DNA of 40,993 nucleotides, taken from the NCBI GenBank assembly GCA_947627955.1, contig CANQXZ010000009.1:1-40993 (forward strand), in the 5' to 3' direction. The DNA comes from an uncultured Clostridia bacterium. GTDB taxonomy: Bacteria > Bacillota > Clostridia > Christensenellales > Borkfalkiaceae. The notes beneath the pieces are model-generated. The model had not been told where the DNA came from. It was given only the letters and a program-made list of their open reading frames with translations, and did no database searches. A program made the translations under genes and the position numbers. Positions 1 to 40,993 of the stretch are shown here, piece by piece; positions within the stretch are counted from its first letter, which is position 1, and each line of letters opens with the position of its first letter.

Positions 1-205
1 GAGCAGTGACAAGGGGAGCGTACTTTCCCGTACGTGACCCGACGGCATGCGCAGCCCGACGAAGTTATGCGACGCATTTACTCTATTTATGAATTTTGGC
101 GCGGAGATGCGAGCAGAACAAGGAAGGCGAGCAGTGACAAGGGGAGCGTACTTTCCCGTACGTGACCCGACGGCATGCGCAGCCCGACGAAGTTATGCGA
201 CGCAT
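1..205. repeat. 77-bp direct repeat (copies 1-77 and 129-205), member A of a dispersed repeat family
   Basis: Positions 1-77 and 129-205 are identical by eye, from gagcagtgac to gacgcat, with a period of 128. Each copy contains a small stem (cgtac/gtacg around tttccc). The spacer, 95-128, holds ttggcgcggagatgcgagc and aaggcgagcagtgac, which align with gcgcgagatgagc and aaggcgcaagcggtgac in the element at 34367-34489. A 9-bp inverted repeat (tttggcgcg at 95-103, cgcgccaaa at 209-217) brackets the second copy. It lies directly downstream of the GltD-like gene, and no protein-coding gene is supported here. The first copy may be cut by the window edge. Confidence 0.75.
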
Positions 206-220
206 ATACGCGCCAAATGG

Positions 221-1441
221 TTACTTATTTTTTTGCAAATACTCATGCATCGCCATCGCCACGCGCTTAGACGTCTCCACCGCCTCAACGACGGTCTTTG
301 CGCCGCGCACGACGTCGCCCGAGGCGAACAGCCCGGGACGGGAAGTTTCGCCGTTTTCGCTTATCTTGGCGAGCCCCCTCTCGTTGACTTCGAGCCCGTA
401 GGTATCGGAGAGTATGAGCTTTGAAGGTCTCTGGGATACGCAGATCATGACGGTATCGGCTTTCATGAGTTCGGTCTTGTCCGAAATGGAGACGAGCCTG
501 TGGTTTTCGTCGCAGACGGTGTCGGCGAACATTACGCCCTCGTCGGTTATCTCTATGGGAGCCTTGTTGTAGATGAACTGCGCGCCCTCTATCTGCGCGT
601 ACTCCGCCTCCTCTTTGCTTGCGGAATACTTGTCCGAGCGGACGACGATCTTCACGTCTTTTACGCCCTTTCTGAGCCCCGTTCTCGCCACGTCCATCGC
701 CACGTTGCCCGCACCTATGACTATCATGCTGTCGCCGAGGTCATAGCTGTCGGGGCTCTCGAGATAGTGAACGCCGTAGTGCACGTGACCGAGCGTTTCG
801 CCCTTTATGTTGAGGGCTATGGGCCACGTAACGCCCGTGCCTATGGAAATTGCCTTGAAGCCGTCGCGGAAAAGCTCTTCCACGCCGAACGCCTTGCCTA
901 TGGTTATATTGGGCTTTATCTTGATGCCGAGCTTGCGCATTATCACTTCGTATCTGTCCACGATGGATTTGGGAAGCCTGAACTCGGGAATGCCGAAGCG
1001 GAGAACGCCGCCTATTTTCGACTTGGACTCGAACACGGTGACGTCGTAGCCGAGCTGAGCCATCTTTATGGAGATGGTTATGCCCGCGGGGCCCGCGCCC
1101 ACTACGGCTACTTTTATCCCGTTGGAGGGAGCCCTGTCGAGTTCGAGGCTGTCGAGATAGCGCGACGAGACGAAATTCTCTATCGTGGAGACCTCGACGG
1201 GTTCGCCCTTTATGCCGCGCACGCAGTGCCCCTGGCACTGGTTGGCGTGGTTGCAGACTATCGAGCACACCACGGACAGAGGATTGTTTTCAAACACCAT
1301 TTTGCCCGCTTCGTTGATCTCGCCGTTCAAAAACATCTGTATCATCTGCGGAATGGGCGTGTTTACGGGACAACCCGTTCTGCACATGGGCTTTTTGCAG
1401 TTCAAGCACCTTTTGGCTTCGGCTATAACGTTATGCGCCAT
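221..1441 (-). CDS. GltD/GltA-like NAD(P)H-dependent flavoprotein oxidoreductase (glutamate synthase small-subunit family)
   Basis: A 406-residue FAD/NAD(P)-binding protein with iron-sulphur ligands, of the family that includes the glutamate synthase small subunit, homotetrameric GltA, and the NfnB/SudA-type subunits. The N-terminal domain carries two cysteine groups (C12, C15, C20, C24 and C59, C63, C69, C73), as in the Fer4_20 domain that holds two 4Fe-4S clusters. An FAD Rossmann motif, GAGPAG, is at 115-120, and an NAD(P)H motif, GAGNVAMD, at 243-250; the C-terminus has the usual FAD-closing segment with ASGD. Expected role: passing electrons between NAD(P)H and a partner. It is somewhat short (relatives are nearer 450-460) and no glutamate synthase large subunit or NfnA partner lies nearby, so the physiological reaction is open. 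It follows the HIT gene by 12 nt and is probably co-transcribed with it. Family assignment is firm, exact function not. Confidence 0.85.
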   Translation of the reverse strand: MAHNVIAEAKRCLNCKKPMCRTGCPVNTPIPQMIQMFLNGEINEAGKMVFENNPLSVVCSIVCNHANQCQGHCVRGIKGEPVEVSTIENFVSSRYLDSLELDRAPSNGIKVAVVGAGPAGITISIKMAQLGYDVTVFESKSKIGGVLRFGIPEFRLPKSIVDRYEVIMRKLGIKIKPNITIGKAFGVEELFRDGFKAISIGTGVTWPIALNIKGETLGHVHYGVHYLESPDSYDLGDSMIVIGAGNVAMDVARTGLRKGVKDVKIVVRSDKYSASKEEAEYAQIEGAQFIYNKAPIEITDEGVMFADTVCDENHRLVSISDKTELMKADTVMICVSQRPSKLILSDTYGLEVNERGLAKISENGETSRPGLFASGDVVRGAKTVVEAVETSKRVAMAMHEYLQKNK

Positions 1442-1453
1442 AATATTCCCTCC

Positions 1454-1873
1454 TTATAATGCCGCCTTGATCTTTTCTATCATGTCGCGGTACTCTTCGT
1501 CCGAAAGATATACCTTGCCGGGGTTCATCTCGAACACGCCGCCCCACTCTTCCCCGCCCTTGTACTTGGGGCAGAGGTGCATATGCAGGTGGCAACCCGT
1601 GTCGCCGTATGCGCCGTAGTTGAGCTTGTCGGGCTTGAATACCTTGTGAATGGCTTTTGCCGCGCGGTTCACGTCGGCAAAAAAGGCGTTGCGCTCCTCG
1701 TCGGAGATATCCACTATCTCAGAAACGTGGTCCTTGTACGCCACTATGCAGCGCCCGCGGTGGGACTGCTCTTTGAAGAGTATCAGCGTGGAAACGGACA
1801 AATCGCAGATATATATGCCGAACTTATCCAGAAGTTCGCCGCGCATGCAGTATCCGCAGTTTTTATCTTTCAT
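1454..1873 (-). CDS. HIT-family (histidine triad) protein
   Basis: A 139-residue protein of the histidine-triad superfamily, which hydrolyses nucleoside phosphoramidates or dinucleotides. The triad HLHMHL is visible (H95, H97, H99), and an N-terminal CGYC pair (C6, C9) matches the zinc-binding CxxC seen in many HIT proteins. The frame is open further upstream, but I chose the ATG at 1873: it is preceded by an AAAGGGG Shine-Dalgarno about 7 nt away, and the family homology starts right after it; the longer version would begin with about 22 residues of AT-rich leader translation. A consensus-like promoter lies 38 nt upstream. It is first in a two-gene unit with the flavoprotein. The substrate cannot be told from sequence. 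Confidence 0.88.
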   Translation of the reverse strand: MKDKNCGYCMRGELLDKFGIYICDLSVSTLILFKEQSHRGRCIVAYKDHVSEIVDISDEERNAFFADVNRAAKAIHKVFKPDKLNYGAYGDTGCHLHMHLCPKYKGGEEWGGVFEMNPGKVYLSDEEYRDMIEKIKAAL

Positions 1874-1910
1874 ATTTTTCCCCTTTATCAAGTGATTTTG
1901 ACTATAAAGT

Positions 1911-1939
1911 ATTATATCACGGATTTGCCCCGATTGCAA
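1911..1939 (-). promoter_or_regulatory. Sigma-A-type promoter for the HIT/flavoprotein unit
   Basis: On the minus strand, TTGCAA (1934-1939), 17-nt spacer, TATAAT (1911-1916), followed by a leader of about 30 nt to the ATG at 1873. Confidence 0.75.
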
Positions 1940-1967
1940 TACCCTTTTAAAAATTTGGCAAAAGTAA

Positions 1968-2001
1968 ACGGCGGCGCGGGCAAAACTTGCCGCGCCGCCG
2001 T
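1968..2001 (-). terminator. Intrinsic terminator after the 2656-codon gene
   Basis: GC-rich hairpin: acggcggcgcg and gcaa pair with ttgc and cgcgccgccgt with one bulged G and a 3-nt loop. On the minus strand it is followed by TTTACTTTTG. It sits 12 nt beyond the stop of the giant gene. Confidence 0.75.
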
Positions 2002-2013
2002 CAGTAACAGAGA

Positions 2014-5000
2014 TTACTGATTAGTAAGATTTATATCCTTGAACACCGTTCCAACGCATACTTCAACATCATTGAATTTAACGATATAGGATACTGTAAC
2101 TCTGCCGGACGATGCTGACGTTTTAGTTCTATCGGTTTTTATATTTGTAACAGTGAATGTTCCGCTCCCCGTTATTTCTCCTGCTGATTTGCTTTTCGAT
2201 TTATCTGCTGCGCTGAAATCAAACGAGGCAGAAGTTTTAAATGAGTTTATTATACTGTCTGCACCGTAAAAAGTTAGTTCCATGGAAACGTTGCTAAAAG
2301 TATAGGTATAATAAGTTTCCCAAATAAATTTTGTGGAATCATAACTTCCATTTCCTTCTACCGTTGCCCTGATCCACACGGCGTGGAGTTCCATTTCGGC
2401 GAGTTTTTCTATGCCGTTCACATTGCATAGATTGACGACCTTTTGCCAACCGCCGTCGGGATTATCATAGTACCAGCCGAGGAACGTATAGCCCGCAGAT
2501 TTTACATTGGAGAGAACGTAGCCTGAGGACATATATGCCTCGCGCAGATAGACGTTTTCCGAATAGCCGGATACGCCCGAAACCGCTTTGGCGCCGGTTA
2601 AAGGCGCGGCACTGTATAACTTTAACGTGAGCTTGGGCATATACTTTGCGCACACCCTATAACCGCCGTCAACATATTCGGGAGTCTGCCATACGAGCGT
2701 ATAACCCTGCTTTTCATATGCGGATATGTCGGGATAGCTGAATTTGGTATATACGGAATTAGTTTTGACATTGCGGAGAACGCTTTGCAAAGACCCGCAT
2801 TGTACCAAAATTTCCGACGAAGCGGGGTCGATATCGCTCTTTACATAGAAGTCTGCGGAAACCTCCTCGTATTTCAAGTCGGAAGTCATGTTGCCGCCGC
2901 CGTCGAGAACAAATTCGAGATATCTGTTACCCGTTTCGTCGAGCAATATGTCCCAATCTACTATGTTTATTATTTCTTCTGGAGTTGCGCCTCCGACCCA
3001 ACCGCACACGTACTTTTGAGGGTCGTTTTCAAGCATATCTTCGTGCGTGACCTTATCTGTCTCGTCAAGCCAATTCTGTTGGGGATTGCCATATGTGAAT
3101 ACGTTTTTGTCGCCCGAAAGAGTTATATCGACCATACCCGCAACGGACATATTCGCATCAAGGCTCAGTGATTTTGCAACGTATATCGTTTCGCCGTTCT
3201 GCGTTTCGGCAGTTGCGCCGAGTTTTAACGTTACGTCGCCGAGATAGTTTATAAGTCCCGCGCCGTTCAAAACTATCGTCCACTCCGCGCCGTCTTTTGA
3301 ATAATTTGTTTGAAGAGACTTGAAGTATGTTTCCAATTGCGTGCCATAGTCCTGTTTGGGCTTTGCCTCGTTATTGCCTGACATATCTATCTTGCCCAAA
3401 ACGTTCATTACGGTATCGCTGAAATTGAGGATAAATCCTATATGGTTCATTATATCCGCCGTAAATTCGCTTGCGGGAAGCGCGCGGTAAACCGTCTGTC
3501 CGCCCGAAGTTCTCTTAATATAGAGCATGCCGGAATTCATTCCGTAGCTTATATCCACGTCAGTATCGGCTTTAATAACGTTTATCGGAATAATATATCC
3601 TAATTTTGCATCCGTCTTGTCAATATGCAAGCGTATATTGAGCGATATATCGTTTTTGTGCGCGCCGCCATTGGCGTTTTCGACGAATGCATTGTCAAGC
3701 GTTACCGAAACGCCCTTAACGTCCACATTTAAATCGGCTTTAACAAGTCCTATTACGTTCAGATTAACGTTCAACGTTCCCTTTAAGAAGAACGTATCGT
3801 TTATAACGTACTGCTTTTTAACTTCGGGATTGCCAGAAACCACGCCCGAACCCATTTCCACCTTATGTGTGGCTGCGTTCACGAGCGTTTCCAACAGCGT
3901 GTCGATGCCGCGGAGGTCGTAATACCCCTCGAGGGAAGCGGCTTTTGTCACCTCGCCGTAGCCTATCGCCGTGACGAAGTTTTCAAGCGTTTCGGTGTAA
4001 TTTTCCGTGACCGCAACTCCGTCGTCGCCGTAAGTTTCGCTCTTGCCGTCCTTTATCTTAGCCCTGTCGAGGGTGAGCCCCGTTATGCGGCTTTCGCCGT
4101 CCTTTGAAAGTTTTACCGCAGTACCGCCCGCGACTGCTTTCAGCTCCGTTACGCCCTCTGCCGTGGAAATTTCGAGCCCCTCTATGCCGCCAAGACGCGC
4201 CCTGTTTGAGGTGAGTTTTTCGCTTCCGCCCTCTTTGACTTCGGGTGAGCCCTCTGCGGCGTTGCCCAAGCCAGCCAAAAAGCCGTTGAGCTTCTCAGAA
4301 AGGTTTCCGCCCATAAAGCTCTCGAGAATGCTCGAGCCGAGCGAGGAGAACCTGTCTTTGGAGTTGTGCAGATACTTATCCACAAGCATCTGGTCGGCTA
4401 CGGAAGCTACCTTGCCGATTATGCCGTTCACCGCTTCTGCTACGGTGGGGTCTATGCCCTCTCCGCCCGTCTTTACAGAGCCGAGGTCGAGCATAGCCAC
4501 GGCTGCGGACGCCACCGTCATTATCTCCTCCACGGGGGCGTATATCTTTGCGGGCTGTGACACCACTTCCAAGCCGTTTTCGTCGGTATATTGCTGCGCA
4601 ATGCGCCCTATCGACATGTATACGTCCAGCTTGCCGTCCGACGAGAGCGCCGCGCCCGTGGTCTTGCCGCCGCTGACTTCGGGATCGCCGTCGAAGATAT
4701 AGATATCGAAGAGCACGCTGTCCTCTTCGGGCAGGGTGGAGATCATATTCACGGCTATGTGGGCGTACATATCGGGGGATATCCAAAGATTATAGCTCTT
4801 TTCGCCGTCTCCGCCCTGAGAAATTTCGAGATGCACGGGATAGTCCGAGCCCTGAACGTACTCGAATTTGCCGTTGAAGTTGTACTTTACGCTCTCTTTT
4901 TCGGCGTATTTCGTCTCGGTGCTGGTCACTTTGCCCGAAAGGTCTACCGTGAACCTGTCTTTCGCGAGCAGTTCCACCGCGCCGCCGATAAAGTCGAGCG

Positions 5001-8000
5001 CCTCAGCGGCGTCCGCGGCGGTGAGGGGCTTCTCGGGCATGAAGTTCTCCGCGGGGAGCACGTCGGGGGAAGTTCTGAGGCGGATATCCTCTATACCCAC
5101 CGCGAACGAGGATGTGGAGAGCTCGGCGCCGACCGCGCCCGTCTCCTTATCCCTGTATATATCAACGTTGAAACCGCTGAAAGATATGCGTATTATGCCC
5201 CTCTGCGTTTCGGAACTTGCCACCGCGCCGAAATCGACGGAGGTTATGAGTTTCCATATGCTGTCGGGCGAGAGCTCCTTCACGGCGGAGACTATCTCGG
5301 AGACGCCGTCCAAGACCGAGCTGCCCTCCCCTGCGGAGAGACCGAGCTCCTTAAAGCGGGCTTTGAGCTCCTCAATATCCTTTGCGGGTTGGAGTATCCT
5401 GCCGTCCGCCGAGGAAGTATCCGTAGCTATCGTGTTCACGACGTCCGCTATGCGGTTATAGAGCGCGACGAGCGCGGCGGTGAGGGTCTTTACGTCGTCC
5501 GAAGGCTCCGTGCCGCCCTCCGCCGTCTTTACATTTGCGAGGTTGAGCTGTACGCCCGCGCCGCTTTCCGCCGAGCCGTACGCCACGTTCAGAATATCGT
5601 CCTTATAGTGGGCGTAGATATCGTGGCGGGAAGAGCCCACCGTCACGCGCGCGTCGAGGCTGAACTCCAAGCCCGCGCTCCAATCGATGGAGAAGTCCAC
5701 TATGTCGGCGGTTATCTCTTCTCCCGCTATGCTGAGGCGCGCCCTGCCCGAAAGTCCGAGCCCGCCGTTTTCCACTATATCGGATATCGTGCCCACGAGA
5801 GGGAACACGTCGTCCGCGGAGAGTTCCACCGTCCCCGAGGGCAGTTTGCACGCGGCAAACGCACCTAAATCTGCGTTTTTGAGGGAAATTTCCGCCTTGC
5901 CGATCTTCAGATTGAGGGTGAGGGGCAGCACTGCGTCCTTTCCGCCGTCAAGCTCGGCTTGCACGTCGCCGAAAGTCAGCGCGAGGTTGCCCGCCCCGTT
6001 GCGGGACAGCGTGAGTTTTTCAAGCAGTTTGCCTATGTTCTGTAAGCCGCCGCTCTTTTCGCCCGCTTTATCGCCCGAACCGCCTCCGAAGAGGGAGCCG
6101 AGCCCTTCCTTTATCTCCGCGAAGGCGGGAAGCCCGCCCTCCACGGGAATGAGCCCCGCTATCTCGTCGTACACTTCCCCGAATCCGTCCAAATCGCTCT
6201 TTATGAGCACATTGTCATAGACGAGGGAAAGAACGCCGTCCGCGTATTCTATATATATGTCGCGCGAGGAGGGAACGCTCTTTGCGCCCGTGCCGCTCAC
6301 CGTGAGCGAGGCGTGCATGAACACATAGGGCTTATACACGGCTTTTGCGCCGCTTCCCTCTCTCCACCTTATGCCGATATTGTCGATCGCAACGCCCACG
6401 AGGGTATCGCCTATCGCCGCCGAGACGTCGCCCGTAAGGGATATGCCGCCCGACTGCACGGCGGGAACGAGCGCCTCCAACAGTGCGGAGATCTTCTCCG
6501 CGCCCGTAAAGTACTGCGTGCCTGCGGGAGCCGACGCGCCCGCGGGGTCGTAGCTCTCCACCGTGACGTCGCCCGTAAGCGAGAACTTTTCTCCCTTATA
6601 TACGGGCTTTACGGTAAGTAGCGCCGTGCCGTCCGCCGCGACGTTTATCAGCTCGAGGGAGAGCCCCTTGTACGCCACGGCAAGGTTGCCGTTTGCGCCC
6701 TTTTCAAAGGAGAGCCCGCCTATCAGCTTTTCTATCTTCGCGACTAAACCGCCGTCGTCCTCGTCGCCGTTCTTGTTGCCCCTTATAAGACCCGCTATGC
6801 TGCCGAGAGGGAGCTCCGCGGGGAGCTTCTGTTCGCCTGCCGCGCCGTTCACTTCCGCGGCGACAGCCGAATACAGCTTGCCGAAGGACTCCAACAGCCC
6901 CGCAAGCCCCTCGGACGACGCCGTGATCCCCGTGCCGTCGTACGCTATCCCGGCAACGCCATTCCCGTAGGAGAGATATACGTCCTTCTGCGCGCATTTC
7001 GCGTTGCCGTCGCCGTCCTTGCCAGCGGGCAGGGATATTGTGGCGGCGAGCTTGACGTCAAGCCCTTCCGCAAAGGAGACGGAGAGATTTTTCACGTCTA
7101 TCTTCAAGGCGAAACCGCCTATATCGAGGGCAATTTCGCCCCGCGCGGTGACGCCGCCCGCCTTTACGGCTTCCGCCGCCCCGTCGAGAAGGGGAACGAG
7201 GGAGTCCGCCGCGAACCATTTGATATCTTCATAGCCCTCGGGCGTGAGGGGGTCGGCATAGCCGTCTATCTGCACGTTTTCGGCGCTGAGGGAGATCTTA
7301 TTTCCCGAATAGCCGAGCGAGAGGGAAACGCCGCCCTCCGCGGGACATGTTATGGTGACGGTAACGCCGCCTATCTTTATCGTTGTGCCGCCGTCGCCGC
7401 CGCTTATTTCGAGCGCAGCCAATATCTCGGGCAGACTGAATATGTCCGAGAGCGAGCCGCCGTTATCCTGCCCGTCATCTCCGCCGGCCTGTTTGCCCGT
7501 GGCGGCGTAATATACCTTTTCGGCGGAACCGATAAGCCGTGAAAGCCCGTCGGGATCGGCTGTCGCGCCCACGCCGCCGTAGCTCAGCTTTGCGCCGCCG
7601 TCGCCGTACGCGAGGGTGACCGTCTTTTCAGAGCCGCCCACCGAGATTACTCCGCTGAGGAACGCCTGCAAGCCGTTCTCCCAGCCGAGGGAGAGCCTCT
7701 TTATGTCGAGGGAGAGCTCCGCGCCGAACGCGTTGAGGGACGCGGCCCCCTTTACGGAGAGCCCCTTGCTGCGCACTATTTCCGCTATCTTGGAGGCTAT
7801 TTCAGCCGCGTCGGGCGCGCCCGCATATCCAGAGACGTCGGCTTCGTACTTGCCGTCGCCCGTTATGCGCGCATTGAGCCCGAGGACGGAAAGACCTATC
7901 TGTCCGCCGCCCGTGGTGACGGTTATCTTCCCGGGCTTTATCTTGCTTTCGGGCTTGAACGCCTTTATGAGCGCGTCCCCGTCTATGGTTATCGTGCCGT

Positions 8001-9984
8001 CGGCGGAGAGAGCGAACGCCGAGGCGAAATTTTCGTCGGTTATGAGCTTGGAGAGGATATTTCCCAGACCTATCTTTTCAACGAGGGAGACAAGCGTGGA
8101 AACTATTCCGTCCGCACCGCTCCCGCCTTCCTCGGAGAAGAGCGCCAATACGTCCTTTTTGGACAGCCTGAACATGGCGGGCGCGCTCCCCTTTGAAGCC
8201 AGCGACAGATAGACGTTTTCACCGTCGTAAACGGCGTCTACCGATTTATCCACGGAATTTTTCAGCGCGGAGGTTATTTCCACGCCCAAGTCGAGGGCGA
8301 AGCCGTCCTTTATCCTTATGTCTGCGGCGCCCGTTGCGGTAATGCCGCCGCCCGTATAGCCTATCTCAGCCCTCAGGCAGTCCGAAGCCGCGAGCGCGGC
8401 GATCCCGCCCGCGTCCACAGCCGTATAGCCCGCGATTTCCGCGGCGGAGAGCGCGGGGACCTTGTCTTCCGTCATGCGGAGCTCCGCTTCCACGCCCGCG
8501 CCGAGCAGGGAGGCGACTTCCGCCTTTACGCTGCCGAGGGTGACTTCCTTCCCTTCGCCTATGTCAAACGCGAAGATAAGCCGCGCTTTGAGCCCCTCGT
8601 CCCCGTCGCCGAGTATCTTGCCCCAATCGGTATCGCCGCCTGAAAGACCTCCGAGCAGTTTGCCTATATCCAGCGTGGAATCGAGAGAGGCGTGCGCGCC
8701 GTCTTCCGACAGCGTGAATTCGCCCGCGCCCAATTCGGTCACGAGCGCGGCTATGGGGTCCTCGCCCTCGTCAGACGCGGCTGCCGCTCCGCCTTGGAAC
8801 GCCGAAAGGTCCAGCGAGGCTTTGAGACCGCCGCCGTACGATATGTAGAGGATGTTGTTGCCGTCCTCTTTGCGCACGTATAATTTTAAGTTGCCCACGT
8901 CCGCGCGTATGTCCGTATTGCCTATATCGAGGGTGACGAGCCCGTGCGCGGCTGCGCCGTCCGCCGTGAGGTCAACGCTGAGGTTTGCCTCTCCTTCGAG
9001 GAGGGGCGAGAACGCCTCCGCAAGGCAGTCCGCGACGGTGAGGGGTTTATCCTCCTCGGGCGCGGCGAAGTTGCCGACGTAATCCTTGAAATAGCTGTCG
9101 TATACGTCGTTTGTGGCGAGCTCCTCGTTGCCGTAGGTGTACTCTGTGTGCCCCGTGCCCGTGCAGGTCGCCTTTATGCCCTTGTCCGCAACGTACATCT
9201 CCTCCGAGTCGAGGGCGAGCACCCTCCACTCGCTGTCGAAGGTGTACGTCACGGTCACATAGTCGTATTGGGGGAGCCCCGCGAGCCCGCCCGTCACCGC
9301 CATCTGCTGCCTGTAATAGTAGACGGCGCAGTTCTCGTCGGGCGATTGCGCGGGGTTCAAGTGGAAGGTCTGCGTATATGTGCCGTCGCCGTTGTCGGTG
9401 ACGTCGGTGCAGTCCAGCACGGTGTTTTCGTTTATTACGTACACGGAAAATTCCGTGGGCGGGAACCCGCGGTTTACCTTATATTCCGAGATCTCCATGC
9501 CCGCGGGAACGACGTCGGGCCATGCGGTGTTCATGCCGTTGAATTTGCCCGCGTCCCCCTCTTCGCGCCACAGCACCACGCCGTCCGCCACGCAGAATTG
9601 GGTGGCGGTGTTCAGAAGGGAGCTCGTGCTTATGTCCGCGGACACGAGCACGCCGTCATGGAACTGCTTATAGGTCTCCACCACCTGAGGGGCGGCGGAG
9701 TTGGAAACGCCGCCGTGCATCTCGGAGTACCAGAAGGGCTCCTGTTGGAGGCGCCAATTCATGTAGCCTATGTTCTCTATGCCCGTGTGGTCGGTGGGCA
9801 GACTGCCGTCCGAGGGAGCCTCGAAACACACCGTGGCATAGCCCTTATCCTCGAGGGGGGCTATGTCTACCTTTCTGAAAAACACGAGCCATACTATCAC
9901 CGAACCCGCCACTCCCGCGGCGAGCAGTACGGAAACTATCGGAAGTATTATCGCCAACTTCTTTTTGGCGCCTAACTTTGCCAT
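2014..9984 (-). CDS. Giant membrane-anchored repeat protein (2656 aa), function unknown
   Basis: I do not recognise this protein. Residues 1-8 are basic and about 9-36 form one hydrophobic helix, so it is probably tethered by its N-terminus with the rest outside; there is no LPXTG motif. Residues 40-310 are a non-repeated region. From about 310 to 1550 a beta-rich unit recurs: a glycine-rich strand pattern of the type LxIGGxxxxxxIxNLSV, then a marker of the type KDVYLSYGNGxxxIxYDG, then a helical segment such as GLAGLLESFGKLY. Marker segments fall near residues 378, 590, 795, 1001, 1248 and 1458, a period of roughly 205-245. Later repeats diverge. Near 2495-2535 is one copy like the InlB/Flg_new surface repeat (YTFLGWYYDNPDGGW). 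Regular LolA/LppX-like or AsmA-like beta sheets are possible but unproven. The last ~630 codons are much less GC-rich than the rest. Own promoter, own terminator. Confidence 0.85.
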   Translation of the reverse strand: MAKLGAKKKLAIILPIVSVLLAAGVAGSVIVWLVFFRKVDIAPLEDKGYATVCFEAPSDGSLPTDHTGIENIGYMNWRLQQEPFWYSEMHGGVSNSAAPQVVETYKQFHDGVLVSADISTSSLLNTATQFCVADGVVLWREEGDAGKFNGMNTAWPDVVPAGMEISEYKVNRGFPPTEFSVYVINENTVLDCTDVTDNGDGTYTQTFHLNPAQSPDENCAVYYYRQQMAVTGGLAGLPQYDYVTVTYTFDSEWRVLALDSEEMYVADKGIKATCTGTGHTEYTYGNEELATNDVYDSYFKDYVGNFAAPEEDKPLTVADCLAEAFSPLLEGEANLSVDLTADGAAAHGLVTLDIGNTDIRADVGNLKLYVRKEDGNNILYISYGGGLKASLDLSAFQGGAAAASDEGEDPIAALVTELGAGEFTLSEDGAHASLDSTLDIGKLLGGLSGGDTDWGKILGDGDEGLKARLIFAFDIGEGKEVTLGSVKAEVASLLGAGVEAELRMTEDKVPALSAAEIAGYTAVDAGGIAALAASDCLRAEIGYTGGGITATGAADIRIKDGFALDLGVEITSALKNSVDKSVDAVYDGENVYLSLASKGSAPAMFRLSKKDVLALFSEEGGSGADGIVSTLVSLVEKIGLGNILSKLITDENFASAFALSADGTITIDGDALIKAFKPESKIKPGKITVTTGGGQIGLSVLGLNARITGDGKYEADVSGYAGAPDAAEIASKIAEIVRSKGLSVKGAASLNAFGAELSLDIKRLSLGWENGLQAFLSGVISVGGSEKTVTLAYGDGGAKLSYGGVGATADPDGLSRLIGSAEKVYYAATGKQAGGDDGQDNGGSLSDIFSLPEILAALEISGGDGGTTIKIGGVTVTITCPAEGGVSLSLGYSGNKISLSAENVQIDGYADPLTPEGYEDIKWFAADSLVPLLDGAAEAVKAGGVTARGEIALDIGGFALKIDVKNLSVSFAEGLDVKLAATISLPAGKDGDGNAKCAQKDVYLSYGNGVAGIAYDGTGITASSEGLAGLLESFGKLYSAVAAEVNGAAGEQKLPAELPLGSIAGLIRGNKNGDEDDGGLVAKIEKLIGGLSFEKGANGNLAVAYKGLSLELINVAADGTALLTVKPVYKGEKFSLTGDVTVESYDPAGASAPAGTQYFTGAEKISALLEALVPAVQSGGISLTGDVSAAIGDTLVGVAIDNIGIRWREGSGAKAVYKPYVFMHASLTVSGTGAKSVPSSRDIYIEYADGVLSLVYDNVLIKSDLDGFGEVYDEIAGLIPVEGGLPAFAEIKEGLGSLFGGGSGDKAGEKSGGLQNIGKLLEKLTLSRNGAGNLALTFGDVQAELDGGKDAVLPLTLNLKIGKAEISLKNADLGAFAACKLPSGTVELSADDVFPLVGTISDIVENGGLGLSGRARLSIAGEEITADIVDFSIDWSAGLEFSLDARVTVGSSRHDIYAHYKDDILNVAYGSAESGAGVQLNLANVKTAEGGTEPSDDVKTLTAALVALYNRIADVVNTIATDTSSADGRILQPAKDIEELKARFKELGLSAGEGSSVLDGVSEIVSAVKELSPDSIWKLITSVDFGAVASSETQRGIIRISFSGFNVDIYRDKETGAVGAELSTSSFAVGIEDIRLRTSPDVLPAENFMPEKPLTAADAAEALDFIGGAVELLAKDRFTVDLSGKVTSTETKYAEKESVKYNFNGKFEYVQGSDYPVHLEISQGGDGEKSYNLWISPDMYAHIAVNMISTLPEEDSVLFDIYIFDGDPEVSGGKTTGAALSSDGKLDVYMSIGRIAQQYTDENGLEVVSQPAKIYAPVEEIMTVASAAVAMLDLGSVKTGGEGIDPTVAEAVNGIIGKVASVADQMLVDKYLHNSKDRFSSLGSSILESFMGGNLSEKLNGFLAGLGNAAEGSPEVKEGGSEKLTSNRARLGGIEGLEISTAEGVTELKAVAGGTAVKLSKDGESRITGLTLDRAKIKDGKSETYGDDGVAVTENYTETLENFVTAIGYGEVTKAASLEGYYDLRGIDTLLETLVNAATHKVEMGSGVVSGNPEVKKQYVINDTFFLKGTLNVNLNVIGLVKADLNVDVKGVSVTLDNAFVENANGGAHKNDISLNIRLHIDKTDAKLGYIIPINVIKADTDVDISYGMNSGMLYIKRTSGGQTVYRALPASEFTADIMNHIGFILNFSDTVMNVLGKIDMSGNNEAKPKQDYGTQLETYFKSLQTNYSKDGAEWTIVLNGAGLINYLGDVTLKLGATAETQNGETIYVAKSLSLDANMSVAGMVDITLSGDKNVFTYGNPQQNWLDETDKVTHEDMLENDPQKYVCGWVGGATPEEIINIVDWDILLDETGNRYLEFVLDGGGNMTSDLKYEEVSADFYVKSDIDPASSEILVQCGSLQSVLRNVKTNSVYTKFSYPDISAYEKQGYTLVWQTPEYVDGGYRVCAKYMPKLTLKLYSAAPLTGAKAVSGVSGYSENVYLREAYMSSGYVLSNVKSAGYTFLGWYYDNPDGGWQKVVNLCNVNGIEKLAEMELHAVWIRATVEGNGSYDSTKFIWETYYTYTFSNVSMELTFYGADSIINSFKTSASFDFSAADKSKSKSAGEITGSGTFTVTNIKTDRTKTSASSGRVTVSYIVKFNDVEVCVGTVFKDINLTNQ

Positions 9985-10245
9985 ATTTAAAAACTATCCT
10001 TCGGGCAGAGGGGAAACGCCTTGACGCCCCTTTCCCTGATTATATATATTTTCAATATGACAAAAGTATAAACTTTCTATTACAAAATGTCAAACGCACA
10101 GACCCATGATTTGCCATCTTTTTCAAAAGTTACGCAACAAAATCGCAAAATTTGTATAATAACTCCGAAAAAATGAAAATCGGATAAAAATTTATCCAAT
10201 AAAACGACAAATTTTTGTCATATAAGGCTATGACAAAAGTCACAC
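9985..10245. other. AT-rich upstream region of the giant gene, no gene
   Basis: No coding frame is credible. Besides the promoter at 10065-10093 it contains three copies of a TATGACAAAA-like word (10056-10067, 10228-10240, and inverted at 10212-10223) and a palindrome GGATAAA-aa-TTTATCC at 10182-10197. The leader between promoter and ATG also has an imperfect aggggcg/cgtttcccct pairing. These could be operator sites; nothing else is recognisable. Confidence 0.5.
10065..10093 (-). promoter_or_regulatory. Promoter for the giant repeat-protein gene
   Basis: Minus strand TTGACA (10088-10093), 17-nt spacer, TATACT (10065-10070). The leader is about 75 nt. The nearest Shine-Dalgarno-like run, GAAGGA, is about 12 nt from the ATG, farther than usual. 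Confidence 0.7.
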
Positions 10246-10279
10246 AAAAAAACGCCCTCCCCGCGGCGCGGGGAGGGCG
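10246..10279 (-). terminator. Intrinsic terminator after the small membrane protein
   Basis: Perfect 12-bp stem (cgccctccccgc at 10253-10264 with gcggggagggcg at 10268-10279), 3-nt loop, followed on the minus strand by seven Ts (10246-10252). Confidence 0.9.
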
Positions 10280-10286
10280 CAAAGTA

Positions 10287-10526
10287 TCACAAAAATCCCT
10301 TCTTTTTGGGCGGCTCTTTATCCTTTTCCGCCTCCTTTCGCTTCTTTTCGCGCACGGCGCGGATCAGCCCCGAAACGGGCAGGATCACGAAAATTATGCC
10401 CGCTATCAAAAACACTAAAAAGTTCTGCATTCTGCCCGACAGGCGGTAGTAGACGGCAAAGCCTATCAGTACTCCCGCGCTCACGAGCTGCAAGACAGCC
10501 GAGATCAGCGTATATTTGAAATTCAT
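10287..10526 (-). CDS. Small hypothetical membrane protein, two transmembrane helices
   Basis: A 79-residue protein that I do not recognise. Two hydrophobic segments are visible (about residues 6-27 and 36-56), separated by a short basic loop (YYRLSGR), and the last ~23 residues are strongly charged (KKRKEAEKDKEPPKKK), which should keep the C-terminus in the cytoplasm. It is directly followed by a strong terminator, which supports it being a real expressed gene. It lies alone between ilvB (divergent) and the giant gene. Function not assignable. Confidence 0.65.
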   Translation of the reverse strand: MNFKYTLISAVLQLVSAGVLIGFAVYYRLSGRMQNFLVFLIAGIIFVILPVSGLIRAVREKKRKEAEKDKEPPKKKGFL

Positions 10527-10629
10527 CTCATCACCTTACCATATTGTACCACGGAAAGATTGAACTGTCAACCGTGCGCCCCCAATGCGCATAAATTGCC
10601 GCCCGAACCCTTAAATGCGCGCAAATCTG

Positions 10630-10658
10630 TTGACATAAATGCTGTTTTAAATTACAAT
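10630..10658 (+). promoter_or_regulatory. Promoter of the ilvBND-yggS operon
   Basis: TTGACA (10630-10635), 17-nt spacer, TACAAT (10653-10658). The ATG of ilvB is at 10697, so the leader is only about 30 nt: too short for a T-box or leader-peptide attenuator. Confidence 0.8.
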
Positions 10659-10696
10659 GTAATGAATATAAGACTACTATTTATGCGGGTGCACTT

Positions 10697-12367
10697 ATGA
10701 AATTGCAGGGAGCCGACATACTGATAAAATGCCTTGAAGAGCAGGGCGTGGATACCATCTTCGGGTATCCCGGCGGAGCGGTGCTCGACATCTACGACGC
10801 TCTGTACCGAAACGGAAAGATAAAGCACGTTCTGACCGCGCACGAACAGGGCGCGGCGCACGCGGCGGACGGATACGCGCGCACCACGGGCAAGGTGGGC
10901 GTGTGCTTCGCCACGTCGGGTCCCGGGGCGACGAACCTCGTCACGGGCATAGCCACCGCCTATTCGGACAGCGTGCCCCTCGTAGCCGTGACGGGCAACG
11001 TGGGCGCGGGCTTCCTCGGGCGGGATTCCTTTCAGGAAGTGGACATAGTGGGCATAACCATTCCCATCACCAAGCACAATTTCATAGTAAAGGACGTAAG
11101 CGAGCTCGCCGACGTAATACGCGCGGCGTTCAAGATAGCCATGAGCGGCAGGAAAGGTCCCGTGCTCGTGGACATACTCAAAAACGTGCAGACCGACTAC
11201 TGCGAATACGAGCCCGTCGTCCCCGAGCCCTGCGAGCCCCTCCCCGTGGCGGAAGAGCGGCTCAAAACGATAGCCGAAACGCTGAACGCGAGCAAAAAGC
11301 CCGTGATAATGGCGGGCGGGGGCGTGATAGCGGCGGACGCCGCTCCCCTTTTGAAGGAATTCGCCGAAAAGCTCGACTGCCCCGTCTCCTACACGCTGAT
11401 GGGCAAGGGCGCGATACCCGACGACGACCCCCTCTGCCTCGGCATGATAGGCATGCACGGCACCGTCGCCTCGGCTAAGGCGCTGATCGCCGCCGACACG
11501 GTGATAGCCCTCGGCGCGCGCTTTTCGGACAGGGTCGCGCTCGACCGCGACAGGTTCACGAACGGCAAAACGCTGATACACATCGACATAGACAACGCCG
11601 AGATAGACAAAAACGTAAAAAGCGACATCCACCTCATGGCGGACGTGGGCGAGACCTTAAAGACCCTCATCCCCATGCTCGAAACAAAGGAGAGAAAGGA
11701 TTGGCGGGTAAAAGTTGAGGCGTTCAAAAAGGAGAACGCCGCCAAAAAGGACGTCTCCACGCGCGCATACGCGATAATCTCCGCCGCCTCCGCGCTCGCC
11801 CCCGAGGGCAGCACCCTCGTGACCGACGTGGGGCAGCACCAGATGTGGGCGGCGCAGCACTACAAGTCGGTACTGCCGAGGAGATTCTGCTCTTCGGGCG
11901 GGCTCGGCACGATGGGCTACGGCTTGGGCGCCGCGATAGGCGCCGCGTTCGGGACGGGGAAGCTCTCCGTGCTGATAACGGGCGACGGGTGCTTCGGAAT
12001 GAACATGAACGAACTTATGACCGCCGCCTCCGAAAACGTGCCGATCGTCATTCTGCTCATGAACAACGGCGTGCTCGGAATGGTGCGGCAGTGGCAGAAG
12101 ATATTCTACTCCCGCAGGTTTTCCCAGACCACCCTCTCCCGCAGGATAGACTACGTAAAGTACGCCGAAAGCGTGGGCGCAAAGGGAATACTCCTCGGCA
12201 TGGAGGACGACGTGCAAACCACCCTTTCGGGGGCGTTTGCCCAAGCCGAGGCAGAGCATATCCCAGTGCTGGTGGATTGCAGGATATCCCCCGACGAAAA
12301 CGTTCTGCCCATGATAAAGCCCGGCGAAACATACGATATGCAGATAGAAAAGATGGAGGAAAACTGA
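10697..12367 (+). CDS. ilvB: Acetolactate synthase, large catalytic subunit
   Basis: Catalyses the ThDP-dependent condensation of two pyruvates (or pyruvate plus 2-oxobutyrate) to acetolactate (or acetohydroxybutyrate), the first common step of valine, leucine and isoleucine synthesis. At 556 residues it has the usual length. The catalytic glutamate is in AHEQGAAHAADGY (E50). The ThDP/Mg motif begins with GDG at 429-431 and ends with the NN of ILLMNN. The central domain includes the GPGATNLVTG segment. It opens the operon; the small subunit gene follows after one base. The Shine-Dalgarno is weak (GGGTG). No leader regulation is evident. Confidence 0.97.
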   Translation: MKLQGADILIKCLEEQGVDTIFGYPGGAVLDIYDALYRNGKIKHVLTAHEQGAAHAADGYARTTGKVGVCFATSGPGATNLVTGIATAYSDSVPLVAVTGNVGAGFLGRDSFQEVDIVGITIPITKHNFIVKDVSELADVIRAAFKIAMSGRKGPVLVDILKNVQTDYCEYEPVVPEPCEPLPVAEERLKTIAETLNASKKPVIMAGGGVIAADAAPLLKEFAEKLDCPVSYTLMGKGAIPDDDPLCLGMIGMHGTVASAKALIAADTVIALGARFSDRVALDRDRFTNGKTLIHIDIDNAEIDKNVKSDIHLMADVGETLKTLIPMLETKERKDWRVKVEAFKKENAAKKDVSTRAYAIISAASALAPEGSTLVTDVGQHQMWAAQHYKSVLPRRFCSSGGLGTMGYGLGAAIGAAFGTGKLSVLITGDGCFGMNMNELMTAASENVPIVILLMNNGVLGMVRQWQKIFYSRRFSQTTLSRRIDYVKYAESVGAKGILLGMEDDVQTTLSGAFAQAEAEHIPVLVDCRISPDENVLPMIKPGETYDMQIEKMEEN

Positions 12368-12368
12368 G

Positions 12369-12908
12369 ATGCCCGAATTCAAAAAATACACGATAGGCGC
12401 CCTCGTGACCAACAAGAGCGGCGTGCTCACGAGGATATCGGGGCTGTTCACCCGCAGGGGCTTCAATATAGAGAGCATAAGCGCGGGGCAGAGCGAGGAT
12501 CCCAACCTCACCCGCCTCACGATAGTTCTGATAGGCGACGAATACAGCCTATACCAGATGATAAAGCAGATGGACAAGCTCGAGGACGTGAAAAAAGTGG
12601 GCTGCGCCAACGAGCTGGACTGCGTTTACCGCGACATGATGCTCGTAAAGGTGAAAGCCCTGCCCGAGGTGCGCACCCAGATAATAGAGATAAACGAGAT
12701 ATACAAAGCCAAGACAGTAGACCTCTCCCCCGACACCATGATACTCGAGATCACGGGCGATCCCGACAAGCTCGACGCGTTTTTGAACGTGATAAAGCCC
12801 TACGGGATACTCGAAATGCACCGCACGGGCGTGACGGCGCTCGCGCGCGGCAGCCACACTTTAAGGGACAGGGACTGCTACGGCGATCACGTGAACAAGG
12901 TCGTTTAA
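12369..12908 (+). CDS. ilvN: Acetolactate synthase, small regulatory subunit
   Basis: A 179-residue regulatory subunit of acetolactate synthase; it activates the large subunit and carries the valine feedback site. The N-terminal ACT domain is typical (ALVTNKSGVLTRISGLFTRR, residues about 9-28, then GFNIESIS), and the C-terminal domain (about 80-165) includes HRTGVTALARG. Length is normal. The start codon lies one base after the ilvB stop, with GGAGG inside the end of ilvB, so the subunits are probably made by coupled translation. The symbol ilvH would be equally valid. Confidence 0.95.
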   Translation: MPEFKKYTIGALVTNKSGVLTRISGLFTRRGFNIESISAGQSEDPNLTRLTIVLIGDEYSLYQMIKQMDKLEDVKKVGCANELDCVYRDMMLVKVKALPEVRTQIIEINEIYKAKTVDLSPDTMILEITGDPDKLDAFLNVIKPYGILEMHRTGVTALARGSHTLRDRDCYGDHVNKVV

Positions 12909-12921
12909 AAGGGGTGAGATC

Positions 12922-14577
12922 ATGGCAAACAGATTTACTTACGGCGCAGATATGAGTGCGCAGCGCTCCCTTCTGAGGGCGCTCGGCTGGACGGACGGCG
13001 AAATAGCCAAGCCCATGGTAGCGATAGTGTGCGCGCAGAGCGAGATAATCCCCGGGCACATGTATCTCGACAGGATAGCCCGCGCGGCGGCGGAAGGCGT
13101 TATAGCGGCGGGCGGCAAGCCCGTGATAGTGCCCTCGATAGGCGTGTGCGACGGCATAGCCATGGGGCACGAGGGAATGAAGTACTCCCTCCCCTCGCGC
13201 GAGATAATCGCGGACGGCGCAGAGATACTTTTACGCGCCCACGCCTTTCAGGCGGCGGTGTTCATAGGCAACTGCGACAAGATAATCCCCGGAATGCTGA
13301 TGGCGGCGGCGAGGGTCAATATCCCCTCGGCGTTCGTGTCGGGCGGACCCATGCTCGCGGGCAGGGTGCACGGCAAAAAGACCTCCCTTTCCACCATGTT
13401 CGAACAGGCGGGCGCATGCGCCGCGGGGGTGATAAGCGGAGAAGAACTGAAAAATTACGAGCTCAACGCCTGCCCCACCTGCGGCTCGTGCTCGGGAATG
13501 TTCACGGCGAACAGCCTTAACTGCCTGCTCGAAGCCCTCGGAATGGCGCTCCCGGGCAACGGCACGCTGCCTATGGCATATTCGGGGCGGCTCGCGCTGG
13601 CTAAGCGCACGGGCGAAGCCGTTATGGAGCTCTTCAAAAACTCTGTGCGCCCCCGCGACATAATGACGGCGGCGGCTTTTAAAAACGCCGAGACGGTGGA
13701 CATGGCGATAGGCGCCTCCACCAACACCGTGCTGCACCTGCTCGCCGTTGCGGCGGAAGCGGAGACGGAGGGCGTTTCGATAGACATAATGAACGGCATT
13801 TCCGAGAGAACGCCCAACCTTTGCAGGCTCGCGCCCGCGGGGGAACGCTATATAGAGGAACTGCACGAGGCGGGCGGAATCTCCGCCGTAATGAAGGAAC
13901 TGTATCTTGCGGGGCTCATCGACGGCGAAGCCGTCACCGTGGGCGGCAAAAAGCTGAAAGAGGTGATAGCGGACGCACCCGCGCCCGACGGCGACATAAT
14001 AAAGACGGTAAAAGCCCCCTACTCCCCGCAGGGCGGGCTCACGGTGCTGAAAGGCAACCTCGCACCCGAGGGCTCGATAGTCAAAAAGTCGGCTGTCGAC
14101 CCCGCGATGCTCCGCCACAGCGGACCCGCGAAGTGCTTCGACAGCGAGGAAGACGCCATGGCGGCGATAACTTCGGGCAGGATATCAAAGGGCGACGTGG
14201 TGGTCATCCGCTACGAGGGTCCCAAGGGCGGACCGGGAATGCGCGAGATGCTCGCGCCCACCTCGGCGATAGTCGGGGCGGGGCTGGGAGCGGACGTTGC
14301 GCTGATCACGGACGGTAGATTTTCGGGCGCGACGCGCGGAGCCGCGATAGGCCATGTGTGCCCCGAAGCCGCGGCGGGCGGCGTTATCGGCATTGTCGAG
14401 GACGGCGATACGATAGAGATAGATATCCCCGCGTGCAGGATAGATCTGAAAGTGCCCGACGGGGAGATAGCCAGCCGCCTTTCGGCGTTCACGCCCAAGG
14501 TGAAAGAGGCGGACGGCTATCTCAAAAGATACCGCGACGGCGTTTCGTCGGCTTCAAAAGGCGCGGTGAGGAAGTGA
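12922..14577 (+). CDS. ilvD: Dihydroxy-acid dehydratase
   Basis: Dehydrates 2,3-dihydroxy-isovalerate and -methylvalerate to the 2-oxo acids, the third step of valine/isoleucine synthesis. 551 residues, normal length. Visible motifs: CDGIAMGHEGM, NCDKIIPGM (C118) and CPTCGSCSGMF (C184, C187, C190), plus DGRFSGATRG near the C-terminus. The N-terminal motif reads EIIPGHMYLD rather than the TPCN form of the oxygen-stable 2Fe-2S enzymes, so it resembles E. coli IlvD, which has an oxygen-labile 4Fe-4S cluster; this fits an anaerobe. It follows ilvN by 13 nt with a good AAGGGGTG ribosome site. ilvC, which makes its substrate, is absent from the operon and the window. Confidence 0.97.
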   Translation: MANRFTYGADMSAQRSLLRALGWTDGEIAKPMVAIVCAQSEIIPGHMYLDRIARAAAEGVIAAGGKPVIVPSIGVCDGIAMGHEGMKYSLPSREIIADGAEILLRAHAFQAAVFIGNCDKIIPGMLMAAARVNIPSAFVSGGPMLAGRVHGKKTSLSTMFEQAGACAAGVISGEELKNYELNACPTCGSCSGMFTANSLNCLLEALGMALPGNGTLPMAYSGRLALAKRTGEAVMELFKNSVRPRDIMTAAAFKNAETVDMAIGASTNTVLHLLAVAAEAETEGVSIDIMNGISERTPNLCRLAPAGERYIEELHEAGGISAVMKELYLAGLIDGEAVTVGGKKLKEVIADAPAPDGDIIKTVKAPYSPQGGLTVLKGNLAPEGSIVKKSAVDPAMLRHSGPAKCFDSEEDAMAAITSGRISKGDVVVIRYEGPKGGPGMREMLAPTSAIVGAGLGADVALITDGRFSGATRGAAIGHVCPEAAAGGVIGIVEDGDTIEIDIPACRIDLKVPDGEIASRLSAFTPKVKEADGYLKRYRDGVSSASKGAVRK

Positions 14578-14601
14578 CCCATTCCACGGGTCGGGTGGAC
14601 T

Positions 14602-15270
14602 ATGATAAGCGAAAACGTTGAAAAATTCCTGAAAGAAATGCCCGTAAAGAACCCCTTCGGGGAGACGGTGCGCCTTGTCGCCGCGGTAAAAACGCAGAGC
14701 GTAGAGGCGATAAACGAGGCGATAGCGGCGGGGATAACGATGATCGGCGACAACCACGCGCAGGAATTCCGCGACAAATACGAAGGTATATGCGGCTCGC
14801 CCCAAAGGCACTTTATAGGGCGTATGCAGACCAATAAGCTGAAATACCTCGTCGGCAGGTGCGATCTCTACCAATCGGTGGACAGGTTATCCATAGCGGA
14901 AGCCCTCTCTTCAAAGAGCGCCTCTTCGGGCGTGATTTCGGATATACTGATAGAGATAAACCCCGGCGGCGAGGAGAGCAAGGGCGGTTTCAAGCCCTCG
15001 GAAGCGGCATATGCGTGCGCCGAAATATGTAAAATGCCCTCCCTGCGCATATGCGGGCTGATGGCGATGTTGCCCGAATCGGAGGACGAGGCATACCTTA
15101 GATCCCTCGCGCGGAACATGCGCGCCCTCTACGACGGGCTCCGTGCGGAGTATAAGGATTTCAGATATCTCTCCATGGGGATGAGCGGAGATTGGAAGCT
15201 GTGCGTGGAGTGCGGCAGCAATATGATACGTATTGGCACCGCCCTCTTCGGGAAGAGGAATTACAACTGA
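14602..15270 (+). CDS. yggS: YggS/PROSC-family PLP homeostasis protein
   Basis: A 222-residue PLP-binding fold-type III barrel protein without known enzymatic activity, implicated in pyridoxal phosphate homeostasis and, in other bacteria, in effects on branched-chain amino acid pools. The PLP lysine lies in LVAAVKTQ near the N-terminus; family motifs GDNHAQEF, HFIGRMQTNKLKYL, LSMGMSGDW and GSNMIRIGTALFG are all present. It starts 24 nt after ilvD with a GGGTGG ribosome site and is likely the last gene of the ilv transcript. PLP is the cofactor of the branched-chain aminotransferase, so the placement makes sense, although that link is inference. Confidence 0.93.
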   Translation: MISENVEKFLKEMPVKNPFGETVRLVAAVKTQSVEAINEAIAAGITMIGDNHAQEFRDKYEGICGSPQRHFIGRMQTNKLKYLVGRCDLYQSVDRLSIAEALSSKSASSGVISDILIEINPGGEESKGGFKPSEAAYACAEICKMPSLRICGLMAMLPESEDEAYLRSLARNMRALYDGLRAEYKDFRYLSMGMSGDWKLCVECGSNMIRIGTALFGKRNYN

Positions 15271-15324
15271 CGAAAAAATAAAAAATTTTTTAAATTAAAA
15301 AGGAAATTTCAAGCGCAAAAAACT

Positions 15325-15353
15325 TTGCAGATTTTTCCTTTTTGTGCTATAAT
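15325..15353 (+). promoter_or_regulatory. Promoter of the MATE-kinase gene
   Basis: TTGCAG (15325-15330), 17-nt spacer, TATAAT (15348-15353). It lies upstream of the terminator-like hairpin at 15387-15422, so the transcript would contain that hairpin in its leader. Confidence 0.7.
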
Positions 15354-15386
15354 CCTATGTGTTGAGCAAATTGCGTAAACATTTGA

Positions 15387-15422
15387 AACAGCAAGCCTGC
15401 GCTTGCTGTTTTTTATTTTTTT
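15387..15422 (+). terminator. Intrinsic terminator or attenuator in the MATE-kinase leader
   Basis: Perfect 10-bp stem (aacagcaagc at 15387-15396, gcttgctgtt at 15401-15410), 4-nt loop, followed by TTTTATTTTTTT. It ends immediately before the AGGAG ribosome site and about 10 nt before the ATG at 15433. It could end the ilv transcript, but the MATE promoter is upstream of it, so it must also act on the MATE transcript. Confidence 0.8.
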
Positions 15423-15432
15423 AGGAGTTTTT

Positions 15433-17412
15433 ATGGAAGAAAATCAGTCGGCAAGCAATGCCTTTCTCGGAACGGAAAAAGTGGGACAACTGCTTAAAAA
15501 ATTTGCGATACCCTGCGTGTTGTCGCTCATTATACAGGCGCTGTACAATATAGTGGACCAGATCTTCATAGGGCAAAGCGGATATCTCCCGCTGGGGAAC
15601 ACCGCCACCGGAATAGTTTATCCGCTTACTGTGATCGCGCTGGCTTTGGGACTGTTCATAGGCGACGGCACCGCGGCGGTAATCAGCATAAATCAAGGCA
15701 AAAACGACACGTCTTCCACCCATAAGGCAGTAGGAACGGGAATTACATTCGGGCTTTTTGCCGGAATTTTGTTAACGGCGATAAGTTTTGCATTTACGGA
15801 ACCCATACTCAAATTTTTCGGCGCGTCGGGCAGCGGGGAAATTATCCTTCCCGACGCAAAAGAATACAGCGTATTCATTTTTTCGGGCTTTGTATTTTTT
15901 ATCCTCGCATGCGTGATAAATCCCATCATACGTGCGGACGGAAGTCCGAAATACGCCATGCTCGCTATGGCGAGCGGTGCGGTGATCAACATAATTTTGG
16001 ATCCCGTGTTGCTGTATTCGGCGCATATGGGCATGAACGGAGCGGCTCTTGCTACCTTTATAGGTCAGGCGGCGACCTTTGCCATGCATATATTATATTT
16101 GTTCAAGCCGAGAAATTTCAAATTGGGACTGCAAAGTTTTATACCGAACTTTAAAATACTCTTCATGAGCCTGAAATTGGGAGTTTCGAGTTTTCTTACC
16201 CAATTTTCCATCGTCGTAATTTCCGTTTTGAACAACAATCTGTTGGTACAATACTTCCCCGAAGCCGAAAACGCGATAGGAATTTTTACCGTGGCGTTCA
16301 AAGTTTTCGGAATAGTGATAAGCATAGCCGTAGGCATAGCTTCCGGCGGTCAGCCCATATTAGGTTATAATTACGGCGCGAGAAAATACGACAGGGTTAA
16401 AGCCGCTTTCAAACTTATTCTTATATGGACGGCTGTCGTCGGAATCGTCGCCACCATACTCTTCGAGTCCTGTCCCTCGGTCTTTCTGGAAATGTTCGGC
16501 TACACCAGATCGGGCTGTTCCGACGCGGAATACGCGCTCGGCATAAATGCTTTCAGAATTTATATAGGGTTTATCTTCCTGACATGCATTATCAAGGTGG
16601 TTTCAATATTCTTCCAAGCGATAGGCATGCCCGTAAAGGCTATGCTTATAGCGCTTTTCAGAGACGTAATTTTTGTTGTGCCCTTAGCCTGTCTCTTGCC
16701 GCTCGCCTCAAAGGACGCATTCTTCTGGTCCGCGCCGATAAGCGACGTGCTGACTTTCGCCACGGCATGCGCCATGCTTATAAAAGTATTCAGACAGATT
16801 TCGTCCGACGATTGCAAAGCGGAAACCCCGAATGAGACCGCCGTTCTCCCCTCCAGACAGGGCGTTATAGTCACCATATCGCGCGAGCACGGCGCCGGCG
16901 GCATGGAGATAGGCAAAAAGCTCGCAGCTAAGATGGGCGTGCCATTTTACGACAAAGAGCTGACTTCGCTGGTCGCAAAAGAGAGCGGACTCGACAGAGA
17001 ATTCGTAGACCTCATAGAGGAAAAAACCTCCGTTTTATACAGCCTTTACCTTTCGACCGAAGCCAACAAAACGGCAGTTGCGGCGCAGGACAAGGTACTT
17101 AAAAAAATTGCCGAAAACGGCTCGTGCGTCGTGGTAGGGCGCGCCGCGGACCATGTTCTTGAAAAGTACAAACCCTATAAAGTGTTTATTTACGCCCCTC
17201 TCGAATACAGAAAGGAAAGGATTATGAAAAACTACGGTGACGGGGAGCAGACGGCGGCGGCAAATATAGAGAGGGCAGACAGACGGCGCGCAAAATTCTA
17301 CGGGAACGTATCGGGGAAAATCTGGGGAGACAAAAACAATTACAATCTTCTCATAGACAGTTCCTTGGGGATAGACAAGGCGGTGGAACAGATATTGATC
17401 GGGATCGGCTGA
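15433..17412 (+). CDS. MATE-family transporter fused to a cytidylate-kinase-like domain
   Basis: A 659-residue two-part protein. Residues 1 to about 460 are a multidrug/toxin extrusion (MATE, NorM/DinF-like) carrier with about 12 hydrophobic segments, beginning with the family-typical LLKKFAIPCVLSLIIQALYN and YNIVDQIFIG. Residues about 478-659 match the cytidylate-kinase-like family (Cytidylate_kin2): VIVTISREHGAGGMEIGKKL is its P-loop, followed by PFYDKEL, a VVVGRAADHVL strand and an RR-containing lid. Transport is by cation antiport in this family; the kinase substrate is unknown. No stop or frameshift separates the halves, and a single ATG (15433, with TAGGAG upstream) fits; an in-frame TTG at 15403 lies inside the hairpin and is unlikely. 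Flanked by terminators, it is a one-gene unit. Possible meaning: transport gated by, or coupled to, phosphorylation; this is speculation. Confidence 0.9.
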   Translation: MEENQSASNAFLGTEKVGQLLKKFAIPCVLSLIIQALYNIVDQIFIGQSGYLPLGNTATGIVYPLTVIALALGLFIGDGTAAVISINQGKNDTSSTHKAVGTGITFGLFAGILLTAISFAFTEPILKFFGASGSGEIILPDAKEYSVFIFSGFVFFILACVINPIIRADGSPKYAMLAMASGAVINIILDPVLLYSAHMGMNGAALATFIGQAATFAMHILYLFKPRNFKLGLQSFIPNFKILFMSLKLGVSSFLTQFSIVVISVLNNNLLVQYFPEAENAIGIFTVAFKVFGIVISIAVGIASGGQPILGYNYGARKYDRVKAAFKLILIWTAVVGIVATILFESCPSVFLEMFGYTRSGCSDAEYALGINAFRIYIGFIFLTCIIKVVSIFFQAIGMPVKAMLIALFRDVIFVVPLACLLPLASKDAFFWSAPISDVLTFATACAMLIKVFRQISSDDCKAETPNETAVLPSRQGVIVTISREHGAGGMEIGKKLAAKMGVPFYDKELTSLVAKESGLDREFVDLIEEKTSVLYSLYLSTEANKTAVAAQDKVLKKIAENGSCVVVGRAADHVLEKYKPYKVFIYAPLEYRKERIMKNYGDGEQTAAANIERADRRRAKFYGNVSGKIWGDKNNYNLLIDSSLGIDKAVEQILIGIG

Positions 17413-17464
17413 CATGATAAAGAAATATAAAAGCGGACCCGCGATTTGCAGCGGAAACAGTATA

Positions 17465-17498
17465 AAAAAGGACTTGCCGCAAAGGGCAAGTCCTTTTT
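17465..17498. terminator. Bidirectional terminator between MATE-kinase and rpsR
   Basis: Perfect 14-bp stem (aaaaaggacttgcc at 17465-17478, ggcaagtccttttt at 17485-17498) with a 6-nt loop. The A/T ends give a T tract in both directions, serving the convergent genes on each side. Confidence 0.92.
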
Positions 17499-17512
17499 AT
17501 ATTGCGTTATTT

Positions 17513-17812
17513 TCAGTCCGCCTTGAAGGGAAGGAGCGCCGCAACGCGCGCGCGCTTGATCGCCTTGGAGAGCTCGCGCTGGTGCTTTGCGCACGTGCCG
17601 CTCATCCTGCGGGGGAGCATTTTGCCGCTCTCGGTAACGAACTTTTTAAGACGGGCAACGTCCTTATAGTCTATTACCTCCACTTTTTCCTGGCAGAAGA
17701 GGCATACCTTTCTCTTGGGCGCCCTCTTATAGCTCTTTTTGCCTGCGGGTGCGGCTGCGGGAGCCTGTGCGCCTGCCGCCGCTTCCGTGTTCACAGTTTT
17801 ATTTTCTTCCAT
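17513..17812 (-). CDS. rpsR: 30S ribosomal protein S18
   Basis: A 99-residue small-subunit protein that binds 16S rRNA together with S6. The conserved core starts near residue 30 (KRKVCLFC, then [45 protein letters not shown]). C37, C40, C74 and H77 form the zinc-binding version of the protein. The first ~28 residues are an alanine/proline-rich extension not found in shorter S18 proteins. It is the last gene of rpsF-ssb-rpsR, 19 nt after ssb, and ends at a strong terminator. Confidence 0.97.
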
Positions 17813-17831
17813 AACTTACTCCTTAAAATAA

Positions 17832-18251
17832 TCAGAAGGGAATGTCCCCGTCGTCGTCAAACGCCTGCAAGGAGGGCTTGGTTCCGCCCTGCGCGTTTGC
17901 GCTGTCCGCCTGCTGGCTGAGGTATTCTCCCTGTCCGCGGGGCGTCAAAAATTCCACGTCCTGCGCCACGATGTCTACCCCCGTACGGCGTACGCCCTGG
18001 CTGTCCTCGTAATTTCTCAGCTCGATGGAGCCGGAAACGGCAACCTTATTGCCCTTTTTGGCAAATCTTGCCACCGTTTCGCCTAAACCGCGCCATGCAA
18101 CGCAGTTGAAAAAGTCGGTCTTTCTGTCGCCGTCCGCGCCCGAATAGTTGCGGTTTACGGCTATGGAGAAACGGCAGATCTTGATCCCGCCCGCCGTTTC
18201 GGTGAGCTCGGGATCGCGCGTTAAATTGCCTATCAAAAATACTTTGTTCAT
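17832..18251 (-). CDS. ssb: Single-stranded DNA-binding protein
   Basis: A 139-residue SSB. It coats single-stranded DNA during replication and repair and recruits partners through its acidic tail. The OB fold covers about residues 1-105 (MNKVFLIGNLTRDPEL, FSIAVNR, DFFNCVAWRGLGE, KKGNKVAVSGSIELRNYED). A glutamine/glycine-rich linker follows, and the protein ends in DDDGDIPF, the canonical partner-binding tip. Position between rpsF and rpsR is the standard Firmicute arrangement and implies co-regulation with the two ribosomal genes. Confidence 0.98.
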   Translation of the reverse strand: MNKVFLIGNLTRDPELTETAGGIKICRFSIAVNRNYSGADGDRKTDFFNCVAWRGLGETVARFAKKGNKVAVSGSIELRNYEDSQGVRRTGVDIVAQDVEFLTPRGQGEYLSQQADSANAQGGTKPSLQAFDDDGDIPF

Positions 18252-18265
18252 ACTTTTACCTTCGT

Positions 18266-18550
18266 TTACGCCTTAACGGTTATCATTCTTCTGAGAACTT
18301 CGGCGGTAAGCCCCGCGATACGGTCTATTTCCTTTATCGCCGCGCCCTCCGCTTCGAAAGTCACAACCACGTAACAGCCGTCCGTCTTGTCGCTTATGGG
18401 ATAGGCGAGCTTTTTGGCGCCCTGCTTATCCACCGAAACGACGTTTCCGCCCAAAGACGCAATCAGGTCTTCGAACTTCTTCAACACGGCGTCCTTTGCC
18501 TCGTCAGCCAAGGCGCTGTCCGTAATGTAGAGCATCTCGTAAGTTTTCAT
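18266..18550 (-). CDS. rpsF: 30S ribosomal protein S6
   Basis: A 94-residue S6 protein that pairs with S18 on the small subunit platform. Typical opening MKTYEMLYITDSAL and the KLAYPISDKTDGCYVVVTFEA segment are present. The frame extends 11 codons further upstream, but the ATG at 18550 has a GGGAGGTG ribosome site and starts exactly where the family starts. First gene of the operon; the leader contains a hairpin likely to be the S6:S18 autoregulatory site. Confidence 0.96.
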   Translation of the reverse strand: MKTYEMLYITDSALADEAKDAVLKKFEDLIASLGGNVVSVDKQGAKKLAYPISDKTDGCYVVVTFEAEGAAIKEIDRIAGLTAEVLRRMITVKA

Positions 18551-18574
18551 AATTTCACCTCCCGGTCTTGATCG

Positions 18575-18594
18575 GCATACCACCTGCGGTATGC
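18575..18594 (-). promoter_or_regulatory. Probable S6:S18 autoregulatory leader hairpin
   Basis: On the minus strand the rpsF leader forms GCATACC-GCAGGT-GGTATGC, a 7-bp stem with a 6-nt loop, ending 25 nt before the ATG. The ATACCG...GGTGG content resembles the AUACCGGUGGCG region of 16S rRNA bound by S6 and S18, and S6:S18-responsive leaders of this general kind are known in many bacteria. A second small stem (gcgga/tccgc) precedes it. Confidence 0.6.
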
Positions 18595-18624
18595 AAGGTT
18601 TATGCGGAAAAATCCGCGTATTAA

Positions 18625-18653
18625 ATACTACATTATTTTTTTTGCGTTGTCAA
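18625..18653 (-). promoter_or_regulatory. Promoter of rpsF-ssb-rpsR
   Basis: Minus strand TTGACA (18648-18653), 17-nt spacer, TAGTAT (18625-18630). An imperfect palindrome (accgtt/aacggt, 18653-18669) abuts the -35 box. Confidence 0.8.
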
Positions 18654-18681
18654 CCGTTTTCCGAACGGTAATTTATTTTAA

Positions 18682-21600
18682 TTAACCGCCGAAACCGGGG
18701 ACCGAGCTCGCCAAGCTCGCAAGTTCCACCAATTTGGACAGCGCGTCGGTAAGGGGCAGATCGCCGAGCTTTGTACTGCTTTCCTTGTCGACAACTATAT
18801 CGAGGTCGTCATTTTTAAAGTCGAATATCCCCGCGTCGTCGAGATCTCTCAACGTAGAACTTTTGAGGGTATCCGAAACCTTGGTTATGCTCGCGCCTAT
18901 GTTGTTCATTCCCAAAACGAACTCGTTGGCGGCTACGCCGTCGGAATTTTCGGTGAGGAGCAATCTCCACACGGACTGGGGCGCGCCGTAAGTATAATAT
19001 CCGTCACCGGGATAGGCTTCGAGCTTGCCGCGCTCGTCCTTATCGTTTTCGGGATGGGGGTCGGGCGTGAGCTTTAAAACGCCGTCTTCCATTGTGTAGT
19101 AGATATATGCCTTGCTGAACACTATTTGACCTTCGCCCGCACTGCTTTCAACTACCGTGTAGAGCTTGGCTTCTATCTCAATGGGCTCGGTGCCCTCGTC
19201 CGCCTGTCCGTCGCTATTTTTATCAACGATTTGAAGCTGTTTATAGACTTCCTCGTAGTACAGCTCGTTTATCGTGAGCTCGCCTATCCTGTCGCTCAGC
19301 CCGTTTATGGTGGAACTCTTTATGGCGGAGAGAATGATATTGTCGTCGGCGATAGTTATGATCTCCCCGAGGGGAAGGTCTTCCATCAGCCCCGAAATGC
19401 GGCCGTTTATCTTGTTTATCGTGGTGCCCTCTATGCGGTTGTCGGCGATGTAGGAATCGTCGCTGTAAATGCCCTCTATCACCTGCTCGGGATCGCCGTT
19501 TTTGCCCGCGACGATATTCAGATATACCGTGCCCCTGTCTTTCAGCGTAGCCGTTTTGGCGTCTTTATTTATACCCGTTATCCCGAATGCGAGATACGCC
19601 ATGAGGTTGCTCGAAGCGTCCACCTCTATCACGTCGGTGAGTTCGAGGGTATCTATCGCCTTGCTCACCTCGGAAACGGTGTATTCGCCGAGCTTACTCA
19701 TTAGCTTGTCGCCGGGCTCTATGTCCATTATGTCCTTAATTTTCAGGGTCGTGGTTATGCCGTTTATCCGCTTGCTTATGCCGTTGACGGTGGTGCCCTC
19801 CACGGGAGCTGTACGCGCGTCGTCGCTGTATACCCCTTCTATCAGCTTTTTGCCCTCTGCATCCGTCTTGAATTTGAGGTATACCTTGGTTTTTTCGAGC
19901 ATGGCTTCTCCGGCGTCCGCCGTGGTCTCCTCGACGTCGGTTATGCCGTAGGCGAGATACGCCATGAGCGCGCTGTCGGCTTCTATATCGATTATGTCGG
20001 CTATTTCGAGGGTATTTATCGCCTCGCTCACCTTGGAAACGGTGTATTCGCCGAGCTTACTCATTAGCTTGTCGTCGGGAGATATTTCGATTATGTCCTT
20101 TATCTTCAGATCGCGGGTTATTCCGTCCACCCTCTTGCCGACTTCGCTTACGAGAGTGCCCGTGACCTCTTTTTCGCCGCCGTCGTCGTAAGTAACTTTT
20201 ATTATGTTACCCTCGCCGTCGAGCTCTATCGTGCAATCGTGTTCTTTGCCATCCGCGTCCTTATATTTGGCGGCTTTCTGCTCCTTGTCGACGTTGGTTA
20301 TGCCGTAGCCGAGGTATGCCATTATCTTGTTGTCGGCTGAGATATCCATGACGTCGGATATGACGAGGTCTTCCATTATCGTGTCCACGTCGTCGAGGGT
20401 CTTTTCGCCGATCTTCTTCATGAGCTTATTCGTCGTGTCGAAGTTGGGCACAAGGTCCTTTATCTTGACCTTTTTGGTCATGTCGTCCACCTTGCCGCTT
20501 ATGTCGTTAATGCCCGTGGCGGGAACGGGGCTCTCGTGGAGCGCGTCGTAATATACGCCCGTTATCAGCTTTTTGGTCTCTCCCCCGTCGGCTTTCTCCT
20601 CTACGGTGAGGAACACCTGTGCACCGTCGAGCATCGCCGTGCCCGCGTCGGCGTCTATCTCCGTTATGCCGTAGGCGAGATATGCTACGAGCGAATTGTC
20701 CGCCGCCACGTCGAGCACGTCGGAGACGACTATATCGTTGATGACCTCCCCCACGTCGTTTATGGTGCGGTCGCCTATCTTTGCCATCAGCTTGTTGCTC
20801 TCGTCTATGTTGACGAGGTCTTTTATTTTAAGCGTGCCCGTTATCCCGTCTATCCTGTCGTTTATGCCGTCCAAGCCCACGGCGGGGATATTTTTTTCCG
20901 TGACGGTGTTGTAGACGGAGGCTATATTCCCCTCGCTGTCCAAAGTGACGGTGCAGGGGTCGTCGCCCGATTTTGCCGTCCACTGACCGTCCTCCTCCGC
21001 AAGGTCGGTTATGCCGTAGGCGAGGTAGGTTATTATCTTGTTGTCGGGCTTTACGTCCACGAACACGGAGAGGTCCACGGAGTTTATAACGTCCGTTATC
21101 CCGTCCACGGTGACGCCTTTGAGCTCGTTGCCCTCCATGTCGTATATAGCCTGTATCCTGTTGTCCGTTATCTCCACGCGGACGGGTATATCGCCGTCAT
21201 CGCCTATCTTGTAGGTCGCGCTGTACAGCCCGTCCCCGTCAGGCTCGGAGGAGATCCCCGTCAGCCCGTACGCGAGGAATGCGAGCATGTCGTCCTTAAA
21301 GGGATCGATATCGACGAGCACGCCTATTTCCAGCGCGGCTATCTTGGAGTTCAGATCGAGTTTCCCCGACATCAAGCTGCCGAGCGTGACGCCTTCAAGC
21401 AGGGCGTCTATGAGGGTGGTGTCGCCCTCGGCGCCGACTGCCGAAATGATATCCGTTAAGAACATGTTGTTGAAAGCGCCGTCTTCGTTCTTTATAAACG
21501 AGCCCAATGTTATCGGGTTGGTGTATATCTTCTCGTCGTTGCCGTCCTTATAGTAGTTGCCCGAGGACTGCGCATACTCCGCGTTGTAGATCGTGTACTC

Positions 21601-22356
21601 GTCGGTGGTGGCTACATAGCCGGAGCCGCTCTTCTGCGCGGCGTAGTATGAGCCGCCGTCCTCGAAGAAGTACACGCGGAACTGCTGTTCGTCCACGGGG
21701 TCTGTCAAAACGTACTTTTCGAGCGCCTCGGGCAGGGGCGTTTCGTCCCCCGTTCTCCTGTACGCGCCCGACTGCGTGAACACGTCGTACGAAAGGGGCT
21801 TTTTGCCTCCCGGCGCCTCCACATAGCTCGCCTCCACGCCGCAGAGCAGAATTTCGAGTATCTTGTTGTTCTCGGTGCCGGCGAACTTCTCAATGAGCCC
21901 CGCGGGGCGTATGTCGTAGATCTTATCCACCATGTATTTCCCGAGATCGGAAAATGTAGTTTCGCGGACCTCATCCATGTCGAGTTCCACATATTCCGAA
22001 AGGGCGGAATACACCTGATCAACGAGCCCGCGGGAGGCGGGAATGAGGTCGTCGACCTGTTTTAAGGTGATATTCCCGTAATCGGCAGCCATGGCGTATA
22101 TCTTGCCTATAAGGTCGAGCAGGTTCTGAACGCCGCCCGCGTCCGTATCGGTGTTGACTATCTTGTTTCTGCCCTCTTCGTCCTTGCTGTTGTCCACGCC
22201 CGCGAGTTTAAGCACCTCGTCGAGGTTATATGTAAGCGCAAAATAGCCTGCGCCCGCAATGGCGCCGATGGTGAGTATTATTCCGAGCAATATGCCGAGA
22301 AACAGCGCAAGAAAGGAAAACCCTTTCTTCCTTGTAACCGTTTTATTTCCTTTCAT
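18682..22356 (-). CDS. Membrane-anchored protein with tandem ~121-residue repeats (1224 aa), function unknown
   Basis: I do not recognise this family. A basic N-terminus (MKGNKTVTRKKG) is followed by one hydrophobic helix (about 14-43); the remainder is acidic and presumably extracellular. A non-repeated region (about 45-330) precedes six copies of a unit marked by YLAYGIT or a close variant near residues 362, 447, 560, 683, 801 and 922. The full unit runs: LKIKDIxxIxPDDKLMSKLGEYTVSxV, a helix ending in DIIDI, the YLAYGITDV strand, a VYLxF strand, then EGVYSDDxxxxPVEGT and a VNGISKRINGIT helix. Copies five and six share 40 identical bases (20035-20074 and 19672-19711, 363 apart), which points to recent duplication. 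The C-terminal ~250 residues differ. A stalk or scaffold role is a guess. It has its own promoter. Confidence 0.85.
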   Translation of the reverse strand: MKGNKTVTRKKGFSFLALFLGILLGIILTIGAIAGAGYFALTYNLDEVLKLAGVDNSKDEEGRNKIVNTDTDAGGVQNLLDLIGKIYAMAADYGNITLKQVDDLIPASRGLVDQVYSALSEYVELDMDEVRETTFSDLGKYMVDKIYDIRPAGLIEKFAGTENNKILEILLCGVEASYVEAPGGKKPLSYDVFTQSGAYRRTGDETPLPEALEKYVLTDPVDEQQFRVYFFEDGGSYYAAQKSGSGYVATTDEYTIYNAEYAQSSGNYYKDGNDEKIYTNPITLGSFIKNEDGAFNNMFLTDIISAVGAEGDTTLIDALLEGVTLGSLMSGKLDLNSKIAALEIGVLVDIDPFKDDMLAFLAYGLTGISSEPDGDGLYSATYKIGDDGDIPVRVEITDNRIQAIYDMEGNELKGVTVDGITDVINSVDLSVFVDVKPDNKIITYLAYGITDLAEEDGQWTAKSGDDPCTVTLDSEGNIASVYNTVTEKNIPAVGLDGINDRIDGITGTLKIKDLVNIDESNKLMAKIGDRTINDVGEVINDIVVSDVLDVAADNSLVAYLAYGITEIDADAGTAMLDGAQVFLTVEEKADGGETKKLITGVYYDALHESPVPATGINDISGKVDDMTKKVKIKDLVPNFDTTNKLMKKIGEKTLDDVDTIMEDLVISDVMDISADNKIMAYLGYGITNVDKEQKAAKYKDADGKEHDCTIELDGEGNIIKVTYDDGGEKEVTGTLVSEVGKRVDGITRDLKIKDIIEISPDDKLMSKLGEYTVSKVSEAINTLEIADIIDIEADSALMAYLAYGITDVEETTADAGEAMLEKTKVYLKFKTDAEGKKLIEGVYSDDARTAPVEGTTVNGISKRINGITTTLKIKDIMDIEPGDKLMSKLGEYTVSEVSKAIDTLELTDVIEVDASSNLMAYLAFGITGINKDAKTATLKDRGTVYLNIVAGKNGDPEQVIEGIYSDDSYIADNRIEGTTINKINGRISGLMEDLPLGEIITIADDNIILSAIKSSTINGLSDRIGELTINELYYEEVYKQLQIVDKNSDGQADEGTEPIEIEAKLYTVVESSAGEGQIVFSKAYIYYTMEDGVLKLTPDPHPENDKDERGKLEAYPGDGYYTYGAPQSVWRLLLTENSDGVAANEFVLGMNNIGASITKVSDTLKSSTLRDLDDAGIFDFKNDDLDIVVDKESSTKLGDLPLTDALSKLVELASLASSVPGFGG

Positions 22357-22385
22357 AATTGTCTCCGTTATTATCTACAAACACT

Positions 22386-22414
22386 ATTATATATCGTGTG
22401 CGCGCGAAAAGCAA
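22386..22414 (-). promoter_or_regulatory. Promoter of the 1224-aa repeat-protein gene
   Basis: Minus strand TTGCTT (22409-22414), 17-nt spacer, TATAAT (22386-22391). The leader is about 25 nt and includes an ACGGAG ribosome site. Confidence 0.72.
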
Positions 22415-22431
22415 CATAAATTGAGCCGTTT

Positions 22432-23793
22432 TTATTTTTGTACGGCGCGCGGAAGGTACACTTTCCGCGCCCGTGCGAGGAGTTCTTCCTCCAGGTTCCG
22501 CGCCGCGCCCACACAGCAATCTTCAAGCAGCGCGCCGAGGGTCTTGCCCACCGTTTCGGGCGGAAAACCGAGTTCAAGGAGCGCGCCGCCCCTGATTTTC
22601 AGCTCTTTGAGCGAAAAGGGGACCCCCTCCGCCTTCATCTTGCCGTAAATGGCTCTGAATTTTATCACGGCAGGCGCCGTTGACAGATCGTCCTTGCAAG
22701 CCGAATAGTCCGCCTGCTTTAAAGCGAGTATCTCTCCGAAAATATCCGCGTTCGCGAGGATGAACTTCCGCACCTTGTTCTCCCGCGCGTCCCCGCGCAG
22801 ATCGTACATGTGGGTCGCCACGAGCCGAACGGTTTCGACTGTCCTCTTTTTGGAAAATTTCAGCCTCGAAAGAATTTCTTCCGCGATGCGCGCCCCCTCT
22901 TCCCCGTGACATGCAAACGCGCCGCGCGTACGCATGCAGTAGGGTTTGCCCACGTCGTGGAGGAGGGCGGCGAGCCGTATCCGCCGCGGGGCGTACAGCG
23001 CGCACCTCAGGGAGTGTTCAAGCACGTCGTGGGAGTGAAAATCTTCGCGCTGCGCCATTCCCCTGCCCGCCGTAAGCTCGGGCATTATCCTGTCGAGCAC
23101 AAGAGTTTCATCCAGAATTTCAAGACCTTCATAGTGCCCGCCCTCAACGCCGTAACGCGCGTCGGCTTCCAGAATGAGGTCGAGTTCCGCCGCTATCCTC
23201 TCGGGGGAGACGTCCGAAATGAGCTCCGCGTTCTCCCGCGCGGCTGAAAGAGTATCCTCTGTGGGCTTGAAGCCCGTCTGCCCCGCTATCCGCGCGAGCC
23301 GCATGAGCCGCAACCCGTCCTCGCCGAACACCTTGCGGGGATCGGCGACGGCGGAGAGCCGCCTTGCCCCTATGTCGGCTGCGCCGCCGAGGGGGTCGAC
23401 GAATTTTTCGCCCTTTATGTCGTAGTAGACGGCGTTGCACCTGAAATCGCGGCGGCGGGCGTCGAGCGCAATGTCGCATGTGAAGCACGTCTTCTCGGGC
23501 GAATGCTCCCCGCGCACGTATTCGTCCGTGCGGAAAGAGGCGTATTCATAGCTCTCTTCGCCGAGGGAGATCTTAACGGTGCCCGTGTGCGCGTAGACGG
23601 CGTCCACCGAGAACCCGCACTCCGCGGCGCGGGCGGCAAAGTCCTCAGCCGCAGCGGGCGCGCAGATATCCGTATCCGCGGCAACGCACGAAAGCCCCGC
23701 CAGAAAGTCGCGCACCCTGCCCCCCACCACGTAAAGGGGATAAGGGCAGGCGGCGGCGAGCCGTTTGAGATTTTCGCCAAGCGTTTTTGTCAT
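22432..23793 (-). CDS. cca: CCA tRNA nucleotidyltransferase with HD domain
   Basis: A 453-residue class II poly(A) polymerase/CCA-adding family enzyme that builds or repairs the 3' CCA of tRNAs. The nucleotidyltransferase head shows VVGGRVRDFLAG and the metal-binding DTD of AADTDICAP, then RRDFRCNAVYYD and DPLGGAADIGARRL, and the base-recognition segment EDGLRLMRLARIAGQ. A metal-dependent HD phosphohydrolase domain follows (HSHDVLEHSL, AALLHDVGKP). Length is normal for the HD-containing bacterial group. It has a good GGAGGTG ribosome site and a divergent promoter shared with dagK. Both tRNAs in this window already encode CCA, so repair may be the main role. Confidence 0.95.
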   Translation of the reverse strand: MTKTLGENLKRLAAACPYPLYVVGGRVRDFLAGLSCVAADTDICAPAAAEDFAARAAECGFSVDAVYAHTGTVKISLGEESYEYASFRTDEYVRGEHSPEKTCFTCDIALDARRRDFRCNAVYYDIKGEKFVDPLGGAADIGARRLSAVADPRKVFGEDGLRLMRLARIAGQTGFKPTEDTLSAARENAELISDVSPERIAAELDLILEADARYGVEGGHYEGLEILDETLVLDRIMPELTAGRGMAQREDFHSHDVLEHSLRCALYAPRRIRLAALLHDVGKPYCMRTRGAFACHGEEGARIAEEILSRLKFSKKRTVETVRLVATHMYDLRGDARENKVRKFILANADIFGEILALKQADYSACKDDLSTAPAVIKFRAIYGKMKAEGVPFSLKELKIRGGALLELGFPPETVGKTLGALLEDCCVGAARNLEEELLARARKVYLPRAVQK

Positions 23794-23819
23794 CTGTTGA
23801 CACCTCCGCGCACAAAACT

Positions 23820-23848
23820 ATTATAACAACTTTTTAATTTGTTTGCAA
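23820..23848 (-). promoter_or_regulatory. Promoter of cca, sharing its -35 box with dagK
   Basis: Minus strand TTGCAA (23843-23848), 17-nt spacer, TATAAT (23820-23825). The self-complementary -35 hexamer is the same one used on the plus strand. Confidence 0.8.
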
Positions 23849-23871
23849 TTTAATTCGTTATGTTATATAAT
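23843..23871 (+). promoter_or_regulatory. Promoter of dagK and the SpoIIE-type phosphatase
   Basis: Plus strand TTGCAA (23843-23848), 17-nt spacer, TATAAT (23866-23871). Leader of about 40 nt to the ATG at 23919; the ribosome site is GGAAAAG. Confidence 0.8.
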
Positions 23872-23918
23872 ATTTAAAAATCCAAATAATTACATCGCTT
23901 TTACGCGCCGGAAAAGAT

Positions 23919-24791
23919 ATGAATTACGTCATCGCAAACGAACTACATTTCAAGGGCAAAGCCCGCGCAAAGCTCGAAACGGTGAAGAGTGTGTTCGGCA
24001 GGGCGGGAAAGGAGTGCGAAGTGCTGCTCACCACCCACGCCGGGCATGCAAGGGAATACGCGGAGGAGATATCCTCTTCGGAGGGGGAACACTCCGTAAT
24101 CGCCATGGGCGGGGACGGCACCCTGCACGAGATACTGAACGGGATAAAGGACTTCGGCAGGATAAGCATGGGGATCATCCCCCACGGCACGGGCAACGAC
24201 TTCGCCGAGGCGGCGGGCATACCCTCCAACATAAAGGAAGCCGCCGAAATAGTGGCTTTCCGCGCGCCCTCGCACATTGACTACATAGAGCTCTCCACGG
24301 GGCTCCGCTCCCTCAACGCCGTGGGCATGGGGCTGGACGTGGAAGTCCTTAAAAAGACCTATGCGGGGAAGGGCAAGGGCAGGTCAAAATACCTGCGCGC
24401 CCTCCTTTCCACCGTGTTCGGGTTCAAGGGATTCAGCTTCGCGGCGGAGTACGAGGGCAAATCGGAAAAGCGCTACGGGCTGATAGCCGCCGTCGGCAAC
24501 GGCAAGCAGATAGGCGGCGGGATAAAGCTCTTCCCCGACGCCTCGATAGACGACGGGCTGATCGACCTAATCATAGTCGACTATATCTCCCGCCCGCGGC
24601 TCTTCGCCTCCCTCTTAAAGCTGATGTGCGGCAAGGTGAACTCCATCCCCGAAGCCACGGTTAAAAAGGTCACCTCGGTGAAACTGATAAATCCCGCTAA
24701 GGGCTTCTCCATTCAGGCGGAGGGCGAACTCTACGACGATATGCAGATAGAGGCGCACGTTGTGCCCGGCGGGCTGAAATTCTATATATGA
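23919..24791 (+). CDS. Diacylglycerol/lipid kinase (DagK/YegS family)
   Basis: A 290-residue soluble lipid kinase of the DAGK catalytic family that phosphorylates diacylglycerol or a related lipid with ATP, feeding phosphatidic acid back into membrane synthesis. The nucleotide site GGDGTLHEILNG (64-75) and the PHGTGNDFA motif (88-96) are intact; the C-terminal beta-sandwich includes FPDASIDDGLID. Length fits the family (about 290-310). The downstream phosphatase overlaps it by the ATGA of start and stop, so the two are translationally coupled. Which lipid it acts on is not visible; DgkB-like activity is the default expectation. Confidence 0.92.
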   Translation: MNYVIANELHFKGKARAKLETVKSVFGRAGKECEVLLTTHAGHAREYAEEISSSEGEHSVIAMGGDGTLHEILNGIKDFGRISMGIIPHGTGNDFAEAAGIPSNIKEAAEIVAFRAPSHIDYIELSTGLRSLNAVGMGLDVEVLKKTYAGKGKGRSKYLRALLSTVFGFKGFSFAAEYEGKSEKRYGLIAAVGNGKQIGGGIKLFPDASIDDGLIDLIIVDYISRPRLFASLLKLMCGKVNSIPEATVKKVTSVKLINPAKGFSIQAEGELYDDMQIEAHVVPGGLKFYI

Positions 24792-25861
24792 CGGACAAGC
24801 ATTTCAGGCGGATGGTCGACGGCATGAAGGTCGCCGTCGTCGCCGTAGACGGAAATTTAAAGGCGGAATATGCCAATCCCGCGTTCAGAACGCTGTTTTC
24901 CTCCGAAAACGCCCGCGGGAGCCTCGGGCAGCTCACCTCCTGCGCGGAGAGCGCGGGGGGCTGCTTTAAGTGCGCCGCCAAAAAGAGCTGTCCGCTCGCC
25001 GGGGCGTTCGCCGACGCCCTCGCGCGGGACCGCGAGATCTCCCGCAGGATATACCAGCGGGTGACGGGCGGCGGGTTCAGCCACGACGTCTCCTACACCA
25101 TCACGGTGACCCCCGTCGGCGGGGGACTGTGCATGGGCTCGGTAGACGACGCCTACGAGCTGGAAATAGCCCGCGAAATGCAGACGGCAAAGTCCATCCA
25201 GCAGCGCCTTTTGCCCGCGGGCAAGTGGGTAGCGGGCAAAAAATATTCCTATCTCTACGTGCCTTGCAGGGAAATAGGCGGGGATCTGCCCGACGTTTAC
25301 GCCGTAGGCGGCGAGGCGTGCGGCATGATAGCCGACGTTTCGGGCAAGGGCGTGGCGGCGGGAATGCTCTCCGCGTTCGTGAAAGCGGCGTACGACAAGA
25401 CCACTTCCTCCCCCGCCGCCGCGATAGCCAACCTCAACGCCAAGTTCAGGGAGCTCAATCTCGACGAGAGGAACTACGTCACCGTCGCCGCGGTAAGGAT
25501 AGCGGAGGACAGCGTGGTGTATTCCATGGCAGGGCACAATGTGCCTATTCTCCTCAAAACGGAGGGCGGCGTGACCCGCATTATGCTCAACTCCCCGCCC
25601 GTATCCAATTGGTTCGACCGCGCGGGGTGGTTCGACGACTCCATCCCCTACAAAAAGGGGGATATCCTCGTATTGCTGACCGACGGCGTCACCGAAAGGC
25701 GGGGCGCGCACGGCGAGATGTTCGGCGTGGACGGCGCAATAAAGACTCTGAGCTATTCCAAGACCGCCGACGACTTCATAAAGAACCTCGAAGCGGGGCT
25801 GCGGGCGTTTTCTCCCGCGCCGCTCGGCGACGACGTCACGGCGGTGGCGTTCGACCTCTAA
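24788..25861 (+). CDS. PAS-like sensor with SpoIIE/RsbU-type PP2C phosphatase domain
   Basis: A 357-residue protein. Residues 1 to about 120 form a PAS-like domain (MKVAVVAVDGNLKAEYAN) with a four-cysteine cluster C52-x6-C59-x2-C62-x5-C68, suggestive of metal, iron-sulphur or redox sensing. A helical linker (EIAREMQTAKSIQQRLLP, about 126-143) precedes a SpoIIE-family serine phosphatase: EIGGDLPDVY (D166, D169), IADVSGKGVAAGML (D183), SMAGHNVPILL, VLLTDGVTERR and LGDDVTAVAF are present, including the metal-binding aspartates. Relatives dephosphorylate STAS anti-sigma antagonists or act in stress and sporulation signalling. No anti-sigma factor or STAS protein lies nearby. Coupled to dagK by a 4-nt overlap. 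The signal and target are unknown. Confidence 0.9.
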   Translation: MTDKHFRRMVDGMKVAVVAVDGNLKAEYANPAFRTLFSSENARGSLGQLTSCAESAGGCFKCAAKKSCPLAGAFADALARDREISRRIYQRVTGGGFSHDVSYTITVTPVGGGLCMGSVDDAYELEIAREMQTAKSIQQRLLPAGKWVAGKKYSYLYVPCREIGGDLPDVYAVGGEACGMIADVSGKGVAAGMLSAFVKAAYDKTTSSPAAAIANLNAKFRELNLDERNYVTVAAVRIAEDSVVYSMAGHNVPILLKTEGGVTRIMLNSPPVSNWFDRAGWFDDSIPYKKGDILVLLTDGVTERRGAHGEMFGVDGAIKTLSYSKTADDFIKNLEAGLRAFSPAPLGDDVTAVAFDL

Positions 25862-25878
25862 ATACTATATAACGCGAC

Positions 25879-25906
25879 GCGCGCGGCGAATCCATTCGCC
25901 GCGCGC
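25879..25906. terminator. Hairpin between the phosphatase gene and dxs, probable terminator
   Basis: Perfect 12-bp stem (gcgcgcggcgaa / ttcgccgcgcgc) with a TCCA loop between convergent genes. T tracts are poor on both sides, so termination strength is uncertain. Confidence 0.6.
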
Positions 25907-25912
25907 CTTGAT

Positions 25913-27742
25913 TTAACCGAATATCCTATTTATCTCTTCCCTTATCTGTTCGGGCAGCAGCCCCAGCGCGCCGTACATATCCGCAAGGCTGCCGTGCTTC
26001 ACAAAGCCCTCTATCGCCCTTACCGCCGTACGCTTGCCCGCGGCGGCGAAATGCCCTTCCAGCTTCTGCGCGAGCCCGCCTTCCCTTATCCCCTCTTCGA
26101 GGAGATATACGTTCTTTGCCGAAGCGGTGAGCGCGTCGAGCTCCTTCAGATCGGGGGGATAAGTCTTTATGAGCCGCACCACCGCCGTGTTTTTATCCGA
26201 GCAGGGCAGGGCGTTTTGGGCAATCCTGCCGCTCGTGACTATAACCGTTCTGCACTTGCGGGAGCACGCGGTGTACGCGGTGTTACCGCTCTCCGTGTAC
26301 TCCCAGCCGTAGCTCTCCGCCTCGCCGCCCTTGGGATAGCGCACTATCTGCAAGCCCTCTCCGCCGAGCGCCGCCGAAAGGCACCTATCCAGCTCGGCAA
26401 ATGTGGCGGGGGAATATATCACGGCGCCCGGGAGAGCGCTGAACAGCGGATAGTCGAAAATGCCCTGATGGGTTATCCCGTCGCCCTCGACGAGCCCGCA
26501 CCTGTCCAGCGCGAGCACGAAGTGCCTGTTCGCCATGGCGACTTCCTGAAAGAGCTGGTCGAAAACCCTCTGCGCGAAGGTCGAATACATGGCGCATACG
26601 GGCAGTTTGCCCGCCGCCGCGAGCCCCGCGCCGAACGCCACTGCGTGCTCCTCGGCTATCCCCACGTCGAAAAACCTTTCGGGGAACTCCTTTTCGAACG
26701 CGTCGAGCCCCGTGCCCAAGCCCATTGCCGCCGTTATGGCGCATATGCGCCCGTCCTCACGTGCACGCCCGCACATGAATTCGCCGAAGCGGGAGGAAAA
26801 TCCCACCTCCGCGCCGCAGACCACGCCCTCGGCGGGGTCGAAAGGCGCGACCGAATGATATTTTGCGGGCTCCTTTTCCGCGGGCTCGTAGCCCTTGCCC
26901 TTGCGCGTATACACGTGCACGACGCAACAGCCGTTCCTGCGCTTTGCTTCCGCGAGGGCGGAACGGGTCTGCCTGAGGTCGTTGCCGTCCACGGGACCTA
27001 TGTAGTCCAGCCCCAGATTTTCGAATACGTTCTTTTTCAGAACGATATTTTTGACGAAATTTTTGAACTTCCTGCCCAGCCATATCGTGGCTTTGCCGAG
27101 AAGGGGTATCTTTCTGAGAAATTTCTGCAACCCGTGCTTGAAGCGGAAATAGCCCGCGCTCGACCTCATCCTCCTCAGGCTCTTGTTGAGCCCGCCTATG
27201 TTTCTGGAAATGGACATCTCATTGTCGTTGAGGATGATTATGAGGCGCACGGGCGCCTCGGCGCAGTTGTTCAGCGCCTCGTAGACCATTCCGTTCGTGA
27301 ACGAGCCGTCGCCCACGACCGCCACGGTGTAGTTGTCCCTGCCCTCGCGGCTGTCCGCCACGGCGAGGGCGAGCGCTTCGGATATGCACGGACCCGCGTG
27401 CCCCTCGTAAAAGAGGTCGTACTCGCTCTCCTCGGGATTGGGGAAGCCCGAGATCCCGCCCGCCTGCCTGAGCGTGGAAAAACGCCCGTATCTGCCCGTC
27501 AGCAGTTTATGGGCGTACGATTGGTGCCCCACGTCGAAGATGATCCTGTCTCGGGGCGCGTCGAAAACGGTGTGCAACGCCAAAGTGACCTCGACGCAGC
27601 CGAGGTTAGAAGAGAGATGACCGCCGTTTGCGGCGACCGTATTCAGGATTTCGGCGCGCAGTTCCCCCGCGAGGACGGCGAGCTGTTCTTCGGAAAGCCC
27701 TTTTACGTCTTCGGGAGAGCGCACGTTTTCAAGTATCGACAT
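25913..27742 (-). CDS. dxs: 1-deoxy-D-xylulose-5-phosphate synthase
   Basis: Condenses pyruvate and glyceraldehyde 3-phosphate to DXP, the first step of the MEP isoprenoid route and a precursor for thiamine and, in some bacteria, pyridoxal phosphate. 609 residues, normal length. ThDP-enzyme motifs are clear: GGHLSSNLGCVE (41-52), DVGHQSYAHK (70-79), VVGDGSFTNGM (142-152) and NDNEMSIS (172-179), with the pyrimidine-domain signature IAEEHAVAFGAGLA and the C-terminal transketolase domain. It has its own promoter just behind the pyridoxamine kinase gene. The ATG at 27742 fits the family start but has no Shine-Dalgarno at normal distance; a strong hairpin lies directly upstream. Confidence 0.97.
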   Translation of the reverse strand: MSILENVRSPEDVKGLSEEQLAVLAGELRAEILNTVAANGGHLSSNLGCVEVTLALHTVFDAPRDRIIFDVGHQSYAHKLLTGRYGRFSTLRQAGGISGFPNPEESEYDLFYEGHAGPCISEALALAVADSREGRDNYTVAVVGDGSFTNGMVYEALNNCAEAPVRLIIILNDNEMSISRNIGGLNKSLRRMRSSAGYFRFKHGLQKFLRKIPLLGKATIWLGRKFKNFVKNIVLKKNVFENLGLDYIGPVDGNDLRQTRSALAEAKRRNGCCVVHVYTRKGKGYEPAEKEPAKYHSVAPFDPAEGVVCGAEVGFSSRFGEFMCGRAREDGRICAITAAMGLGTGLDAFEKEFPERFFDVGIAEEHAVAFGAGLAAAGKLPVCAMYSTFAQRVFDQLFQEVAMANRHFVLALDRCGLVEGDGITHQGIFDYPLFSALPGAVIYSPATFAELDRCLSAALGGEGLQIVRYPKGGEAESYGWEYTESGNTAYTACSRKCRTVIVTSGRIAQNALPCSDKNTAVVRLIKTYPPDLKELDALTASAKNVYLLEEGIREGGLAQKLEGHFAAAGKRTAVRAIEGFVKHGSLADMYGALGLLPEQIREEINRIFG

Positions 27743-27753
27743 ATCTGATTGCG

Positions 27754-27781
27754 CCGTAAGCCCTCTTTCAAGGGCTTACGG
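27754..27781 (-). promoter_or_regulatory. Hairpin at the 5' end of the dxs leader
   Basis: Perfect 10-bp stem (ccgtaagccc at 27754-27763, gggcttacgg at 27772-27781), 8-nt loop containing AGAG-like purines on the minus strand. It starts about where transcription should begin and ends 11 nt before the ATG. No T tract follows, so it is not a terminator. Confidence 0.65.
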
Positions 27782-27786
27782 TCTAT

Positions 27787-27814
27787 ATTATAGCATAATA
27801 TTCGGAAATGTCAA
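27787..27814 (-). promoter_or_regulatory. Promoter of dxs
   Basis: Minus strand TTGACA (27809-27814), 16-nt spacer, TATAAT (27787-27792), immediately after the pyridoxamine kinase stop codon. Confidence 0.78.
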
Positions 27815-27815
27815 T

Positions 27816-28634
27816 TTATTGTGCGTTCCCGCCCTCTTTTTCGGCGAGAACGTCCTCGAAACATGCGCCGTAGAAGTGCGACGGCTCCGTCCTCTTTATG
27901 CAGCGCGCGACGAAATCTCCCGCCGCGGCGCAGCTCTCGGAAAGGGGGGCGCCGTTCAGGTATCCGGCGGCGAAAACGGCGGCGAAGATATCCCCCGTGC
28001 CGTGCAGCCTCGCGGGGAGCAGTTCCGCCGTCACGTATTCGGTCTCGCCGCCCGCGTATATCGCCTCGCCTATCATGCCGTTCTCCTCGACGCCCGTGAT
28101 TATCACCGCGCCGGAAGTGAGCCGCGCCAACCCTTTCAAGAGCTTTTCCACATAGTCGCGGCCGTAGTTCTCCCTGTAAGGGATGCCCGTGAGATAGCTC
28201 GCCTCGGTTATGTTGGGAAGGATCACGTCCGCCCGCCTTATGAGATTTGCCATCGCCTTTACGTATTCCCCGTCAAATCCGCCGTACAGCTTGCCGTTGT
28301 CGCCGAACGCGGGGTCTATTATTATCTTTGCGCCCTCGTCCGAAAAATCGTCGAAGCACTTTTCCGCCAGATCCATGAGCGAACTCTTGCCGAGATAGCC
28401 CAGCAGAAAGCCGTCGAACAGAAAGCCGTTCTCCCTCCACTTCCCGTATATACTCTCTATTTCGGGAGTGAGGTCGAGATAGCTCCACGTTTTGAACATC
28501 GTGTGGTTGGAAAGGAGCGCCGTGGGCAGCACCGCCGCCTCCACGCCGTACGCGGAGAGCACGGGCAGCGCCACTGTGAGCGAACACTGCCCCACGCAGC
28601 TCAGATCCTGCATCGTAAGTATTCTCTTTGCCAT
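27816..28634 (-). CDS. pdxY: Pyridoxamine/pyridoxal kinase (ribokinase-type vitamin B6 salvage)
   Basis: A 272-residue member of the PfkB/ribokinase superfamily that phosphorylates pyridoxal or pyridoxamine for PLP salvage. Its start, ILTMQDLSCVGQCSLTVALP, and the PTALLSNHT segment are typical of the clostridial pyridoxamine kinase group; LPNITEASYLTG and the ATP/anion-hole motif LHGTGDIFAA follow. A ThiD-like HMP kinase is the main alternative, but the N-terminal pattern favours B6. The ATG at 28634 sits 8 nt after GAGGA, which is part of the upstream hairpin. With YggS (14.6 kb) it is a second PLP-related gene in the window. Confidence 0.87.
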   Translation of the reverse strand: MAKRILTMQDLSCVGQCSLTVALPVLSAYGVEAAVLPTALLSNHTMFKTWSYLDLTPEIESIYGKWRENGFLFDGFLLGYLGKSSLMDLAEKCFDDFSDEGAKIIIDPAFGDNGKLYGGFDGEYVKAMANLIRRADVILPNITEASYLTGIPYRENYGRDYVEKLLKGLARLTSGAVIITGVEENGMIGEAIYAGGETEYVTAELLPARLHGTGDIFAAVFAAGYLNGAPLSESCAAAGDFVARCIKRTEPSHFYGACFEDVLAEKEGGNAQ

Positions 28635-28668
28635 AAAAAATATCCTCGCCTTTGTCGGTGAGGATATT
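28635..28668 (-). terminator. Terminator of the two-component operon overlapping pdxY signals
   Basis: On the minus strand AATATCCTC pairs with GAGGATATT (extendable to 12 bp through ACC/GGC) and is followed by TTTTTT and then the ATG of the kinase gene. The left arm overlaps a TATAAT (28666-28671, with a weak ATAACA 18 nt upstream), and the right arm supplies the GAGGA ribosome site. Confidence 0.75.
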
Positions 28669-28727
28669 ATAACGCCTGCTTGGTCTTAATGTTATTACCA
28701 AAATAATATTTTTTGATAATATCAGAT

Positions 28728-29372
28728 TCAGGATACGCCCTTTATCTTTTCGGAGGCGGCGGCGCGGCTGTCCACCCCGAGTTTGAGGTAAATGGAACTT
28801 ATGTAGTTCCGCGAAGTGCCGTCCGAGAGTTTAAGTGCCGAGGCTATCTGGCGGTTGGTGAACCCGTCGGCTATCATGAGGGCTATCTCCGCCTCCCTGT
28901 CCGAGAGCCCGAACGCCTTTTTCAGCCTCGCCTGTCTGCCGCCCGAGACCATTGCCGCGGCGTCGGTTATCTTCCTCGCTATGCGCGAGGGCAGGATAGT
29001 GTCGCCGTTGCAGGCGTTTTTCACGGCGTCGATGAGGGCGGACGAGCTTATGTCTTTCAGAAGATACCCGCTCGCGCCGTTGTTTATCGCGCTGAGGATA
29101 TAATCGCTGTCGTCGAACGTGGTGAGGATTATTATCTTTATGTCGGGATCTATCTCCTTTATGCGCTTTGTCGCCACAACGCCGTTCACGTTGGGCATCC
29201 TTATGTCCATGAGCACGACGTCGGGCGCCTCCTTCGCGCACGCCTCTATGGCGGCGGCGCCGTCGAGGCAGACGCCGCACACCTCTATGTCCCCGCAGCT
29301 CTGCAACACCGATCTGATGCCCTCCGCAAGTATTTTCTGGTCGTCAACAAGCAATACTTTTATCAAATTCAA
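28728..29372 (-). CDS. NarL/LuxR-type response regulator
   Basis: A 214-residue two-component regulator. The receiver domain has D10/D11, the phosphoacceptor D56 in DVVLMDIRMP, T84/T85 and K106 in GYLLKD. The C-terminal LuxR-type helix-turn-helix is at about 148-195 (LSDREAEIALMIADGFTNRQ, IASALKLSDGTSRNYIS). It starts within the last codons of the histidine kinase gene (4-nt overlap), so the pair is co-translated. Target genes are not visible; transport or stress genes are not adjacent. Confidence 0.95.
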   Translation of the reverse strand: MNLIKVLLVDDQKILAEGIRSVLQSCGDIEVCGVCLDGAAAIEACAKEAPDVVLMDIRMPNVNGVVATKRIKEIDPDIKIIILTTFDDSDYILSAINNGASGYLLKDISSSALIDAVKNACNGDTILPSRIARKITDAAAMVSGGRQARLKKAFGLSDREAEIALMIADGFTNRQIASALKLSDGTSRNYISSIYLKLGVDSRAAASEKIKGVS

Positions 29373-30628
29373 TCCTCCTTTACGGGGGGCTCTTCCCCGT
29401 CATCCGCGGCGGGAAGGGTTACCGTCACCTCAAAGCCCTCCCCCTCTTCACTCGCGAAAACGCAATCGCCGCCGAGCGAGCGCGCCATTTCGCGCATGTT
29501 TTTCAAGCCGAAGCCCGTCTCTATGTTCCCCGAGACCCCTTTGCCGTTGTCCGAGACGTAGAGCACGGCGTTATCGCCATCCTTTCGCAGTTCGGCGTAA
29601 AACGCGGTGGCGCCGCCGTGGCGGATGCCGTTGGAAAGGCACTCTTTGAGCGCGCTGCACAGAAATCTGTAACCGCCGTCCGAAACGCGCACGTCCGCAA
29701 AATCGCAGCGCACCTTGATGTCGGTGCCGTCCACGGTGCGGGAGATTATCTCCCCGAGCTCCTCCTTTATTGGGCGGGCGTACGTTCTGCCCGCGAGCAG
29801 GTGCACGCTCTCCCTCATCTGTTCGAGGGCGCTCCTCGCCTGAATGTTTGCCGCGATTATCCTGTTCTTCGCCTCGGCGGGATCCTTGTCTATCATGAGC
29901 TTGGCGGCTTCCGTCTGCATTATGACGGTCGTCATTGAATGCCCCGCGTTGTCGTGAATCTCCCGCGCTATCCTGTTGCGCTCCTCGAAGACCGCCGTCT
30001 CGGAGAGCTGCCTGTACGCCTCTTCGAGGCGGGCGCCGCTGTCGTTGGCTTGTTTGAGGGCGGCGGAGAGCTCCCTGTTGGTACGGTAGAAACTCAAAAG
30101 AAACTGCACTATTATGAAGTCGAGAGTTATGAACATCAGCCCGAGAAGGGCGCCGCTCACTATCTCGACCGTGGAATTGAATATCGTCGCGCCGGCGTTT
30201 GTCAGCACCCAGCCGACGATAAACGAGATGGCGTACAGCCCGCAGCTCACGCCGAAGAGGATGAGCTTGTCCGAAAACTTCTCTATGTTCATGTATATCT
30301 GCGTGAGCACCACGCAGTAGAGCGCGGCGAGCAGCGAGTTGCCCGTAAATATGCAGATCACGAGCAAGAGCGTGGCGTCGGCGCAGTAGAACGCGATTTT
30401 TGCGGCGAACTTCTTTATGACGAAGCTGTCCACCGTCTCTATCACGGTGAGCGCCACGCAGCATGCCGCCACTATGCTTATGTCCCGCGCCAGCGTGGCG
30501 TCGTTGCGCACGGCGACCTGCGCGCAGACTATCGCCTCCACGATGACGAGAACGGCTATGAGCACGACCTTTATGTAGGTTATCAGCTTGCCGGAGTAGA
30601 TGTTTACCCCTAAATCTATCTCTTTCAC
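29369..30628 (-). CDS. Membrane sensor histidine kinase (HisKA_3 type)
   Basis: A 419-residue kinase, partner of the NarL-type regulator. About six hydrophobic segments fill residues 15-185 with no sizeable extracellular loop, suggesting sensing within or near the membrane. A coiled helix leads to the H box ERNRIAREIHDNAGHS (phosphohistidine H235). The ATPase domain shows ALKECLSNGIRHGGA (N box), VSDNGKGVS and GFGLKNMRE. The frame is open to a TTG at 30676, but there is no ribosome site there; GTG at 30628 has GGGAGA at good distance, so I use it. A -10-like TAAAAT preceded by TATACA at 17 nt lies between this gene and pepV. Confidence 0.92.
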   Translation of the reverse strand: MKEIDLGVNIYSGKLITYIKVVLIAVLVIVEAIVCAQVAVRNDATLARDISIVAACCVALTVIETVDSFVIKKFAAKIAFYCADATLLLVICIFTGNSLLAALYCVVLTQIYMNIEKFSDKLILFGVSCGLYAISFIVGWVLTNAGATIFNSTVEIVSGALLGLMFITLDFIIVQFLLSFYRTNRELSAALKQANDSGARLEEAYRQLSETAVFEERNRIAREIHDNAGHSMTTVIMQTEAAKLMIDKDPAEAKNRIIAANIQARSALEQMRESVHLLAGRTYARPIKEELGEIISRTVDGTDIKVRCDFADVRVSDGGYRFLCSALKECLSNGIRHGGATAFYAELRKDGDNAVLYVSDNGKGVSGNIETGFGLKNMREMARSLGGDCVFASEEGEGFEVTVTLPAADDGEEPPVKED

Positions 30629-30681
30629 GGCTTCTCCCGACGGGAATTTGCGGCAATTTAAATATTTACCGCTCAATTTAT

Positions 30682-30710
30682 TTTACCATAAAATAAAAAA
30701 GTTGTATAAT
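30682..30710 (+). promoter_or_regulatory. Promoter of the PepV-like gene
   Basis: TTTACC (30682-30687), 17-nt spacer, TATAAT (30705-30710). The ATG at 30743 follows a weak GAGA ribosome site. Confidence 0.65.
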
Positions 30711-30742
30711 GTTTTTGTACATTTTTTGAAAAAGAGACCCAT

Positions 30743-31996
30743 ATGGAAGATTTTACCGAAATTTACAACGCAATTTCCGAACAGATCAGGATAGATTCCT
30801 CCGAATCGGAACCCGCCGCGGGCGCTCCCTTCGGCAGGGGCGCGCACCGCTCGCTCGACCTCTTTTTGCGCCTTGCGGAGAGCTTCGGCTTCGAAACGCA
30901 CTGCTACGACGGCTACGCGGGGGAAGTGATATTCGGCGAGGGCGAGGAATTCGCCGTTCTCGCCCACCTCGACGTGGTGCCCGCGGGCGGCGGCTGGACG
31001 CGCGAGCCCTTCGGCGGGGAGATAGATGTATCCGAGCAAAAGATCTACGGCAGGGGCGCAATGGACGACAAGGGTCCCGCCGTGATAACCCTTTTCGCCC
31101 TCAGATCGCTGAAAGAGAGCGGCTTTGAGCCGAAGAAAAAGATAAAGCTTATCGTCGGGTGCAACGAGGAGAGCGGCTGGCGCTGCATAGACTACTATAA
31201 AGCCCACGCGCATATGCCCGACGAGGGCATTTCGCCCGACGCCGACTTCCCCGTCATATATGCGGAAAAGGGCATACTTTCCTTAAAGCTCGCATTCCCC
31301 GCCGAGGGGGACTTCTCTTCCCTCAAAGGGGGCGAGAGGACGAACATGGTATGCGACCGCTGCGAGGCGGATGCGGCGGCAGGCGCAAGAAGGCTTGAAG
31401 AGCTCGGGCTCTCCCTCGAAGGCGGCAAAGCCGTCTCTTACGGGAAGTCCGCGCACGGCTCCACCCCCGAAAAGGGCATAAACGCCATCCCGCCGATGCT
31501 GGAATATCTCGGGCTCGGAGAGAGCGTGCTCTCCCCCATGCTCGCATTAAAAGACCGCCTTACGGCTCTCAAAGACGAGACGGGCGCGCTCACCTTTTCG
31601 CCCAACGTGATAAGGGGCGGCAAAAACCGCGTAGAAATAGTGTGCGACATCCGCTATCCCGCCACTTTGGCGCGGAGCGCGGTGACGAAGATAATAGAGG
31701 AGAGCGGTATAGAGTATTCCGTCGTCCACGAACAGTCTCCCCTCTTCAACGACAAGAACAGCTTCCTCGTGAAGACCCTCTGCTCCGTGTATAACGAGGT
31801 GACGGGCAAAGACGCGCGCCCCGTCGCGATAGGCGGGGGCACATATGCGCGCGCGCTCAGACACGGCGCGGCGTTCGGTCCCGAAGAGGAGGGCGAAGAG
31901 AGCACGATACATCAGGCGGACGAATATATCACGTTCGCAAAAGTAAAACGGTGCTTCGAAATTTACAGGCGCGCCATCAGAAGGCTGACGGAATGA
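30743..31996 (+). CDS. pepV: Sapep/PepV-type M20 metallo-dipeptidase
   Basis: A 417-residue M20-family peptidase resembling PepV/Sapep, which cleaves N-terminal residues from di- and tripeptides using two zinc or manganese ions. Visible metal and catalytic motifs: LAHLDVVPAGGGW (first histidine and Asp), GRGAMDDKGP (bridging Asp), CNEESGW (general base and metal Glu), SPDADFPV, and the C-terminal GGGTYAR. The lid domain lies roughly between residues 180 and 320. It is slightly shorter than PepV of lactic bacteria (about 465). The downstream hydrolase overlaps by ATGA, so they form a two-gene unit. Confidence 0.92.
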   Translation: MEDFTEIYNAISEQIRIDSSESEPAAGAPFGRGAHRSLDLFLRLAESFGFETHCYDGYAGEVIFGEGEEFAVLAHLDVVPAGGGWTREPFGGEIDVSEQKIYGRGAMDDKGPAVITLFALRSLKESGFEPKKKIKLIVGCNEESGWRCIDYYKAHAHMPDEGISPDADFPVIYAEKGILSLKLAFPAEGDFSSLKGGERTNMVCDRCEADAAAGARRLEELGLSLEGGKAVSYGKSAHGSTPEKGINAIPPMLEYLGLGESVLSPMLALKDRLTALKDETGALTFSPNVIRGGKNRVEIVCDIRYPATLARSAVTKIIEESGIEYSVVHEQSPLFNDKNSFLVKTLCSVYNEVTGKDARPVAIGGGTYARALRHGAAFGPEEEGEESTIHQADEYITFAKVKRCFEIYRRAIRRLTE

Positions 31997-32922
31997 CAAA
32001 GAGAGAAAAGGCGAAAAAACTTTCGCGGCGGGCGGTCGCACTGCTCGTCGCGGGCATAATAATAGCCGTGCTCGGGCTGACGGTGCTCGGACTGTATATC
32101 GGCTATTGGGCGGTGGACGCAGGCACGCGCGTGTGGACCCCCTCCTACGCCATGCTCTCAGAAAGCGAGATTTCGGCGATCTACGGGAAAGAGACCCTTT
32201 CCGACGGAGATTACGAGACCCTCTTCGCGCAGACGGGGCTCACGCGGGTGGGCATAGACCGCGCGCGCAGGGAGCCCTCGGGCTTGAAGAGGATCTTAGA
32301 CGTGCAGAAGTCCTACTTCACGCCGCGGGGAGTAAGAAGCGAGGCGTTCGCACCCCTCGTCTGCACCGACTATCTCGACGGCGAGCCCGCAACGGCGGGT
32401 TACTTCGAGCGCGGGGATATTATCGTCTCCTCCACCACCCACTTTTCGGGATTCAGGATGGGGCACGCGGCGATCATAACAAGTAAATCGGGATACCTAT
32501 ACCAATCGAACCAAGTGGGCGTCAAAAACGGTTACGCATATTTTTCGGACATGTACGCCGTGCGCGCCGACTTCATGGTGTTCAGGGTGAAGCCCGAATA
32601 TTTTTCGGCAAGCGGCGAAGAGGACGGGGAATACCGCGAAAATCTCGACAGGGCTACCTCTTTCATCGAGACGGCGTTCGGAGACGTGCCCTACAATATA
32701 GCCACGGGCGTGCTCACTAAAAAGAACAGCATGAGCGGCACCACCTGCGCGCATATGCTGTGGTACGGGTTCCTGCACTTCGACGACGCGAACGGCGGGA
32801 CATACAACCTCGACCTCGACTCGAACGGCAGACTGCTTGTGCTGCCGAAGGACATATCGCGCTCGCCATATCTCGAACTCGTGCAGATCTTCGGGTTCGA
32901 CCCCGCGGTGCTCTACCCTTAA
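31993..32922 (+). CDS. Membrane-anchored YiiX/NlpC-P60-like cysteine hydrolase
   Basis: A 309-residue protein with a basic N-terminus and one transmembrane helix (about 14-38), so the catalytic part should be outside the membrane. Its signature is that of permuted papain-like hydrolases (YiiX/YaeF, DUF830): ERGDIIVSST (about 139-148), MGHAAII with H158, and, C-terminal to these, GTTCAHMLWYGF with C252. In permuted NlpC/P60 enzymes the histidine precedes the cysteine, as here. Likely targets are cell-wall peptides or acyl/amide bonds, but this is not shown. The frame is open 14 codons further up; the ATG at 31993 overlapping the PepV stop is the natural start. It ends at a GC-rich hairpin. Confidence 0.82.
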   Translation: MTKREKAKKLSRRAVALLVAGIIIAVLGLTVLGLYIGYWAVDAGTRVWTPSYAMLSESEISAIYGKETLSDGDYETLFAQTGLTRVGIDRARREPSGLKRILDVQKSYFTPRGVRSEAFAPLVCTDYLDGEPATAGYFERGDIIVSSTTHFSGFRMGHAAIITSKSGYLYQSNQVGVKNGYAYFSDMYAVRADFMVFRVKPEYFSASGEEDGEYRENLDRATSFIETAFGDVPYNIATGVLTKKNSMSGTTCAHMLWYGFLHFDDANGGTYNLDLDSNGRLLVLPKDISRSPYLELVQIFGFDPAVLYP

Positions 32923-32940
32923 AAGACTTTAAAATATGCA

Positions 32941-32968
32941 GGGGCGCGGCTCGCATGAGCCGCGCCCC
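32941..32968. terminator. Hairpin between convergent genes, probable terminator
   Basis: Perfect 12-bp stem (ggggcgcggctc / gagccgcgcccc), GCAT loop. It lies between the YiiX-like gene (+) and the DUF2974-like gene (-). T tracts are weak on the plus side; the minus side continues TGCATATTTT. Confidence 0.65.
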
Positions 32969-32989
32969 ATTTCCGTCCCCGCACAGGGG

Positions 32990-34072
32990 TCATTCGTCGC
33001 TGTAATCCTTTATGGAGCGGAACCACAGCTTCAAAAGCTGTTTGCCGCCCGTGAGCACCAATTTCTTGCTCTCGTCGGAGAGCTCCGTGAACGCCATGCG
33101 CATCTTGTGAAGCTTGCCGAAGGGCTTGTCCTTGAAATCGAATATGGTCTTTGCCCCGCTCGCGCCTATCACCGTGAAGAGGGCGTCCACGAATTTGCGG
33201 CGGTCGTCTTCCTCCATGCCGCCTATGAATTCATAGAAAGTGTTGTCGAATATCTTGGCGTTGGCGGTTATATCGGGCAGTTCTTCAAAGGAGTTTTCGT
33301 CCTCGACCGACCACGCAAAGGGATTGTGCTGACCTATCAGCACGCTCTTGCTCCTTACCACCTTGTAGTTCTGCGTGTGGAAGAGCAGTATGCCTATCAG
33401 CGAGTCGTGTGGCAAGGTCTTGTATATGCGGTCCTCTATCTCCTTGTACTCCCCGAGTTCGAAAATGCTGTCGTGGAAACCGGGGCCGTCGTTGTTGTAC
33501 ACCGCGATAATGCGCGAGCGCACCGAGGGATCGCAGAACACCGATGCGTACACCGCGAGGTTCCCGCCCTTGCTGTGCCCGCACACGTAGAGCCCGCCCT
33601 CCGTTTCGGCGGCTATCTTGTTAAGATAGTCCACGGCGAGCTCCTGCGAGGGTATCTTCCTGCGGAAAGCCATGTTGAAGTCCTCTTTCCAGCCGAGTAT
33701 GGTTATGTCCGTCCCGCGGAATGCGACAAACGCCGCGCCGTCGGGCAGCACAAAGGTCACCGAGGCGTAGCGGATCTCCTTCGTCTCGTCGTTCCTCTCG
33801 GAAAAATAACCCACCTTGACGTCCTTGAACCGCTCGCTCGCCGCCGCGGCTTCCAGAAGCCTGCGGTTGCTTTTGGGCAGAAGATTGTCCACTGTGAGCT
33901 CGTCCGCGTGCTCTGCAAGCGACTGCAAAGTGTGCGCGGGCTTGCCCCATCCCACCACGCCCGTATAGTTGAGATAGGTCAGCTCGGAAAAGATAAGGGC
34001 GTCTATCTGGTTCACGGGTCGCTCCCCGAAAGTCGTGCCCCCGCAATTTTCTATGTACTCGGTGATATTCAT
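32990..34072 (-). CDS. Mbeg1/DUF2974-like alpha/beta hydrolase
   Basis: A 360-residue lipase-like protein of a family common in Clostridia (DUF2974, Mbeg1-like). The nucleophile elbow GHSKGGN places the catalytic serine at 167; before it FVAFRGTD resembles the oxyanion region of class 3 lipases, and after it NNDGPGF is family-typical. No signal peptide or membrane segment is seen, so it should be cytoplasmic. Substrate unknown. Promoter at 34094-34122 and a GGGAGG ribosome site. It is transcribed towards the YiiX-like gene. Confidence 0.88.
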   Translation of the reverse strand: MNITEYIENCGGTTFGERPVNQIDALIFSELTYLNYTGVVGWGKPAHTLQSLAEHADELTVDNLLPKSNRRLLEAAAASERFKDVKVGYFSERNDETKEIRYASVTFVLPDGAAFVAFRGTDITILGWKEDFNMAFRRKIPSQELAVDYLNKIAAETEGGLYVCGHSKGGNLAVYASVFCDPSVRSRIIAVYNNDGPGFHDSIFELGEYKEIEDRIYKTLPHDSLIGILLFHTQNYKVVRSKSVLIGQHNPFAWSVEDENSFEELPDITANAKIFDNTFYEFIGGMEEDDRRKFVDALFTVIGASGAKTIFDFKDKPFGKLHKMRMAFTELSDESKKLVLTGGKQLLKLWFRSIKDYSDE

Positions 34073-34093
34073 TATCCGCCTCCCAGCGCAATA

Positions 34094-34122
34094 AGTATAT
34101 CACATTTTACGCCGCAGGGCAA
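34094..34122 (-). promoter_or_regulatory. Promoter of the DUF2974-like gene
   Basis: Minus strand TTGCCC (34117-34122), 17-nt spacer, TATACT (34094-34099). Confidence 0.55.
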
Positions 34123-34271
34123 CAATATTCGGCGGATTTGCGCAAACCCTGCCGCCCGCGGGCAAAATTATCCCGAAAACGCGCGCCTTCACGCCGCCGA
34201 TCTTTTTGCCCACCCTTGCCGCCGCATCGTGAATGGCGCAAATTAAAAATTTTTACCCGCATAAAATTTGA
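34123..34271. other. Intergenic stretch without recognised content
   Basis: Between the DUF2974-like promoter and the tRNA-Arg promoter I see no gene and no convincing site. Confidence 0.4.
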
Positions 34272-34300
34272 TTGACAATTAAAATTATATTTTATATAAT
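34272..34300 (+). promoter_or_regulatory. Perfect consensus promoter of the tRNA-Arg locus
   Basis: TTGACA (34272-34277), exactly 17 nt, TATAAT (34295-34300). It points at the tRNA 5' fragments and, 223 nt further, the intact tRNA-Arg. I find no convincing promoter between 34370 and 34523. Confidence 0.85.
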
Positions 34301-34305
34301 ATGTT

Positions 34306-34366
34306 CACTGTCAGCCAAATGCTATGCGCTGTCAGCTCAATATGCGCTGTCAGCTCAATTGGATAG
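34306..34366 (+). repeat. Three tandem fragments of the tRNA-Arg 5' end
   Basis: An 18-nt unit tatgcgctgtcagctcaa occurs twice in a row (34323-34340, 34341-34358); the second copy continues with ttggatag. A more decayed copy (cactgtcagccaa) precedes them at 34306-34318. The intact tRNA-Arg begins gcgctgttagctcaattgg, so these are truncated copies of its acceptor strand and D-arm. Confidence 0.85.
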
Positions 34367-34501
34367 TGCGACGAGCGCGGATTTCTCAAAACAGCCTAGT
34401 AGCGCTGTTTTGCCGCGCGAGATGAGCTTGCGCATTCGCAAGGCGCAAGCGGTGACCGAGGCAACGGGCTCTCCTTGCCGTTGCCGAGAGGTCTACGAAA
34501 C
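34367..34501 (+). repeat. Dispersed structured repeat, member B, next to tRNA-Arg
   Basis: Begins in the D-loop of the last tRNA fragment. Contains cgacgagcg (34369-34377), hairpin aaaacagc/gctgtttt (34388-34411), gagcttgcgca (34424-34434), a left arm GCTTGCGC that can pair either with CGCAAG (34437-34442) or with GCGCAAGC (34443-34450), the core aaggcgcaagcggtgac, and hairpin GGCAACGG/CCGTTGCC (34460-34485). It ends in GGTCTACGAAAC (34490-34501), which mimics the anticodon arm GGTCTACGGAAC of the intact tRNA. No coding frame. Confidence 0.75.
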
Positions 34502-34522
34502 ATTTCAATTCAATATCTTTAT

Positions 34523-34599
34523 GCGCTGTTAGCTCAATTGGATAGAGCGTTGGTCTACGGAACCAAAGGCTGGGGATTCGAGCTCCTCACGGCGCGCCA
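34523..34599 (+). tRNA. tRNA-Arg(ACG)
   Basis: Complete cloverleaf: acceptor gcgctgt/acggcgc with one G-T pair, D-stem gctc/gagc, anticodon stem ttggt/accaa around ctacgga (anticodon ACG, read with inosine for CGU/CGC/CGA), 5-nt variable loop, T-arm with TTCGAGC loop, G discriminator, and encoded CCA. It is followed 4 nt later by a terminator. Confidence 0.96.
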
Positions 34600-34602
34600 T
34601 TG

Positions 34603-34640
34603 TACAGACGGTTTGCTTTCGCAAACCGTCTGTATCTTTT
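34603..34640 (+). terminator. Intrinsic terminator of tRNA-Arg
   Basis: Perfect 14-bp stem (tacagacggtttgc / gcaaaccgtctgta) with TTTC loop, then TCTTTT. Confidence 0.9.
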
Positions 34641-34742
34641 GCCGCCGTTCGTCGGGTCGTCTTCATAACGCGATTGACGCGTAGCGTAACAATCGCTACT
34701 CCGTCGCGCTGTGTGCTCCTTACGAGCCCTCACGGCGTACCA
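34641..34742 (-). repeat. Possible inverted member D of the dispersed repeat, with tRNA-Arg 3' fragment
   Basis: Read on the minus strand, AAGGAGCACACAGCGCGACGGAG aligns in pieces with AAGGCGCA-AGCGGTGACCGAG of member B, and CCCGACGAA matches member A; a gcgattg/caatcgc stem is internal. On the plus strand 34724-34742 reads gagccctcacggcgtacca, close to the 3' end of tRNA-Arg (gagctcctcacggcgcgcca). The similarity is patchy, so family membership is less certain than for B and C. Confidence 0.45.
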
Positions 34743-34743
34743 C

Positions 34744-34783
34744 GACCAACCTAATTCGAACCGAGTTAGGTTGGTCTTTTTTT
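34744..34783 (+). terminator. Second intrinsic terminator in the tRNA-Arg locus
   Basis: Perfect 11-bp stem (gaccaacctaa / ttaggttggtc), 11-nt loop, followed by seven Ts. It suggests that something between 34641 and 34743 is, or once was, transcribed; read in reverse the loop resembles a tRNA T-loop (ggttcgaa). Confidence 0.88.
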
Positions 34784-34832
34784 GCAAAAGCAAGTACAAC
34801 GCTTGCCTTTTAGTACTTCGCTAAATTGAAAT

Positions 34833-35312
34833 CTACTTGTGTATCTTACAACTTAATTTCTCAACTTCCAATTTAAATACGGCAACCGCATTTAATATTT
34901 TCTCGTTAAACGACCACGCATCTTTTTGCTTTATATGCTTCATAAGCACGATCAATCCGTGCTGTTTTTCATCGGGATCATTAACCACACATATTTTCCC
35001 TGTACCTATGATACTTTGAAAACGAGCCGTATAGTCGCAAGCCGTTCCGCTATCGTATTTTAAATATACCTCATGATTCGTGTCCATTTCAAAACCGACT
35101 TGCGGGTTTTCCTCAATTAAGTGGATTTTCCGCCCCTCTTTTGCACCGTGGAAATATAACACAAGACGCTCTTCGTTGAATTCAAATCCGAAATTTAGCG
35201 GTACAATATAGATTTCACCACTATCATAGAAGCCGATCCTGCAACATTGACAGCTTTCCAAAACACTGTAAATTATTTGCGGATCGGTTATTTCTCTATC
35301 TTTTTTTCTCAT
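34833..35312 (-). CDS. Nim-like pyridoxamine 5'-phosphate oxidase-family flavoprotein
   Basis: A 159-residue split-barrel FMN protein of the NimA/PNPOx-like family. Typical pattern: MRKKDREITD, SCQCCRIGFYDSGEIYIVPL, NFGFEFNEERLVLYFHGA, EGRKIHLIEENPQVGFEMD, and YTARFQSIIGTGKI. Members include 5-nitroimidazole reductases, but most have no known substrate, so resistance should not be assumed. It follows the nitroreductase gene by 6 nt. Codon use and base composition are clearly more AT-rich than in the neighbouring genes, which suggests recent acquisition of the pair. Confidence 0.87.
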   Translation of the reverse strand: MRKKDREITDPQIIYSVLESCQCCRIGFYDSGEIYIVPLNFGFEFNEERLVLYFHGAKEGRKIHLIEENPQVGFEMDTNHEVYLKYDSGTACDYTARFQSIIGTGKICVVNDPDEKQHGLIVLMKHIKQKDAWSFNEKILNAVAVFKLEVEKLSCKIHK

Positions 35313-35318
35313 ATTACC

Positions 35319-35855
35319 TCATATAAAACGCAACAATTCGTCGACGCTTTTTCGCTTCGGGGCTACGGGAACGGTTTCGGAATATCCAAGCGCAATGAGA
35401 GCCGTTAAGACCTCATCTTTCTGTAAGCCCAAAAATTCAGGTAGATTATCTTCGTCGTAGATCCCCAAAATAACGGTGGACAGTCCCAACTCATGAGCGG
35501 CGAGACAAAAAGTTTGGCAAGCAATCCCCGCGTCGAAGTATTGCCAGCGATCTTCTTTTTTTGTGGTGAAACTGCCGTCACGCTCGTACCCGCAACGACC
35601 GCACTTTGTAACCATAGCAATCAATACGGGAGCCGAACGCACGGTAGCCGCATTAAAGGACGGAAGCATTTCCGCTGAAATTTTTTCTTTTGTCGCCGAA
35701 TCGGTGACTGCGATATAGCGTGCCGTCTGTGTATTTTTCCAAGACGGAGCAAAAGCCGCAGCCGATACGATTTCTTTGATTGTATCATTATCCACGGATT
35801 TATTCGCAAATCGACGAATACTGCGCCGCGTAGTAATGGCTTCAATAGTATTCAT
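35319..35855 (-). CDS. Nitroreductase-family flavoprotein
   Basis: A 178-residue FMN-dependent nitroreductase-family protein; such enzymes reduce nitro compounds, quinones or other electrophiles with NAD(P)H. Motifs: MNTIEAITTRRSIRRF at the start, AAFAPSWKNTQTARYIAV, DAGIACQTFCLAAHELGLST and LIALGYSETVPVAPKRKSVD. The two cysteines of KCGRCGYE (about residues 86-90) are additional. I place the start at the ATG at 35855, behind AAGGAGAG; 25 further codons upstream are open but overlap the promoter. First gene of an AT-rich two-gene unit with the Nim-like gene. Confidence 0.9.
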   Translation of the reverse strand: MNTIEAITTRRSIRRFANKSVDNDTIKEIVSAAAFAPSWKNTQTARYIAVTDSATKEKISAEMLPSFNAATVRSAPVLIAMVTKCGRCGYERDGSFTTKKEDRWQYFDAGIACQTFCLAAHELGLSTVILGIYDEDNLPEFLGLQKDEVLTALIALGYSETVPVAPKRKSVDELLRFI

Positions 35856-35901
35856 AACTCTCCTTATTTTGCTCGCTAAATTCCTGTTTATCAGTATTAG
35901 G

Positions 35902-35930
35902 ATTATACCATAAACCAACATGAAAATCAA
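35902..35930 (-). promoter_or_regulatory. Promoter of the nitroreductase/Nim-like unit
   Basis: Minus strand TTGATT (35925-35930), 17-nt spacer, TATAAT (35902-35907). Confidence 0.75.
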
Positions 35931-36042
35931 GCGGTCAAAAAGTGATTATGGCATTTAGGCGGGTGCTTGCCTTGACAAGCGCGCGGCTATCGCAGCGGGA
36001 GGCTTAGATACAATAATATAATTTAAATCTTTTTGCCAACGA

Positions 36043-36075
36043 CAATGCCGCCGCGGCTCAGCCGCGGCGGCATTG
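36043..36075. terminator. Long hairpin downstream of the 309-aa membrane protein gene
   Basis: Perfect 15-bp stem (caatgccgccgcggc / gccgcggcggcattg) with TCA loop, 32 nt past the stop of the minus-strand gene. No T tract follows on the minus strand, so termination is likely but not certain. Confidence 0.6.
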
Positions 36076-36107
36076 CATTTATTCTTATGTGCTTCTTATG
36101 TGGCAAA

Positions 36108-37037
36108 TTATTCCTCTTCGCGGTCGGGATTGAAGCTGCCGGAGCCGATAAACGACCTGCCCGCTTCCTCCACCACCAGCTTGACGAGTCCCTTTTCTTC
36201 GAGCGCGCGGTCTCCGCTGTACGGCTCGTAATAGTCCACGGGCGCGCGGTCTGTCTTTGCGCTGCCCAGCTTTCCGCAGATATCCGCGATAAGATCCTCG
36301 GCATATCTCACGCGCTTTTCGCTCTTTATCCTGTAAAGCGCGGGCGTATCCGAAAACTGCGCTATCTGCGACACGTCCTCGAGTTTATACTTCGTATCGT
36401 CGTATGCGGCGGGGTCGAGAGCAAGGTACAGCGTGAGGGTCTTGCCCTTTATCATGAGCTTAGCCACGGGATTTCTCCTGTAAGAAAAGCTCTCGTGTTT
36501 CCAGCTCATGCGGCAGGAGACCTTTTCGTATGACAAGAGGCAGTTTTTGAGCCTCGAATACCACGCCTTCATTTCGTCGTCCGCCTGTATTATGCGGGCG
36601 CGGAAACTCCTGTTATACCTCGTGGTGCTCTCCTCTTCCGCTGCCGCGACGGGAACGGTGGCAGCCGCCGCACTTTCGTCCTGCGCGGAAGCGATTTCCC
36701 CGTCCACCGTGGGCACGGGTTCCTCTTCCCCGTCAGGCGCGCTTTCTGCGGGCTCTTCATGGGACATGGTATCCTCCGCAGCCGCGGGCTCCTCTTCGCG
36801 GACTTCCGCCGCGGCGGTTCCCCCACCCACGTCCTCCGTTTTTGCGGCGTCGGCGTTGCGGTAAATGATTATCGTGTGGCTCTCCTTTTTAGCGGACGGG
36901 CGCTTTTTCAGATACACGGCGAGAAGCACGCATACGACGGCAAGCGCCACGCACAGAACCGAAAGACAGACGATAGCAACGATCTCCACTCTTGTGAAAC
37001 CCAGAGCGAGCATAACGCCCGCATGAGGACCGAACAT
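36108..37037 (-). CDS. Single-pass membrane protein with acidic linker and conserved C-terminal domain, unknown function
   Basis: A 309-residue protein that I cannot name. One transmembrane helix (about 17-42) is followed by a basic patch (KKRPSAKKE), a long alanine/glutamate-rich low-complexity linker (about 60-138), and a compact C-terminal domain (about 139-290) beginning RYNRSFRARIIQADDEMKAW and including GKTLTLYLALDP, the YKLEDVS segment, RIKSEKRVRYAEDLIADI. My impression is that this C-terminal domain recurs in gut Clostridia, but I cannot name a family. The basic patch suggests an intracellular C-terminus. It has a GGAGGG ribosome site and a ~95-nt leader with two small stems (ccgat/atcgg and aagccgt/acggctt). 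Confidence 0.75.
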   Translation of the reverse strand: MFGPHAGVMLALGFTRVEIVAIVCLSVLCVALAVVCVLLAVYLKKRPSAKKESHTIIIYRNADAAKTEDVGGGTAAAEVREEEPAAAEDTMSHEEPAESAPDGEEEPVPTVDGEIASAQDESAAAATVPVAAAEEESTTRYNRSFRARIIQADDEMKAWYSRLKNCLLSYEKVSCRMSWKHESFSYRRNPVAKLMIKGKTLTLYLALDPAAYDDTKYKLEDVSQIAQFSDTPALYRIKSEKRVRYAEDLIADICGKLGSAKTDRAPVDYYEPYSGDRALEEKGLVKLVVEEAGRSFIGSGSFNPDREEE

Positions 37038-37222
37038 AATTTTCCCTCCGTTTTTAAGCCGTATACAGCGGAACGCAGCGAGTCATTGGTAAAAAGCACG
37101 GCTTGCCGATTTATATCGGATATACACCAATTATATTATACCTAACGGCTCCGCAAGTCAAGTATTTGTGAAAAAATTTAGCTTTTAAAGTGCATACCTC
37201 AAATAAAAACCCGCGCTGCGTA

Positions 37223-37251
37223 TTTACAATTCCGCCATTCGGGTATATAAT
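37223..37251 (+). promoter_or_regulatory. Promoter of xylAB
   Basis: TTTACA (37223-37228), 17-nt spacer, TATAAT (37246-37251), about 22 nt of leader with ACGGAG before the ATG at 37280. I see no clear XylR-type operator palindrome. Confidence 0.75.
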
Positions 37252-37279
37252 AGTACAAAAAAACACAACGGAGCTATAT

Positions 37280-38599
37280 ATGAAAGAATACTTTTCCGTA
37301 CCCTGCGTTGAATACGAGGGACCTTCGGGCAAAAACCCGCTGGCATTCCACTTTTACGACCCCGACAGGGTAGTCGCGGGCAAGAAGATGAAAGAACACC
37401 TGCCCTTTGCCATGGCGTGGTGGCACAACCTCGGCGCGAACGGCACCGACATGTTCGGCAGGGGCGTCGCCGACAAGTCGTTCGGCGAAAAAGAGGGCAC
37501 GATGGCGCACGCAAAAGCCAAGGCGGACGCGGGTTTCGAGTTCATGGAAAAACTCAACATAGGGTATTTCTGTTTTCACGACGTGGACCTCGTCCCCGAA
37601 GCCGACGACATAAAGACGACCGAGGCGCGGCTCGACGAGATCAGCGACTACATCCTTGAAAAGATGGATAAGACGGGGATCAGATGCCTCTGGGGCACGG
37701 CGAACATGTTCTCCAACCCCCGCTATTGCAACGGCGCGGGGAGCTCAAACAGCGCAGACGTGTTCGCTTTTGCCGCGGCGCAGGTAAAAAAAGCGCTTGA
37801 CGTCACCATTAAACTCGGCGGCAGGGGCTATGTCTTCTGGGGCGGCAGAGAGGGCTACGAGACCCTACTGAACACCGACGTGAAGTTCGAGCGCGAGAAC
37901 ATAGCGCGGCTCATGCACATGGCTGTGGACTACGGCAGAAAGGCGGGCTTTAAAGGCGATTTTTACATAGAGCCCAAGCCGAAAGAGCCCATGAAGCACC
38001 AATACGACTTCGACGCCGCCACCGCCGCCGCCTTTTTGAAGGAATTCGGGCTCGACAGGGATTTCAAACTCAACATAGAAGCCAACCACGCCACACTTGC
38101 GGGGCACACTTTCGAGCACGAGCTGAGGATAGCCGCGATAAACGGCATGCTCGGCTCCATAGACGCAAACCAAGGGGACGCGCTCCTCGGCTGGGACACG
38201 GACGAATTCCCCTGCGACGTGTATTCGGCGACCATGTGCATGTATGAAGTGCTCAAAAACGGCGGACTGACGGGCGGGTTCAACTTCGACGCCAAAAACC
38301 GCCGCCCTTCCTACACCCACGAGGACATGTTCAAGGCGTTCATCCTCGGAATGGACACCTTCGCGCTCGGACTGATAAACGCGGACAAGCTGATCTCCGA
38401 CGGCAGGCTGGATAAGTTTATCGCGGAGAGATATTCGAGTTACCGCGATACGCCCGTGGGGAAGAGCATACTCTCGGGCAAAGCCACCCTCGAATCGCTC
38501 ACAACATACGCCGAGGGGCTTGGCAAGCCCGAGCTTCCGGGCAGCGGCAGACAGGAAGAATTGCAGCGCGTGGTGAACGACGTGCTCTTCGGCAAATGA
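37280..38599 (+). CDS. xylA: Xylose isomerase
   Basis: Interconverts D-xylose and D-xylulose using two divalent metal ions. 439 residues, the normal length of the class II enzyme. Catalytic and metal motifs: [11 protein letters not shown] (H100, D103), [46 protein letters not shown] and GWDTDEFP. An upstream in-frame ATG exists at 37190, but it precedes the promoter; the ATG at 37280 matches the family start and has a ribosome site. The kinase gene overlaps its stop by ATGA. Confidence 0.98.
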
Positions 38600-40053
38600 A
38601 CGCGTATATAGGGGTAGATCTCGGCACCTCAGCCGCCAAATTCATACTCTGCGGGAAGGACGGGTCCGTTTTCGCCTCCGTCTCGGAGGAGTATCCCGTA
38701 CTGCGCCCCCGCGCGGGCTGGACCGAACAGGACCCCGCCGTCTGGACCGCCGCCGTGGAAAGGGGGATATCCCGCCTTTTGGAGGGCGCCGACAGAAAAG
38801 CGGTAAAGGGCATAGGCGTCGCGGGACAGATGCACGGGCTCGTCGCCCTCGGCAAGGACGGCGAAGTACTGCGCCCCTGCATCCTCTGGAACGACGGCAG
38901 GACGGAAGAGGAAACGGCATACTTAAACGGCGCGTTCGGCAGGGACAGGCTCACCCGCCTCACAGGCAACATGGCGTACGCGGGCTTTACCCTTCCGAAG
39001 ATCCTCTGGCTAAAAAAGCACGAGCCCGCCGTGTTCGCCGCGATATCGAAGATAATGCTGCCGAAAGACTATATAACCTATCTCTTCACGGGAGTATTCT
39101 CAACCGACTATTCCGACGCCGCGGGCACCCTGCTTTTAGACGTAGAAAACAGGAATTGGAGCGGGGATATGCTCCGATTAACGGGGCTTGGGGAGAGCTG
39201 TCTTCCGCGCCTTTACGAGAGCTTTGCGCCCGTAGGGAAGCTCTCTGAAAAACACAAAAAAATGTGGGGGCTCGGCGACGTGACGGTTTGCGCCGGCGCG
39301 GGCGACAACGCCGCCGCGGCGGTGGGCACGGGCGCCGTAAACGACGGGGACTGCACACTGTCTCTCGGCACGAGCGGAACGCTCTTCGTGGCGCGCGACA
39401 GCTTTTCTTCCCCCGCGGGCAACGCCCTGCACTCCTTCTGCCACGCGAACGGAAAATATCACCTGATGGGCTGCATCCTCTCGGCGGCGAGCTGTTTCGG
39501 CTGGTGGACGGGCGTGCTCGGCGAATCCGACCCCGAAAGCGTGCAGGCGGGGCTGGAACCCCTTATGGGGGAAAACGACGTGTTCTTCCTCCCCTACCTC
39601 TCGGGCGAGCGCAGCCCGCACAACGACGTGAACGCACGCGGCGCGTTTATAGGGCTGTCTCACGGCACAGACCGCGGAAAGATGACCCTCGCCGTCATGG
39701 AAGGCGTGGCGTTCGCGCTGAGGGACTGCCTCGAAGCGGCGAGAGCCTGCGGAATAAAAACGGACAGGGCAAAGCTGTGCGGGGGCGGAGCGAAGAGCCC
39801 GCTCTGGCGGAAGGTGATCGCTAACGCGCTCGGGATCACAGTGGAGATCCCCGCCGCGGAAGAGGGTCCATCCTACGGGGCGGCGATGCTCGCCATGACG
39901 GCTTGCGGGGAATATCGCAATGTCGGGGAAGCCTGCGCGGCGATCGTGCGCACGGACGGCGAGATCCGCCCCGACAGCCGCGTCGCTGCGCTGTACGACG
40001 AAAAATACGGCGTTTTCAGGAAGCTGTATCCCGCGCTGAAAGATATATATTGA
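38596..40053 (+). CDS. xylB: Xylulokinase
   Basis: Phosphorylates D-xylulose to xylulose 5-phosphate, delivering xylose carbon to the pentose phosphate pathway. 485-residue FGGY-family kinase: phosphate-1 motif [10 protein letters not shown] (7-16), substrate segment GVAGQMHGL, the catalytic aspartate in [11 protein letters not shown], adenosine motif [10 protein letters not shown] and the FGGY-type GGGAKSPLW. Start overlaps the xylA stop (ATGA), indicating coupled translation. A strong hairpin follows the gene. No xylose transporter or XylR regulator is present in the window. Confidence 0.96.
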
Positions 40054-40069
40054 AATGAGTTGTGGCTTA

Positions 40070-40104
40070 CGCCCGCCGCGCGGCAGCGCGGCGGGCGGTC
40101 TTTC
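40070..40104 (+). terminator. Terminator of xylAB
   Basis: Perfect 12-bp GC stem (cgcccgccgcgc / gcgcggcgggcg), GGCA loop, followed by GTCTTTC. Confidence 0.75.
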
Positions 40105-40142
40105 GTGTGTCGCGGCGCGCGGACGGCGCATAATATGGTTCT

Positions 40143-40628
40143 ATGAAAATAAAAGAGTACGACAGGGCGGCGGCGCTCGCCTATGCGAGAAAATGGGCGC
40201 TCGGGCGCAATCCCGCATATTACGACTTTTCGCGCATAGGGGGCGACTGCACCAACTTCGCCTCGCAGTGCATCTTCGCAGGCGCGGGCGAAATGAATTT
40301 CACTCCCACTTTCGGCTGGTTTTACAGGTCGGCAAACGACCGCACCCCGTCGTGGACGGGAGTGGAATATCTGTATAACTTCCTCACGGGCAACAGCGGC
40401 ACAGGTCCGTTCGGAACGGAGACGCCGCTCTCACGGCTCGAAACGGGCGATATAGTCCAGCTCGGCAACGCGACGGGCGACTTTTATCACTCCCCCGTGG
40501 TCGTCTCCGTCTCGGGCGGCAGGATATTCGTCGCGGCGCACTCCTTCGACGTGTTCGGCAAGCCCCTTTCCTCATATTCGTTTGCCATCGCGAGGGGGAT
40601 ACATATAGAGGGCGTGCGCGAACCCTGA
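40143..40628 (+). CDS. Amidase_6-domain protein (putative amidase)
   Basis: A 161-residue protein consisting of just one putative amidase domain (Amidase_6, a papain-like fold found in clostridial and bacillar spore or envelope proteins). Family landmarks: YDRAAALAYARKWALGRNPA, FSRIGGDCTNFASQC with likely nucleophile C36, FGWFYRSANDRTPSWTGV and, near the end, a histidine in FVAAHSFD. No signal peptide is visible, so it would be cytoplasmic or in the mother cell. The ATG is the first possible start after an in-frame TAA, yet there is no Shine-Dalgarno; a TAATAT/CATAAT box lies 7-9 nt before it, compatible with a leaderless mRNA. Confidence 0.85.
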   Translation: MKIKEYDRAAALAYARKWALGRNPAYYDFSRIGGDCTNFASQCIFAGAGEMNFTPTFGWFYRSANDRTPSWTGVEYLYNFLTGNSGTGPFGTETPLSRLETGDIVQLGNATGDFYHSPVVVSVSGGRIFVAAHSFDVFGKPLSSYSFAIARGIHIEGVREP

Positions 40629-40680
40629 CGCCGCGGCGAAAACTCTTTTTGCCCGCCTTGCAATTCGGAGTTAAAAACGC

Positions 40681-40709
40681 TTGCAAACGGCGGAAGAAAT
40701 TGTTATAAT
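40681..40709 (+). promoter_or_regulatory. Promoter of tRNA-Val
   Basis: TTGCAA (40681-40686), 17-nt spacer, TATAAT (40704-40709). The tRNA starts about 86 nt after the expected transcription start. Confidence 0.8.
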
Positions 40710-40801
40710 ACAGTCGTTAGCGGTCAAGAGCGGATATTTCGGGGCGGCGCGGATAATTGCGGGCGTTCCCGAGGATAAAACCGACGTTCCGCCGCGCATT
40801 T

Positions 40802-40878
<77 letters not shown>

Positions 40879-40905
40879 CACCGCAAAATCCCCCTCCCCG
40901 CGTAT

Positions 40906-40993
40906 GGGGATATGGCTCATTTAGTACGACGAGCGAGCCATTTCATAGCACAGCACAGTGCGCTGTGCGTGGCGAGCGAGACGAGCTTGCGCA
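40906..40993 (+). repeat. tRNA-like 5' end joined to dispersed repeat member C (runs off the window)
   Basis: 40906-40925 reads like a tRNA acceptor strand and D-arm (ggggata, tg, gctc...). It is joined to cgacgagcg (40927-40935), a hairpin gcacagc/gctgtgc (40948-40968), and gagcttgcgca (40983-40993). The same words occur in the same order and spacing in member B (cgacgagcg to gagcttgcgca: 55 nt there, 56 nt here). The element is cut by the end of the window. Confidence 0.7.

Follow-up and report, generated by a model that had tools for sequence, protein, structure and literature searches.

A dispersed repeat of ~120 bp, here denoted R-B, recurs in the genome of an uncultured Clostridia bacterium and its relatives. 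R-B is a real, mobile three-hairpin repeat with a precise, recurrent site at a tRNA junction in a minority of its copies, and it is a newly described family of small structured repeats. The hairpins are separated by the conserved linkers GACGAG, GAGAYGAG and CGGTGACCGAG, and the repeat ends in GAGA. The window, that is, the whole stretch of DNA analysed (40,993 nt), is the entire contig C9 of this genome (G000; 1.65 Mb in 74 contigs), and carries two copies, denoted B and C.

The window locus

The original prediction recognized B behind a truncated tRNA-Arg 5' end and C behind another tRNA-like 5' end. Both placements hold, the second being a tRNA-Ala-like 5' copy (Table 1). The words cgacgagcg and gagcttgcgca are indeed common to B and C at nearly equal spacing. 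Behind B the locus also holds an anticodon-arm remnant and an intact tRNA-Arg, and the element has two more hairpins, none of which the original prediction mentions. Searching the 1.65-Mb genome with an exact gapped pattern returned B, C and one further copy, and the reversed pattern returned none; further copies came from similarity and near-pattern searches. The R1 score of B is by construction, because B is among the ten copies from which this covariance model was built. C itself was not used for the model, although a close relative on contig C57, to which it is 96% identical over 67 nt, is in the training set. The partial tRNA-Arg copy matches the intact gene at 24 of 26 letters, and the leaders of the two copies are identical at 9 of 20 positions. 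By eye, boxes resembling those of the probable promoter in Table 1 also stand before tRNA-Arg in other species. Elsewhere in the window, a 2656-aa ORF on the minus strand (2014-9984) had no Pfam match at E 0.001.

Table 1. Features at the two R-B loci of the window.
Feature	Position	Strand	Basis
Probable promoter of the tRNA-Arg transcript (TTGACA 34272-34277, TATAAT 34295-34300)	34272..34300	+	Read from sequence; upstream of the partial copies
Short extra tandem copy, first 16 nt of the tRNA-Arg copy	34326..34341	+	Read from sequence
Partial tRNA-Arg copy: acceptor 5' strand and D-arm, the gene's first 26 letters, D-stem changed to GTGC	34344..34369	+	
R-B copy B, three hairpins	34370..34488	+	R1, 133.8 bits, E 6.9e-32; in training set
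tRNA-Arg anticodon arm remnant (aggtctacgaaac)	34489..34501	+	GGTCTACGAAAC vs GGTCTACGGAAC
Intact tRNA-Arg (ACG)	34523..34599	+	ARAGORN; Rfam RF00005 59.4 bits
Probable partial copy of the tRNA-Arg 3' end (GAGCCCTCACGGCGTACCA)	34724..34742	+	Resembles the intact gene's GAGCTCCTCACGGCGCGCCA; no adjoining R-B; read from sequence
Partial tRNA-Ala-like copy: acceptor 5' strand and D-arm	40906..40927	+	Read from sequence; cf. tRNA-Ala beside copy L028
R-B copy C, cut by contig end	40928..40993	+	46.2 bits, E 4.3e-9 (40928-40991); outside training set

Structure of the repeat

In the alignment of the ten copies of this genome that make up R1, the order is GACGA, hairpin 1 with an ATTTC internal loop, GAGAYGAG, hairpin 2, CGGTGACCGAG, hairpin 3 with CCTTA in its loop, and GAG. 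The unit boundaries are G/GACGAG...GAG/A. Changes on both sides were found in 17 of the 28 pairs. Four of five covariation measures on these copies were reached by none of 500 shuffles and the fifth by 54 of 500; the structure was drawn on copy B, which gives some bias in its favour, and slid controls were far lower. A set of 53 non-redundant copies contained 1560 Watson-Crick, 13 G-U, 7 A-C, 15 other and 293 G.A/A.G cells, so that 35 non-gap cells are neither Watson-Crick nor G.A/A.G. A partly independent set of 86 copies, in which one subgroup is misaligned in hairpin 1, agrees (2130 Watson-Crick, 165 G.A/A.G and 101 other cells). The many compensatory changes in all three sets uphold the original view of a structured element.

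The G.A cells fall at set positions, as pairs in tandem: the two at the base of hairpin 1 occur in 51 and 53 of 53 copies, the two at the base of hairpin 3 in 50 of 52 copies each. Within hairpins 1 and 2 the G.A pairs are optional and the two adjacent positions change jointly: both are Watson-Crick, both G.A or mixed in 39, 10 and 4 copies, respectively, in hairpin 1, and in 21, 29 and 3 copies in hairpin 2. Three copies (L041, L048, L052) carry a joint change of GACGAG..GAGATGAG to GGCGAG..GAGGTGAG, hinting at a possible contact between the two linkers.

Copies and distribution

The original prediction called for a covariance-model search of this genome and its relatives; this search recovered many copies, with covariation among them. 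R1 found 14 strong copies in this genome, 10 of which are the training copies. Among 61 genomes searched, matches occurred in 30 of 37 of the genus and in none of 24 from other families. Per-genome counts ranged from 0 to at least 60 in the genus and are floors, with at most 60 candidates scored per genome, or only 9 in an order-wide draw. In that draw of 396 genomes, R-B was present in 21 (11 of the same genus, 8 of other genera of the family, 2 elsewhere). Tandem units occur.

Public contigs held at least 118 stretches resembling R-B among the matches listed. R1 confirmed 98 of 100 in one set (exceptions L219 and L234) and 7 of 18 in another, where 10 of the 11 stretches without a match came from unrelated taxa and the remaining one is L250. 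Among the 80 titles listed, those of confirmed contigs name Candidatus Coproplasma and uncultured Clostridia-type MAGs, with a single Alphaproteobacteria contig (L176) that we take to be a binning error.

No Rfam 15 family reached its gathering score on R-B, either in the window or in E-value scans of 11 loci, and a known Rfam family was rejected as its identity. The Rfam search of the window returned two tRNAs only; sub-threshold matches touch some copies (e.g. RsmY, 27.5 bits against a gathering score of 57). Plasmid, phage and viral sequences gave no match to one strict pattern or, otherwise, to copy B as sole query, and an origin from phage, plasmid or virus was set aside on these searches. 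We found no paper naming such a repeat in this group in the open-licence literature.

Mobility and placement

The original prediction of mobility is supported by pairs of copies that share both end points. Among 48 copies of two genomes (G013 and G006), 32 pairs, which are not independent of one another, are at least 95% identical in R-B with unrelated flanks on both sides, and on either side they cease to be identical 1-4 nt beyond the unit. Near-identical copies that end at the same two points in unrelated flanks indicate that R-B moves as its own unit. Only 2 of 103 copies lie inside ORFs of at least 200 aa, against 258 of 515 random places. The two ends, GACGAG and GAGA, are not inverted repeats, and no target-site duplication was seen, both as judged by eye.

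Many copies in G013 and G006 lie within a second structured repeat (CCTTGGCTCCC...GGGAGCTGTC...CTGAGGGG) that is also present in an R-B-free form; many in G013 share the same host repeat and may have moved along with it. Within L066-L100 of these two genomes (e.g. L078, L080, L084) the second repeat reads CCTTGGCTCCC..GGGAGCTGTC..GGTGACTGAGGGGATTG and is, by eye, likely a three-way junction; it occurs at several Clostridia loci and frequently hosts R-B. A third repeat (GTTGCAAGCAGGG...GGTGAATG...CACGGAAAAT) hosts R-B at differing places in L005 (contig C55 of this genome), L008 and L009; an R-B-free copy of it stands just upstream of an ORF that by eye resembles ileS, and part of L005 is weakly T-box-like (41.4 bits, gathering score 93). 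Filled and empty orthologous sites were compared, by eye, for tRNA-Arg: the empty copy, L114, reads GAGC-GTC-GGTCTACGG and the filled form GAGC-[R-B]-GGTCTACGG, filled tRNA copies being ~3 nt short relative to L114.

Partial tRNA copies beside R-B

Across all genomes, R-B directly follows the D-stem of a tRNA 5' copy at 17 sites (11 Arg, 3 Ala-like, 2 Pro and 1 Val; tallied by eye, L115 and L054 being one site). An intact tRNA on the same strand follows at 14 of these, and the other three (C, L067 and L103) are cut by contig ends. An anticodon-arm remnant was seen by eye after R-B at 10 of the 11 tRNA-Arg sites and is masked at the eleventh. The junction, which had been placed in the D-loop, is thus after the 3' strand of the D-stem. 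It had further been proposed that the GAGC of R-B completes the D-stem. Altered D-stems precede R-B in B (TAGTGC), in C (TAGTAC) and at four more sites, but the other 11 of the 17 keep an intact D-stem strand of the tRNA copy itself up to GACGAG (GAGC, or GCGC in tRNA-Pro; tally by eye). The GAGC of R-B is not needed there, so the proposal is not general. In R1 the same GAGC is part of the element's first hairpin.

In this genome, with 37 tRNA hits, a count by eye gave 6 of 13 R-B sites that have both a tRNA gene no more than 300 bp away and a partial tRNA copy. The probability of this is ~2e-8 under uniform placement, ~1e-3 if insertion is limited to an intergenic 15% (an assumed figure) and 0.008 at 10%. 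Among 208 pooled copies, de-duplicated by identical sequence only, a script that misses sites at contig ends scored 21 as adjoining a tRNA with a partial copy. The predicted association with tRNAs stands for this genome and for the 17 sites of identical junction, while only a minority of the pooled copies show it. At the 5' sites R-B lies in the sense strand of the tRNA, and the antisense kind, sought in the scan of pooled copies, was not found.

tRNA-Arg(ACG) was present at 45 places in 43 of 61 genomes, and 30 loci were fetched and read by eye. Six have a partial copy with R-B, six a partial copy without it, two R-B downstream and 14 neither, and two are cut. Partial copies thus exist without R-B, so R-B may be the later arrival. 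Upstream of the intact gene in L108, L122 and L111 are one to three tandem truncated tRNA-Arg 5' copies without R-B, each ending in a hairpin CAAAGGC..GCCTTTG.

Eight R-B sites were scored, and in each 22-25 of the 25 nt of the 5' copy agree with its own tRNA; the differing tRNAs of other species match it less well, and the leaders match at 4-12 of 20. The threshold of 18/25 excluded L117 (15), L123 (17), L109 (masked) and L134 (cut), which were read by eye; L110 (17) was taken to have no copy. The likeness begins 0-5 nt from tRNA nucleotide 1 at most scored loci and 9 nt from it in L127. Over the 28 pairs of eight tRNA-Arg loci, leaving out the SIG420 row and its eight pairs, median identities were 0.88 for the tRNA, 0.80 for the partial 5' copy, 0.72 for R-B, 1.0 for the 12-nt anticodon remnant, 0.56 for the leader and 0.52 upstream. 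Identity of the partial 5' copy ranged from 0.61 to 1.0 across tRNA-Arg loci, and in G020 the 5' half is unrelated. The likeness of partial copies to the tRNA would follow from any of three causes: selection, gene conversion, or copies that arose repeatedly and recently.

R-B is also found downstream of tRNA genes. At 7 of 17 scored places, 11-14 nt of the tRNA 3' region recur before it, exact and inverted, a match reached by none of 200 shuffles each; the other 10 are without a significant inverted copy. A sense copy after R-B was found at 12 of the 17, reached by at most 4 of 200 shuffles. Both kinds occur together at five places: tRNA-Pro (L025), tRNA-Leu (L029 and L203) and tRNA-Ser (L162 and L179). 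At the tRNA-Arg places L136 and L236 the sense copy is present and the inverted copy weak. R-B occupies the variable-loop position in L124 and L136, and in the latter the tRNA-Arg is flanked by R-B on both sides. In L029 (contig C7 of this genome, at ~24.6 kb) a CRISPR-like array follows soon after the copied tRNA-Leu 3' end.

Search for the mover

The search for a parent element covered the Y1, IS110 and reverse transcriptase families. Y1 transposase (PF01797) was found in none of six genomes with at least 14 R-B copies (G000, G002, G006, G013, G015, G016) and does occur in G001, which has 9. IS110 (PF01548) was found in none of 17 genomes searched. The suggestion that R-B is retro-like is not supported: reverse transcriptase PF00078 was not found in this genome (97% complete) and was found in one of nine genomes with at least 14 copies, this genome among the nine, yet in five of seven without R-B hits. 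It may have been lost after R-B spread. In the genomes searched the three families do not track R-B, and RAYT, IS110 and reverse transcriptase were rejected as movers.

Proposed mechanism and alternative explanations

Beyond the observed structure, copy number, unit ends, junction position and partial copies, we think it probable that R-B is a non-autonomous, non-coding mobile family of three hairpins that spreads through intergenic DNA as a precise unit. Its landing sites would themselves form hairpins, a preference judged by eye, and would mostly be other repeats or partial tRNA copies that the cell can spare. Upstream of a tRNA gene the partial 5' copy comes first and R-B begins where the D-stem of that copy ends; the anticodon-arm remnant (for tRNA-Arg), an AT-rich leader and the intact tRNA follow. 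Downstream, where the arrangement is complete, the intact tRNA and a terminator are followed by an inverted T-arm strand copy, then by R-B and the copied tRNA 3' end. As the intact gene keeps the tRNA function, the insertion would be harmless. R-B might be moved in trans by a recombinase or by a single-strand hairpin process, with structure setting the choice of site and selection removing harmful insertions. Several findings speak against this explanation. A neutral landing site would not be expected to keep partial tRNA copies better preserved than the adjoining sequence, as they are; no transposase or recombinase of the families searched is tied to R-B; no target-site duplication was seen; many G013 copies may have travelled with a shared host repeat; and 10 of 17 downstream places show no significant inverted copy.

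Selection might instead act on R-B as an array of single-strand DNA hairpins, comparable to attC sites and HUH elements, rather than on RNA; this is a tentative possibility and is compatible with non-autonomous spread, for which it would be the mechanism. Tandem G.A pairs exist in one strand only, and G-U pairs are rare in the R-B consensus (13 against 1560 Watson-Crick; tRNA stems of the same loci, 69/833). This scarcity, clear against tRNA stems, is gone against terminators: by one greedy procedure for both, G-U made up 30/463 pairs of R-B hairpin 3 (6.5%) and 42/776 of terminators by tRNA genes (5.4%). Because hairpin 3 resembles terminators by the common procedure, the wobble test is undecided between DNA and RNA, and it was dropped as proof of a DNA-level hairpin. 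Energy folding, which freely allows wobble pairs, gave 5.3% for R-B, 9.3% for tRNA and 10.0% for downstream hairpins, figures left unused. The absence of Y1 transposase from the R-B-rich genomes searched also counts against DNA-level selection. Another reading, which we rate as rather unlikely and which could hold together with mobility, makes the partial tRNA and R-B a functional RNA from the tRNA transcript, a natural tRNA scaffold. Its tRNA portion would persist because it serves processing (RNase P, CCA end), stability or folding competition with the intact tRNA. The sense orientation at the 5' sites agrees with it, as do the better preservation of the partial 5' copy and anticodon remnant than of the leader, and, downstream, an inverted copy facing the T-arm strand, which would form a minihelix-like end, with CCA at some places. 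Yet conservation is lower in the partial 5' copy than in the tRNA, G020 has an unrelated 5' half, most pooled copies lie away from tRNAs, nearly half of the tRNA-Arg loci read (14/30) have neither copy nor R-B, and recent local duplication or gene conversion would also keep copies alike. We consider unlikely the combined form, in which R-B at cloverleaf junctions of constrained partial tRNAs (after the D-stem upstream, at the variable-loop position downstream) is a scaffolded RNA released by tRNA processing enzymes and moves by recognition of hairpins, not of sequence.

Elements that integrate at tRNA genes usually leave part of the tRNA duplicated at its 5' or 3' end, and the copies beside R-B could accordingly be attachment repeats left by integrative elements. 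One such element, however, generally carries one attachment sequence, whereas the partial copies match their own local tRNA and involve four tRNA kinds; the gap from R-B to tRNA at the listed 5' sites (30-150 nt) is too small for an integrase, and most R-B copies are away from tRNAs. We regard this origin as very improbable. That R-B is a chance likeness of GC-rich hairpins, or an assembly artefact suggested by the position of C and some other copies at contig ends, is hardly credible: R1 gave E values down to ~1e-31 in non-training genomes, many copies lie inside contigs, and the reversed-pattern control and the shuffle-tested covariation rule out chance resemblance.

Significance

Small structured repeats are common in bacteria. 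R-B combines exact ends with copy numbers that, among species of a single genus, run from none to at least 60. Its host repeats occur both filled and empty, and four kinds of tRNA share one position as a recurrent site; these features together make the question of its movement testable. In addition, tRNA genes of this lineage can be flanked by partial copies that are better conserved than the adjoining sequence, and this suggests that a feature of tRNA transcripts has been overlooked.

Comparison with known systems

REP and REPIN elements are palindromes of 20-40 bp with a tag, GTAG or CGTC, at one end, and the CGTC superfamily is described as having no known transposase (PMC3733652). R-B resembles them as a dispersed extragenic palindrome, and that superfamily also in having no known transposase; the words Firmicutes and Clostridi- do not appear in the main text of that paper (PMC3733652). 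R-B differs from the REP/RAYT system in its ~120 bp and three hairpins and in the absence of Y1 from six R-B-rich genomes.

Mobility sets R-B apart from the tyrT repeats of E. coli (RtT RNA, RF00391), as does its occurrence upstream of tRNAs as well. The tyrT repeats are found downstream of a tRNA and carry a copy of its 3' end; RF00391 was not among the Rfam matches of the window and the scanned R-B loci. ERIC and BOX are structured intergenic repeats of ~100-150 bp, BOX being modular. Compared by description, R-B shares their size, structure and intergenic place, and is likewise modular; we know of no tRNA targeting by ERIC or BOX. The cyanobacterial SDRs of Elhai and colleagues (2008) reportedly contain no genes and insert into other repeats and structured RNA genes. 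Likened by description, they share with R-B the character of very small mobile repeats, whereas R-B has ~120 bp, three hairpins and tandem G.A pairs and belongs to another phylum. Like a MITE, R-B is non-coding, short, multi-copy and intergenic, and we read it as a MITE/SDR-like hairpin element.
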